From IMG/VR virus record IMGVR_UViG_3300017963_000115, positions 1 through 43,621 of that record: a stretch of 43,621 bases of DNA; one strand, 5' to 3'. Positions 1 through 43,621 of the stretch are shown here, piece by piece. The first letter of the stretch is position 1; each line of letters begins with the position of its first letter. The notes under the pieces were generated by a model. That model worked only from the letters and a program-made list of their open reading frames with translations. It made no database searches and was not told the DNA's origin. A program made the translations under genes and the position numbers. Source of the stretch: a virus.

Positions 1-219
1 ATGCCGTACTTCAAGATCTACGGCAAGAGCCTGGGCGAAGGCGATGACGACGTGCATGTACTGCTGTACAAATGCAAGATCACTGACGGCATCGAATTCA
101 CCAACCAGTTCGGCGAATTTGCAGGCCCGACCGTCAAAGGCATCGCGGTTGACGACAATACCAATGGAATCTCGAAGGTAGTCATCAACGAGACCGCCAC
201 AAGCATGCCAGGTTCGTAA
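1..219 (+). CDS. Major tail protein, C-terminal part (gene crosses the circle junction)
   Basis: This is the last 72 codons of the gene that begins at 43190. Bases 1-123 are identical to 43499-43621 and the reading frame continues without a break, so the true product is about 175 residues. Its place directly before a two-frame tail chaperone and the tape measure is where siphoviruses keep the major tail (tube) protein. Its length also fits that family. The ATG at position 1 is an internal methionine codon, not the real start. The stop TAA (217-219) overlaps the next start by one base. The assignment rests on synteny and size, because no diagnostic motif is visible. Confidence 0.75.
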   Translation: MPYFKIYGKSLGEGDDDVHVLLYKCKITDGIEFTNQFGEFAGPTVKGIAVDDNTNGISKVVINETATSMPGS

Positions 220-731
220 TGGCGGACAGTAAAAAACGGCTGAACCAATCCCAGGCGGCCAAGCGCGCTAATTTGGCTCAGTGGCGCGCCAGCCGCACCC
301 ACGCGATCGAAGACCTGCCCAGCGGGCTGCCCATCGTGGTGAAGGACGTGTCGCTGCAAGACCTAGTGATGATGGACGGCGTCGAGATCCCGAACACCCT
401 GCTCGACATGATGTTCGACAACGATGCCAAGCAGGCCCAGGGCGCGGACGACGCACAGAGCGACACGGAAGTGGTCCTGGAGATGATGCGCAACAAGACC
501 GAGTTCAACCAACTCCTGAACGAGATGGTCAAGGCTTGCTTGTTGGAGCCCAAATTGGGCGAGCAGCCGGACGAGGAGCATATCACGTTGGAGGAGCTGT
601 CCTTCGCCGATAAGATGCACATCTTCAACTTCCTGAACCGGGAGGCTCAAGGGATGCACCCCTTTCCTGACGACGCTGACGCTGAGACGGCTGCACAGCC
701 AGTCGGAAGCCTACAGCCAGAGACCGAGTGA
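219..731 (+). CDS. Tail assembly chaperone (gpG-like, short form)
   Basis: A 170-residue acidic protein whose ATG shares a base with the stop of the major tail protein gene. A gene of this size between the tail tube and tape measure genes is normally the tail assembly chaperone, which coats the tape measure during tail assembly and is not part of the finished virion. The middle is predicted helical and rich in Glu, Leu and Met. Frame +1 stays open past this stop as far as 951 without any good start codon of its own, so this is probably the unshifted product of a programmed-frameshift pair. Confidence 0.7.
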   Translation: MADSKKRLNQSQAAKRANLAQWRASRTHAIEDLPSGLPIVVKDVSLQDLVMMDGVEIPNTLLDMMFDNDAKQAQGADDAQSDTEVVLEMMRNKTEFNQLLNEMVKACLLEPKLGEQPDEEHITLEELSFADKMHIFNFLNREAQGMHPFPDDADAETAAQPVGSLQPETE

Positions 732-951
732 GCTGCTGGGCAGTTTCGATACCGAATGGGGCGCTTTCCAGTTCGACGAAGCCTGTTTAGCAGCCGGAAG
801 AGCCGCTGAGTTGGCCGCTGTTAATAATAGCTCTCAGTTTTCAGCGGTTAGCGGTCAGAAAAACGGTAGAAACGCCGTTTCACAGTTCAGGAGCCTGAAA
901 GGGCGGGCCGTGGAGACGGTGCGTGTGAAAGCGGATGGAACCTGGAATTGA
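664..951 (+). CDS. Tail chaperone frameshift extension (gpGT-like)
   Basis: From 637 to 951 the +1 frame of the chaperone gene is open but has no ATG and no ribosome site. A +1 slip at CCC-TTT (660-665) would join 148 codons of the upstream gene to 95 codons ending at TGA 949-951, giving a protein of about 243 residues. The extension carries an Arg-Pro-Ser-Glu-Leu-Leu stretch followed by a TEWGAFQFDEA motif, like the second-frame domains of other siphovirus chaperones. A CCC-U slip is a known type of +1 site in some phages. A -2 slip would give the same frame. The shift itself is inferred. Confidence 0.55.
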   Translation, partial: FLTTLTLRRLHSQSEAYSQRPSELLGSFDTEWGAFQFDEACLAAGRAAELAAVNNSSQFSAVSGQKNGRNAVSQFRSLKGRAVETVRVKADGTWN

Positions 952-969
952 TCCTTCCCCCTTCGGGGA

Positions 970-1007
970 CGACGCGACTATGCGGAGAAACACTCCGCTC
1001 AGGATAA
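970..1007. repeat. Degenerate copy of the CTTCGACTACG...CTCAGGA dispersed repeat
   Basis: The gap between chaperone and tape measure holds GACTATGCGGAG...CACTCCGCTCAGGATAA. This is a decayed copy of the element at 26899-26942 and 29536-29580. It lies directly before the tape-measure ATG at 1011. Confidence 0.6.
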
Positions 1008-1010
1008 GAT

Positions 1011-2774
1011 ATGTTACTTGGTAGCGCATACGGCAAAATCGAAATCGACGCCAGCGGTGTACGCCGCGGCGTCTCTGATGCCACCACCAACCTGAAGACC
1101 TTCCAGGCCAAGGCTATGGAGGTGGGCCGTTCCATGCAGGATATCGGTCGCAAGATGACCATTGGATTGACTCTGCCGCTGATCGCAATCGGCGGCGCGG
1201 CGGTAAAAGCCGCCAGCGACTTCGAAGAGACCAAGAACAAATCCTTGGTGGTCTTCGAAGAGATGGCCGATGGCGTGCTATCCAGTTCGGAGCAGGCCGC
1301 CAAGGCGCTGGGCATCAATAAGGAAGCCTACCTGGATTATGCGTCGTCGATCGGGGCGGCGCTCAAAGCTGGGGGTATGGGCATCGAAGAGACCGCCGCT
1401 CTGTCGGAGCAGGCCGTCAAGCACTTCGCAGACCTGGCGTCCTTCCACAACGCTGAAGTCGAAGACGTGGCCAGGGCCTGGGAGAGCGCTATCCGCGGGC
1501 AGTACGAGCCTATCCAGCGTTATTTCCCGTTCATCACCAACGAGTACCTGAAAACCTACGGCGTGGCCAACGGACTGCTGGACGCCAACACCAAAAACCT
1601 GACTGCCAACCAGCGTGCGGTTATCTTGAACGCCATTGCGCTGGACGAAAACCTGAACCCGGCCATCGACGACTTTGCCGAGACATCCGGCGGGCTGGCC
1701 AACCAGACGCGCATCATGCAGGCTCAGTTCAAAGATTTACTGGTGGAACTTGGGACGAACTTGCTACCCATCGCGCTGGAAGTAGTAAGTGGATTGAACA
1801 AAATCCTGGAAGCCTTCAACCGCATGCCGCCTGCCGCACAGAAGACCATCATCGGTTTTGGTGCCTTTCTGGCGATATTGGGGCCGCTTCTTTCGATGCT
1901 GGGGACGTTGCTCACAGTAGGGAGCTCCCTGAGCGGTGTTTTAGCTGGCGCAGGCGGCATCAGTGGAGCTGTTTCTACGGTTACGGCTGGATTCACTGGC
2001 ATGGGGACGGCGATCAGTGGAATCGCGTTGCCGTCTATCGGGGCGATTGCTGCGGCGTTGGGGCCGCTCCTGTTGGTCCTGTTGGCGGTCGCAGCTCAGC
2101 TTGCCCTGTTGAAGGTGGCCTGGGAATACAACTTCCTGGGGATGCGGACAACGATGCAGGCATCCGTCAGCTTTTGGAAAAGCATGTGGGCGGCCTTCAC
2201 GTCCTGGCTTAAAGGCGATAACGACGCGGCCTTAGCCCACCTTCAGGAGGGTTGGGATACATACTGGGAACGCCAGAGCGAAGTCTTTGGCGGGTTTATC
2301 GAGTTTATCAAGGAGTCCTGGGCGGATTTTGTCAATTACCTGTCGCAGATGCGCGACCGCATCTTCCAGCTTTTCCAGGTTGATTGGAGCGCCATCGGGC
2401 GCTATATCGTGCAGGGCATCGCCAGCGGGCTGATGAGTGGCGCATCCGTCCTGTTCTCGGCGGTCCAGAATATCGCCAAGACCATCCTGAATACGCTGCA
2501 GAACAGCCTGGGCGTGCGTTCTCCTTCCACCAAGGCCGCCTGGTTGGGCAAGATGACCAGTGAAGGCTACCTGCAAGGCATGGCCGCCGCCATGAACTCC
2601 AACCGCATCGCTGAGCTGCTGGCCAAACCCACCAGCTACGTGACCCAGGGCGCGCAGATGAGCGTGGTGCAGCACTTCAACACCGGCCTGACGGTGCGCG
2701 AAGCCAGGCGGGTTGTGGCTGACAACAACGAGCAAATGCTGCGCGGGATCGAGACCGCGTTAGGAGACTTTTGA
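1011..2774 (+). CDS. Tail tape measure protein
   Basis: A 587-residue protein that sets tail length and is ejected with the DNA. The N-terminal third (GKIEIDASGVRRGVSDA, then a long helical stretch) has the usual tape-measure start. Two strongly hydrophobic Ala/Gly/Leu segments lie near residues 280-365. The C-terminus has the IVQGIASGLMSGASVLFSAV and SPSTKAAWLG motifs common in TP901-type tape measures. It is short for the family, so at roughly 0.15 nm per residue the tail would be only about 90 nm. It follows the chaperone and its stop overlaps the next start. Confidence 0.92.
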   Translation: MLLGSAYGKIEIDASGVRRGVSDATTNLKTFQAKAMEVGRSMQDIGRKMTIGLTLPLIAIGGAAVKAASDFEETKNKSLVVFEEMADGVLSSSEQAAKALGINKEAYLDYASSIGAALKAGGMGIEETAALSEQAVKHFADLASFHNAEVEDVARAWESAIRGQYEPIQRYFPFITNEYLKTYGVANGLLDANTKNLTANQRAVILNAIALDENLNPAIDDFAETSGGLANQTRIMQAQFKDLLVELGTNLLPIALEVVSGLNKILEAFNRMPPAAQKTIIGFGAFLAILGPLLSMLGTLLTVGSSLSGVLAGAGGISGAVSTVTAGFTGMGTAISGIALPSIGAIAAALGPLLLVLLAVAAQLALLKVAWEYNFLGMRTTMQASVSFWKSMWAAFTSWLKGDNDAALAHLQEGWDTYWERQSEVFGGFIEFIKESWADFVNYLSQMRDRIFQLFQVDWSAIGRYIVQGIASGLMSGASVLFSAVQNIAKTILNTLQNSLGVRSPSTKAAWLGKMTSEGYLQGMAAAMNSNRIAELLAKPTSYVTQGAQMSVVQHFNTGLTVREARRVVADNNEQMLRGIETALGDF

Positions 2775-3157
2775 TGCCCTACCAGATTGGCGTCGCTGAA
2801 GAAAGCCTGACCGACCTGGCGTCCCTGACCACGCCAGTGCCTTACCCCAAGGGTAAGAGCCAATACCGGTCCTATGCTGTTTTCCGCAAGCTGGGGAACG
2901 GTACGCGCCGCGGGTTCGGCCTGCCGCGCACGCGCTGGCTCTTCGGTGTGCTTTCGCAGGAGGAACGCGACCAGTTGGCTGTTTTCTGCCCCAGCGGCGT
3001 GAGCGACACGGTTTACATCACCACCCTGCTTCCGGATGACAGCTACGTCTCGTACGTGGGCACGGTCCACTGGCCGGAAGAAGAAGACTACCAGCCCGGT
3101 TATTTCAACTTTGTGTTGGAGTTCACCGACCTGGAAGAAGTTGGAGGAGGCAGTTAG
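2774..3157 (+). CDS. Minor tail protein, unknown (distal-tail position)
   Basis: A 127-residue protein starting at ATG 2774, which overlaps the tape-measure stop (TGATG). An in-frame TTG three bases earlier is less likely. It sits between tape measure and tip/hub genes, where siphoviruses encode the distal tail or an adaptor protein. The sequence is beta-rich with many aromatic residues and ends in GGGS. No recognised motif is visible. The stop TAG shares its last base with the GTG start of the next gene, so translation is probably coupled. Confidence 0.65.
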   Translation: MPYQIGVAEESLTDLASLTTPVPYPKGKSQYRSYAVFRKLGNGTRRGFGLPRTRWLFGVLSQEERDQLAVFCPSGVSDTVYITTLLPDDSYVSYVGTVHWPEEEDYQPGYFNFVLEFTDLEEVGGGS

Positions 3158-6111
3158 TGGCCCGCGCCGCGACATCACCGGAATTATTACTCATGCGCTC
3201 AGACGGCCAGCGGAGCAAACAGTTCCTGGCCGTTTTTCAGCCCGCCACGATCTATACGGCGGAGCTGAACGGCGTTCCGGGCAGCAATGACGAAGTGTAT
3301 ACCATCGGCTTCAACAACGGCTCCGGCACGCTGGGCGATGTGCAACCCGGCATGACCCTGTATGTAGGCACGTCCGCCGGGGATTATGATTTGGGCTTTT
3401 GCCGCATCCGCAAGGACCCGATTGCAGGCACCTTCTACATTGGCGAAACGTCCGAGATCGCCTGGGACACGGGCGGCACCATCTACCTGACCGTGGTGGA
3501 CGATTACGACCTGTGGGAACGGCGCATGAAGTCGGTCTCGGGCGCGCTCAAAGCGGACGCTGATATCGCCTATTCCGACCAGCACGAAGATTGGGAACCC
3601 GTGGCCGTCATGGGCCCGGACGCGGTCGTGTGGCTGGATGACGGGCCGGTGGATGTGGAGTTCGCGGAAGCAGCCGAATCCTGGGTCTTCGATTCGTCCA
3701 TCTCGTCCTATGCCTTCACATCCGATGATGGTGCCTGGACTGACGAAGACACCGCCGATGCCGTCTTGACCATCAGCAGCTACCCGACCAACGGCCATAT
3801 CAACGTCTGGCTGACGGTGACGGCTGCCAACGGCAAAACGCACACCGCGCACCGCACGGTCCATTGCTTCGACGCCGATCACATGCCCGCCACCGCTTTC
3901 GAGCTGAAGAACAAGCCCAACGCCAGTTACGAGGCGGGTGGCTACAGCTTCACGGTCGAGATGTACGACGAAGCGTCGCTCTCAGAGCTGCGCGAGCGCT
4001 CGCTGGTGATCCTGTTTACCAAGGACTGGTACGACGGGGCGGAAGATTACATCGGCCCGATCGATGACCGCGAGAACGTCAAATTTATCGGTCGGGTAGC
4101 AGGCGAGAGCATCGACTGGGACGCGGACAGCGGCACGGTCACCTTCAGTGTGCATGGCCCGCAGTTCTGGCTGGCGCGCGCTGCCGGTTACAACGGCGCG
4201 CTCACGCCCACCGCTGCCCCCGCTACCTGGGGCCAGATCCCCCAGATGACGGTCGATAAGGCGCTTTTCGTCTTGCTGCACTGGTGCTCCACGGCCACAT
4301 CGGTGCTGGACGTGAAGCTGACGGATGATACGCGCTACGCGCCGGAGATCATCTCACCGGCAGCATCCATCTGGGAGCAGATCAAGGAGATCGCCGGGCG
4401 CTTCATCTTCGCCTTCCCGGGTTGCGACCGCTATGGACGCCTGTTCGTCGAGATCGACCCGCAGATGGTTCCCGAAGTGGACCGCGACTGGCCTACCGTG
4501 ATGGAGATCGCAAAGACAGACTGGGCTGAAAATATACAGGCCCGCCGAGCCCCGGTGAGCGAAGTATCGCAGATCAACCTGGCGAACTGGCAGGTGGACG
4601 CCAGCGGCGCGGCGCTCACCAACTACAGCCTGGCTCCCGGCCACGTGCCGCTTCAACACGGCAAGCCCGAAGTGCTGGATGGCGTCCTTGCCGCAGACCA
4701 GTCCGAATCGAACCAGCAGGCCGGTTTACTGCTGGGCTGGCGTAACCGCGGGTACGAATTCACCGTCCCGTTTGGGATGGCCAACTTCCTGGTGGATCTG
4801 TGGCCGCGCCAGTTTTGCAGCATCGACGTGGCCGCCGCTGACACCCCACGCGGCGTGGCCTACGATGGCAACCTGGTGCCGCGCACGATCACCTGGCTGG
4901 ACGAAGAAGCGCTCACGCCCGCCGTGGTCTTCGAAGATGAAACCTTCGAGCAGGAGAGCGTCAATGGCGACATCCCGGTGGGCGACGGCACCTACATCAC
5001 GATGCCGCACCTGCCACAGCTCCCCAAGCTGCCGCCCCTGCCCCCGCTGGACGACTTTGGCCTGTATGGCGAGCTGAGCGAAGAAGAATTGGACGAAGGC
5101 CCCGGCACGCTTGCCCTGGCCAGCTCCAACTTCGGGATCATGTACACCAACTCGAAGAACGAGGACGGCGACCGCCAGTGGAAATTTATGAACGCCGGGC
5201 TGACGGAAGACCAGGCGAATTACGTCAAGCGCATCATCCGCACCCCCAGCGGGGCGCTCTTTGCGCTGATCGCCGATACCGGCACAACCAACGGCGCAGA
5301 CTGGGTCTTCTATGCTCCGTCGCTGGGCGCGCCCTGGGTCGAGCTGATGGACACCAGCGGCCTGGCGGGTAGCAGTCCCAAGCTGGTGGCGCTGGGCTAT
5401 AACCCGAATGTGTCCGAAGAGATTGCCGTGATGAGCGGATCAAGCACGGATAACAGCGGCGAGTTCCACACCGGCGACCGGAGCGGGCTGTCGCAACTGG
5501 CCAACAGCATCGATGCCAGTCAACGCCTTGGCGATATCACCTATGGCATGGGCAAATGGTACGTGACGCATTCCGAGAAAAACCTTTTCTCAGACCAGGC
5601 TTTCACGCGCATCACAGCAGGTGGGAGCGTGGAGAAGAATGCGGTCAACTACACCAACGGGCAGGATTACGCCGCGTCGCTGCACTGGCACAAACGCGGT
5701 GGCGGCATCATTTACGAATGGAACCACGATGGCCGCTATTTGCGCAAAGTGGAAGACAACGATGGCGACGCATCCGACACGACCATGCCCAGCATTGGCG
5801 TGGTGGAAGAAGCACTGCCCAACCTGCTGGCGGTCGATCCCACCGGACAATACCTGATGGGCGGCCACGATGCCGTCATCGGGAAGAAGTCATCCGATTA
5901 TGGCGCCACTTTCGGCAATGTGGATGCTTCCCTGGGGATCGGCTATCAGGTCTGGGAGAACTGCATCAGCGCCGATGCCTGGCTGGCGGCCACCACGCAG
6001 GTGGTCAAGTACACGCCTGATTTTGGCGACAACTGGGACGACATCTCCGGTGACCTGGCTTCTGTGGCCCCGCTGGTGGCTATCAAGCATTTGTTGTTCA
6101 TCGCATGGTGA
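3157..6111 (+). CDS. Large tail tip/hub protein with C-terminal beta-propeller-like region
   Basis: A 984-residue protein with a GTG start, coupled to the preceding gene. The first ~620 residues are beta-rich with motifs such as GRVAGESIDWDADSGTVTFS and resemble tail-associated hub/lysin modules. A Pro/Leu-rich linker follows (LPQLPKLPPLPPLDDF, near residue 630). The last ~330 residues look like BNR/WD-type propeller blades, with repeated hydrophobic strands and SSDYGATF and YTPDFGDNWDD turns. Its position after the tape measure suggests it forms the tail tip and may bind host glycans. The propeller assignment is by eye. Confidence 0.7.
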   Translation: MARAATSPELLLMRSDGQRSKQFLAVFQPATIYTAELNGVPGSNDEVYTIGFNNGSGTLGDVQPGMTLYVGTSAGDYDLGFCRIRKDPIAGTFYIGETSEIAWDTGGTIYLTVVDDYDLWERRMKSVSGALKADADIAYSDQHEDWEPVAVMGPDAVVWLDDGPVDVEFAEAAESWVFDSSISSYAFTSDDGAWTDEDTADAVLTISSYPTNGHINVWLTVTAANGKTHTAHRTVHCFDADHMPATAFELKNKPNASYEAGGYSFTVEMYDEASLSELRERSLVILFTKDWYDGAEDYIGPIDDRENVKFIGRVAGESIDWDADSGTVTFSVHGPQFWLARAAGYNGALTPTAAPATWGQIPQMTVDKALFVLLHWCSTATSVLDVKLTDDTRYAPEIISPAASIWEQIKEIAGRFIFAFPGCDRYGRLFVEIDPQMVPEVDRDWPTVMEIAKTDWAENIQARRAPVSEVSQINLANWQVDASGAALTNYSLAPGHVPLQHGKPEVLDGVLAADQSESNQQAGLLLGWRNRGYEFTVPFGMANFLVDLWPRQFCSIDVAAADTPRGVAYDGNLVPRTITWLDEEALTPAVVFEDETFEQESVNGDIPVGDGTYITMPHLPQLPKLPPLPPLDDFGLYGELSEEELDEGPGTLALASSNFGIMYTNSKNEDGDRQWKFMNAGLTEDQANYVKRIIRTPSGALFALIADTGTTNGADWVFYAPSLGAPWVELMDTSGLAGSSPKLVALGYNPNVSEEIAVMSGSSTDNSGEFHTGDRSGLSQLANSIDASQRLGDITYGMGKWYVTHSEKNLFSDQAFTRITAGGSVEKNAVNYTNGQDYAASLHWHKRGGGIIYEWNHDGRYLRKVEDNDGDASDTTMPSIGVVEEALPNLLAVDPTGQYLMGGHDAVIGKKSSDYGATFGNVDASLGIGYQVWENCISADAWLAATTQVVKYTPDFGDNWDDISGDLASVAPLVAIKHLLFIAW

Positions 6112-6115
6112 CGGT

Positions 6116-7000
6116 ATGAACCAGACTTTCACACGCATCGCTCACATCTTCAAGAAGGCGCTCGACCGGCGCGGCATGGACGTGCGCTTCTTCGCTGTGC
6201 TGGGCAAGTCACCTTTCAGCGACAGCGACGTGCTGACGGGCACCAGCGGCTATGTCTATGTGACAGATACCGTCACTGGCATCGAGCGCGTGGTGCTCAA
6301 CCGGCGCGTCCCCAACAAGCCTTACGGGCATGTGGCGGTCGGGTACGACCCGGCCCAGCCCAACGTGCTGCAGGTGCTGTATTCGCGGGATGTCTTCGGT
6401 GCCCAGGACGCGACGCCAGCCGTCCCCGATCACGCCGAGACGCACCGTTACGGTGGCGGCGACACCGATTTCGTGGAGCCCAACCGCTTCACCCACTGCC
6501 TGGTGCTGACCTACTCTACGTTCACGGTGCAGATCCTGGGCGGCACCTTCCCCAAAGCGGACGGCACGGTGGGCCTGGTCTCGAACCAGATGTTGGATCT
6601 GTCTTCCTATCAGCCCAGCGCGGGTGCCAAGTACGTGCACATCCAGCACGACGAAGATGGCGTGATCAGCGTGGTGGACGGAACCGAAGTGGACGTGAAA
6701 GAATTGCTGAGCGTGGCGAACATCCCCGCCGCCACGGGCACCCCCATCCACGCCGTGCGGCTCTACGATGGCCAGACCGAGTTGAACCGCGTGCCTGGCA
6801 ATCCGGATCTGAACGACTTTGTGGATACCCGCTTCGGCGGTCCGTTGGGGGGGGATAGCTCTGGTGGGGGAGCTTTTCAGCGTGTTTTGACTGATGATCT
6901 TTCGCTGGTTGATGGAGAATGTCTGGTGGTGACGGGATATATCGATCCCGGAGCGTATGAAGTTGATTGCGAAGGTGATGCGGAGGTAATAGTCGTATGA
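6116..7000 (+). CDS. Tail fibre / receptor-binding-region protein
   Basis: A 294-residue protein. I chose ATG 6116, four bases after the upstream stop, because codons further upstream lie inside the previous gene. Near residue 105 it has [16 protein letters not shown], a form of the HAxxHxxGGxD motif common in phage fibre and appendage proteins. The C-terminus ([20 protein letters not shown]) is a glycine/serine-rich hinge followed by beta strands. The last codons overlap the next start (ATGA). It is probably a fibre or upper-baseplate component. Confidence 0.65.
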
Positions 7001-8187
7001 CATACAAATTTACAGAACGTTCCCTGCTGAGCGGTGAGACCGATAAAATAATCTTGCAATGGATTACCGGTGAACGCACGCTGGCGATGATCTTGGAAGA
7101 TGATACTGCCCCACGTTTGTGCAGGTCGTTTCCTGGCAAGACTGCCGCACCGGATGCGGATAATGACACGGACGAAGGTTATATCGCCGGTGACATTTGG
7201 GTGGATGAAACCAACGACAAAACCTACATATGCCTGGACAACACCGATGGAGCAGCGGTATGGACCGAGATCACGCAAGGTGGTGTTTCCGATGGCGACA
7301 AAGGCGACATTACCGTTTCAGGTAGTGGGGCCACCTGGACAATTGATAATGGAGTGGTCACGCTCGCAAAGCTGGTAGATGCGACAGGTCAATACAAGAT
7401 CATGGCGCGCTCGTCTGCCGGGTCTGGCGATTGGGAAGAAGTCACTGGCAGCGCCAATGTTTTCTCGCTTTTGCAGGCCGCCGATTATGCCGCTATTCGA
7501 ACCCTGTTAGGGCTTGTTATCGGCACAAACGTTCAAGCCTGGGATACAGACCTTGATACGTGGGCGACCGTCACACCATCGGCAAATGGGCAAAGCCTTG
7601 TAAGTGCCGCCGATTATGCGGCCATGCGCACCTTGCTCAGTCTGGTACCAGGAACGGATGTTCAGGAATTTGATGCGTTTCTTGATGACATTGCAGACCT
7701 TACCGATCCGGGCGGAGATCGTATATTGTTCTGGGATGATTCGGCTGGCGTGCTTACATGGTTGACCGTTGGTAGCGGGCTTACAATTACTGGCACAGAA
7801 ATAACCGCTTCGGGCGGGTCATTCCTGCTCCCGTGGGGCGTATACAGTGTAATTTCACCCTTAACGGCTACAGGCTATCCCTACATCTACACGATTGGTG
7901 ATTCGCTTACTTTGCTTGCATCATCAGTCTCGTTTTACGTCAATGGCACCAATAACGGGAGCAACTATTGGAACATAAAACTAGGTACATGGCCGGGAGA
8001 TACAACGCTGAATTCTTACACTACATCAGCCGCAAGTGGTAGTACTTGGACTCGCGTTGATGATAATGTTTTTGATGATGATACCGTCACATCATCTGAC
8101 ATAAACATCATGATAACTTGTACTAAGGTGAGCTCACCTGGTGGTCTCTATATCGCTGGCCCATATGTGGAAGTGGAGTTTACATAA
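6997..8187 (+). CDS. Tail fibre protein with tandem repeats
   Basis: A 396-residue protein with classic fibre features. These are [15 protein letters not shown] near residue 65, then [18 protein letters not shown], then two copies of an AADYAAxRTLLxLVxGTxVQ unit near residues 160-230, and a beta-rich C-terminal head. Repeated units of this kind form the trimeric shaft of phage fibres. The gene has lower GC than the preceding tail genes, as often seen in exchangeable host-range genes. It overlaps its neighbours by four bases (ATGA) and one base. Confidence 0.75.
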
Positions 8188-8489
8188 TGGATATAAATCT
8201 AAAGTATGCAAGAATGAAGAAGTTTGTTTTTCCAGATGATTGTCCTAAGTGCGGGAAGAAACTCAAAAAAGAGGTGGTCTACTCGACTATGGAAAAAAAG
8301 GTGGGGATTATGTATTTGAAATCGGAAACCCGCAAATGTCCTGATTATATTGGCTATGATGATTCCAGCACGAATGGTCATTTTGGGTTTTGTTATATAT
8401 CACTGGTTAATAAGGGTGATATTCCGAAGGAAACCAAGCTGGTAACCCAAAAGGAGCCAAAGTCAAGATCAATGAAGAATGAAGGTTGA
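8187..8489 (+). CDS. Small zinc-ribbon protein, unknown
   Basis: A 100-residue basic protein starting one base inside the fibre stop. An N-terminal CPKCGKK pair and later Cys residues (RKCPDY, FGFCY) suggest one zinc ribbon. It is the last gene of the rightward late operon, just before the terminator at 8563. It could be a fibre-associated or host-takeover factor, but no function can be assigned. The low-GC composition matches the fibre gene, so the two may travel together. Confidence 0.6.
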   Translation: MDINLKYARMKKFVFPDDCPKCGKKLKKEVVYSTMEKKVGIMYLKSETRKCPDYIGYDDSSTNGHFGFCYISLVNKGDIPKETKLVTQKEPKSRSMKNEG

Positions 8490-8562
8490 GTGATTATTGG
8501 GAAAACTTGTCAGGTCATTGCCAAGGGAACTAACGGGCTCTCCCATGTAGTAAGCCCGAGAG

Positions 8563-8590
8563 AAACCCCGCTTTCGCGGGGTTTTTTTTA
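8563..8590 (+). terminator. Rho-independent terminator of the tail operon
   Basis: A perfect CCCCGC/GCGGGG stem (8566-8571 with 8576-8581) with a four-base loop, A's on the 5' side and a run of eight T's. It lies between convergent genes. On the minus strand it has a shorter T tract and may also stop the recombinase transcript. The rest of 8490-8607 shows no gene. Confidence 0.9.
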
Positions 8591-8607
8591 TTATCCCCAT
8601 CAGGGGG

Positions 8608-10158
8608 TCACTTATAGAACAACTCCACCTTCCAATCATCTTTCAACTGTATCACCACGATCTTTTCGAGCAGGATATGCAGCACGCGGTTGACTTCGCA
8701 CTGGTCGTGCTCGGCTAGCCAGACCGGGAGTTCGTGCAGGTGCGGGCCGAGCGTGCCGCTCAAACCGTCCAGGCGGGATTGACGCTCGGCCTGGCGCTGC
8801 GCTTCGATGACATCGCTCTCTTCGATGGCGCGGATGCGTTCGTGCAGCTTGAGCCACTCGGGTTCGTAGTGCTCTTCGGAGTAGCGGCCTTTTTGGTAAG
8901 CGGTTTCGAGACGGTACAGCTCGGCTTTGAGTTGTTCCAGGCTAGGGCCGGGCGGTGGCTCGGCGATCTCGCGCTGGGGGATCTCGCGGTGCTCAAGGTA
9001 TGGACGCAGTGATTCGAGCAGGTCTGTTCCCACTTTTTCGAGCAGATCCACGTGTGCCACCACGGTGTGCTCGGACGTGTTCTCCGAGCAGCGCCAGACC
9101 AGCCGATCAGGAACGGAGCGCGGGCCGTTCTTGAAACGCCACAGCGAGGCGCCGCACTCCCCGCATTTGAGCAGGCCGGTGAACTGGTTGTTCTTGCGGC
9201 CCTGGTAATTTCCGGTGGGGCGCGAGCGGCGTTCGAACTCGGCCAGGATGGCGCGGTGCTCGTCCAATGACCAGAGCGGTTCGTGGGCGCCGGTGTTGGT
9301 GATGGCTTTCTCAGGCTGTGACCTATCGCGTTTGATGATGTTATGGCGGCGGTCTTTTTTCACTTTGGTGACTTCGAAACGCACAATGCCCGCGTAGAAG
9401 GGGTTTTTCAGGATATTACGCACCGTGTCGGGATGCCAGACAGGGCTACGGGGGGGAGGTAGATTGCATTCGTCCAGGTAGTCGATCAGTTGACGTAGTG
9501 ACTGGCCTTTCAGGAAGCGCTTTTTGAGTTCGACCAGGTAGGGGACGCGATCGGGTATTTGTACGGGGACAGGCTTGTCGTTCCGTTTGACGCGCGGTGG
9601 GTATTCGTATCCATAGGGCAACTGCACGGGCAAGCCGTGTTTCCGCACGCGGTCGCGCATCCCCGATCTGTATTTGCGTCGCATGCGGCTGATCTCGGCT
9701 GCCGAGCGGATCTCGCTGATGCCGATGTACATTTCGGCGCTGTCGTTCTCGTAGGGGTCGAACTGACCGGGTGGCACGGGCTCCACCGGCTGGGCCAGCG
9801 AGTAGAGCTGCACGCGGTAGTCGCTCAGGGCCTGGTAGACGGCCCGCAGCAGGCTACGGAAGCGGTCGTGATCGGCCATCACCAGCACGTCATACTTGCC
9901 CTGGGAGGCGCTATCCAGCAGACCACGCAGGGCCGGGATCTCGCGTTCGGCATCGCGCAGGTTGATGTAGCGCGTACGGCTGTGTCCGGGGACGCGGTAA
10001 GGCCCGGCGCTCTCGACCCAGCCTTTGGCCAGCGCGGCGGCGCGGGCGTCTTTTTCCTGGTTTTCGAGGGATGTTTTGTCGTCGCGCGCCTGTTCTTTGG
10101 TGGAGACGGCGGCCAGGATGGCGTATCTCATCGCCCTTCGACTACGCTCAGGATTCAT
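8608..10158 (-). CDS. Large serine recombinase (integrase)
   Basis: A 516-residue serine-family site-specific recombinase, the likely integrase for lysogeny. The catalytic Ser is in AAVSTKEQ (residue 19 from this start). The resolvase domain follows, with DVLVMADHDRFRS. Next come the recombinase domain (LPYGYEYPP... PDTVRNILKNPFYAGI), a zinc ribbon (LKCGECGASLWRF... WRCSEN) and a C-terminal coiled coil (LEQLKAELYRLETAYQKG). The start is ambiguous. ATG 10158 has AGGGGG upstream but adds nine residues (NPERSRRA) encoded by a dispersed repeat. ATG 10131 gives the conventional N-terminus. Confidence 0.93.
   Translation of the reverse strand: MNPERSRRAMRYAILAAVSTKEQARDDKTSLENQEKDARAAALAKGWVESAGPYRVPGHSRTRYINLRDAEREIPALRGLLDSASQGKYDVLVMADHDRFRSLLRAVYQALSDYRVQLYSLAQPVEPVPPGQFDPYENDSAEMYIGISEIRSAAEISRMRRKYRSGMRDRVRKHGLPVQLPYGYEYPPRVKRNDKPVPVQIPDRVPYLVELKKRFLKGQSLRQLIDYLDECNLPPPRSPVWHPDTVRNILKNPFYAGIVRFEVTKVKKDRRHNIIKRDRSQPEKAITNTGAHEPLWSLDEHRAILAEFERRSRPTGNYQGRKNNQFTGLLKCGECGASLWRFKNGPRSVPDRLVWRCSENTSEHTVVAHVDLLEKVGTDLLESLRPYLEHREIPQREIAEPPPGPSLEQLKAELYRLETAYQKGRYSEEHYEPEWLKLHERIRAIEESDVIEAQRQAERQSRLDGLSGTLGPHLHELPVWLAEHDQCEVNRVLHILLEKIVVIQLKDDWKVELFYK
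10130..10156. repeat. Dispersed repeat fused to the recombinase start
   Basis: CGCCCTTCGACTACGCTCAGGATTCAT matches the core of the repeat family seen at eight other places in the window. It overlaps both candidate start codons of the serine recombinase and supplies its first residues. Confidence 0.75.
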
Positions 10159-10188
10159 AACATCATTTTACCCCCTGGCTTGCTGCCC

Positions 10189-10506
10189 TTATTTATAACA
10201 ACCAATCTCTTCCATTCTGGTGTTCGAAGCCGTCATGAATCCGGTGGCACGCTTGTGATGGACCGTGCCGGGCGCGTTAGCTTGACTGGTGGCATAAGCG
10301 TTATCGAACTGACCTTGCAGCCAGGCGCAATCGTTCGAAGCCAGGATCTGAGCGTATACATCCACATTGCCCCCATACTGGCTGGCATAGTCGTCTGCCG
10401 TTTGGGGGCCGCTATCCCAAAAAGTCCAGGTCAATCCTATTGATACCACGCAGATGCAGGCCAGTAACACAACAACGACCACAAGCGTGTATTTTTTTTT
10501 TTGCAT
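10189..10506 (-). CDS. Small membrane-anchored exported protein
   Basis: A 105-residue protein with a basic tip (MQKKK), one hydrophobic helix (about residues 8-26) and an outside domain containing NDCAWLQGQFDNAY and a C-terminal EEIGCYK, so two Cys could form a disulphide. It is co-directional with the repressor and serine recombinase, so it is probably expressed in the lysogen. A role in superinfection exclusion is possible but not shown. Ten A's just after the start codon make the frame sensitive to a sequencing error. It overlaps the upstream gene by 70 bases. Confidence 0.6.
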   Translation of the reverse strand: MQKKKYTLVVVVVLLACICVVSIGLTWTFWDSGPQTADDYASQYGGNVDVYAQILASNDCAWLQGQFDNAYATSQANAPGTVHHKRATGFMTASNTRMEEIGCYK

Positions 10507-10661
10507 AAATTACACTCACAATATGGTATCCCATTGTTTTTCTGCAACGCATATCGGGTTGCAGTATTCAAGATCAGTTTGCGTTGCCAGGCGTGCAGTT
10601 CTGGCCACAGTTCAGCCATCGCTTTCAGATGGTTCTCTTCGCTTTCGGTTTTCTTTGACAT
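10437..10661 (-). CDS. Small unknown protein of the lysogeny operon
   Basis: A 74-residue protein starting at ATG 10661 behind a strong GGGGGAG ribosome site with five-base spacing. The core LWPELHAWQRKLILNTATRYA is predicted helical. The C-terminus has CECNLCKKK and then an odd aromatic tail that lies in the overlap with the next gene. The start lies within the end of the XRE repressor gene, suggesting coupled translation. The long overlap at its 3' end could mean a frame error, or a real overlap. Function unknown. Confidence 0.5.
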   Translation of the reverse strand: MSKKTESEENHLKAMAELWPELHAWQRKLILNTATRYALQKNNGIPYCECNLCKKKNTRLWSLLCYWPASAWYQ

Positions 10662-10977
10662 AGCTCTCCCCCTGTTCACGCAGCGCGCGTCGTTTGTTTT
10701 CAGGGATGAAAGGCCAGACCTTCATCAGCTTTTCGAAGTCCAGGTCTGGTGCGGGTAAGTTTTCCAACGTATAAAAACGGGGATCGCCCAGCTTTCGGGC
10801 GAATTGGACAGCCAATTTTTTGGAGATGTCTTGTTTACCATTGATGATGCGATTCAACGTGCCTTCATGCACGTCGAGATGGATAGCGAAATCTTTCATT
10901 GACTTCACTGTCCCCAATTCTTTTTGCCAATCAAGAAAATGATTGATGAGGAGGGTAACGGCAGGAGATTTGTTCAT
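10612..10977 (-). CDS. XRE-family helix-turn-helix repressor (CI-like candidate)
   Basis: A 121-residue protein starting at ATG 10977. The HTH is SMKDFAIHLDVHEGTLNRIINGKQD, a typical XRE helix 2-turn-helix 3, followed by KKLAVQFARKLGDPRFY. The C-terminal half is charged and has no peptidase motif. It is divergent from another HTH-like gene (11107) across an AT-rich region of 129 bases, the usual layout of a lysis-lysogeny switch. A TATAAT box at 10988-10993 on this strand places the RNA start only a few bases before the ATG, so the message may be leaderless. No ribosome site is present. Confidence 0.75.
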   Translation of the reverse strand: MNKSPAVTLLINHFLDWQKELGTVKSMKDFAIHLDVHEGTLNRIINGKQDISKKLAVQFARKLGDPRFYTLENLPAPDLDFEKLMKVWPFIPENKRRALREQGESYVKENRKRREPSESDG

Positions 10978-11106
10978 TAGACAAATAATTATAAGCCACC
11001 TTACAGATTTGATAACATAGCTTGACATTTTCATAATTTTGTTGTAATATAGTTGATGTAAAATCAATTTTCATAATTTGATAAGTATTTTATTAACGGA
11101 GAAGTT
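10978..11106. promoter_or_regulatory. Divergent promoter/operator region of the lysogeny switch
   Basis: Rightward promoter: TTGACA (11022-11027), 17 bases, TATAAT-like TAATAT (11045-11050). Leftward promoter: TATAAT on the minus strand at 10988-10993 with a weak TTATCA box 16 bases away. ATTTTCATAATTT occurs twice, at 11027-11039 (between the -35 and -10 boxes) and 11067-11079. ATTTGATAA occurs at 11007-11015 and 11076-11084. These are good candidates for operators bound by the XRE protein or the 11107 product. GGAGAAG (11098-11104) is the ribosome site for 11107. Confidence 0.75.
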
Positions 11107-11445
11107 ATGCAGCCAGAAGATTATCCCAAGATCAGCACCATCGTGAAAACTACCCGCCTGCAACTGGCGGCCAACATGCAGCGCACCGTCAGCCAGGACG
11201 AATTCGGCGACATGCTGGTAGACGGCCTGGTGAACGTGGCTATCTCGGGCACGTCGGTTTCGGCCTGGGAGAACGAACGCTACGAACCCGATAGCGACCT
11301 GCTCTGGACGCTGGCTGTGCGCCATTACGGCACCGCTGACTGGCGGCTGAAGTTCGCCCTGCAGTGCCTGCGCGCCAAGCTGCCGGATGTGTTCGACAGC
11401 GGGCTGGTCAACGTCGAAGAACTCGAACTCTCCATCGCCGGGTAA
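11107..11445 (+). CDS. Cro-like HTH regulator candidate
   Basis: A 112-residue protein read from the strong rightward promoter. The segment TVSQDEFGDMLVDG... GTSVSAWENERYEPDSDLLW has the layout of an XRE helix-turn-helix (VSAWENERYEP is the usual recognition helix and following turn). It is the first gene of the rightward early operon and sits divergent to the XRE repressor, so a Cro-like role is inferred. The ribosome site GGAGAAG is two bases before the ATG. Confidence 0.65.
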   Translation: MQPEDYPKISTIVKTTRLQLAANMQRTVSQDEFGDMLVDGLVNVAISGTSVSAWENERYEPDSDLLWTLAVRHYGTADWRLKFALQCLRAKLPDVFDSGLVNVEELELSIAG

Positions 11446-11538
11446 AAAAACGCACGCCGGTTGACATTCAGGTCAATACTTTTGACGACCCATCAACTCA
11501 CCCACGGCATACCGGCAGAACAGGCTCTACAGGAACTC

Positions 11539-11694
11539 ATGGACTCTTTTCTCAACTACTTGGAACGGCGCGAACGTCAAGAAAGCGCCATCCCGGGCAA
11601 GGACGCGGCGCTTTCTCAGGAAGCTGGAGCAGTGGCTGCGCTTCATTGCACTCAGGATAGCACAGGAAACGGAGAAATCAAGAAATGGACGTAA
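11539..11694 (+). CDS. Small unknown protein (early operon)
   Basis: About 51 residues from ATG 11539, behind an AGGA ribosome site. A TTG at 11461 would extend it to 77 residues but has no ribosome site. The sequence is charged (FLNYLERRERQE) and resembles nothing I recognise. Its end overlaps the start of the next gene by ten bases. The call rests mainly on spacing within a tightly packed operon. Confidence 0.35.
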   Translation: MDSFLNYLERRERQESAIPGKDAALSQEAGAVAALHCTQDSTGNGEIKKWT

Positions 11695-12005
11695 ATCAGG
11701 CGCTTTTCGGGTGGAAAACGGGCGCAATTGCCCTGGGGCTCTTCATCTTCAGCTATTTCTATAATCGCTGGGTTGCAAGTCTGCAAAAAAAGACCGACAG
11801 CTACACCGCCGAGATGGTCGTCATCGGCGTGGCCGTCACCGTGCTGAGTAGCATGCTGGTGATCGGTTTCTTGGAGGGGATGGTTGTACTTCTCCTGTTC
11901 GGGTTCTCCGGTTTCTGGATGTTGATCGGCTCCTGGCAGCGCCACGCAGCCGATACCGAAGATGCCCGCTCGGTGGCCAGGGAGCAATTGCGGCATGACG
12001 ACTAA
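11685..12005 (+). CDS. Small integral membrane protein
   Basis: A 106-residue protein with about three hydrophobic helices: near residues 12-28 (TGAIALGLFIFSYFY), 45-62 (VVIGVAVTVLSSMLVIGF) and 64-82 (GMVVLLLFGFSGFWMLIG). A charged C-terminal tail follows. It is an early gene, so modification of the host membrane or superinfection exclusion are possible roles. A holin is less likely because it is far from the lysis region. It overlaps the next gene start by 11 bases. Confidence 0.55.
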   Translation: MDVNQALFGWKTGAIALGLFIFSYFYNRWVASLQKKTDSYTAEMVVIGVAVTVLSSMLVIGFLEGMVVLLLFGFSGFWMLIGSWQRHAADTEDARSVAREQLRHDD

Positions 12006-12237
12006 ACCGCTCATGGGCGCTTCTAACTACAACGCCGAGCTGGCCCGCATCCGGTCCGCAGCCAACGATATCCGCTTCTCGCTCGAAAAGCTGATCGACG
12101 GCAACACCGGCCCCAACGCGGTCATCGCTCATACGGCCCGCATGGCCATCAAACTCAACATCATCATGGACGCCCTGCCGGTGCTCGAACAGATCGGCAA
12201 GGACGAAAAATCAGAACGAATTGGAGGCAGTGAATGA
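11995..12237 (+). CDS. Small helical protein, unknown
   Basis: An 80-residue protein from ATG 11995, with GGAG ten bases upstream. An ATG further upstream (11962) lies inside the previous gene. The product is mostly helical and amphipathic (NYNAELARIRSAANDIRFSLEKL). The stop overlaps the next ATG (ATGA), so the two are probably co-translated. No family recognised. Confidence 0.55.
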   Translation: MTTKPLMGASNYNAELARIRSAANDIRFSLEKLIDGNTGPNAVIAHTARMAIKLNIIMDALPVLEQIGKDEKSERIGGSE

Positions 12238-12536
12238 ACGCAAGCGAATATTTCTTAGTTAGCAAGATGGTCGAACACTTGAACGTGATCAACCAGTATG
12301 CCCGCATCTTGCATGAAGGTACTTATGACCAGATATTCAAAGCGGACGATGGCCACGACTTGACCGTCGAACTGGACGAAGCCCGCGAGAAGATGCTGTC
12401 CGCGCTCGAAGGTGACGGGAACCCGCAAATGGCCCGCATCGCGGCTGAGATCGATCTTGCCACCGCTATCGCACCTTTTATCTCAGTCCCCGAGTTGGCC
12501 GAGATCATATCCAATGCAAAAGGATTGGAGGCTTGA
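12234..12536 (+). CDS. Small acidic helical protein, unknown
   Basis: A 100-residue acidic protein behind GGAGGCAGTGA and overlapping the previous stop (ATGA). It is helical (EYFLVSKMVEHLNVINQYA) with no motif I recognise. It lies in the middle of a run of four small, tightly linked early genes. Such proteins often inhibit host factors, but nothing in the sequence shows a target. Confidence 0.5.
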   Translation: MNASEYFLVSKMVEHLNVINQYARILHEGTYDQIFKADDGHDLTVELDEAREKMLSALEGDGNPQMARIAAEIDLATAIAPFISVPELAEIISNAKGLEA

Positions 12537-12538
12537 AA

Positions 12539-12664
12539 ATGAACACCCACGACCGATTTATCGAAAGAATGCTTACCATCAAAGACATTATTCTGAACGT
12601 CATCACGCTCGGTCTGTATGGCTGGTTCGCAGGCCGGGTGCTGGTGCGACCCTACCGTAAATAG
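12539..12664 (+). CDS. Very short membrane protein (41 residues)
   Basis: ATG 12539 follows the previous stop by two bases and has GGAGG upstream. The product has a hydrophobic helix (DIILNVITLGLYGWFAGRVL, about residues 16-35) and a basic end (RPYRK). The spacing and ribosome site support it as a real gene. It is probably a single-pass membrane peptide of the early operon. Confidence 0.5.
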   Translation: MNTHDRFIERMLTIKDIILNVITLGLYGWFAGRVLVRPYRK

Positions 12665-12685
12665 GCATTTTTCTTCTCCCCACAC

Positions 12686-12717
12686 GCCCTGGGGGCTGAA
12701 CCGTAGGTCCCCAGGGC
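12686..12717. repeat. Perfect 9-bp hairpin before the 12736 gene
   Basis: GCCCTGGGG (12686-12694) pairs with CCCCAGGGC (12709-12717) around a 14-base loop. There is no T run after it, so it is not a simple terminator. It stands 18 bases before the start at 12736 and could control translation or RNA processing. Confidence 0.65.
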
Positions 12718-12735
12718 GGAAGGTTCTAAGGAATT

Positions 12736-12948
12736 ATGAAAGTTTTGAAAACCTTACAACCTGGCGATCCAGGCACGCACAAATATACCAAACACTTCGG
12801 CAAGAAGTTGGTTGCAGTGCGTTATCGAGGCATTCTGAAGAAAAATATGCGTGTCACCACGGTTGAGATCATCATGGATCAGGGCTTCTGGATGCCCTAT
12901 CAACGCGATTTATTCAAATGTCCAAATGTGGACATTCCGGTTAAGTAA
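12736..12948 (+). CDS. Conserved small basic protein (LKTLQPGDPGT family)
   Basis: A 70-residue basic protein with ribosome site AAGGA. The pattern LKTLQPGDPGTHKYTKHFGKKLVAVRYRG... TVEIIM...W resembles a small conserved family I recall from many bacteria and mobile elements (LKTLKPGxPGTxKLxxxYGxxLVxVRYR...KTVEL). The function of that family is unknown. It is the last gene before the hairpin-separated accessory array. Confidence 0.6.
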   Translation: MKVLKTLQPGDPGTHKYTKHFGKKLVAVRYRGILKKNMRVTTVEIIMDQGFWMPYQRDLFKCPNVDIPVK

Positions 12949-12950
12949 TA

Positions 12951-13002
12951 GTTGGGCTGTGCCTTACGACGCTGGGGAACGCGCCCCGCGTCACAGCCCA
13001 AC
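12951..13002. repeat. Hairpin element E1 (attC-like)
   Basis: GTTGGGCTGTG (12951-12961) and CACAGCCCAAC (12992-13002) form a perfect 11-bp stem. The interior has a CTTACGA bulge and a nested GACGC-GGGG/CCCC-GCGTC stem. The interior resembles that of E3 (CTTACGA, GAACGC, CCCCGC). The outer ends, GTTGGGC and GCCCAAC, fit the GTTRRRY/RYYYAAC core boxes of integron attC sites, but in reversed order. Confidence 0.8.
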
Positions 13003-13064
13003 GGCACAGGCGTACCGCAGCGCTACGTCGGGCTTACTGAATAAAGGATAAAGGACTACAAACA

Positions 13065-13169
13065 ATGACACGAAATGATACCAAGAGAATAGCTAGGAAC
13101 GGCCAGCCCAACTCCGCGTGCACTTGTCCGGCATGGACATTCCGTTATAGGAACAGAGTCCAACTCTGA
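13065..13169 (+). CDS. Micro-ORF upstream of methyltransferase A
   Basis: A 34-codon ORF with a good AAGGA ribosome site nine bases upstream. It contains GQPNSACTCPAWTFRYR. A related micro-ORF with PNPARSNYACTRYGWAYR sits at the same place before methyltransferase B. Sharing of R-N..PN..ACT...W..YR between the two suggests a real peptide or a leader. It could instead be a by-product of the conserved DNA arm at 13119-13134, which lies inside it. Confidence 0.4.
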   Translation: MTRNDTKRIARNGQPNSACTCPAWTFRYRNRVQL

Positions 13170-13183
13170 GAAGGCGGCATATC

Positions 13184-13768
13184 TTGAAGCAATACGATGT
13201 AATCCTTGCAGATCCGCCATGGCCTTACAATTTTTCTGGAACTAGAAACGAAAAGACTCCAGATGATTATCCGACTATGGCAATAAATGAGATTTGCAAT
13301 CTTTCTGTTCCAGCAAGAGAAACAGCATCAATGTATTTATGGGTTACATGGCCTTTATTGTTTGAAGCAGAAAAGGTTATAAAGGCTTGGGGGTTTGAAT
13401 ATATAACTATTGGTTGGGTTTGGGTGAAAGCTAATAAATCGGGTTTCGGTTTTTTCACTGGTATGGGAACATATACACGGTCAAACACAGAACCTTGCCT
13501 TTTCTGTGCTCGCGGCGAAACAATGAAGGTCGCAAATCATGGCATTCAAAGTCTTATTTATTCGCCAATCAGGGAGCATTCACGCAAGCCTGATGAGCAA
13601 TATGTCAAGATTGAAAAATTGTACCCACAGGCAAGCTATCTCGAATTGTTTGCCAGGAAAAAACGCAAAGGATGGGATGTGTTTGGTAACGAAGTTTCAG
13701 GAAGTATTGAATTGCCGCCTTCACTTCCCGATATAGAAGCAGGTTCACATGCCCATACCGACAAGTGA
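13184..13768 (+). CDS. MT-A70-type adenine methyltransferase A
   Basis: A 194-residue SAM-dependent N6-adenine methyltransferase of the MT-A70 family, starting at TTG 13184 with AAGG-CGG nine bases upstream. Motif IV is DPPW (residues 10-13). Family signatures follow: YPTMAINEICNLSV, LWVTWPLL, IKAWGFEYITIGWVWVK, EHSRKPDEQY and LELFARKKRKGWDVFGNEV. No restriction enzyme is nearby, so it is an orphan that probably protects phage DNA. Gene B (14009) is a paralogue along its whole length. Composition is AT-rich compared with the phage core, a sign of acquisition. Confidence 0.9.
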   Translation: MKQYDVILADPPWPYNFSGTRNEKTPDDYPTMAINEICNLSVPARETASMYLWVTWPLLFEAEKVIKAWGFEYITIGWVWVKANKSGFGFFTGMGTYTRSNTEPCLFCARGETMKVANHGIQSLIYSPIREHSRKPDEQYVKIEKLYPQASYLELFARKKRKGWDVFGNEVSGSIELPPSLPDIEAGSHAHTDK

Positions 13769-13776
13769 CGCCTGTG

Positions 13777-13833
13777 CCGTTCGTCCGTGCTCGGCAACCC
13801 CACTACGTGCGGCTCCCTCACACAGACGAACGG
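13777..13833. repeat. Hairpin element E2 (attC-like)
   Basis: CCGTTCGTC (13777-13785) pairs perfectly with GACGAACGG (13825-13833). The stem extends outward by CGCC-TGT/ACA-GGCG with one extrahelical G on each strand, a feature of attC folds. The interior shares TCGGCAACCCC... GCGGCYCCCTCAC with E4, although the E2 and E4 stems are unrelated in sequence. Confidence 0.8.
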
Positions 13834-13878
13834 ACAGGGCGACCCAACGCTAGTTCTCCCTAGCGAAAAGACGAAAGG

Positions 13879-13974
13879 ATGTACTTAGACAAGATGAGAG
13901 AAAAAGTAAGAAACAGACCAAACCCCGCCCGGTCGAACTACGCGTGCACCCGATATGGGTGGGCGTACCGATAA
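13879..13974 (+). CDS. Micro-ORF upstream of methyltransferase B
   Basis: A 31-codon ORF from ATG 13879, or 26 codons from ATG 13894. The AAAGG just before 13879 is too close to be a good ribosome site. The end of the peptide (RNRPNPARSNYACTRYGWAYR) resembles the micro-ORF of module A. It is weak on its own and is supported mainly by that parallel. Confidence 0.3.
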   Translation: MYLDKMREKVRNRPNPARSNYACTRYGWAYR

Positions 13975-14008
13975 ATGGACATTTTACAGGCTAAAAAAGG
14001 CGGCAAAA

Positions 14009-14608
14009 GTGTTATATAAAATGATTATCGCAGACCCACCTTGGGGGTATCAAAACTGGAGTGAACGCAAAAATGGGGCTGCACAGGCTATTTATAACAC
14101 CATGACCATCGATGACTTGTGTAATCTTCCGGTTTCGCAAATAGCGCATCCGGATGGCGTATTGCTTTTGTGGTCAACAAATCCCAAGTTACAAGAAGCT
14201 TTGCAATTAATCAAGGCTTGGGGATTTGATTATGTTACCAAATTCTCATGGATAAAAATTACAGGTGAACCAAAAAGGAATTTATGGCAAGAGATTGAGT
14301 ATAAGCCCCATTACGGTGTAGGGTTTTGGGTTAGGGGTTGCACGGAAGATATTCTTATATGCAAAAGGGGAAACGCAAAGCCACCGCGTAAGGATGGTTG
14401 GCTCGGTATTATTTCAAAGCAGTTTCACCATAGCAGGAAACCCGACAATTTATATGAGTATGCAGAATCATTGCCCGGCCCGTATTTAGAAATGTTTGCA
14501 AGACGAAAGCGATCCGGATGGGATGTGTTTGGCAACGAAGTAGAAAACAGTATTTCTTTGCCGCCATCCGTTATAGAAAGTGTTTCCGTGGCCCACCCAC
14601 ACGGGTGA
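14009..14608 (+). CDS. MT-A70-type adenine methyltransferase B
   Basis: A 199-residue MT-A70-family N6-adenine methyltransferase. I chose GTG 14009 because AAGGCGG sits eight bases upstream, exactly as for gene A. An ATG at 13955 is in frame but lies inside the inverted-repeat arm. Motifs: DPPW (residues 9-12), YNTMTIDDLCNLPV, LLLWSTNPKL, IKAWGFDYVTKFSWIK, HHSRKPDNLYE and LEMFARRKRSGWDVFGNEV. It is a paralogue of gene A with the same tail (FGNEV..SI.LPPS). Probably an orphan protective methylase with a different target site. Confidence 0.9.
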   Translation: MLYKMIIADPPWGYQNWSERKNGAAQAIYNTMTIDDLCNLPVSQIAHPDGVLLLWSTNPKLQEALQLIKAWGFDYVTKFSWIKITGEPKRNLWQEIEYKPHYGVGFWVRGCTEDILICKRGNAKPPRKDGWLGIISKQFHHSRKPDNLYEYAESLPGPYLEMFARRKRSGWDVFGNEVENSISLPPSVIESVSVAHPHG

Positions 14609-14616
14609 CGCCCTGT

Positions 14617-14675
14617 CCGTTAGGTTGTCGCTTACGAGCGGCAAAGAACGCCACCCCCGCACGACAACCTAACGG
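14617..14675. repeat. Hairpin element E3 (attC-like)
   Basis: CCGTTAGGTTGTCG (14617-14630) and CGACAACCTAACGG (14662-14675) form a perfect 14-bp stem. The boxes GTTAGGT and ACCTAAC fit the attC core consensus GTTRRRY/RYYYAAC. The interior shares CTTACGA, GAACGC and CCCCGC with E1. Confidence 0.85.
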
Positions 14676-15063
14676 TCGAAACTGACTCCAGCGGTTGACG
14701 GTTGCTTACTCTAAAAAATGAAAGGATTTCAAATGAGTAACCAAAAGGACAAAAATGAAGTGTTTGGCAACATGATTTCAGCATTAGGGGTGGTGCTAGA
14801 CAGTGTGGATTACACGTCAGGGGCGTGCAGAGTAAATGAGCCTGTAGGCGGAGTACTCCCCGAAGTAGTGCTTGGGCGAGCAAAGGAAGTATTGCAAGAA
14901 GCGCGCAACCTAACAACCACTGGAGTTGACAGCGGGGATATATGTCCCACCTGTAAAGGACTAAAAACTTTCCCCGATGGAACTACAGCTAGGGAAAGAT
15001 GCACTACATGCAAGGGAAGGGGACATATATAATCCCCCGCCGCAACTCAGTTTCGACCGTTAG
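14669..15063. repeat. Long-range inverted repeat bracketing module C
   Basis: CTAACGGTCGAAACTGA (14669-14685) is the exact 17-base reverse complement of 15047-15063. After a short internal loop it is extended by GCGG (14691-14694) with CCGC (around 15038-15043). The single gene at 14733 lies between the arms. Confidence 0.85.
14733..15032 (+). CDS. Small DnaJ-type zinc-finger protein
   Basis: A 99-residue protein from ATG 14733, with AAAGGA six bases before it. An ATG at 14718 would add five residues. The C-terminus has CPTCKGLKTF... RCTTCKGRGHI, a CxxCKG pair like one half of the DnaJ zinc centre. The N-terminal part is helical (NMISALGVVLDSV, RAKEVLQEARNL). It may bind zinc and unfolded protein or nucleic acid. 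It is the only gene of module C and has the AT-rich composition of the array. Confidence 0.6.
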   Translation: MSNQKDKNEVFGNMISALGVVLDSVDYTSGACRVNEPVGGVLPEVVLGRAKEVLQEARNLTTTGVDSGDICPTCKGLKTFPDGTTARERCTTCKGRGHI

Positions 15064-15074
15064 AAAGACGGCAT

Positions 15075-15833
15075 ATGTTTGATTTACACAACGGCGATTG
15101 TAGCCAATTTATGAAAACGCTAAAGAATGTTGATGTGGTTATCACTGACCCTCCGTATGGGATAAATCGGCACGGTGGCTTTTCCGGCGCTGCTTCATTC
15201 GGTGGTGGTTTAGGCAGGAAAATTGAACGCAAGCAATATCATGGGAATTGGGATCACACTCGCCCAAACAAAGAAGTTTTTGCACAAATACTTAGCCTGT
15301 GTAATAAAGCCTTGATTTTTGGTGGAAATTATTTCAGCGACCTTTTGCCTGTCAGTCATCATTGGATTGTGTGGGACAAACTCAACACAATGCCCACGTT
15401 TGGTGATTGCGAATTGATCTGGACAAACATAGATCGCCGTTCTGTAAAGAAGGTTACTCGTCAATACAATGGGTTGCTTGGCAAAGAAGGCAAAAGGTAT
15501 CATGCCACACAGAAGCCAATTTCTATAATGTTATGGTTGATTGAAAATTATACGAATCCTAATGACGTTATTTTTGACCCATATATGGGATCAGGAACCA
15601 CAGGCGTTGCTTGCATGATATTGGAGCGTAGTTTTATCGGCTGTGAAATAGATGAACAATACTTCCAAATAGCACAGGACAGAATAACAAACGCATCTTT
15701 ACAACCATCGCTATTTGGCCGCTTTCTAACAAAGCATGCACTTGACGGTGGTACGGGTTCCGTTAAAGAAGCTGAAACTCATCAGCCTGAGTTGATCCCC
15801 GCTAAACAAGATGGTTTGCATCACCGCAAATGA
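15075..15833 (+). CDS. DNA N6-adenine/N4-cytosine methyltransferase D
   Basis: A 252-residue methyltransferase of the N6_N4_Mtase family. Motif IV is DPPY near residue 25 and motif I is FDPYMGSGTTGVA near residue 180, the circularly permuted order of beta-class enzymes. HATQKPISIMLWLIENYT precedes motif I, as usual. GCEIDEQYFQIAQDRI closes the catalytic domain. The last ~30 residues (LTKHALDGGTG... LHHRK) fall outside the family and are encoded by an attC-like arm pair (15724-15836). An AAAGACGGCAT leader like that of gene A precedes the start. An orphan, probably protective. Confidence 0.9.
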   Translation: MFDLHNGDCSQFMKTLKNVDVVITDPPYGINRHGGFSGAASFGGGLGRKIERKQYHGNWDHTRPNKEVFAQILSLCNKALIFGGNYFSDLLPVSHHWIVWDKLNTMPTFGDCELIWTNIDRRSVKKVTRQYNGLLGKEGKRYHATQKPISIMLWLIENYTNPNDVIFDPYMGSGTTGVACMILERSFIGCEIDEQYFQIAQDRITNASLQPSLFGRFLTKHALDGGTGSVKEAETHQPELIPAKQDGLHHRK

Positions 15834-15848
15834 TGCAGGCCGATGTGT
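15724..15848. repeat. attC-like imperfect hairpin at the end of gene D
   Basis: TTCTAAC (15724-15730) is the reverse complement of GTTAGAA at 15059-15065, where module D begins. GCATGCACTTGACGGTG (15734-15750) pairs with CACCGCAAATGATGC (15822-15836), leaving two extrahelical bases on the left arm and one mismatch. At about 125 bases it has the length and asymmetry of a real attC site. It overlaps the coding end of gene D. Confidence 0.5.
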
Positions 15849-15903
15849 GTCATTCGGCAACCCCGCGAAGAGCACGCGCGGCCCCCTCACTAGACACACA
15901 TCG
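15841..15903. repeat. Hairpin element E4 (attC-like)
   Basis: CGATGTGTGTC (15841-15851) pairs perfectly with GACACACATCG (15893-15903). The interior CGGCAACCCCGCG... CGCGCGGCCCCCTCAC closely matches E2. Two more small hairpins follow at once: GTGCA/TGCAC (15903-15916) and CCGCA/TGCGG (15919-15932). Confidence 0.8.
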
Positions 15904-15970
15904 TGCAGGGATGCACATCCGCATCTGTGCGGCTCTGATAGGAAAAGCACAGGACTGGACGAAAGGAATT

Positions 15971-16132
15971 ATGATCGAAAGGACTAGCACGACCCCGAAT
16001 GCCGCCCATCTACGGATGGAACTGTCGGACGGTACAGGGAGAAATCCTGTTATCTCAGAAATTTACAAGCGACAAAAGGCCGCCACTTGCCAAAATAGTG
16101 GAGAAAAGGATAAAAGATGGCTAAGAAAGTAA
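15971..16132 (+). CDS. Small unknown protein (module E)
   Basis: A 53-residue basic protein from ATG 15971 with an AAAGGA ribosome site. It starts MIERTSTTPNAAHLRM and ends EKDKRWLRK. It overlaps the start of the next gene by 16 bases. I see no family. The GACGAAAGGA leader resembles those before the module B micro-ORF (GACGAAAGGATG) and the gene at 14733. Confidence 0.4.
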   Translation: MIERTSTTPNAAHLRMELSDGTGRNPVISEIYKRQKAATCQNSGEKDKRWLRK

Positions 16133-16347
16133 CCTGCAAGATAAAAGGCCCTAATTGTCTTGGAACCTTCAAAATGGGCTATGACGGCACAATAAACGGG
16201 TGTGACAATTGTACTGGCGTGCGAAGAGATAAGAATGGCTATGCCTGGCATCCTGGCGAAATGTCACAGACTTACAGGCCAGTGGGTGCTCCAGATGACG
16301 GGAGTCAAGATTTTACTGTCACTCGTAAACAGGCTTTCGCCAAATAA
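16117..16347 (+). CDS. Small Cys-rich protein, possible zinc finger (module F)
   Basis: A 76-residue protein behind AAGGATAAAAG. Cys residues in CKIKGPNCLGTF and GCDNCTGVRRDKNGYAWHPGE could form one zinc site. It lies inside the inverted repeat 15900/16411 together with the 53-residue gene. Function unknown. One of four small Cys-pair proteins within or next to the array. Confidence 0.5.
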   Translation: MAKKVTCKIKGPNCLGTFKMGYDGTINGCDNCTGVRRDKNGYAWHPGEMSQTYRPVGAPDDGSQDFTVTRKQAFAK

Positions 16348-16422
16348 TAAATGGCGGCCCTATCATTATGAAGGCTTTATCTCGTCCCTCCCCGTACTCC
16401 GTCCGCAGCTCATCCCTGCACG

Positions 16423-16623
16423 ATGGCGATTTATGATTTTGCAGAATCGCTAGACCGCGCCGTCGAACATTGCGTACAACCGACCGACGCCCCCATTCAA
16501 ATACTTGGGGAACCATGCCCAAAGTGTGGCGGTACGGAATGGCAGTGTGCAAACTGTAATGGGGCGCTCGGCACGTTGGAACGCGTGCGGCCAGACGGCA
16601 AAAAGGGCTTTTATGAAAACTAA
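16423..16623 (+). CDS. Small zinc-ribbon protein before the recombinase
   Basis: A 66-residue protein with CPKCGGTEWQCANCNG, a compact two-CxxC zinc ribbon. The ATG (16423) lies at the last bases of the inverted-repeat arm 16411-16424. Its last codons overlap the tyrosine recombinase start at 16613 by 11 bases, so the two are likely co-expressed. It might be a DNA-binding partner (excisionase-like), but no HTH is seen. Confidence 0.5.
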   Translation: MAIYDFAESLDRAVEHCVQPTDAPIQILGEPCPKCGGTEWQCANCNGALGTLERVRPDGKKGFYEN

Positions 16624-17560
16624 AACTGAGAAAATTGCAATTATCACCGATTGGCAAAGCGAATTCCAGACCTATCTTGAAAACGACTACAAGCGCTGGT
16701 CGCCCACCAGGCACAAACCCGGCGGTAAAACCGTCAAAGCCGCACTTCAGCATGTGCGCATCTTTGCCCTGTGGTGGGGTGCCGCCTATGGCCATCAATT
16801 CGAGCCGTCACAACTCACCGAGATCGCCCTGCACGCCTACCGCCGCCACTCGCTTGAAGAAGCCCGTGTCAGCGCCGATACCTGGAACGCCCGTCTCTGG
16901 GCCCTGCGCATCCTGTGCAAATACATCGGCTGCCCCTGGCTTGCCGAAGATCTCCAACCCAAAGACCGCGGCTACAAACCCGCTCGCTACCGCGCGCTCA
17001 CCAAGCGCGAATACGGCTACCTGGTCCACCAACTGGAACTGCGCATCCGTCGTGCCGTCACCGCCTTCGAAGCCACTACATTGACCAGGGAGCGCGCATC
17101 TGTCTCGCTTATGCTCTTCGGCGGTTTGCGTGTCGCCGAAGTCGTACAACTGGACAAAGATGACATCACCATCAAACCACGCAGCGGGATTGTGCGCATC
17201 AGATCAGGCAAAGGCGACAAGGAACGGATCGTCCCTATAAACTTGCCTGCACGCAAAGCGCTCGCATCCTGGCTCGAAGTGCGGCCTGCCAGCACATCCC
17301 AGGCAGTATTCACTGGCAAGCGCTCACCCCGTCTCACCACACGTCAGCATGAACGTATTGTCAAACAGATCGGAGCAGAGAGCCACGTGCATGAGCTCAC
17401 ACCCCACTGGCTGCGCTATACCTTCGCCAAACGGCTCGAAGCCAAAGGTGGCAGCATCGAACAGATCCGCGATCTGCTGGGTCACGCCAGCATCGAGACC
17501 ACTCGCCGCTACCTGTCCGCTGGCTTTGACGAACTACAGTCTTTAGTCGAAACCTTTTAG
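16613..17560 (+). CDS. Tyrosine recombinase (Xer/phage integrase family)
   Basis: A 315-residue tyrosine recombinase starting at ATG 16613 behind AAGGG. The N-terminal SAM-like core-binding domain covers about residues 15-115. The catalytic set is complete: Arg173 (GGLRVAEV), Lys200 (SGKGDKER), His265/Arg268 (HWLRYTFA), His291 (LGHASIETT) and Tyr300 (RRYLSAGF). It lacks the extra helix region typical of integron integrases (IntI), so by sequence it is Xer/phage-like. It lies directly after the hairpin-separated gene array and before a long palindrome at 17723-17802. It is the phage's second recombinase. Confidence 0.93.
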   Translation: MKTKTEKIAIITDWQSEFQTYLENDYKRWSPTRHKPGGKTVKAALQHVRIFALWWGAAYGHQFEPSQLTEIALHAYRRHSLEEARVSADTWNARLWALRILCKYIGCPWLAEDLQPKDRGYKPARYRALTKREYGYLVHQLELRIRRAVTAFEATTLTRERASVSLMLFGGLRVAEVVQLDKDDITIKPRSGIVRIRSGKGDKERIVPINLPARKALASWLEVRPASTSQAVFTGKRSPRLTTRQHERIVKQIGAESHVHELTPHWLRYTFAKRLEAKGGSIEQIRDLLGHASIETTRRYLSAGFDELQSLVETF

Positions 17561-17930
17561 CAAATTTATTTTTGTCCGCTTGGCTGGCCTTGTCTCAGCG
17601 GCGGCGGCAACACTTATATGAACAGTAGAAGAATGAATCCCAATATTCACCTTATTCACTGCAATGCCCAGCTTGGACACAGCCTCCCCACAAAACGGCT
17701 GGCGCATGTCGGAGAAGGGGGATTATGCGACATAAACGGCTTCCCTGGGCGTGCTGGTCAGCTCCCAGGCAGGGTGCAAGCCGTGACCTTTATGTCGCAT
17801 AAGGTAGAGAGCCAAGGGGGGGAGGGGTGTTCGGGGATTTCGGCGTGGCATACGGCGGGGGCTGGGGGCGGCTGTGCCAATATACTCAGCAATTTTCCAG
17901 AAAATTTTTCAAGAAAAAGAGTAGGTGTTT
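17561..17930. other. Non-coding region with a candidate recombination or attachment site
   Basis: No convincing gene in about 370 bases. It holds TTATGCGACATAAA (17723-17736) and its exact reverse complement TTTATGTCGCATAA (17789-17802). The stem continues with CGGCTT/AAGCCG after a five-base bulge and an inner CCTGGG/CCCAGG. Each 13-base arm core, TTATG-CGA-CATAA, is itself a near palindrome like a Xer half-site pair. A G-rich stretch follows. Its position behind the recombinase gene makes it the best attP or resolution-site candidate in the window. Confidence 0.55.
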
Positions 17931-19055
17931 ATGGATAGCTTTCACGATTTCATTGAGCAGGTACGAGACGCAAACCCGATCGAAGACGTGATCCAGGAGG
18001 ACGGGTTCCCGCTGCGGGGTAGTAAGATGATGAAGGGGGCGAACCGTGATTGTGACAGCCTGAACGTTCGTACAGATTGGCAGCGTGCCTGGTGGTATTC
18101 GCGCGGATGGAACGGGGATGTGTTCGGGTGGGTGCAATTGCAAAAGGGGTGTGAGTTCATGGAGGCGCTGGAATTGCTGGCTAAGCGGGCAAGTTTGGAG
18201 ATGCCGAAGTTCCAGAAGGTGAACGAGGGTGAAGTTGCGCAGTCACGTACTACTGCGGATGTATTTTCGACGGCGGCACAAATTTTCCAGGGCTGGCTAC
18301 TCGCTGATGAGAAGGCGCTGGCCTACGCAAAGGGACGGGGGTGGAGCAAGGAGATCATCGCTGCTTCACTGCTGGGGTTCTCAGGGCAGAAGACAGCCAA
18401 GCAAGTGGAAGAGATGACGGGGGAGTTTGAGAAGCTGGGGATCGACCGGTATTCTCCGCAGGCGGTGGCGGTGACAGGATTCCAGGGGGATGTGAGGAAG
18501 TGGGCAGAGAAACGCGGGTTATTGGATGATCCGGAGTTCGACAAAGGGTGGATCGAGAAGAAGCGCATCCATGGTTTGATGGATACGCCAGGCATTATTT
18601 ATGCACATCAGAAGCCAGTGGGGAAGGTAGTTTATTTGAGCCGCAGGCAGTTACCAGGGCATGACGAGATCCAGGGGCGAGCATGGAAGAGTTTCAACCC
18701 ACAGAAGGCATTGGTGGGACCAAAACAATTTTATTTCAATCATTTATACCGGCAGTGCGAGCCATTGGTGATGGTGGAAGGGCAGGGGGATGCGATTACC
18801 TGGGCACAGTGGAGACAAGCCTGCGTGGCGTTCTGCGGGCTGGTCGGGAAACTGGAGAACAGGCCCCAGGAAGAGCAAGAGCGAATCATGCGGGTGATCA
18901 GGCGGTTGCGGGACAAGCATTCGGTTTTGTATTACTGCCCGGATAACGATGAAGCCGGGGAGGCGGCGATTCCGTTGGTGGGTAAGCTGTTCGGGCCTAC
19001 GATCCAGATTGTGAGATATAGCAGGGCTAAGCCCAGGGATGAGAAAGATGCCTGA
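17931..19055 (+). CDS. DnaG-like primase with TOPRIM domain
   Basis: A 374-residue protein that would make RNA primers for phage replication. The N-terminal ~75 residues align by pattern with the CHC2 zinc domain (end GWNGDVFGWVQ, usually GDVI.FV) but lack the usual zinc Cys/His ligands. The TOPRIM domain has VMVEGQGDAITWAQW (catalytic Glu) and YYCPDNDEAGEAAI (acidic pair). There is no fused helicase, and the next gene supplies the ATPase. I chose ATG 17931. A GTG at 17925 is in frame but has no better ribosome site. Confidence 0.8.
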   Translation: MDSFHDFIEQVRDANPIEDVIQEDGFPLRGSKMMKGANRDCDSLNVRTDWQRAWWYSRGWNGDVFGWVQLQKGCEFMEALELLAKRASLEMPKFQKVNEGEVAQSRTTADVFSTAAQIFQGWLLADEKALAYAKGRGWSKEIIAASLLGFSGQKTAKQVEEMTGEFEKLGIDRYSPQAVAVTGFQGDVRKWAEKRGLLDDPEFDKGWIEKKRIHGLMDTPGIIYAHQKPVGKVVYLSRRQLPGHDEIQGRAWKSFNPQKALVGPKQFYFNHLYRQCEPLVMVEGQGDAITWAQWRQACVAFCGLVGKLENRPQEEQERIMRVIRRLRDKHSVLYYCPDNDEAGEAAIPLVGKLFGPTIQIVRYSRAKPRDEKDA

Positions 19056-20949
19056 TATCAAAGACGCGAATGATCAATTGGTGGCCTGGAACAAGAGTAA
19101 AGTCAAGGTTGAGAAGCAGGCTGAGAGGGCGGCGGCGATGCTGGAATCGGGGAAGCCGTTCATCTTATGGTGGGCGGATGATATTACACAGATCGCCAAC
19201 CCAGGCGAGAAGAACAACGCGCTGCGGGATCTCTTTGCCGAGGGGGTAAACCGGCTGGACGCGCAGGACAGGGCCGGTTATAAGGATGATATCTGCAAAA
19301 CGCTGGAGATCAGCAAGTTCCAGTGGAACGATCGACTGAAGGCGCTGGCGACTGTATCGAAGAATGGCCAAAAGGAAGGCGATGATGGGGAACCTATCTT
19401 CCACACGGGGGGTTGGATTGGGGATCATTTCCTGGGTTTGGAATATTCGCCTGAGCTGGATAAGACGTTCTTTGCAGTGCGTTACCCGGACGGGCAGGTG
19501 GAAGACCGTGCTGAGCGGGTGGAGATCAACGGACGGCGATACGTGCCGGTTTTTGCTAACAATGTGATCCGAAAGCGCATTCTGCTGCTACCTTCGGAAA
19601 TGGGGGAGTTAAAGAGCGAAGAGGAGTTATTGTTCATTATCAAGAACCATAATCACAAGTATTTCGACTGCGGTAGCGATGAAACGCTGGAGCAGGTGAA
19701 TATGATCTACCCGTTTTTCACGTACCTGGCGAGTCAGTTCCGGACGGTGCCATATTTGCGGGCCAAGGGTGATTACGGGACGGGGAAGACGCGCATGCTG
19801 GAAACCATCGGGCCGATCTGTTATCAGCCAATCATGACGAACGCGGGGTCGAGCGCTTCGGCTCTCTTCCGAATCCTAGATATTTATCCGAACAGCACAC
19901 TGGTGCTAGACGAAGCGGATTTCAGGGATTCGAGCGAGAGTTCGATGATCGGGAAGATCCTGAACGGCGGCAACCGCAAGGGGACGGGCATCCTGAAGAG
20001 TGAGAAAAACGCAATGGGGAACTTTGACCCGGAAGCGTACATGGTGTTCGGGCCAAAGATCCTTGGAATGCGCCAGGAGTTCGATGACCCGGCGACAACC
20101 AGCCGGTGTATTACAAAGGAGATGCTGCCAATCCAGCCACATCCGAGAATCAGCCCGGAATTGCCACCACTGGAAGTGTATGACCATGAATGTTTGCAGA
20201 TCCGCAATGCGCTGTTCGCTTATATGATGCACAACATCCAGAAGGACTGCGACGTGGACTTCACGGGGGTGGACCCAGTGATCGACGAGCGCACCAAGCA
20301 AATTGCGGTGTCGCTGTTGACAGTGATGAAGAGCGAGAAGGGGAAGCAACTGGTGCTGGATTATATGCGGATGGTGACGGAAGAACGCAAGAGTGACCGG
20401 TATATGATGTTCACGGCGCGGGTGCTGGAAGGTCTGGTGCTGGCCTGGGCGTGGGGACCGGTCTCGTCACGCGTGGAGGATGGGTTGCGGGTGTATCTGA
20501 AGGATATCGCACTGGCGACGAACATGGTGGTGGACGAGCAAAACCGCCGAATGGGGGAGGATGAACAGGATGATCCGGTAGAAGGGAAGAAGAAACCCAA
20601 AATGAAAAGCCGGAAAATCTCGAACGTGTTCAAGAAGTATTTGAATATCAAGACGGTGAGGGCAACGGATGGGCTGCCCAGCTACAAGGGGACGATGTTC
20701 GTGAACATGGAGATGGAGATGGAGCGCATCCGCGGGCTGTGCGAGCGTTGGGGAGTGGAGTGGCTGGAGGCAGGGAGCGTGGAGAGGGAGAAGTTGCCGG
20801 ACGAGAGTGAATTAACTACGAAGGACACGAAGAGCACCAAGGAGCACGAAGGGAAAACAATGCAGGAGGTTTCGATGGCGTTCCAGGAAGAGCGTGAGAA
20901 GTGGGAGGCGTTGGAAGACCCCGAGAGGAGTGAGGATAGTGAAGATTAA
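19048..20949 (+). CDS. Replicative helicase-type ATPase
   Basis: About 633 residues, overlapping the primase stop. Walker A is GDYGTGKTRML near residue 245 and Walker B is STLVLDEADF near residue 290. An arginine-containing SRCITKEM segment follows. The fold resembles phage or plasmid helicases of the DUF3631/D5-like kind. I chose ATG 19048 (AGGG eight bases upstream) rather than 19039. Near the C-terminus, TTKDTKSTKEHEGK is a direct translation of a dispersed host-type DNA repeat, so this tail is likely recent and dispensable. Confidence 0.75.
   Translation: MPDIKDANDQLVAWNKSKVKVEKQAERAAAMLESGKPFILWWADDITQIANPGEKNNALRDLFAEGVNRLDAQDRAGYKDDICKTLEISKFQWNDRLKALATVSKNGQKEGDDGEPIFHTGGWIGDHFLGLEYSPELDKTFFAVRYPDGQVEDRAERVEINGRRYVPVFANNVIRKRILLLPSEMGELKSEEELLFIIKNHNHKYFDCGSDETLEQVNMIYPFFTYLASQFRTVPYLRAKGDYGTGKTRMLETIGPICYQPIMTNAGSSASALFRILDIYPNSTLVLDEADFRDSSESSMIGKILNGGNRKGTGILKSEKNAMGNFDPEAYMVFGPKILGMRQEFDDPATTSRCITKEMLPIQPHPRISPELPPLEVYDHECLQIRNALFAYMMHNIQKDCDVDFTGVDPVIDERTKQIAVSLLTVMKSEKGKQLVLDYMRMVTEERKSDRYMMFTARVLEGLVLAWAWGPVSSRVEDGLRVYLKDIALATNMVVDEQNRRMGEDEQDDPVEGKKKPKMKSRKISNVFKKYLNIKTVRATDGLPSYKGTMFVNMEMEMERIRGLCERWGVEWLEAGSVEREKLPDESELTTKDTKSTKEHEGKTMQEVSMAFQEEREKWEALEDPERSEDSED
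20815..20855. repeat. Dispersed repeat (ACGAAGGACACGAAGAGCAC type) inside the ATPase gene
   Basis: ACTACGAAGGACACGAAGAG and the following CACCAAGGAGCACGAAGGG belong to a repeat family also seen at 21224-21254 and 36124-36147. Here it is in frame and encodes part of the helicase tail. Confidence 0.75.
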
Positions 20950-21261
20950 ATGCGATTTTGATAGGGATGAAAATATTATTTTCCCTGGTGAAAAACCGGG
21001 ATTTTACGTTCACTCCTTCACTTCGCAGGGTTTGGCGGGTTCAAAACCCGCCCTACAAGGCATTTTTTGGCGTTTTTCTGCGTGTAGACCTGCAAAAGTG
21101 AACGTGGGTGAGCATTTATTTTACATAGTAATTATTTATTTTGTTTGTTTTGTGGAAGCAGTGAAGATTGGGAGGGTGCTATCTTCACTAAGTGAACATC
21201 TATCTTCACTGCTTATGCTTTTTACCACAAAGGGCACAAAGAGCACGAAGGAGGTTGTTTT
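20950..21261. other. AT-rich non-coding region with TTCACT iterons, candidate origin
   Basis: About 310 bases without a clear gene. TTCACT/AGTGAA occurs at 21010, 21017, 21097, 21161, 21184, 21191 and 21205 on both strands. Larger pairs are ACGTTCACT (21006-21014) with AGTGAACGT (21097-21105), and GCAGTGAAGAT (21158-21168) with ATCTTCACTGC (21202-21212). TTCACTaAGTGAA (21184-21196) is a palindrome. A GGCGGGTT/AACCCGCC dispersed hairpin sits at about 21034-21052. Position after the primase and ATPase suits an origin. A regulator-binding region is the alternative. Confidence 0.5.
21224..21254. repeat. Dispersed repeat providing the ribosome site for the 21262 gene
   Basis: ACCACAAAGGGCACAAAGAG followed by CACGAAGGAGG. 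The last bases, AAGGAGG, sit eight bases before ATG 21262, so the repeat acts as that gene's Shine-Dalgarno sequence. Confidence 0.75.
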
Positions 21262-21573
21262 ATGAGTAGTTCAATCGCGGTGAGGCAGTTTGTGGCTTTG
21301 GCCAGGGGGGAGATGGCCGTGCGGAGGGTGAACAATCCGTTTCAGGTGATGATGGTGGTAGAACAGCGGCGTTATTGCCTGCGATGCAATGGTTCGCGTA
21401 CTTTTGATGTCATTTTCAAGCGAGGGGAGCTGGTAGTGATGGTAGAGACGGCAGCGATATGCAGGATGTGCGGGAATGTGGTGGGGGAGCAGGCTTTGCG
21501 GGTGCATTGGGTTGGTCCTTCGACTACGCCCTTCGACGATGCTCAGGGCTCCGCTCAGGATGGAGGTAAGTAA
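21262..21573 (+). CDS. Small zinc-finger protein with repeat-encoded C-terminus
   Basis: A 103-residue protein. CLRCNGSRTFDV and CRMCGNVV form a two-CxxC zinc site. The last ~17 residues (PSTTPFDDAQGSAQDGG) are encoded by the dispersed repeat at 21517-21563, and a nearly identical peptide ends the small terminase. The ribosome site also comes from a repeat. The native product probably ended near the HWVG before the repeat. Function unknown. Confidence 0.55.
   Translation: MSSSIAVRQFVALARGEMAVRRVNNPFQVMMVVEQRRYCLRCNGSRTFDVIFKRGELVVMVETAAICRMCGNVVGEQALRVHWVGPSTTPFDDAQGSAQDGGK
21517..21563. repeat. Dispersed repeat copy, in frame at a gene end
   Basis: CCTTCGACTACGCCCTTCGA then CGATGCTCAGGGCTCCGCTC then AGGATGG. 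It is almost identical to 31377-31426. It encodes the end of the 21262 gene, and its GGATGGAGG end gives the ribosome site for the micro-gene at 21573. Confidence 0.85.
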
Positions 21574-21665
21574 TGGATACTTTCACGATTGGTATTTTGT
21601 TTTCGATATCGATGACGGCTTTTACCGCGGGGATTGCGTTGTGGATTTGGAAAGTGCGGAGGTGA
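21573..21665 (+). CDS. Very short single-pass membrane protein (30 residues)
   Basis: The ATG overlaps the previous stop (TAATG) and has GGAGG eight bases upstream. The peptide is one hydrophobic helix (GILFSISMTAFTAGIALWIW) with a basic end (KVRR). The tight spacing to both neighbours supports a real gene. Confidence 0.45.
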   Translation: MDTFTIGILFSISMTAFTAGIALWIWKVRR

Positions 21666-21668
21666 GTG

Positions 21669-22127
21669 ATGTTTTTTTTGTGTTTGCAAGGTTCTCCGGC
21701 GTGTCAGATCGATGATTTTCTGTGCATATTGGCTTTCTTTGTTGGACCGATAGGGCTCATTGGATTGCTTTCCCTTGGATTCCCTGGTTTGCCGGGAAAC
21801 AGGACGCCGAGGGAGTATCAGAAAAGAAAAAGCGAAAAGACCGTGCTGAGTTATTACCCGGGTGGGAGATATGCCGGTTTCAAATCCGGGCCTGCGATCT
21901 CCGTGGAAGCTAGGGAGAAGGTTGCCAATATGGATTGGCAACCTGATCTGAAATATGGTGAAGAGTGGGTAAGCTCGGAAGCTGTGGTGCAGGATAACAA
22001 AATTATCGAGGTAGTGGACTATTACAGGGATTGGAATGCGCGAGGAAAACACGTGTCTGACGACCCGATCATGAATGATTTTGCAACCTGGTTTAACGGG
22101 CCACCCTATAAAAGTCGGAGGAGGTAG
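21669..22127 (+). CDS. Membrane protein, unknown
   Basis: About 152 residues from ATG 21669 with GGAGGTGAG upstream. The N-terminus is hydrophobic (LCILAFFVGPIGLIGLLSLG), then a soluble, charged region. The segment PGGRYAGFKSGPAIS is encoded by a GGTTTCAAATCC-type dispersed repeat (about 21858-21902), so part of the middle may be repeat-derived. The end NDFATWFNGPPYKSRRR is basic. No family recognised. Confidence 0.45.
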   Translation: MFFLCLQGSPACQIDDFLCILAFFVGPIGLIGLLSLGFPGLPGNRTPREYQKRKSEKTVLSYYPGGRYAGFKSGPAISVEAREKVANMDWQPDLKYGEEWVSSEAVVQDNKIIEVVDYYRDWNARGKHVSDDPIMNDFATWFNGPPYKSRRR

Positions 22128-22129
22128 TT

Positions 22130-22858
22130 ATGTTCTTCGATTTGAATGAACCGAAATTGTGGCCAGCGTTTGTATACGCGATCCCGGCGATAATTGGAAT
22201 GCTTGTATTCGAAACGTGGCCCGATAGTCAGGTGGCAATGCTGCTGGGTGGTGGTTTTGCGCTGGTGGGTAGTGTTCTGGCCGGAGTGACAGTGTTGGTG
22301 TATTTAGGTCGATACGCTTTCGACTGGCTGGATCGCCTAGCAAAAATGATGACAAGAACGAAGCAATCGACGGCAGCGGAAGCTGTGAAGAATTTGTCGC
22401 CCGATCAACTGGCGATCGTGCGTTTTACTGGGGAGGTCTCAGTGGGGTTGCGGTTGACGGCGCGCGGGCCGCTCTTTATGGTAGAGGGAACGGGAGTTCC
22501 ACTGGCTTTCGTCAAGTTTGAGTTCCTACCGCGTTGCAAGATGGACGCGGAAGGAACTACGCACTTGGCACCGATCGGAAGCTGGAGTGATGGAAAAGTG
22601 TACCAGTATCGGGGGATGAACTTTGGCACATGTCGTATGTTGTGTAAACGCCTGACGCAGTACCTGGTAGACAACGGCCTGGCTGTATGGGGACAGGGGA
22701 ACCAGGCGGCGTGGTTGGTGGGAGATTTGAGCGTGTATGAGCTGCGAAATGCGTTTGGAATGCGGCTACGTAGTCCAGAATTTGGGGTGGAGGAAGATTG
22801 GGTCGAAGAGCAAGATGAAATGATGGTTGATGAACTGGTTAATCTGAAAGGAGATTGA
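22130..22858 (+). CDS. Membrane-anchored protein upstream of the actin-like gene
   Basis: A 242-residue protein behind GGAGGAGGTAG. Two hydrophobic helices lie near residues 12-28 and 36-58, followed by a cytosolic domain (AIVRFTGEVSVGLRLTARG... YRGMNFGTCRMLCKRL) with beta strands. It immediately precedes and may be co-translated with the ParM-like gene (one-base gap). A membrane anchor for the filament or segregation system is possible, but this is only context. No motif recognised. Confidence 0.5.
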   Translation: MFFDLNEPKLWPAFVYAIPAIIGMLVFETWPDSQVAMLLGGGFALVGSVLAGVTVLVYLGRYAFDWLDRLAKMMTRTKQSTAAEAVKNLSPDQLAIVRFTGEVSVGLRLTARGPLFMVEGTGVPLAFVKFEFLPRCKMDAEGTTHLAPIGSWSDGKVYQYRGMNFGTCRMLCKRLTQYLVDNGLAVWGQGNQAAWLVGDLSVYELRNAFGMRLRSPEFGVEEDWVEEQDEMMVDELVNLKGD

Positions 22859-22859
22859 A

Positions 22860-23828
22860 ATGTACTTGTTAGGTGAAGATCTGGGGATGGGAGCCAATAA
22901 ATTGTTTGGCCATGCGGGTGGTTTGCAGGTGCTCAGTCAGGTTTCGACCAATGGCACACAACACCTGGCCGATGGGGTAGGGCTGCGCACCCGCGAGCGC
23001 CCGATGGAGGTCAAGTCTGATTCAGGGGCGTTCTTTGTGGGCGAATGGGCGCATGATTTCGGGCGTCCGGTGGAGAATTTGGATTTCGACCGGCTGACCG
23101 GCGCGCCGGAGATGCGGGCGCTGTTGTATGGCAGCCTGGCGAAGTACCAGCAGGCTTACGGTCCGTTCGATGAGCCGCTGGACCTGATGGTGGGCCTGCC
23201 CTTGCAGATGATGACTGGCGATGATGCAAAAGCCTACACGGATGGCGTCAAGCGCTGGATGCGCGGACAGCACACCTGGGCTGCTGACGGTGTGATCCAC
23301 GAGGTAACGATCAAGCGCGTCAGACTGACACCCCAGCCTGTGGGCGCGTTATTCGACTTTGTACTGGATAACGAGGGTCAGATCATTCTCGAAAACCGCT
23401 TCGCACTGACGAAGGAAATCGGCGTGCTTTCGGTTGGCTTCAACACGCTGGAAGTGATGGTGGTGGATGCGGGTGCCCCGAAAGAGCGCTTCACATCCGG
23501 TAACACGGTGGGCGTGCGCAGGCTGCTGGAGTTGATCAACCGCGAGCGGCTGTATTCCCTGGGTGAGCTGGATTCGCTCTTGCGCCAGGGAAAGGTAGAC
23601 CTGAGCTATGCGCTGCCAGTATGGGAACGCGAAGTGACAGGCGAGATCGAGAAGCAGTGGGGGGCGGCCTTCCGCCGTTTCAAGAAGGTGCTGGTGGTGG
23701 GCGGCGGCGCGTTGCTGCTAAAAGAAGTGTTGCTGACGACTTTCCGCGGGAAGGCATTTATCCCGGAAGACCCGGTGCTGAGTATCGCGCGCGGGTTGTG
23801 GAAATTGAACCAGAAGCGGAGATCTTAG
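22860..23828 (+). CDS. Actin-like ATPase (ParM/Alp type)
   Basis: A 322-residue actin-fold protein. The order of motifs fits ParM-like proteins: phosphate-1 loop region EDLGMGANKLF (residues 6-16), LMVGLPLQMM as the connect-like segment near residue 118, phosphate-2 GVLSVGFNTLEVMVVD near residue 198 and the adenosine motif VLVVGGGALLL near residue 280. Such filaments push plasmid or phage DNA apart at division. The next gene overlaps its stop and has the size and basic nature of ParR. No tubulin (PhuZ) homologue is present. Confident in the fold, less so in the role. Confidence 0.75.
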   Translation: MYLLGEDLGMGANKLFGHAGGLQVLSQVSTNGTQHLADGVGLRTRERPMEVKSDSGAFFVGEWAHDFGRPVENLDFDRLTGAPEMRALLYGSLAKYQQAYGPFDEPLDLMVGLPLQMMTGDDAKAYTDGVKRWMRGQHTWAADGVIHEVTIKRVRLTPQPVGALFDFVLDNEGQIILENRFALTKEIGVLSVGFNTLEVMVVDAGAPKERFTSGNTVGVRRLLELINRERLYSLGELDSLLRQGKVDLSYALPVWEREVTGEIEKQWGAAFRRFKKVLVVGGGALLLKEVLLTTFRGKAFIPEDPVLSIARGLWKLNQKRRS

Positions 23829-24091
23829 TGTTGGAAGAGAAGAAACGCGGTCCAGGCCGCCCGAGAAAGAATAAGCCGATCCGCATGTATTTTGCGGGTT
23901 ATCTGCACCCGGGCGAGGATGACGACCTGATCGAGTGGTGGTATTCACTACCGAAAGGGAAACGTTTCCCCATTTTGATCGCTATCCTGCGCAGCGGGGG
24001 CGGCCTGGATGATGTTGATCAGTACGATGAAGACGCCGGTAAGGCGGAGGAAGCGATTGAAAATATCTTGGAAAGTTTTATGGTGGAGTAG
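23828..24091 (+). CDS. ParR-like small DNA-binding partner (AT-hook)
   Basis: An 87-residue protein whose GTG start overlaps the ParM-like stop (TAGTG). The N-terminus KKRGPGRPRKNKP is an AT-hook, which binds the minor groove of AT-rich DNA. The middle (LIEWWYSLPKGKRFPILIAIL) is helical and the C-terminus is acidic (DQYDEDAGKAEEAIENILESF), as in ParR proteins whose tail contacts the filament. Operon position and layout support an adaptor role. The sequence family is not recognised. Confidence 0.55.
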   Translation: MLEEKKRGPGRPRKNKPIRMYFAGYLHPGEDDDLIEWWYSLPKGKRFPILIAILRSGGGLDDVDQYDEDAGKAEEAIENILESFMVE

Positions 24092-24260
24092 GTTGCTAAT
24101 TATCGGCAGGTTTTATGGTTGTTATTTATTATGTCGAATTTTTAACAACCAAGCGCATGGAATTTGCGTGCGCTATGTATATAAAAATGGCATATCCCAT
24201 GAGAGGGGGAGGGGATTCGATTGGCGATTTGTAATTGATGATTGCAGTGGTTTGAGGTGA
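24092..24260. other. AT-rich gap with an inverted repeat, parC or promoter candidate
   Basis: GGTTGTTA (24117-24124) pairs with TAACAACC (24143-24150). Around it are AT-rich stretches suited to an AT-hook protein and a TATATAAAAAT run near 24177. It lies after the ParR-like gene and could be a centromere or the promoter for 24261. No gene is seen. Confidence 0.35.
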
Positions 24261-25127
24261 ATGATGGCTGAGAATAGCAAGATCGAGTGGACGGACCATA
24301 CGTTCAATCCGTGGGTGGGGTGCCAGCAGGTCAGCGAGGGGTGCGCGAACTGCTATGCTGAGCGATTTATGACTAGGAAGACACGCTGGAGAAATGCATG
24401 GGGTCCGCCTGTGCTAACTCAACGGCTAAAGACGAGTGATGCGAACTGGAAGAAACCGCTGACCTGGAATCGAAAAGCTGAAAAATCAGGGATCCGATAT
24501 AAGGTATTTTGCGGATCGCTTTGTGATGTGTTCGAGGATAACCGTGATGTGGAGGAGTGGCGGCGGGAGCTGGTGACGTTGATCGATAAAACGCCGCACC
24601 TGGATTGGCTGTTGTTGACAAAGCGGCCTGAAAATATTGGTAGACTGTGGCCGGAAGCATGGCCTTGGCCAGAAAATATTTGGATCGGGACTTCGGTGGA
24701 GAACCAGAAGACGGCGGATGAGCGGATCCCCCATTTGGTGAAGGTGCCAGTAAAGGTGAAGTTTGTGAGCTGCGAACCGCTGTTGGGGAAAGTAGATCTG
24801 CAATTACGAGGGCGGAATTATGGCATCGATGATGAATATGTAAATTGGGTGATCGCTGGCGGTGAGAGCGGGCCAAATGCCAGGCCGATGAATCCGGACT
24901 GGGTGCGATATTTGCGGGATCAATGCCAGGAGATGAATGTGCCATTCTTTTTCAAACAGTGGGGGGAGTGGGGACCGAATGCTTTGTATCCAATTGGGAA
25001 AAAGAAGGCCGGGAGAGAACTGGACGGGCGGACGTGGGAGGAAGCCTCGGCCCCCCTGTCCGAGCGAAGCATCGGACATCCCCCCAAATTCGAAGATATG
25101 AATTTAGGGGGAACGAAGCGGAATTGA
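24261..25127 (+). CDS. Phage Gp37/Gp68-family protein (DUF5131)
   Basis: A 288-residue protein starting at ATG 24261 (or 24264). It has the family start KIEWTDHTFNPWVGC... GCANCYAERF with its conserved Cys residues, then FCGSLCDVFED, LDWLLLTKRPENI, VKFVSCEPLLGKVDL and WVIAGGESGPNARPM. These proteins are common in phages and mobile elements and may be radical-SAM-like, with unknown function. The usual ending (GRELDGRTWEE then Met-Pro) is replaced by ~25 residues (SAPLSERSIGHPP...) encoded by a dispersed C6/G6-type repeat. Confidence 0.85.
   Translation: MMAENSKIEWTDHTFNPWVGCQQVSEGCANCYAERFMTRKTRWRNAWGPPVLTQRLKTSDANWKKPLTWNRKAEKSGIRYKVFCGSLCDVFEDNRDVEEWRRELVTLIDKTPHLDWLLLTKRPENIGRLWPEAWPWPENIWIGTSVENQKTADERIPHLVKVPVKVKFVSCEPLLGKVDLQLRGRNYGIDDEYVNWVIAGGESGPNARPMNPDWVRYLRDQCQEMNVPFFFKQWGEWGPNALYPIGKKKAGRELDGRTWEEASAPLSERSIGHPPKFEDMNLGGTKRN
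25043..25110. repeat. CCCCCC...GGGGGG-type dispersed repeat at a gene end
   Basis: GCCTCGGCCCCCCTGTCCGA... CATCCCCCCAAATTC... GAATTTAGGGGG. It is close in style to 35415-35473 and has the TGTCCGAgcgaagcaTCGGACA hairpin. It rewrites the C-terminus of the Gp37/Gp68 protein. Confidence 0.7.
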
Positions 25128-25128
25128 T

Positions 25129-25590
25129 ATGATCGAGCTGGTGGAAGACACACTGCTCGCCGGTGGGTTGCGGAAGATGCGGTGGATGAGCGAGGCCCCC
25201 ATCCCCGTCCCTTCCCCCATTTCTGACGAAATAGGGGAAGGGGGCTGTAGGCGGTGGGGCGATGAAAAATTGGGAGTGCACTATCTGGAGGTGGTGTATC
25301 CCTACCGCGGGCCTGTGGAGATCCGCTTCCCGTGGCCGGTAAACCCAGTTACGTGTCCGGTGGATGAACCAAAAATGATCCGCATGCTGGCCTGGAGCAT
25401 CAACGGGGAGAAGATCAGCAAGTGTATGCAGGAGGGCGCGGCGGAGTTTGCCAGTTCGGTGGGACGCTGGCCGCGTGTCGCGTACATCAAGACGCTGCCG
25501 AAAGGGGCAGAGCACGGCGTAGAGGTGGATGGTGTGATGTTATTGAAAGTGGACTGGGTGCTGGCAGGTTATCTTTTTATTGGAGGCTGA
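25129..25590 (+). CDS. Unknown protein with repeat-encoded insert
   Basis: A 153-residue protein starting one base after the previous stop. Residues ~22-39 (EAPIPVPSPISDEIGEGG) are encoded by a dispersed repeat (about 25193-25252) that was inserted in frame. The rest (YLEVVYPYRGPVEIRFPWP, KMIRMLAWSINGEKISKCM) is a compact alpha/beta domain I do not recognise. It is probably still functional, because the frame is intact beyond the insert. Confidence 0.5.
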   Translation: MIELVEDTLLAGGLRKMRWMSEAPIPVPSPISDEIGEGGCRRWGDEKLGVHYLEVVYPYRGPVEIRFPWPVNPVTCPVDEPKMIRMLAWSINGEKISKCMQEGAAEFASSVGRWPRVAYIKTLPKGAEHGVEVDGVMLLKVDWVLAGYLFIGG

Positions 25591-25591
25591 T

Positions 25592-25924
25592 ATGAAAAAA
25601 GAGTGGCTGTGCAAAAATGGGCATGTGCTAGGCGCGATCCAGTGGAACGGGAATAAGCTGCCCTACCTGGTGCTGTACCGGCACGCGATAGACATGGCAG
25701 AAAGTAACCCGGCAGCGGTGGATGTGATCGGGCCGGTGATCGGGCAGATGCCGGTGAGATGTGATATTTGCGACGCGGTGCGCACCTGGGAGATGACACC
25801 CAAGGCGCTGTCGGAGTTCCTGCGAACAATGAACAAAGAAGAACGCGAGCAGGTGGAGTCTCACCTGCGGAAGGGGCGCGTGCGTAAGACGCAGAAGATC
25901 ATGAACACGGCGAGGAGGCCATGA
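25592..25924 (+). CDS. Small Cys-containing protein, unknown
   Basis: A 110-residue protein from ATG 25592, one base after the previous stop, with GGAGG five bases upstream. LCKNGHVLG and VRCDICDAVRTW provide a possible CxxxH...CxxC zinc site. The C-terminal half is a charged helix (NKEEREQVESHLRKGRVRKTQK). The stop overlaps the next ATG. Function unknown. Confidence 0.5.
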   Translation: MKKEWLCKNGHVLGAIQWNGNKLPYLVLYRHAIDMAESNPAAVDVIGPVIGQMPVRCDICDAVRTWEMTPKALSEFLRTMNKEEREQVESHLRKGRVRKTQKIMNTARRP

Positions 25925-26760
25925 CTCTTCGGCACGGCTCAGGACAGGCCCTTCGACTTCGTCTAAATGCTCTGCTCAGGGTGATATTTATGGTAGCAGT
26001 GATGATGGCGTTGTTGATCATCACGGTTGACAAGCTGCCCACGCACGGGATCGACCTGTATGTGCTGTACCAGGCGGGGGAGACGTTCATGGAGGGCGGC
26101 AACCCGTATGCGATGGAGCTGCGCTTCTACACGCCGCCGTGGTTGTTGATGCTGCTGGGGCCGCTGTCGCTGGTTCCGTTGCATTTAGCGCAATTTGGTT
26201 GGGCGTTCATGGCGTTGTTGATCTGGGCGCTGGTGCTGCGCAAGTTGGGGATCAAGCCGCTGGGCGCGGCGCTATTTATGTTGAACCCCTTTTTCATACG
26301 AGGCCTGCTGTTGGGGAGTTATGATTGGCTGGTACTGGCAGGGATATTGCTGCCGATGGAATGGGGTGCATGGTTGTTATTTATGAAACCACAGATCACA
26401 CTCAGTCACATGGCCTGGTGGGCGAGCGAGCATGGGGTGAGGCAAGGTTTACGAGTTTATGCGCCGGTGGGGATTTTCGTAATCGCGGCGATCATGACCG
26501 GGTTCTGGCGCGAGCCGATGTTGGAAGAGATGTGGTGGAATATGTCGCTGGGGATGAAGGGCATCCCGATCGGGTTATCTATAGCGGCAATGGCGTTTGT
26601 GAAGCATGACGAGCTGTTGGCGCTGGCGGCGATGCCGTTCCTGGCACCGTATGTGGGGGTGCAATCGTGGGCGGTGGCGATGCTACCGTTGGCCAGGAAC
26701 CCCGTGTTGATGGCGCTGGGGGTAGGCTATGGATGGTATTTTTTTTGGGTGAGCGGTTGA
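25921..26760 (+). CDS. Polytopic membrane protein, GT87-like glycosyltransferase
   Basis: A 279-residue membrane protein with about eight hydrophobic helices. After the first helix, GIDLYVLYQAGETFMEGGNPYAMELRFYTPPWLL matches the outside-loop pattern of polyprenol-phosphate-sugar-using GT87/DUF2029 transferases (YxAgxxxxxGGNPY...yPP). It would transfer a sugar to a surface glycan and could change phage receptors on lysogens. The first ~20 residues (TLRHGSGQALRLRLN) are encoded by a dispersed repeat (25926-25982), so the real start may be at the later ATG 25990. The protein is short for the family. Confidence 0.55.
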   Translation: MTLRHGSGQALRLRLNALLRVIFMVAVMMALLIITVDKLPTHGIDLYVLYQAGETFMEGGNPYAMELRFYTPPWLLMLLGPLSLVPLHLAQFGWAFMALLIWALVLRKLGIKPLGAALFMLNPFFIRGLLLGSYDWLVLAGILLPMEWGAWLLFMKPQITLSHMAWWASEHGVRQGLRVYAPVGIFVIAAIMTGFWREPMLEEMWWNMSLGMKGIPIGLSIAAMAFVKHDELLALAAMPFLAPYVGVQSWAVAMLPLARNPVLMALGVGYGWYFFWVSG

Positions 26761-26780
26761 CATTTTTTCATTATTCATGC

Positions 26781-26809
26781 TTGAAAAGTCAATTAAATTG
26801 ATATATAAT
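26781..26809 (+). promoter_or_regulatory. Strong sigma-70-type promoter P1
   Basis: TTGAAA (26781-26786), a 17-base AT-rich spacer and TATAAT (26804-26809). The same arrangement recurs at 29430-29458. Confidence 0.75.
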
Positions 26810-26898
26810 CACGGTAGGCCCCCCTGGTCCCTTTCGCCCTTCGGGCACTTCCCCCAAATAGGAGAAGCGCCAATTTAGGGGAAGAGGAAGCGCAGCCA

Positions 26899-26942
26899 TC
26901 CTTCGACTATGCGGACGAACACCGCTCTGCTCAGGACGAATA
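26899..26942. repeat. Dispersed repeat copy (CTTCGACTATGCGGACGAACAC type)
   Basis: ATCCTTCGACTATGCGGACG then AACACCGCTCTGCTCAGGAC then GAAT. It is almost identical to 29536-29580 and lies within candidate RNA 1. Confidence 0.85.
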
Positions 26943-26963
26943 GGAGGCAAAATCGAAGTAGCG

Positions 26964-26996
26964 CCCGATGCTTTTATAAGCATCGGGTTTTTGTTT
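26964..26996 (+). terminator. Rho-independent terminator or attenuator 1
   Basis: CCCGATGCTT (26964-26973) pairs with AAGCATCGGG (26978-26987) around TTAT, followed by TTTTTGTTT. It lies nine bases before the ATG of the 27006 gene, with GGAGAAATT between, so termination here would prevent that gene's expression from P1. Confidence 0.9.
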
Positions 26997-27005
26997 GGAG
27001 AAATT

Positions 27006-27839
27006 ATGAATTACGAAAAACTGGAATTACATGGAACCAGCATTCACGTGGTGACGCTGGAGCAGGAGGAGATCTCGCGTGTGCATGTGACGAATAAGGG
27101 CTTCCGCACGATATCGAGCATCGGCGAGGAGTTGTCGCGGATCGGGGCGCGTCTGGTAGTCAACGGGGATGGCTGGGGGCTGGCAGATAACCAATCCAAG
27201 CCGAACAGTATAGCTGTTTCGGATGGGAACGTTATCCAGGATGAACGCTATCACCAACGCCCGTATTTTATGTTCTCGAAAAACGCCCCGATCGAGATCA
27301 CGCACGATTGGAGCGCAGACCGCTGGCGCAGCAAGATCGCTAAATCGGCCTATAACATCGTTTCTGGCGATCGCTACCTGGTGCTGAACGGTGTGTTCAA
27401 CGCGGCCATTTCAGACCGAACCAAGCGGGATGCGCGCACAGCCATTGGCGTGGATATAGCAGGAAAATTGGTGGTCGTGGTAGCAGATGGAAACAGCAAG
27501 GCTGGTATCGGGCTGACGTTTCCTGAGCTGGCGGAGGTATTCACCGAACGCAACGTGGTGACCGCGATCAACCTGGACGGGGGCGGGTCATCGACGCTAT
27601 GGCTGGATCACGAAGTCAAGAACCAGCCCAACGATGACGGGGAGGAGGGGGAGCGGGCGGTGGTCAATCATTTGGTAGTGTGGTTCGAAGGGGAAGCGAC
27701 CGAACCAGAACCTGAGCCCGAACCGGAGCCCGAACCGGAGCCCGAACCCGAGCCTGAACCAGAACCGCGCAAGGTGGTGGCAGGAACCCTGACGTTCGAT
27801 GACGGCTCCACACTGGAAATGGTGCCGAAAGATGACTGA
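27006..27839 (+). CDS. Phosphodiester glycosidase (NAGPA-domain) protein, possible lysin
   Basis: A 277-residue protein from ATG 27006 with GGAGAAA upstream. The NAGPA domain covers about residues 40-225. It includes LVVNGDGWGL, RTAIGVDIAGKLVVVVADG, LTFPELAEVF and AINLDGGGSSTLW, the family's signature. Such enzymes remove alpha-N-acetylglucosamine phosphodiester caps and act on cell-wall sugars. A Glu-Pro repeat linker (residues ~235-258) leads to a short end (GTLTFDDGSTLEMVPKDD). Placed before membrane proteins and terminase, it may be the wall-degrading enzyme of lysis. That role is inferred. Confidence 0.75.
   Translation: MNYEKLELHGTSIHVVTLEQEEISRVHVTNKGFRTISSIGEELSRIGARLVVNGDGWGLADNQSKPNSIAVSDGNVIQDERYHQRPYFMFSKNAPIEITHDWSADRWRSKIAKSAYNIVSGDRYLVLNGVFNAAISDRTKRDARTAIGVDIAGKLVVVVADGNSKAGIGLTFPELAEVFTERNVVTAINLDGGGSSTLWLDHEVKNQPNDDGEEGERAVVNHLVVWFEGEATEPEPEPEPEPEPEPEPEPEPEPRKVVAGTLTFDDGSTLEMVPKDD
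27704..27768 (+). repeat. GAACCNGAGCCC tandem repeat (Glu-Pro linker)
   Basis: About eleven Glu-Pro codon pairs written as six- and twelve-base direct repeats inside the NAGPA gene. It encodes a stiff extended linker and is prone to copy-number change. Confidence 0.9.
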
Positions 27840-28617
27840 GTGGGTGGTCTATTTCAATGATGGGACCGAGCAGGTATTGGTCCCGAGAGATGCGGGGGAG
27901 GTTATGTGGCTGGACCCGTCGCAGACCTGGGCATACTTCCTGCACGATTACCAGACTCCATACTGGTCTATCCAGCGAGACATACCGGAAGGTAAGCATC
28001 GAGGGTTTCCGAGAAAGGCCGTTGGCCAACCAGAGACGGTGGCCACCTTTGAAAAGGAAGAGCGCAACAAGCTGACGCCCGCCTGGCAGGAGTTCTACAA
28101 GCGGCTGTGTGTTATTGCCGTTTACGGTAAACCAGATTTGCGACACTTCCCGGCTATCTCCGAAAAGTTCAACAGCGTGATGGCCGATAACCGTGTGATC
28201 TCCAATTTCAAGGACTGGCGGGAGGGATATATGACGCTGGCGATGGGCGGGAACGTTGGCAAGGTGATCGGCGAAAGCAGGCCGAACGCCAAGATCGGGC
28301 CGTGCTGGACGTTCGAAACGCTGAACAGCAGCGGGGAACCCCCTGACCCGGAAGAGGTGTTCTGGAATAAGCCCTGGTTGTGGCAAAAGGCGACGATCAG
28401 CAGGTATGCCAAGCCGGAAGAGAACAAACCCATAGACCCCTGGCAGAGCGTGGACCCGTTCTCACAGTTCGGTTTCGACCGTCACGTGCCACTTATGTTC
28501 ATCAATAACAGGGGGGTGGCGAACATCCCGAAGATGCGCTGCAGGATTTTGCGTGCGGAGGCGTTGCGGGAGCCGATCAATGCTTATAACCCGCCGTTGG
28601 AAATGGTTTATGAATGA
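27832..28617 (+). CDS. Unknown protein downstream of the glycosidase
   Basis: A 261-residue protein. I chose ATG 27832, which overlaps the previous stop. Its start (EWVVYFNDGTEQVLVPRDAGE) resembles the C-terminal end of the glycosidase (TLTFDDGSTLEMVPKDD), so the two may share a small beta-hairpin motif. The rest is rich in aromatic and charged residues (WQEFYKRLCVIAVYGKPD, DPWQSVDPFSQFGFDRH) and I do not recognise it. Possible roles are a lysis accessory or virion protein. Confidence 0.55.
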   Translation: MTEWVVYFNDGTEQVLVPRDAGEVMWLDPSQTWAYFLHDYQTPYWSIQRDIPEGKHRGFPRKAVGQPETVATFEKEERNKLTPAWQEFYKRLCVIAVYGKPDLRHFPAISEKFNSVMADNRVISNFKDWREGYMTLAMGGNVGKVIGESRPNAKIGPCWTFETLNSSGEPPDPEEVFWNKPWLWQKATISRYAKPEENKPIDPWQSVDPFSQFGFDRHVPLMFINNRGVANIPKMRCRILRAEALREPINAYNPPLEMVYE

Positions 28618-28632
28618 AGGAAAGGAACTAAC

Positions 28633-29193
28633 ATGAAGAAAAATAAGATACGAATGTTCTGGTCAAATCTACTCCAATCTGCCAAAGAAGGGCTCAAGCC
28701 CGAATGGAAAGATTTGTACTGGGTTGCCATCGCTGCAATCGTTGCATTCGTCACCATGAAGATTGCAGTCAATATCCGCATGAACCAGATAGAAGAAATG
28801 CTCGCGCTGCAAAACCGGGAGATGCTTGCCAGCGCTCCGACAACAGTCCCCGGCATCCGCGACCTGGCTGGCAACGCACTGGATGGGGATGGAGACGGTA
28901 CCCCCGGTGGAGATTTCGTTTATCAATTCACCATAGCTGAGCCAACGGGCACAGCGGTGCCAACGACAACTCCTTTCCCGATTTGTACTCCTGTCCCCTG
29001 TGAAGCGGGTTATCTCGTTTGTCAATCCGGGGAATGCCTGGGCGGCTGCGGGCTGGTATGTGCCCTGGATATTACGCCGGTCCCGCCTGGTGAATTCAAG
29101 CCCCCCGCACCCGGCCTGATATGTGTGTACTTCTATCCTGAAAACTCGGATGCGGCCCCGATCTCTTACTGTTATAACAATCCACAGCGATAG
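28633..29193 (+). CDS. Membrane-anchored Cys-rich surface protein
   Basis: A 186-residue protein with GGAAAGGAAC upstream. One transmembrane helix lies at about residues 28-46 (LYWVAIAAIVAFVTMKIAV), then a helical stalk. VPGIRDLAGNALDGDGDGTP resembles the edge of a bacterial Ig-like/SbsA-type domain. The C-terminal half holds eight or more Cys (CTPVPCEAGYLVCQSGECLGGCGLVC), likely disulphide-bonded outside the cell. It may be a lysogeny surface protein or spanin-like. No function is certain. Confidence 0.5.
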   Translation: MKKNKIRMFWSNLLQSAKEGLKPEWKDLYWVAIAAIVAFVTMKIAVNIRMNQIEEMLALQNREMLASAPTTVPGIRDLAGNALDGDGDGTPGGDFVYQFTIAEPTGTAVPTTTPFPICTPVPCEAGYLVCQSGECLGGCGLVCALDITPVPPGEFKPPAPGLICVYFYPENSDAAPISYCYNNPQR

Positions 29194-29199
29194 GTGTCA

Positions 29200-29424
29200 A
29201 TGAGAAGCAAGAGTTTGCCGCCTGAGAGAGTATTTGCATTCGAGTTGATCGTATATTATCCACACGAAGGGGTAGGGATGGCGAGCAAGCGAATAATCAT
29301 GGATAATATTCCCATGCCCTTTAGAGAGAATGGAACATATTTAAAAGAACTTTGGTATGTAAAGTTCGATAATGGCATAGAAACTTGGATTAACAAGCGT
29401 TCATTAAAGATTATTGGAGCATAA
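29200..29424 (+). CDS. Small unknown protein
   Basis: A 74-residue protein from ATG 29200 (AGGTG four bases upstream). A GTG at 29194 is also in frame. Beta-rich segments (FELIVYYPHEGVGMASKRII, LWYVKFDNGIETWINKRSL) suggest a small single domain. It ends 5 bases before promoter P2. AT-rich. No family recognised. Confidence 0.5.
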   Translation: MRSKSLPPERVFAFELIVYYPHEGVGMASKRIIMDNIPMPFRENGTYLKELWYVKFDNGIETWINKRSLKIIGA

Positions 29425-29429
29425 AACAC

Positions 29430-29458
29430 TTGAAATATCAATAAAATTATTGTACAAT
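29430..29458 (+). promoter_or_regulatory. Strong sigma-70-type promoter P2
   Basis: TTGAAA (29430-29435), a 17-base spacer and TACAAT (29453-29458). It is parallel to P1 at 26781 in box sequence, spacing and downstream layout. Confidence 0.7.
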
Positions 29459-29535
29459 CAATTTGATTGACCTTTTTGTCAATCCTGCCCCCCAGTAGGA
29501 GCGGTCGCGAGGCCGCTCCGCGAGGGAAGCGCAGC

Positions 29536-29580
29536 CGTCCTTCGACTACGCGGACGAACACCGCTCCGCTCAGGACGAAA
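29536..29580. repeat. Dispersed repeat copy (CTTCGACTACGCGGACGAACAC type)
   Basis: GTCCTTCGACTACGCGGACG then AACACCGCTCCGCTCAGGAC then GAAAT, lying in candidate RNA 2 and nearly identical to the copy in candidate RNA 1. Confidence 0.85.
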
Positions 29581-29602
29581 TAGACGGCAAGATCGTGTAG
29601 CG

Positions 29603-29635
29603 CCCGATGCTCACATAAGCATCGGGTTTTTGTTT
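29603..29635 (+). terminator. Rho-independent terminator or attenuator 2
   Basis: CCCGATGCT (29603-29611) pairs with AGCATCGGG (29618-29626), followed by TTTTTGTTT. Same stem as the terminator at 26964-26996, with a different loop. Confidence 0.9.
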
Positions 29636-29648
29636 ACCCCCCTGTGGG

Positions 29649-29680
29649 CCCCCCATTTTCTGGGGAGCGAAAATGGGGGG
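29649..29680. repeat. C6ATTTTC/GAAAATG6 hairpin repeat
   Basis: CCCCCCATTTTC (29649-29660) pairs perfectly with GAAAATGGGGGG (29669-29680) around an eight-base loop. It has the style of the dispersed repeats at 25043 and 35415. There is no T run, so it is not a terminator. Confidence 0.8.
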
Positions 29681-29703
29681 AGGGTAAGAAGAAGGAGTTT
29701 GAA

Positions 29704-30054
29704 ATGGAGCTTACTGAAGTTCAATTGTGGCTAATCGGTATGATCGCAATGGTGATCATCTGGTTGATCAATTTCTGGCGCAAGCAGGGCGGCGCATCCA
29801 TTCCCAGCGGCTGGTTGACAGCCGGTGTGTATGTGGTGTCGTTCCTTCTGGCACTGGCTTTTGGCCTGCCTGCTATACCGGTATTCCCCCCATTTGATGG
29901 GCCGGTGACGTTCGTAACGGCTTTGTTCGATTGGATCAACACATTTTTGGTCAATGTTGGCCCGATCGTAGCGTTGGCCACCCTTATCTACAATGCTTTA
30001 TTGAAGCAAGTTCTGGATGGCCTTGGGGAACGCGTTGTAAAAGCCAAGAAATAG
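29704..30054 (+). CDS. Membrane protein, holin candidate
   Basis: A 116-residue protein from ATG 29704 behind AAGGAG. Three hydrophobic helices: residues ~7-25 (LWLIGMIAMVIIWLINF), ~40-58 (GVYVVSFLLALAFGLPAI) and ~70-95 (TALFDWINTF...VALATLIYNALL). It has a basic C-terminus (ERVVKAKK). Size, topology and location between a wall-active enzyme and the terminase genes fit a holin, but sequence alone does not prove it. Confidence 0.5.
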   Translation: MELTEVQLWLIGMIAMVIIWLINFWRKQGGASIPSGWLTAGVYVVSFLLALAFGLPAIPVFPPFDGPVTFVTALFDWINTFLVNVGPIVALATLIYNALLKQVLDGLGERVVKAKK

Positions 30055-30111
30055 GCATGAGCAGCGTGGCTGGGACTGAGCATCCCGGTCCGCGCTGCTT
30101 TGTGAAAACCG

Positions 30112-30399
30112 ATGAGCATCCGTTTGGCGAGCCAGTACGCAGCGATGGGATTGTCGCTGGTGATCGTGATCATGGCGCTGGTCAGTTGTCGGTTGAAGCG
30201 CTCGAAGCTGTACTCGAACCTGATGTGGCTGACCTATGGACTGGTGGGACTGGTCTTTTACATGATCACCCTATGCAGGCCAGAAATGCCGCTATCAAGC
30301 CATGACTTATCGCCAATCCGCACGTTGATCCAGTACACAATGGTGGCTTCGTGGCTGTTTCTGTGGTCGTTCACGAATTTCAAAAATGGCCATAGTTAA
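30112..30399 (+). CDS. Small membrane protein, possible second holin/antiholin
   Basis: A 95-residue protein with hydrophobic helices at about residues 8-26 (YAAMGLSLVIVIMALVSC), 38-54 (LMWLTYGLVGLVFYMITL) and 74-90. It lies between the two other small membrane genes of the candidate lysis region. The gap 30055-30111 contains no gene. No family recognised. Confidence 0.5.
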   Translation: MSIRLASQYAAMGLSLVIVIMALVSCRLKRSKLYSNLMWLTYGLVGLVFYMITLCRPEMPLSSHDLSPIRTLIQYTMVASWLFLWSFTNFKNGHS

Positions 30400-30401
30400 A
30401 C

Positions 30402-30686
30402 ATGGAATTGGTTTTCAATGTGGTTGTTCCGGTTGTGGTAACTGGACTGTTCAATGTGATTTTGTTCCGGCTTCAGATGAAGAAAGAGGAAGGCCGGGAC
30501 AAAGCAGACATTATCACCAAGCTGGATTCGACCATCGTCAATATGCTGGACCGGAACACGGAAATGATGGAACTGCTGGAAATGGAACGCAAGAAATACC
30601 GCACCATGCGAGATGGCGCGCTGATGCTGGTAAAGCAAGTCGAAAAACTGGAGGCCGAACCGGCCTGGAAACCGAATGGAAGTTAG
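30402..30686 (+). CDS. Single-pass membrane protein with coiled coil
   Basis: A 94-residue protein with an N-terminal helix (VFNVVVPVVVTGLFNVILF) and then a charged coiled-coil region (residues ~28-85, LDSTIVNMLDRNTEMMELLEMERKKY). This layout is shared by some holin-associated and spanin-like proteins. The stop abuts the small terminase start, so it is co-transcribed with packaging genes. Confidence 0.5.
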   Translation: MELVFNVVVPVVVTGLFNVILFRLQMKKEEGRDKADIITKLDSTIVNMLDRNTEMMELLEMERKKYRTMRDGALMLVKQVEKLEAEPAWKPNGS

Positions 30687-31442
30687 ATGACCAAAGTGAA
30701 ACCCGTCACCCAGTTGCAGCTTGACGGCTTCGCGGACTTGTTGCAAGACGCCGAGGAAGGCGGCCAGGAAGTCAAGCCACTGACCGCCGCAGAAGTGCGC
30801 GAGCGCGAAATGGCCGCGCGCCAGGCGCTGGATGAAAAGATTGACGAAGACGCGCCAAGCTGGACAGAGCAGTATCACGAGTTGATGCTGTCGAATGTGC
30901 CCTGGCGGGTGGCGGCCTTCATCGCTTGGTCTACCGTGCCAAAGTACCGGCGCTGGCCGCGCACGCAGGATGAGCTTGCGCAGGAGGTGCTGGGGCTGAC
31001 CAGTGACCGGCGCATCACCGAGTGGCGCAGGAAATACCCGTACATCGACCAGATGATCGCATCGCTGCAGACCGCAGCGCTGCTGGACTTCATCCCCGGC
31101 GCGATCGAAGCCAGCGGGAAAGTGGCGTCGATAGTCGATTACAAGGCCACCCAGGAACGACGCCTGCTGTTCGAGGCCACCGGCGTGATCGAGAAACATT
31201 CGAAAGTGTCCATCGAAGACCCACAACTGGTCAGCACCGGGCGCAAGATGCTGGAACGCCTGCGCAAGATGCCGCTGGAAAAGAAACTGGAACTGCTGGG
31301 CGACGAGGCGGAGGCCTTCATCAGCGAGCTGGAGGATGAGTTCGCGGAGGATGATGAAAGTATGTTTGATGACGATCCTTCGACTGCGCCCTTCGACGAT
31401 GCTCAGGGCTCCGCTCAGGACGATGGTGGCGAGGATGAGTAA
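30687..31442 (+). CDS. terS: Terminase small subunit
   Basis: A 251-residue protein directly before TerL. The core PWRVAAFIAWSTVPKYRRWP... TQDELAQEVLGLTSDRRITEWRRKYPYIDQMI contains a helix-turn-helix like the phage small terminases that recognise packaging sites. A helical oligomerisation region follows. The last ~20 residues (PSTAPFDDAQGSAQDDGG) are encoded by a dispersed repeat and match the end of the 21262 protein. The stop overlaps the TerL start. Confidence 0.75.
   Translation: MTKVKPVTQLQLDGFADLLQDAEEGGQEVKPLTAAEVREREMAARQALDEKIDEDAPSWTEQYHELMLSNVPWRVAAFIAWSTVPKYRRWPRTQDELAQEVLGLTSDRRITEWRRKYPYIDQMIASLQTAALLDFIPGAIEASGKVASIVDYKATQERRLLFEATGVIEKHSKVSIEDPQLVSTGRKMLERLRKMPLEKKLELLGDEAEAFISELEDEFAEDDESMFDDDPSTAPFDDAQGSAQDDGGEDE
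31377..31426. repeat. Dispersed repeat copy, in frame at the TerS end
   Basis: CCTTCGACTGCGCCCTTCGA then CGATGCTCAGGGCTCCGCTC then AGGACGATGG. It differs from 21517-21563 by very few bases. It sits just before the TerL start codon. Confidence 0.85.
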
Positions 31443-33063
31443 GACTTCGTTGAAGCAGGCTGTGAAGGAAGACATCCGCGCGCAGGTGCGTGCGGAGCGC
31501 TATTTTGGTGATTTCTGCAAATTCGTAGATCCCAAGCACCCGACCGAAGCGCCGCACATGCAGGTGCTGACGCGCAAGCTGCAGGGCGTGGCGCAATATA
31601 TCCTGACGGGCGGGAAGCGGGGCATCCCACGGCTGATGATCTTCATGCCGCCCAGGTACTGGAAAAGCCAGACAGCTTCACGCAAATTCCCGGCCTGGCT
31701 GTTCGGGAAGAATCCGGACCTGCGCGTGATCCTGACATCTTACGGCGCGGACCTGGCTTCGAAGCACTCGAAGGCCGCGCGCGACATGGTGCAGTCGGAG
31801 CGATATTCAGCGGTTTTTGGGACGCTATCTTCCACTGATGAGCCAGTGATGTTGGACCCGGAGAGCAAGGCATCGGCAGCTTGGGATATCGCCGATCACA
31901 ACGGCGGGATGCAAGCCACCGGCGTGGGCGGCGGCGTGACAGGCTTCGGGGCGAACCTGTTCGTGATCGATGACCCGGTCAAGGGGCGCAAAGAAGCGAA
32001 CAGCAAGACGCAGCGCGAGTCGGATTATGAATGGTACAAAGGCACGGCATATACTCGTTTGGAAGATAATGCGGCCATCATCGTGATCATGACGCGTTGG
32101 GACCAGGAAGACCTGGCCGGGATGCTGTTGCACGCGATGGTTTCCGACCCGGACGCGGACCAGTGGGAAGTGGTAATGATGCCCGCCTTCGCGCTGGGCG
32201 AAGACCTGTATCCACAATATCAGGAAGAATACATCGAGAACTTATTACGGGGTATTTATATCCCCGAGAAGGGTGACCAGCTCGGTCGTAAGCCGGGCGA
32301 GCCGCTGTGGCCCGCGAAAGATGATAAACGCGACCTGGAGAAGAAGCGCGCCAACATGGATGACTTCGAGTTCACGGCGCAATTCCAGCAGATGCCGCGT
32401 CTGGCGGAGGGGAACTTTTTCGATGATAAGGACTTCGGGATCGTGGACTGCGCTCCCGAGGGCCTGCGCTGGTTCCGGTACGCAGACCTGGCGCTGGGGA
32501 AGAGCGAAGCCAGCGACTTCAACGCCTGTTACGCCATCGCCTTCGGCCCGGACGGGACGCTGTACATTCGCGACCCGTTGAAGGTGCGGAACCTGGACGA
32601 GTTCCTGCCAGACCTGCGGACGCTGATGCTCTCGGACGGGGAAGCGGGGACAGTCTGGGGGATCGAGAGCAACGCCTTCCAGGTGTTGGTGGTGAAGAAA
32701 TTTCTGGAAGATAAGGCGTTGGTGAACATCCCGATCATGGAAGTGACCGCCAAAGGCAGCAAGGCAGACCGGGCACGCGCCTGGCGCTTACGTGCCAAGC
32801 AGGGCAAGGTGAAACTTGTCCGCGGACCGTGGAACCAAGATTTCATCCGCGTGGCGGCGGCCTTCAACTCGGAGGGCACCGCACGCCACGATGACGACAT
32901 CGACAGCGTGAGCGGCGGCGTGCAGATGCAGGCCGATGAAGCCGGGGGAGATGGAAAGACGGCTAGTTCGGAGGCCGTTGTAGTGAGCACTGATTCATTG
33001 TTTGAAGTGGCTGGTTTCGATACGGGCCATGCCCTACTCAACCAGCGAAGTAACTGGAGGTAG
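31435..33063 (+). CDS. terL: Terminase large subunit
   Basis: A 542-residue packaging motor from ATG 31435, overlapping the TerS stop. The N-terminal ATPase has MPPRYWKSQTASRKFPAWL at the Walker A position (usually PPRhGKS, so the loop Gly is replaced by Trp). It has Walker B NLFVIDDPVKG and coupling motif VIMTRWDQEDLAG. The C-terminal nuclease has RYADLALGKSEASDFNA, GTVWGIESNAF and RHDDDIDSVSGG with the expected acidic residues. Confidence 0.93.
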   Translation: MSKTSLKQAVKEDIRAQVRAERYFGDFCKFVDPKHPTEAPHMQVLTRKLQGVAQYILTGGKRGIPRLMIFMPPRYWKSQTASRKFPAWLFGKNPDLRVILTSYGADLASKHSKAARDMVQSERYSAVFGTLSSTDEPVMLDPESKASAAWDIADHNGGMQATGVGGGVTGFGANLFVIDDPVKGRKEANSKTQRESDYEWYKGTAYTRLEDNAAIIVIMTRWDQEDLAGMLLHAMVSDPDADQWEVVMMPAFALGEDLYPQYQEEYIENLLRGIYIPEKGDQLGRKPGEPLWPAKDDKRDLEKKRANMDDFEFTAQFQQMPRLAEGNFFDDKDFGIVDCAPEGLRWFRYADLALGKSEASDFNACYAIAFGPDGTLYIRDPLKVRNLDEFLPDLRTLMLSDGEAGTVWGIESNAFQVLVVKKFLEDKALVNIPIMEVTAKGSKADRARAWRLRAKQGKVKLVRGPWNQDFIRVAAAFNSEGTARHDDDIDSVSGGVQMQADEAGGDGKTASSEAVVVSTDSLFEVAGFDTGHALLNQRSNWR

Positions 33064-33065
33064 TT

Positions 33066-35411
33066 ATGACACCCAAAGGGAAGAAACGTTTCGAAGAACG
33101 GATCGATTGCGAAGTTGTGCTCCTGGAAGCCCAGGAAGACAAGCCGCGACGGGTCCGATTTGAAAAAGCTATGACGGCGGACATTGTCAACGGCAATAAC
33201 CGCCGATATCCGGCCCAGGTGCTGCAAGTAGCGGTCAAGGAATTGCGAGACCATCTGCATGAGAGCGCCGGGCAGGGCCGTGCCATTCAGTTACTCGGCG
33301 AGGCAGAACATCCGTCTGATAAATCGACCAGGCGTCCAAACCTGCTGGAAACCGTTGTGAAATGGGAAGAAGTCAATTTCGACGGTGTGAATGTGAATAT
33401 CACAGGTTGCATCCTGGAAACCAGCAAAGGCAAGGACATCCTGACGTTGATGGAGGGCGGCGTGATGCCCGGAGTATCCATGCGTGGGTACGGCGATGGC
33501 AAATTTATCAAGGCGTCCAAAGATGGTGATGACAAGGGAAAAGAGAAGATCTTCGAGGTGAGCGAATTGCACATCACGGGGTTTGACATGCTCCTGGAAC
33601 CATCGTTTGAGAACGTCGCACAACTAATCGAATCAATCACGGGCGATAAGCCCGAGGAGGATGAAATGGACAAGGAAGAAGTCCTACAACTTTTGAAAGA
33701 CCACCCCGAAGTTTTCGAGGGTATTACCGAAGCCCAGGTCAAGAAAATGGGCGAAGCCCAATTGAAGGCGCTGGAAGAGAGTGTCCGCAAGGCGCTGGGC
33801 ATCGATGAGAACGCCAACATCAATGAGAGCCTGAAGGCGATGGCTGAGAAGGCCCAGAAGTTCGAAGAAGCCGAGAAGAAGGCTGGTATCGAGAATGCCA
33901 TCGAGGAGGCCACCAAAGAGCTGCCCTACGGCGAGGAAGGCAACAAACTGTTCGTCGAGGAGCTGCAAGAATCGGCACCACATGACGAGAAAGCCGTTGC
34001 CAAGATGGCCGAATCACTGCGCAAACGCTATGACAAGCTGTTCGCCGGTCGCAAGCTGGAAGAGAAAGGTTTTACCGGTGAGATCAAGGGCGTGCAGCCG
34101 TTGTTCGAGAAAGAAACCGGCGTGCCAGAGTTCGCCAAGGCGGCCTACATTCTCAACGAAGCGGTGGTCAAGTCTGAGATGCGCCAGATGCGCGACTTCA
34201 GCAAGGCCGAAACGCGAGCGGAACTGCTCACGATCCAGATCCTGGAACGCTTCGACGCGCTCAACAAGCATCATCTGGCCCGCGAAGCCAAGGAGTTCGA
34301 AGAGGCCGAGCAGACTAGCGACCTGAACCTGCCCTACAGCGTCAGCCGCGCGATCATTGCGGAGGCCTACCCCACCCTGGTGGCGGCAGGCATCTTTGAT
34401 GTGGGCACGATCGAGACCAGCCCCACCCGGCTGTACTTCGAGGCGCATGCTGCCGAGACCGGCTACACGGCCACTGTCACTGACGAGGCTGTGACGGCTG
34501 GTGCTGCGGATGCTTGGGTGGACCTGGACTACGGGCGCGTTACACCCGGAACGGTTGTGGTCACCACCAGCCCGGCTGGGACGACCTATACCGAGAACAC
34601 CGACTTCGTGATTGACTACGCCGATGGGCGCATCAAGATTTTGGCCGCTGGCAGCATCTCGGAAGACGATGCCCTGCTGGTTGATTATGGCTATACCGCC
34701 ATCCGCAAGGGCGAGATGGTACCCATCGAACGCGCGAAGATCTCATTGAGTTACATCACGGTGGAAGCAGCCGCTGACCGCTTGGCTGACCAGATCAGCC
34801 GCGAGGCGATTGTCTTCTCGCGCTCACAGCTCGGCTATGACGCGGTCTCACGCACGATGGCCAGCTTGATTCGCCAGACGCAGCGCAAGATCGACCAGGG
34901 TTTGCTCTACATGGCCCTGGCGGCAGTCAAGAGTGTGGCCAGCAACAGCGGCGGCACCTGGACGACCGGCAACGACGAATCTGACTATGACGATTTGGTG
35001 CGCTTGCTGGGAGAAACTAAGGTGATTGTAGCCAACCGTTACTATACCCCGAATTTCTTCCTGATGAGTTACACCAACTCAGAAGACCTTTCGAACTGGC
35101 GTGGGTTCCGGCGCGACGGCTTCCCGAACGCAATTCTGAACGCGGCTGGCTATGCTGGCAACGTGAAAGGGCTGCCGGTCTTTGCCAGCACCGAGTTCCC
35201 GGATGACACCATCATCGTGGGCAACCGGCAACTGGTGATGCACCGCGTGTTCCAGCCGATGGTTGTGCGCGGACCGTTCCCGACCTATGACGTGAGCGGC
35301 GGCACATCCAAGCTGGTGGCAGCCGATCAATATTATACCGAAGAGTTCAACGTAACCGAGAGCCCCGTGGAAGAAAAGGGCGCGTATCTCGGCGTGACGG
35401 CTGGATCGTAA
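33066..35411 (+). CDS. Fused prohead protease, scaffold and major capsid protein
   Basis: A 781-residue polyprotein. Residues 1-195 are a prohead protease of the gp21/S80 type, with NGNNRRYP, catalytic His82 in LGEAEHPSD and Ser138 in PGVSMRG. Residues ~200-400 are acidic coiled coil typical of scaffold. Residues ~410-780 have HK97-fold capsid features, with an inserted Ig-like domain near residues 480-550 (TPGTVVVTTSPAGTTYTENT). An internal ATG at codon 201 (33666) has a perfect GAGGAGG site, so a 581-residue scaffold-capsid protein is probably also made, as with the nested lambda scaffold. Confidence 0.85.
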   Translation: MTPKGKKRFEERIDCEVVLLEAQEDKPRRVRFEKAMTADIVNGNNRRYPAQVLQVAVKELRDHLHESAGQGRAIQLLGEAEHPSDKSTRRPNLLETVVKWEEVNFDGVNVNITGCILETSKGKDILTLMEGGVMPGVSMRGYGDGKFIKASKDGDDKGKEKIFEVSELHITGFDMLLEPSFENVAQLIESITGDKPEEDEMDKEEVLQLLKDHPEVFEGITEAQVKKMGEAQLKALEESVRKALGIDENANINESLKAMAEKAQKFEEAEKKAGIENAIEEATKELPYGEEGNKLFVEELQESAPHDEKAVAKMAESLRKRYDKLFAGRKLEEKGFTGEIKGVQPLFEKETGVPEFAKAAYILNEAVVKSEMRQMRDFSKAETRAELLTIQILERFDALNKHHLAREAKEFEEAEQTSDLNLPYSVSRAIIAEAYPTLVAAGIFDVGTIETSPTRLYFEAHAAETGYTATVTDEAVTAGAADAWVDLDYGRVTPGTVVVTTSPAGTTYTENTDFVIDYADGRIKILAAGSISEDDALLVDYGYTAIRKGEMVPIERAKISLSYITVEAAADRLADQISREAIVFSRSQLGYDAVSRTMASLIRQTQRKIDQGLLYMALAAVKSVASNSGGTWTTGNDESDYDDLVRLLGETKVIVANRYYTPNFFLMSYTNSEDLSNWRGFRRDGFPNAILNAAGYAGNVKGLPVFASTEFPDDTIIVGNRQLVMHRVFQPMVVRGPFPTYDVSGGTSKLVAADQYYTEEFNVTESPVEEKGAYLGVTAGS
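33654..33668 (+). promoter_or_regulatory. Internal ribosome site for nested scaffold-capsid start
   Basis: GAGGAGG (33654-33660), five bases, then in-frame ATG (33666-33668). It lies exactly at the protease-scaffold boundary. Confidence 0.7.
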
Positions 35412-35414
35412 CCC

Positions 35415-35473
35415 CGGCCCCCCTGTCATCTGCGATGACATCCCCCCAAATATCTCAAAGGTATTTGGGGGGA
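35415..35473. repeat. C6AAATA/TATTTG6 dispersed hairpin repeat
   Basis: CCCCCCAAATA (35442-35452) pairs with TATTTGGGGGG (35462-35472), and TGTCATC/GATGACA forms another stem (35424-35440). It fills the gap between capsid and adaptor genes, and the GGGGGGAGATAGG end may serve as the ribosome site for 35488. Confidence 0.8.
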
Positions 35474-35487
35474 GATAGGTTGAATTT

Positions 35488-36123
35488 ATGAGCATTATGT
35501 TAGCGGATCTCATTTCTGATTTGCAGGCGGATGTACCGGCTGTTGACAGCGTGCCTTCAAGCGACCAGTATACGCGGGCGATCAAGGAGGCAGTGAAAGA
35601 TTTTTCGCGCCGCTGTGGAACGGAAAAGGTCGATACGCTCAGCATCGTTTCAGGAACAGCCACTTATGACCTGGCGGACGATTTCTTGAAGATGATTATG
35701 CTGGAGAGCTTCGCCACCGCTGACGGCGTGCTGATCAGCAACGAGGGCATTATCCCGTTGAGCACCACCTGGGATGAGCGGCATTACATCCGCAACCGGC
35801 AGATCACGTTCGATCCCACGCCCACATATACCATGTCACGGGATTATCGTTACAAGGCGGCCTGGGCGCTGAACGATGACGGCGATGAATATGAAGACAT
35901 GGGGGATGAAGAAGCTGAAATCGTGCTGTTGAAGGCATCAGCGATATGCCTGACCAAGCAGGCCAACACGATGAGCCCGGATGCCTTTGACTACCAGCAA
36001 GGTGACGTGAAAGTCAATACCGGTACACAAACGCTGGCGATGCGCGCACAGGTTGATTCGGTCGAGAAGCAATATGATGAGGCCTGCGAGAAGTACAACG
36101 GCGCGTATGGGATTCTTGGTTAA
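35488..36123 (+). CDS. Head-tail connector (adaptor) protein
   Basis: A 211-residue mostly helical protein after the capsid gene. The pattern DLISDLQADVP... YTRAIKEAVKDFSRRCGTEK followed by TATYDLADDFLKMI fits the first head-tail connector (gp6/adaptor) of siphoviruses. The region EEAEIVLLKASAICLTKQAN supports the helical bundle. The assignment is by synteny and pattern. Confidence 0.65.
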   Translation: MSIMLADLISDLQADVPAVDSVPSSDQYTRAIKEAVKDFSRRCGTEKVDTLSIVSGTATYDLADDFLKMIMLESFATADGVLISNEGIIPLSTTWDERHYIRNRQITFDPTPTYTMSRDYRYKAAWALNDDGDEYEDMGDEEAEIVLLKASAICLTKQANTMSPDAFDYQQGDVKVNTGTQTLAMRAQVDSVEKQYDEACEKYNGAYGILG

Positions 36124-36147
36124 ACACGAAGGACACGAAGGTCACTA
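36124..36147. repeat. Dispersed repeat (ACACGAAGGACACGAAGG type)
   Basis: ACACGAAGGACACGAAGGTC followed by ACTA, the same family as 20815 and 21224. It forms the whole gap between two head genes. Confidence 0.7.
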
Positions 36148-36150
36148 AGA

Positions 36151-36453
36151 ATGAGTGTTACCAGTTTGATGACCAAGGTGCGGAATTTGCGCTCGCAGAG
36201 CATTGCCTTGCGGCGCGGTGATTCCACGCTGGCGGCCCAGACGATGCGCATCGAGCGCACCAGCCGCGGGCGCATCTACGATGTGGACCGCACGTCGGAA
36301 AGGCGAGCGGACGCGGTCATCAACGCAGCCACGGACGCCGATATCGAAGTGGGCGACCGCTTCAACGACGAGAACGGCGTGCTGATGGAAGTCTCGTTCA
36401 TCAGGCCGAACCGGACATATGCGACTTTTGCGGAAGCTGTGGTAACCGAATGA
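36151..36453 (+). CDS. Head-tail joining protein, unknown
   Basis: A 100-residue basic protein (TKVRNLRSQSIALRRGDSTLAAQ) with a beta-rich second half ending in EVSFIRPNRTYATFAEAVVTE. It lies between adaptor and gp10-like genes, the usual place of the head-closure (stopper) protein, and its size fits. Identity is inferred from synteny. Confidence 0.5.
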   Translation: MSVTSLMTKVRNLRSQSIALRRGDSTLAAQTMRIERTSRGRIYDVDRTSERRADAVINAATDADIEVGDRFNDENGVLMEVSFIRPNRTYATFAEAVVTE

Positions 36454-36489
36454 CGCTTCGACTGCGCTACGCTCCGCTCAGCGAGGAGT
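36453..36489. repeat. Dispersed repeat copy between head genes
   Basis: CGCTTCGACTGCGCTACGCT followed by CCGCTCAGCGAGGAG. A variant of the CTTCGACTACG family whose GAGGAG end is the ribosome site for the gene at 36492. Confidence 0.75.
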
Positions 36490-36491
36490 AA

Positions 36492-36917
36492 ATGGGCTTT
36501 CACTGGGTGACGCCGCCGTCGAAGCTGGCAGAAAATATTGAGGAGTATGGCAAGCGAGCATATGTGGCCATCCACGCCGCGGCGGCTTTCTGGGGGCAGG
36601 GGACGCAGGATGAAGCCCGGGGTAACGCGCCCTGGGAAGACCGCACAGGCAACGCGCGCGGCGGTCTCTTTTATGCGGTGGACGGCTTCGGGATGGGCGA
36701 AGTAATTGGATCAGTGGAGGCCGATGCCAGGGCGCAAATGCGTGAAACGTCGGTGGAGGCAGGCGATGCGGATACGCTGATCATCACGCTGGGGCACACC
36801 GTATTTTATGGAAAGTTTTTGGAATTATCAAATGCGGGCAGGTACGCGATCATTATGAGCACCATCGAGAAGCGCCTGCCACAATTGGAACGTAATTTGC
36901 ACGATATTTTTCAGTAG
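36492..36917 (+). CDS. HK97 gp10-like neck/tail-completion protein
   Basis: A 141-residue protein. APWEDRTGNARGGLFYAV followed by IITLGHTVFYGKFLELSNAGRYAII is the typical pattern of HK97-gp10-type proteins (W.DRTG.AR....... H.v.YG.yLE). These complete the neck or tail terminator. The ribosome site is provided by the preceding dispersed repeat. Confidence 0.75.
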   Translation: MGFHWVTPPSKLAENIEEYGKRAYVAIHAAAAFWGQGTQDEARGNAPWEDRTGNARGGLFYAVDGFGMGEVIGSVEADARAQMRETSVEAGDADTLIITLGHTVFYGKFLELSNAGRYAIIMSTIEKRLPQLERNLHDIFQ

Positions 36918-36926
36918 GAGAGCCTG

Positions 36927-38219
36927 ATGGCTTCTTTGCGAGATCGGATCAATCGAATATTCGGCAGGGCCAAAAAGCAAGACCAGCCGCGCGTGCTGGT
37001 GACCACGCTGCCGCCCGAACGCCCGTCACAAGAACCAATGGACCTGGCCGAGAAGTTCAAGGCTGAGACGGAGCGGAAGGCGGTGATCGAAGAGTGCCGA
37101 AAAATGTACAAGACCGATCTGCGCATCAAGAAGACCTTTCGCATGCTGGCCCAGGACACGCTCAAGGGCGGGTTCTCGGTCAAGACGGGGAACGCTGGGG
37201 CCCAGGCGGAGGCAGATGCGCTGTTCTCGCGGCTGGGGCTGAACCAGAAGTTGGAGCGCTACGTGCGGCTGACGCCCAGGGACGGGGATTCGTTCCTGCA
37301 GGTGGTGATCGACGAAGCGTTGAATATCGTCAGCCTGACGCGCAAGCCCACGCTGGAAGTGCGGCGGGCGACCGATGACGCGGACCAATTCAGCGACCCG
37401 TCGAAAGCCTTCTGGATGGCGGACAAGATGTACTGGGGCATGGATCCGCCCAAAGATGTGACCTGGTTCGCGCAGTGGGAGATCATCCACGCGCGCTGGG
37501 AGTGGGACGAGGAAAGCCGCTACGGAACGCCCATGTTCGCATCCGGCACCGGTACGTTCAAGAAGGTGACCGAAGGCGAGATCGACATGGCCGTGCGGCG
37601 CAAGACGCGCGCGGGCATGCGTTACCACCACGTGGTTGAAGGCAATGCGTCGGATGTGGAGGCCTACAAGGAATTGAACAAGACCGCGTTGAACAACCCC
37701 AACATCGCCGCGGCGGACTTTTTCAGCAACAAGCCGGGCGGGATCAACGCGGTGCAGGGTGACGCCAATATGGACCAGATTGCGGACGTGAAGCACCAGA
37801 TCGCGACGCTGTTCGCCGGTTCGGACGTACCAATGGAACTTGTAGCCTACGGCGAGGGGCTCAACCGCGACATCCTGGGCGACAAGCGCGAAGAGTACGA
37901 GGAGATCCTGCGGCAGGTGCGCGAATGGACTGTGGACGAGATACTCAAGCCGCTGTTGGAAACCCAATGGCTGTTGAAGGGCATCCTGCCTGACGGGCTG
38001 GAATACGAAATCATCTCGAAGCACGCCACCGGCCTGAAAGCGCAGGACTTTTTGACGATCACCGACGCGGTGCTACGGATGAAGATCCTGGGTATTGCGG
38101 ACGAGGTCATCAAGGCCATATTGGAGAAGCAACTGGGCGTGGATATCGGCGAGCTGATCCCGGGTACGGATGGCGAAACCGAGCGCTTTGCGAATTTGTT
38201 GAAGGGATTGAGCGTGTAA
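36927..38219 (+). CDS. Portal protein
   Basis: A 430-residue portal. TLKGGFSVKTG, RYVRLTPRDGDSFLQVVID, YGTPMFASGTGTFKK and IADVKHQIATLFAGSDVPMELVAYGEGLNRDILGDKREEY are typical of phage portal (SPP1/phiC31-like) wing, crown and stem regions. It forms the dodecameric DNA channel. It is encoded after the capsid and connector genes instead of right after TerL, an unusual order. Start ATG 36927 with AGGAG upstream. Confidence 0.85.
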   Translation: MASLRDRINRIFGRAKKQDQPRVLVTTLPPERPSQEPMDLAEKFKAETERKAVIEECRKMYKTDLRIKKTFRMLAQDTLKGGFSVKTGNAGAQAEADALFSRLGLNQKLERYVRLTPRDGDSFLQVVIDEALNIVSLTRKPTLEVRRATDDADQFSDPSKAFWMADKMYWGMDPPKDVTWFAQWEIIHARWEWDEESRYGTPMFASGTGTFKKVTEGEIDMAVRRKTRAGMRYHHVVEGNASDVEAYKELNKTALNNPNIAAADFFSNKPGGINAVQGDANMDQIADVKHQIATLFAGSDVPMELVAYGEGLNRDILGDKREEYEEILRQVREWTVDEILKPLLETQWLLKGILPDGLEYEIISKHATGLKAQDFLTITDAVLRMKILGIADEVIKAILEKQLGVDIGELIPGTDGETERFANLLKGLSV

Positions 38220-38223
38220 CAAG

Positions 38224-39399
38224 ATGTGTGTAGTACAAGTAGATACTCCCATTCTTGAAGCCACAGAAACCCCAACAGTTGCGGGCATCCCCACTTCGCG
38301 GCTGTACCGGGCGGGTTTCGTGGCCACGGCGCGTTTGCAATTATTTTTCACCGGCGAGACGCACCGGTTGTTCGCCGAGTTCGCGGATGAGATGCGCTCA
38401 CAGGTGATGAGCTATGCAGACAGCGAAGGAAAGCTGAACTCGCTGGACGGGTTTCGGCTCCAGGGACGACTGACTGGCATATGGGGGGATACGCTGATGA
38501 AGTGGACGAAGCTCTTCCAGAAGGCGCGGGAGGTAGCGGCGATGCTGCCGTTTGGGGTGCTGGCGGAGTTCCACCGGCGATTGGTTGAAGATGCTGAATT
38601 GGAAGAAAGCGGCCCTTCGACTTCGCTCGCTGAAGCTCGCGCCGCTCAGGGCGTGTTCGACCCGCAGATCCAGGCGCTGCTGGAGATCGCTGCCGAGTTC
38701 CTGTATGACGACGGATTGAACATATCCGGGCGCATCTGGCGCATGGACCGCGATGCGCGCGATGGCATGAATCAGGCCATTTCGCTGGCGGTCTCGGAGG
38801 GCAAATCGGCCTGGCAACTGGCAGGCGAGCTGGAAGAGTTCCTGGGGGCAGACGCAGACTGCCCGCGTTGGACATCCACCCGACTGTACAAACGTTCTAA
38901 GAAAGACATCGCCGCCGGGGATATGACCGGGCTGATCACCAATCCCAATTGCGACGGGCAGGGCGTGGCCTACAACGCGCTGCGCCTGGCGCGCACCGAA
39001 ATCCAGAAGGCGCATGCGCTGGCCACCGACCGTGTGATGGCCAACTCGCCCTGGGTCGAGAAGGAAAAGATCAACCTGAGCGCGCAGCACCCTGTGCGGG
39101 ATATTTGCGACGATGTGGTAGAGGCGGGGGAGAAGGGGGAGGGGGTGTACGAAAAGGGCAGCATCGAACTGCCGCTGCACCCCAACTGCCTGTGCTACAA
39201 GACCGCCGTGCTGATGGAGGAGCAGGATTTTACGAGCCAGTTGCGTGACTGGATGAAGGGCGGCGAAAACCAGGCAATGGATGGTTATTCCCAGTTTTTG
39301 GGCACGGAGCCTGACCAGGTGACAAATACGGATTTATCGAAGACCAATCCGGCGATCAAGCTGGGCGTGTGGCTGTTTGGGGAGGCATTGAAATTATGA
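38224..39399 (+). CDS. Minor head morphogenesis protein (SPP1 gp7 / Mu F-like)
   Basis: A 391-residue protein after the portal gene. The C-terminal LARTEIQKAHALATDRVM... IELPLHPNCLCYKTAVL is the signature of the Mu-F/SPP1-gp7 minor head family. Such proteins enter the capsid with the portal and help DNA delivery. A dispersed repeat (38612-38653) encodes SGPSTSLAEARAAQGVF in the middle without breaking the frame. The stop overlaps the next start (ATGA). Confidence 0.8.
   Translation: MCVVQVDTPILEATETPTVAGIPTSRLYRAGFVATARLQLFFTGETHRLFAEFADEMRSQVMSYADSEGKLNSLDGFRLQGRLTGIWGDTLMKWTKLFQKAREVAAMLPFGVLAEFHRRLVEDAELEESGPSTSLAEARAAQGVFDPQIQALLEIAAEFLYDDGLNISGRIWRMDRDARDGMNQAISLAVSEGKSAWQLAGELEEFLGADADCPRWTSTRLYKRSKKDIAAGDMTGLITNPNCDGQGVAYNALRLARTEIQKAHALATDRVMANSPWVEKEKINLSAQHPVRDICDDVVEAGEKGEGVYEKGSIELPLHPNCLCYKTAVLMEEQDFTSQLRDWMKGGENQAMDGYSQFLGTEPDQVTNTDLSKTNPAIKLGVWLFGEALKL
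38612..38653. repeat. Dispersed repeat inside the minor head gene
   Basis: GCCCTTCGACTTCGCTCGCT then GAAGCTCGCGCCGCTCAGGG then CG. A CTTCGACTTCG-type copy inserted in frame, with its own inner hairpin GCGAGC..GAAGCTCGC. Confidence 0.75.
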
Positions 39400-41210
39400 C
39401 CCCCCCCAGGCTGCTGAGACTTCCAGTGGACGCTTTCGCCAGGCGAGAACATTACTTGGACCACATTCTGCCCGTGTGGAACGCCCTGAAGCCTTCTACG
39501 CGCGGGAAGTTCTACGTGCCAGAGAACCTGGCAGCTTACGCGCGTTCGCAAGGGCTGGAGCCTGCCGTGGCGCGGCAACTGGGCCACGACGTGATGCGCG
39601 TCTATCCGGACGGGCTGGGGCCGCTGATCGTGGCGGCCTACGGCGACATGATGTGCGCGGTGCGCAGGGTGCCGCAAAGGCCGATCCTGTTCATGGAGCA
39701 CGGCGTGGGGCTGTCCTTCGGCAAGAACCCGGCCTACGCGGGTGCTGGCGGGACGAGGAAACGCATCGACCTGTTCCTGGACCCAAACGAGCACGTGCGC
39801 GAGAAGAACCGGAGCGCCTTCCCGAAGACGGCGGGCCGCGTGATCGGGACGCCGTGGCTGGACGATTTCAGCAAACAGCTATCAGCTTTCAGCGCTCGGC
39901 ACACGAACGGTCACAAGCCGGTGGTGTGCGTGTCGTTCCACTGGAACGGGGACGAGGTGGCGGCAGAAGCCGGGAACGCTTTCCAGCATTACGCGGGGGC
40001 GCTGCCGGAGCTGGCGCAATGCGACGATTTCAAGCTGATCGGCCACGGCCACCCGCGCTACCGCTTCGTGCTGGAACCGTTCTATCGCGAGCACGGCATC
40101 CAGGCCGTGTGGGATTTCAAGGAAGTGATGCGCCGCGCGGATGTGTACGTGAACGATAGTTCGTCCACGCTGTACACATTCTGCATCACCGGCAAGCCGG
40201 TCGTGATCCTGAACGATCCCAAGTTTCGCAAGAACAAGCACTGGGGCATCCGCTTCTGGGAGTACAGCGACGTGGGGCCGCAGGTGGAAGATCCGTCAGA
40301 GCTGATGGAGGCCATCCGCAGCCAGATGGCAGCTTTACAGGGCGGGGCTGACCCGTATGCCAAAGCCAGAAAGAAAGCTGTCCGCGCGCTGTACCCACAC
40401 CTGGGGAAGGCCGCCAAACGAGCCGCGCGCGCCATCGAAGAATTCACTGGCCGCAGGCTACCAAAGCTGCGCAAAGTGCGCACCCGGCAACGCGAGACGC
40501 TGGGCATCATCTACATGGCATTTGGAAAACCAGCGGTAGAAGGTGTGATGAGTTCGGTCAATTCATTGCGCAAGTTGGGGCTGGATGTGCCGATCTGTAT
40601 TGTGGGTGATACACCCATCGAAGGCATGCGTTTCGTTGAATGGACCGGTCAGAGCCCATTCGACCCGAGCTGCGCGCGTAACTTCCAGTTCCGGGCTGGG
40701 CGTATCAAGCCAGGACTGTGCGCGCTGACCCCCTTCGAGCGCACGCTGTACATCGACGCGGATACCGAGTTCCTGTCTACGAAAGTGCTGAAAGGCTGGC
40801 ACTACCTGGACGATCACGATATGGCGCTGGCGCGCGAGAAGCTGGAGATCGGGCAGCTTTATAACAAGCCGCGTGCGGGCTGGGAGATCAACATCCAGGA
40901 ACGCGATGCGACCATCCAGGAGCTGGGCGGCGATGTGAACACGCCCTTCCTGAATAGTGGTGTGATCTTCTTCCGCAAGAACCAGGCTGTGATGCGCGTC
41001 TTCAGGGCCTGGGGCGAAGCCTGGCAGGAGTGGCAGCAATGGGACGAGCAGCTCTCGCTGATGCGTGCCATGTACCGCGTGGGCTCTGGCGTGAAGGTCA
41101 AGCAGTTGAGCGTGGACTGGAACCACCCGCACCGCGACCAGGCGCAGATCATCTTCCACAACTACGGCAGGGGGCCGGTGAGGAGCAACCTTGAACGCGT
41201 TGCGGCATAA
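39396..41210 (+). CDS. Two-domain glycosyltransferase (GT-B plus GT-A)
   Basis: A 604-residue protein from ATG 39396. The N-terminal ~350 residues look like a CDP-glycerol/glycan GT-B enzyme (ILFMEHGVGLSF, VVCVSFHWNGDE, ADVYVNDSSSTLYTFCITGK, PVVILNDPKF). The C-terminal ~240 residues are a GT-A nucleotide-sugar transferase with LYIDADTEFL as the DxD motif and NTPFLNSGVIFFRKN. It sits inside the head-tail operon, so it may decorate the virion or a shared surface polymer. It begins a four-gene block with glycan-related neighbours. Confidence 0.7.
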   Translation: MTPPRLLRLPVDAFARREHYLDHILPVWNALKPSTRGKFYVPENLAAYARSQGLEPAVARQLGHDVMRVYPDGLGPLIVAAYGDMMCAVRRVPQRPILFMEHGVGLSFGKNPAYAGAGGTRKRIDLFLDPNEHVREKNRSAFPKTAGRVIGTPWLDDFSKQLSAFSARHTNGHKPVVCVSFHWNGDEVAAEAGNAFQHYAGALPELAQCDDFKLIGHGHPRYRFVLEPFYREHGIQAVWDFKEVMRRADVYVNDSSSTLYTFCITGKPVVILNDPKFRKNKHWGIRFWEYSDVGPQVEDPSELMEAIRSQMAALQGGADPYAKARKKAVRALYPHLGKAAKRAARAIEEFTGRRLPKLRKVRTRQRETLGIIYMAFGKPAVEGVMSSVNSLRKLGLDVPICIVGDTPIEGMRFVEWTGQSPFDPSCARNFQFRAGRIKPGLCALTPFERTLYIDADTEFLSTKVLKGWHYLDDHDMALAREKLEIGQLYNKPRAGWEINIQERDATIQELGGDVNTPFLNSGVIFFRKNQAVMRVFRAWGEAWQEWQQWDEQLSLMRAMYRVGSGVKVKQLSVDWNHPHRDQAQIIFHNYGRGPVRSNLERVAA

Positions 41211-41745
41211 GCACCCCGGCGAGACCTGCTGGATCGTAGGAAAAGGCCCGTCACTGCGCCATTTGGGTGGGGAGCATTTTGGCCAGGGGCCGATCATCGC
41301 TTTGAATGATGCAATTGCGGTTGTCCAGGAGATTAACCTGACCAATCCAATCTACTCATTGCAAAAGGATGGGGATGAGAAGCACATGGTGAAACCGTAT
41401 GCCGAAATTCCGCTGATTTTGCAGGAAACACCCGGTTTTTCAGGAGAATGGTTCCCGGAGCACCCTGCCCGCATATTGGTGGACCCGATCCAGGACCTAG
41501 GGTTCGACCATGTGCAGGTGCTGGCCACCCGTATGGCCATCCAGATCGCGGTGCAGATGGATTGCGCTTCCTTGAAGCTGGTGTGCTGCGACAGCCTGGT
41601 GACCGGCGCGCTGGAAACTTTCAATCCGCGTAATGGCAAGGCGCAAGTGACCGGCGCGGCGCACTGGTACAAACTGACCCGGCCATACATCATGGCTGAT
41701 CTGAAGGATATCGCGCATGAGTTTATCCTTCCCAAGGAAAGCTGA
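41191..41745 (+). CDS. DUF115/MptE-like glycan-associated protein
   Basis: A 184-residue protein with TTG start 41191, GGAG six bases upstream, overlapping the glycosyltransferase end. CWIVGKGPSLRHLG at the start (GxGPSL) and LVCCDSLVTGALETFNPRNG near residue 130 resemble the DUF115/6-hydroxymethylpterin-kinase-like family, often found in glycan and flagellin-modification clusters. It probably acts with the preceding transferase. Exact reaction unknown. Confidence 0.5.
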   Translation: MNALRHKHPGETCWIVGKGPSLRHLGGEHFGQGPIIALNDAIAVVQEINLTNPIYSLQKDGDEKHMVKPYAEIPLILQETPGFSGEWFPEHPARILVDPIQDLGFDHVQVLATRMAIQIAVQMDCASLKLVCCDSLVTGALETFNPRNGKAQVTGAAHWYKLTRPYIMADLKDIAHEFILPKES

Positions 41746-41879
41746 TGGAAATCATATTGATCATCGCAGTGGTTATTGTTGTGACATTGTTTTATTTATG
41801 TGCTGGCCGTGAAAAAGGGATTGTTATCGATGTTCAGCGAGAAAATATGCGTAATTTATTTGGAGATAACACAAAATGA
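41745..41879 (+). CDS. Very short membrane protein (44 residues)
   Basis: The ATG overlaps the previous stop (TGATG), and its own stop overlaps the next start (ATGA). One hydrophobic helix (ILIIAVVIVVTLFYLCAG) is followed by a charged tail. The double overlap supports a real gene. It may anchor the neighbouring glycan enzymes. Confidence 0.5.
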   Translation: MEIILIIAVVIVVTLFYLCAGREKGIVIDVQRENMRNLFGDNTK

Positions 41880-42430
41880 GCGTAGTTGATTTTGAACTTG
41901 TTTTCGAGAAAGTTCCATCTTGGACCAGCATCGCCGAACGCGAGAAGCTGGCTGAATTGGCAGAGCAGGTTCCGCCCGGCGGGCAGATCGTGGAGATCGG
42001 CGCGCTGTACGGCGGTGTGACCATCGTGATGGGAACCGCAAACCGCGAAGCCAAGATCACGTCCATCGATAATTTTAGCTGGACGCCGCCCGGGTACGAA
42101 GAGCGGCCTGCCTGCAAGGCAGAGATGGAACGCAACCTGGCTGAATTCGATGTGGTGGCTGAGATCATCGAAGGCGACAGCCGCGTGATCGGGCCAGCCT
42201 GGGACGCACCCATCGACCTGCTGTGGATCGATGGCGGGCACAGCTACGAGTTCGTGCGCGCTGACCTGGAAAACTTCGCGCCGCACGCGCAAGTGGTGGC
42301 GCTGCATGATTGGGATAACCCGGCTTGGCCGGATATCCGTCAGGCGGTAGAAGACTACAATGATCATCATCAAAATTGGAAGATTGCAGAAGTTGTCGAT
42401 ATGGTCATAGTTTTGAAGAGGGAGAGATGA
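41876..42430 (+). CDS. SAM-dependent methyltransferase (class I, Methyltransf_24-like)
   Basis: A 184-residue enzyme. Motif I is IVEIGALYGGVTIVMG near residue 40, then KITSIDNF (acidic residue of motif II), then PIDLLWIDGGHSYEFVRADLENF (motif IV) and VVALHDWDNPAW. This pattern is typical of small-molecule or sugar O-methyltransferases of glycan clusters, and differs from the DNA methyltransferases in the array. It could cap the sugar made by the upstream enzymes. Confidence 0.75.
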   Translation: MSVVDFELVFEKVPSWTSIAEREKLAELAEQVPPGGQIVEIGALYGGVTIVMGTANREAKITSIDNFSWTPPGYEERPACKAEMERNLAEFDVVAEIIEGDSRVIGPAWDAPIDLLWIDGGHSYEFVRADLENFAPHAQVVALHDWDNPAWPDIRQAVEDYNDHHQNWKIAEVVDMVIVLKRER

Positions 42431-42867
42431 CCGTCCAGGCTGATATTGTCGCTGTGTTGGAAGCCAGCTCCCCGCTGATGGCGGTCCTGACCGGGGGTGT
42501 GTATGAGCAGGACGAAGTGGGCGAGATCTCGCGCCAGGCCACGGCGGACGCTTTCGACAGCAACGGCGAGCTGAAACCCTGCGCACTGGTGGCCGAAGGC
42601 ACCGAGCTTCCACGCGGCGGGATCGATCACAGTGGCCAGGGCGTGAGCGTACAGACGCCGGTCAATATCTATTTTTACGAGCGGGTCGGTTACGAGAATA
42701 TTGCAGCCGCAATGGACCTGAGCTTCACGCTCTTGAACGGCCAGAAAATCGGGAGTTCCACCTTCCGCGTGGAATACGAGAACGCGGTCAAGAACCAGGT
42801 AGACCAGTCGCTGCGCAACGCCAGCCTGGGCGTGCAGCGTTTCATGGTGGTGCGGTTGAGAAGCTAA
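42427..42867 (+). CDS. Tail terminator/completion protein candidate
   Basis: A 146-residue protein starting at ATG 42427 (ATGA overlap). MTVQADIVAVLEASSPLMAVLTGGVY followed by SVQTPVNIYFYERVGYENI has the layout of gp17/gpU-like tail terminator proteins, which cap the tail tube. Two genes before the major tail protein is the normal place. Assigned by pattern and synteny. Confidence 0.55.
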   Translation: MTVQADIVAVLEASSPLMAVLTGGVYEQDEVGEISRQATADAFDSNGELKPCALVAEGTELPRGGIDHSGQGVSVQTPVNIYFYERVGYENIAAAMDLSFTLLNGQKIGSSTFRVEYENAVKNQVDQSLRNASLGVQRFMVVRLRS

Positions 42868-42898
42868 TCCGCAGATTTCGCGGATTATGCAGATTGGA
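42868..42898. repeat. Dispersed repeat (AATCCGCAGATTTCGCGGATT type)
   Basis: TCCGCAGATTTCGCGGATTA then TGCAGATTGGAG. A small palindromic element (AATCCGC/GCGGATT) forms the gap and supplies GGAG for the 42905 gene. Confidence 0.65.
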
Positions 42899-42904
42899 GT
42901 AATT

Positions 42905-43177
42905 ATGGCGAAGAAGAAGTTGATTGAAGTGAGATACATTGGACTGAGCACGGTGCGGATCATCCATCCTTATCGTTGGGATCCAACCAACGATTACGTG
43001 CAGTCCGTCTCGTTAGAAAAAGCCGCCGAGCTGGTGACTTACCCGGGCGCGCAGTTCGAGCTGGTCGATCCGGCGGGCATGCCGGAGATCGTTTCGTTTG
43101 TTGAGGGCGATTCCCGCCCTGTTGAAGAGTTGAAAGCGAAGAGCAAATCCAGAAAACGTTCTTCGTCTAAAAAATAA
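42905..43177 (+). CDS. Small tail-region protein, unknown
   Basis: A 90-residue protein from ATG 42905, with GGAG upstream. It has a basic start (MAKKKLIEVRYIG), a beta-rich middle (LSTVRIIHPYRWDPTNDYVQ, AQFELVDPAGMPEIV) and a very basic Lys/Ser/Arg tail. It lies between the tail terminator and major tail protein genes. Small proteins here are common in siphoviruses, but their role is unclear. Confidence 0.5.
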   Translation: MAKKKLIEVRYIGLSTVRIIHPYRWDPTNDYVQSVSLEKAAELVTYPGAQFELVDPAGMPEIVSFVEGDSRPVEELKAKSKSRKRSSSKK

Positions 43178-43189
43178 GGAGTGTGAATT

Positions 43190-43621
43190 ATGAGTGCACC
43201 AAACCCCGCATATCCGTTTGGGCTGGCCAGTATTGTGGTGACCAACATCAGCGGCGCATCACAGGTATCTTTGCCCACAGCCAACCGCATGATGGTCAAA
43301 GAACGCCTGCAGACCGGCGAAGCCGAGGGCGATGACAAGCTCGCCGCTATCGCGTCCACGGTGCTGGCCACTGAATGGGAACTGGAAACCAAAGGCATCA
43401 GCCTGGAAGCCTGGGCCATTATGACTGGCCGCACGCTGACCACCACCGGCAGCTCGCCAAATGAAATAAAAAGCATGGTCCAGGACGGCAGCGAGCGCAT
43501 GCCGTACTTCAAGATCTACGGCAAGAGCCTGGGCGAAGGCGATGACGACGTGCATGTACTGCTGTACAAATGCAAGATCACTGACGGCATCGAATTCACC
43601 AACCAGTTCGGCGAATTTGCA
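43190..43621 (+). CDS. Major tail protein, N-terminal part (continues at position 1)
   Basis: From ATG 43190 (GGAG upstream) the frame is open to the window end, and 43499-43621 repeats 1-123, so it continues to the stop at 217-219. The full protein has about 175 residues: the first 103 codons are unique to this end and the rest is shared with the window start. LQTGEAEGDDKLAAIASTVLATEWELETKG is consistent with a tail-tube beta-sandwich with a long helix. Identity rests on size and on its place before the chaperone and tape measure. Confidence 0.75.
   Translation, partial: MSAPNPAYPFGLASIVVTNISGASQVSLPTANRMMVKERLQTGEAEGDDKLAAIASTVLATEWELETKGISLEAWAIMTGRTLTTTGSSPNEIKSMVQDGSERMPYFKIYGKSLGEGDDDVHVLLYKCKITDGIEFTNQFGEFA
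43499..43621. repeat. Terminal redundancy of a circular contig
   Basis: These 123 bases are identical to bases 1-123 and lie within one gene, in frame. This is the overlap expected when a circular or circularly permuted genome is assembled as a linear contig. The unit length is 43,498 bases. Confidence 0.95.

Follow-up and report, generated by a model that had tools for sequence, protein, structure and literature searches.

The window, i.e. the whole 43,621-nt stretch of DNA analysed here (the 43.6-kb virus record IMGVR_UViG_3300017963_000115), carries on its plus strand a gene in which protease, scaffold and capsid are fused in one open frame (33066-35411; 781 residues, 86.4 kDa). The large terminase gene (31336-33063) ends 2 bases ahead of this frame, and its end is overlapped by the Shine-Dalgarno sequence (SD) of the full-length start, GGAGGT (33056-33061, +; anti-SD pairing -9.9 kcal/mol). 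Genes for an SU10-type adaptor, a neck protein, a portal-like protein and a head morphogenesis protein follow 3' of the fusion. Although the head proteins are of the T4 type, a gene for a tail length tape measure protein (PHROG 1272; 1011-2774, +) points to a phage with a long tail. The sequences of two further genes, one of the integrase family (PHROG 95; 8608-10158, -) and one for ParA-like partition (PHROG 691; 22860-23828, +), suggest that the phage is temperate and perhaps adopts a plasmid-like state.

Directly after the capsid stop, the segment 35412-35487 contains two hairpins, at 35424-35440 and at 35441-35473, the latter with a 15-bp stem, and folds with -35.4 kcal/mol (z -4.9). A perfect stem of at least 9 bp within 110 nt past the capsid stop is present in 38/61 relatives versus 0/61 in a control stretch, and these stems are of unrelated sequence. 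Possibly, they protect or process the capsid mRNA.

Relatives were collected as about 100 related contigs from two IMG/VR profile searches and one of GTDB genomes, in which the named hosts include Anaerolineales and Thermoflexales MAGs. The non-redundant set comprises 66 proteins less than 90% identical to each other, and a second profile scan supplied about 23 new readable junctions. In all relatives where both parts can be read the fusion is a single frame, except for two apparent frameshifts (L071 and L105) that, like an unrelated upstream stretch in L131, are probably assembly faults; a few contigs end before reaching the protease. A read error or frameshift as the source of the fusion is rejected, since L001, a contig of a different assembly, encodes the identical 781-residue protein and nearly all relatives keep the frame open. 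Most relatives (L004, L008, L012, L015 and others) possess an extra N-terminal domain of about 90-100 residues (ELVKGSLDY...) before the protease, and some a further insert, both the window protein and L002 being without the extra domain.

The N-terminal part of the protein (residues 4-180; 33075-33605, +) is an S77 prohead protease domain. Residues 36-180 match Pfam Peptidase_S77 (PF03420) with an E-value of 5.6e-14 (52.5 bits versus a cut-off of 27), the same family is matched by 62/62 relatives, and a PDB search using a profile of the relatives retrieves T4 gp21 at 1.1e-11. The predicted model of residues 4-180 superimposes on gp21 (5jbl_A) with a Z-score of 17.1 and an rmsd of 2.7 over 150 residues. 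Alignment to T4 gp21 identifies His82 (33309-33311), Ser138 (33477-33479) and Asp174 (33585-33587), all on the plus strand, as putative catalytic residues; His82 and Ser138 are invariant in 62 relatives, and so is Asp174, which completes the His/Ser/Asp set common to gp21. On the grounds of sequence and predicted fold, the protease is a member of peptidase family S77 (T4 gp21 type), for which proteolysis of head proteins is predicted.

The remaining domains were delineated in an AlphaFold model built from 62 relatives (mean pLDDT 78), in which a protease domain rich in beta structure is followed by a helical stretch and by a capsid domain bearing a beta insert. The scaffold (residues 201-413; 33666-34304, +) is all-helical at 203-413, with pLDDT of about 55-90. 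It shares its place in the gene order with T4 gp22, to which hhalign yields an E-value of 0.071 over 12 columns only; one tblastn alignment extended from gp21 into gp22, and profile comparison then gave nothing. Residues 414-781 (34305-35408, +) form a major capsid domain of 39.8 kDa in its mature form, assigned through structural matches to T4 capsid proteins. In comparisons of the predicted model over 424-781 using VIA-align, the Z-scores are 18.8 and 18.2 to T4 chains (7vrt_he, of the unexpanded head, and 5vf3_a), 17.6 to T4 gp24 (1yue) and, slightly lower, 16.6 to HK97. Pfam Gp23 (PF07068) is not matched by the window protein and is matched by 7/62 relatives (best 6.4e-8). As the capsid profile reaches gp23 alone only with an E-value of 0.11, the assignment is carried by the fold comparison: as modelled, the capsid is of the HK97 fold, with T4 gp24/gp23 closest. 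A beta-sandwich (Ig-like) insert occupies residues about 466-545 (34461-34700, +), seen as strands in the model and through PHROG 807 ('major tail protein with Ig-like domain'), which covers residues 468-551 with an E-value of 6.9e-12.

An earlier note on this DNA had read here one 781-residue frame at 33066-35411 with a His82/Ser138 prohead protease, a scaffold and an HK97-type capsid with an Ig-like insert, and had suggested structure prediction as a check. The frame is indeed open throughout, the protease is borne out by PF03420, the gp21 fold and the invariant residues, and the predicted structure recovers the helical scaffold and the HK97-fold capsid with its beta insert, the latter in agreement with PHROG 807.

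At the junction of protease and scaffold the gene contains a second initiation signal. A GAGGAGG sequence (33654-33660, +; pairing -11.3 kcal/mol, as compared to -9.9 kcal/mol for the SD of the first start) is placed, with a spacing of 5, ahead of an in-frame ATG at codon 201 (33666-33668, +), exactly as the earlier note had it, from which a nested scaffold-capsid product of 581 residues and 64.0 kDa would originate. A junction SD with an in-frame ATG is found in 66/66 non-redundant relatives, with pairing energies of -6.4 to -11.9 kcal/mol (mean -9.0), whereas 1174 other in-frame ATGs of the same genes have a mean of -2.8 and 9% of them reach -6. The about 23 new contigs, representing new contexts, again have an SD and an in-frame start in all cases, one with GTG; in L133, the methionine is lost and AAGGAGG-N8-GTG is present instead. 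A scan of all columns and frames identifies the junction as the only in-frame SD-start conserved besides residue 1 (65/66 versus 23/66), and no second conserved start was detected by it between scaffold and capsid. The mean SD strength is equal for the internal and the best N-terminal sites (-9.0 and -8.9), values from which a product ratio cannot be computed as SD strength is a poor predictor of rates. We note that a small hairpin, CGGGC-GATAA-GCCCG, ends just ahead of the internal SD in the window (33642-33660), and that it could tune the internal start.

One alternative explanation of such a string is that it is a by-product of an acidic linker, built from the Glu and Asp codons GAG and GAT, and that only the full-length chain is made, every copy with its protease. 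Indeed, the string encodes EED in the window, and acidic residues precede the methionine in many relatives. However, the SD persists through changes of both register and residues. Among the 66 proteins it lies in one codon register in 43, in another in 22 and in the third in 1, corresponding to at least 14 register changes on a tree calculated from the capsid part only. The tripeptides before the methionine are of 27 different kinds among 64 and changed at least 43 times along the tree; the contexts include MED, QGD, KEP, QEV and RRKHI. Elsewhere the SD is constructed from Gly-GGA, Lys-AAG and Arg-AGG codons; the glycine codons that build it are always GGA, which accounts for 12% of glycine usage in these genes. 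Because the encoded residues and the register vary and the SD stays, it is the signal for initiation, and not the peptide, that is under selection. The replacement of ATG by GTG in L133 with AAGGAGG retained argues in the same direction, as does the absence of a conserved SD-start from the gene's other acidic stretches. A per-sequence synonymous-codon test is modest (median p 0.21, combined 7e-6), since acidic residues already favour GAG and GGA, and sequence kinship inflates such simple P values and counts, so that the register changes on the tree represent the safer evidence. Taken together, we regard an origin of the string in linker composition as improbable.

SD-like sequences within genes have been proposed to slow ribosomes, and the internal SD may accordingly be viewed as a programmed pause that gives the protease time to fold ahead of scaffold synthesis, without serving as a start. 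Its location exactly after the domain boundary agrees with such a role. A start codon, however, would be dispensable for pausing, and in every case an ATG or GTG stands in frame at initiation spacing; we consider a mere pause more doubtful still. Least probable of all is that the internal start is an unused vestige of a once-separate scaffold-capsid gene. Loss of one stop would make fusion easy, as T4 has genes 21, 22 and 23 next to each other and, like two Aeromonas phages, has 21 and 22 in one frame. A vestige is expected to decay, however, whereas the SD is re-formed in other registers in relatives with as little as about 47% protein identity, and a capsid-only profile gave no unfused relative among the best 80 loci of each scan. 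Taken as an origin story, such a history is compatible with internal initiation.

The nested start claimed by the earlier note is therefore supported, as no relative whose junction can be read has lost it, while codons and register change. It is very likely, judged from these sequence patterns, that a scaffold-capsid product of about 64 kDa is made alongside the 86-kDa full-length chain, and the nested product would then set the protease-to-capsid ratio. A point against a nested start is that the internal site could be blocked by ribosomes that are already translating the full-length chain.

The full-length frame is maintained as well. From the predicted protease cut to the internal methionine the linker varies between 6 and 28 codons, without a stop and in frame throughout. 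With so many relatives, at least some would be expected to have acquired a stop or a frame change if separate products sufficed. Candidate cleavage sites of the hydrophobic-x-E type are located at the ends of protease and scaffold. The putative self-cleavage site of the protease, L187-I-E189|S190 (33624-33635, +), is predicted from motif conservation, with hydrophobic-x-E in 65/66 relatives followed by Ser or Asn in 64/66. At the predicted scaffold-capsid site, F411-E-E413|A414 (34296-34307, +), hydrophobic-x-E is likewise present in 65/66, and the next residue is Ala in 61/66 and small in 62/66. The latter site parallels T4 gp23, which reads LTE65|A66 at the place matching FEE|A of the window and from which 65 N-terminal residues are removed (PMC9958956). 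The scaffold holds several more candidate hydrophobic-x-E sites, at 298, 316, 348, 365 and 407.

Combining the observed domains, the conserved internal initiation signal, the open linker frame and the conserved candidate cut sites, we propose, with fairly high confidence, that the gene represents a T4-like 21-22-23 head module fused into one frame and provided with two in-frame starts, in which a minority of full-length chains co-assembles with nested chains and the protease cuts itself free. Initiation at the upstream start would yield the 86-kDa protease-scaffold-capsid chain, and initiation at codon 201 the 64-kDa scaffold-capsid chain, a building block similar to HK97 gp5. A few full-length chains would co-assemble with many nested ones, so that the protease enters the prohead in covalent linkage and in a defined dose. 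Upon prohead closure, the protease would cut after hydrophobic-x-E, presumably at LIE189|S and FEE413|A; it would thereby free itself and degrade the scaffold, and a mature shell subunit of 40 kDa would remain.

Among known head systems, several come close to this arrangement. In lambda, C (4418-5737) and nu3 (5132-5737) have a common end and the in-frame scaffold start is nested in the protease gene, as in the window; however, protease C is annotated as S49 rather than S77, and the capsid gene E is separate, whereas the nested product of the window includes the capsid. The signals at codon 201 are those of a C/Nu3-type arrangement, namely an in-frame internal start that would give a protease-less product with a shared C-terminus. 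T4 gp21-gp22-gp23 (and gp24) agree with the window in the S77 family, the capsid fold and the domain order, but are encoded by three separate neighbouring genes in the order 21-22-23 instead of a single fused one. T4 gene 21 (L095, NC_000866) also has an annotated internal translation start, near its 5' end and at a position unlike that of the window. In HK97 gp5, the scaffold (delta domain) is fused to the capsid and is removed by a co-assembled protease, as proposed here, although the HK97 protease, gp4, is a separate gene product and the protease of the window is part of the capsid chain. In herpesvirus UL26/UL26.5, a protease is similarly fused to the scaffold, and a nested in-frame scaffold product is made in excess; unlike in the window, UL26.5 derives from a separate transcript and the capsid protein is unfused. 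The whole resembles a nested and fused head gene working like lambda C/Nu3, except that here the nested product would also include the capsid; its parts are an S77 protease and a T4-type HK97-fold capsid. A direct homologue is gene 30 of Virus Rctr41k (KX853513; 64% identity), annotated 'putative phage capsid protein and protease', which has an additional N-terminal domain of about 90 residues and whose internal start is unannotated.

The earlier view that the triple fusion is rare is wrong. At least 143 IMG/VR stretches encode the capsid family of the window, the Rctr41k annotation likewise speaks against rarity, and protease-capsid fusions occur in hundreds of phages. An unrelated fusion of the S78 type is matched over most of its length in 234/50,697 phage records; such fusions have been described in Arthrobacter clusters AM, AU and AN (PMC5513430) and called common in small siphoviruses (PMC9671004). 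The actinophage 'major capsid and protease fusion' (clusters AM/AU, AN, EE and relatives) is a single frame, as in the window, but its protease belongs to Pfam S78, placing the S77 fusion of the window outside this class, and no sequence similarity was detected between the actinophage fusion capsids and that of the window. In an AU-type set of ten phages (Arthrobacter, Gordonia, Streptomyces, Curtobacterium, Microbacterium and one faecal phage), an internal AGGAAGG-like SD with a start (nine ATG, one GTG) is located just ahead of the capsid part in 10/10. Similarly, an internal SD-start is conserved at the protease end in 6/6 EE-type fusions and is present in 2/4 of the AN type. As these sets are small and the SDs weaker (many -5.7 to -7.3), the S78 internal starts may serve as a lead rather than as proof of generality. 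On balance, we lean towards the view that a nested start near the boundary is a general, convergent requirement of protease-capsid fusions and a device for protease dosage. In our literature search, which covered few subscription journals, protease-capsid fusions are reported and a nested start is not; for a Gordonia phage fusion, an ATG ahead of the protease is mentioned, at another position than the nested start (PMC9671378).

In conclusion, a protease fused to every shell subunit poses a stoichiometry problem, as it would amount to some hundreds per head, versus about 55 protease copies, next to 580 of scaffold, in the T4 head (PMC9958956). The conserved internal start offers an answer, which is testable in culturable actinophages, whose records list the full-length fusion only. 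If correct, the main form of the capsid protein would be missing from hundreds of phage annotations, and nested initiation would be a predictable feature of such polyproteins, in parallel to lambda C/Nu3 and herpesvirus UL26/UL26.5.
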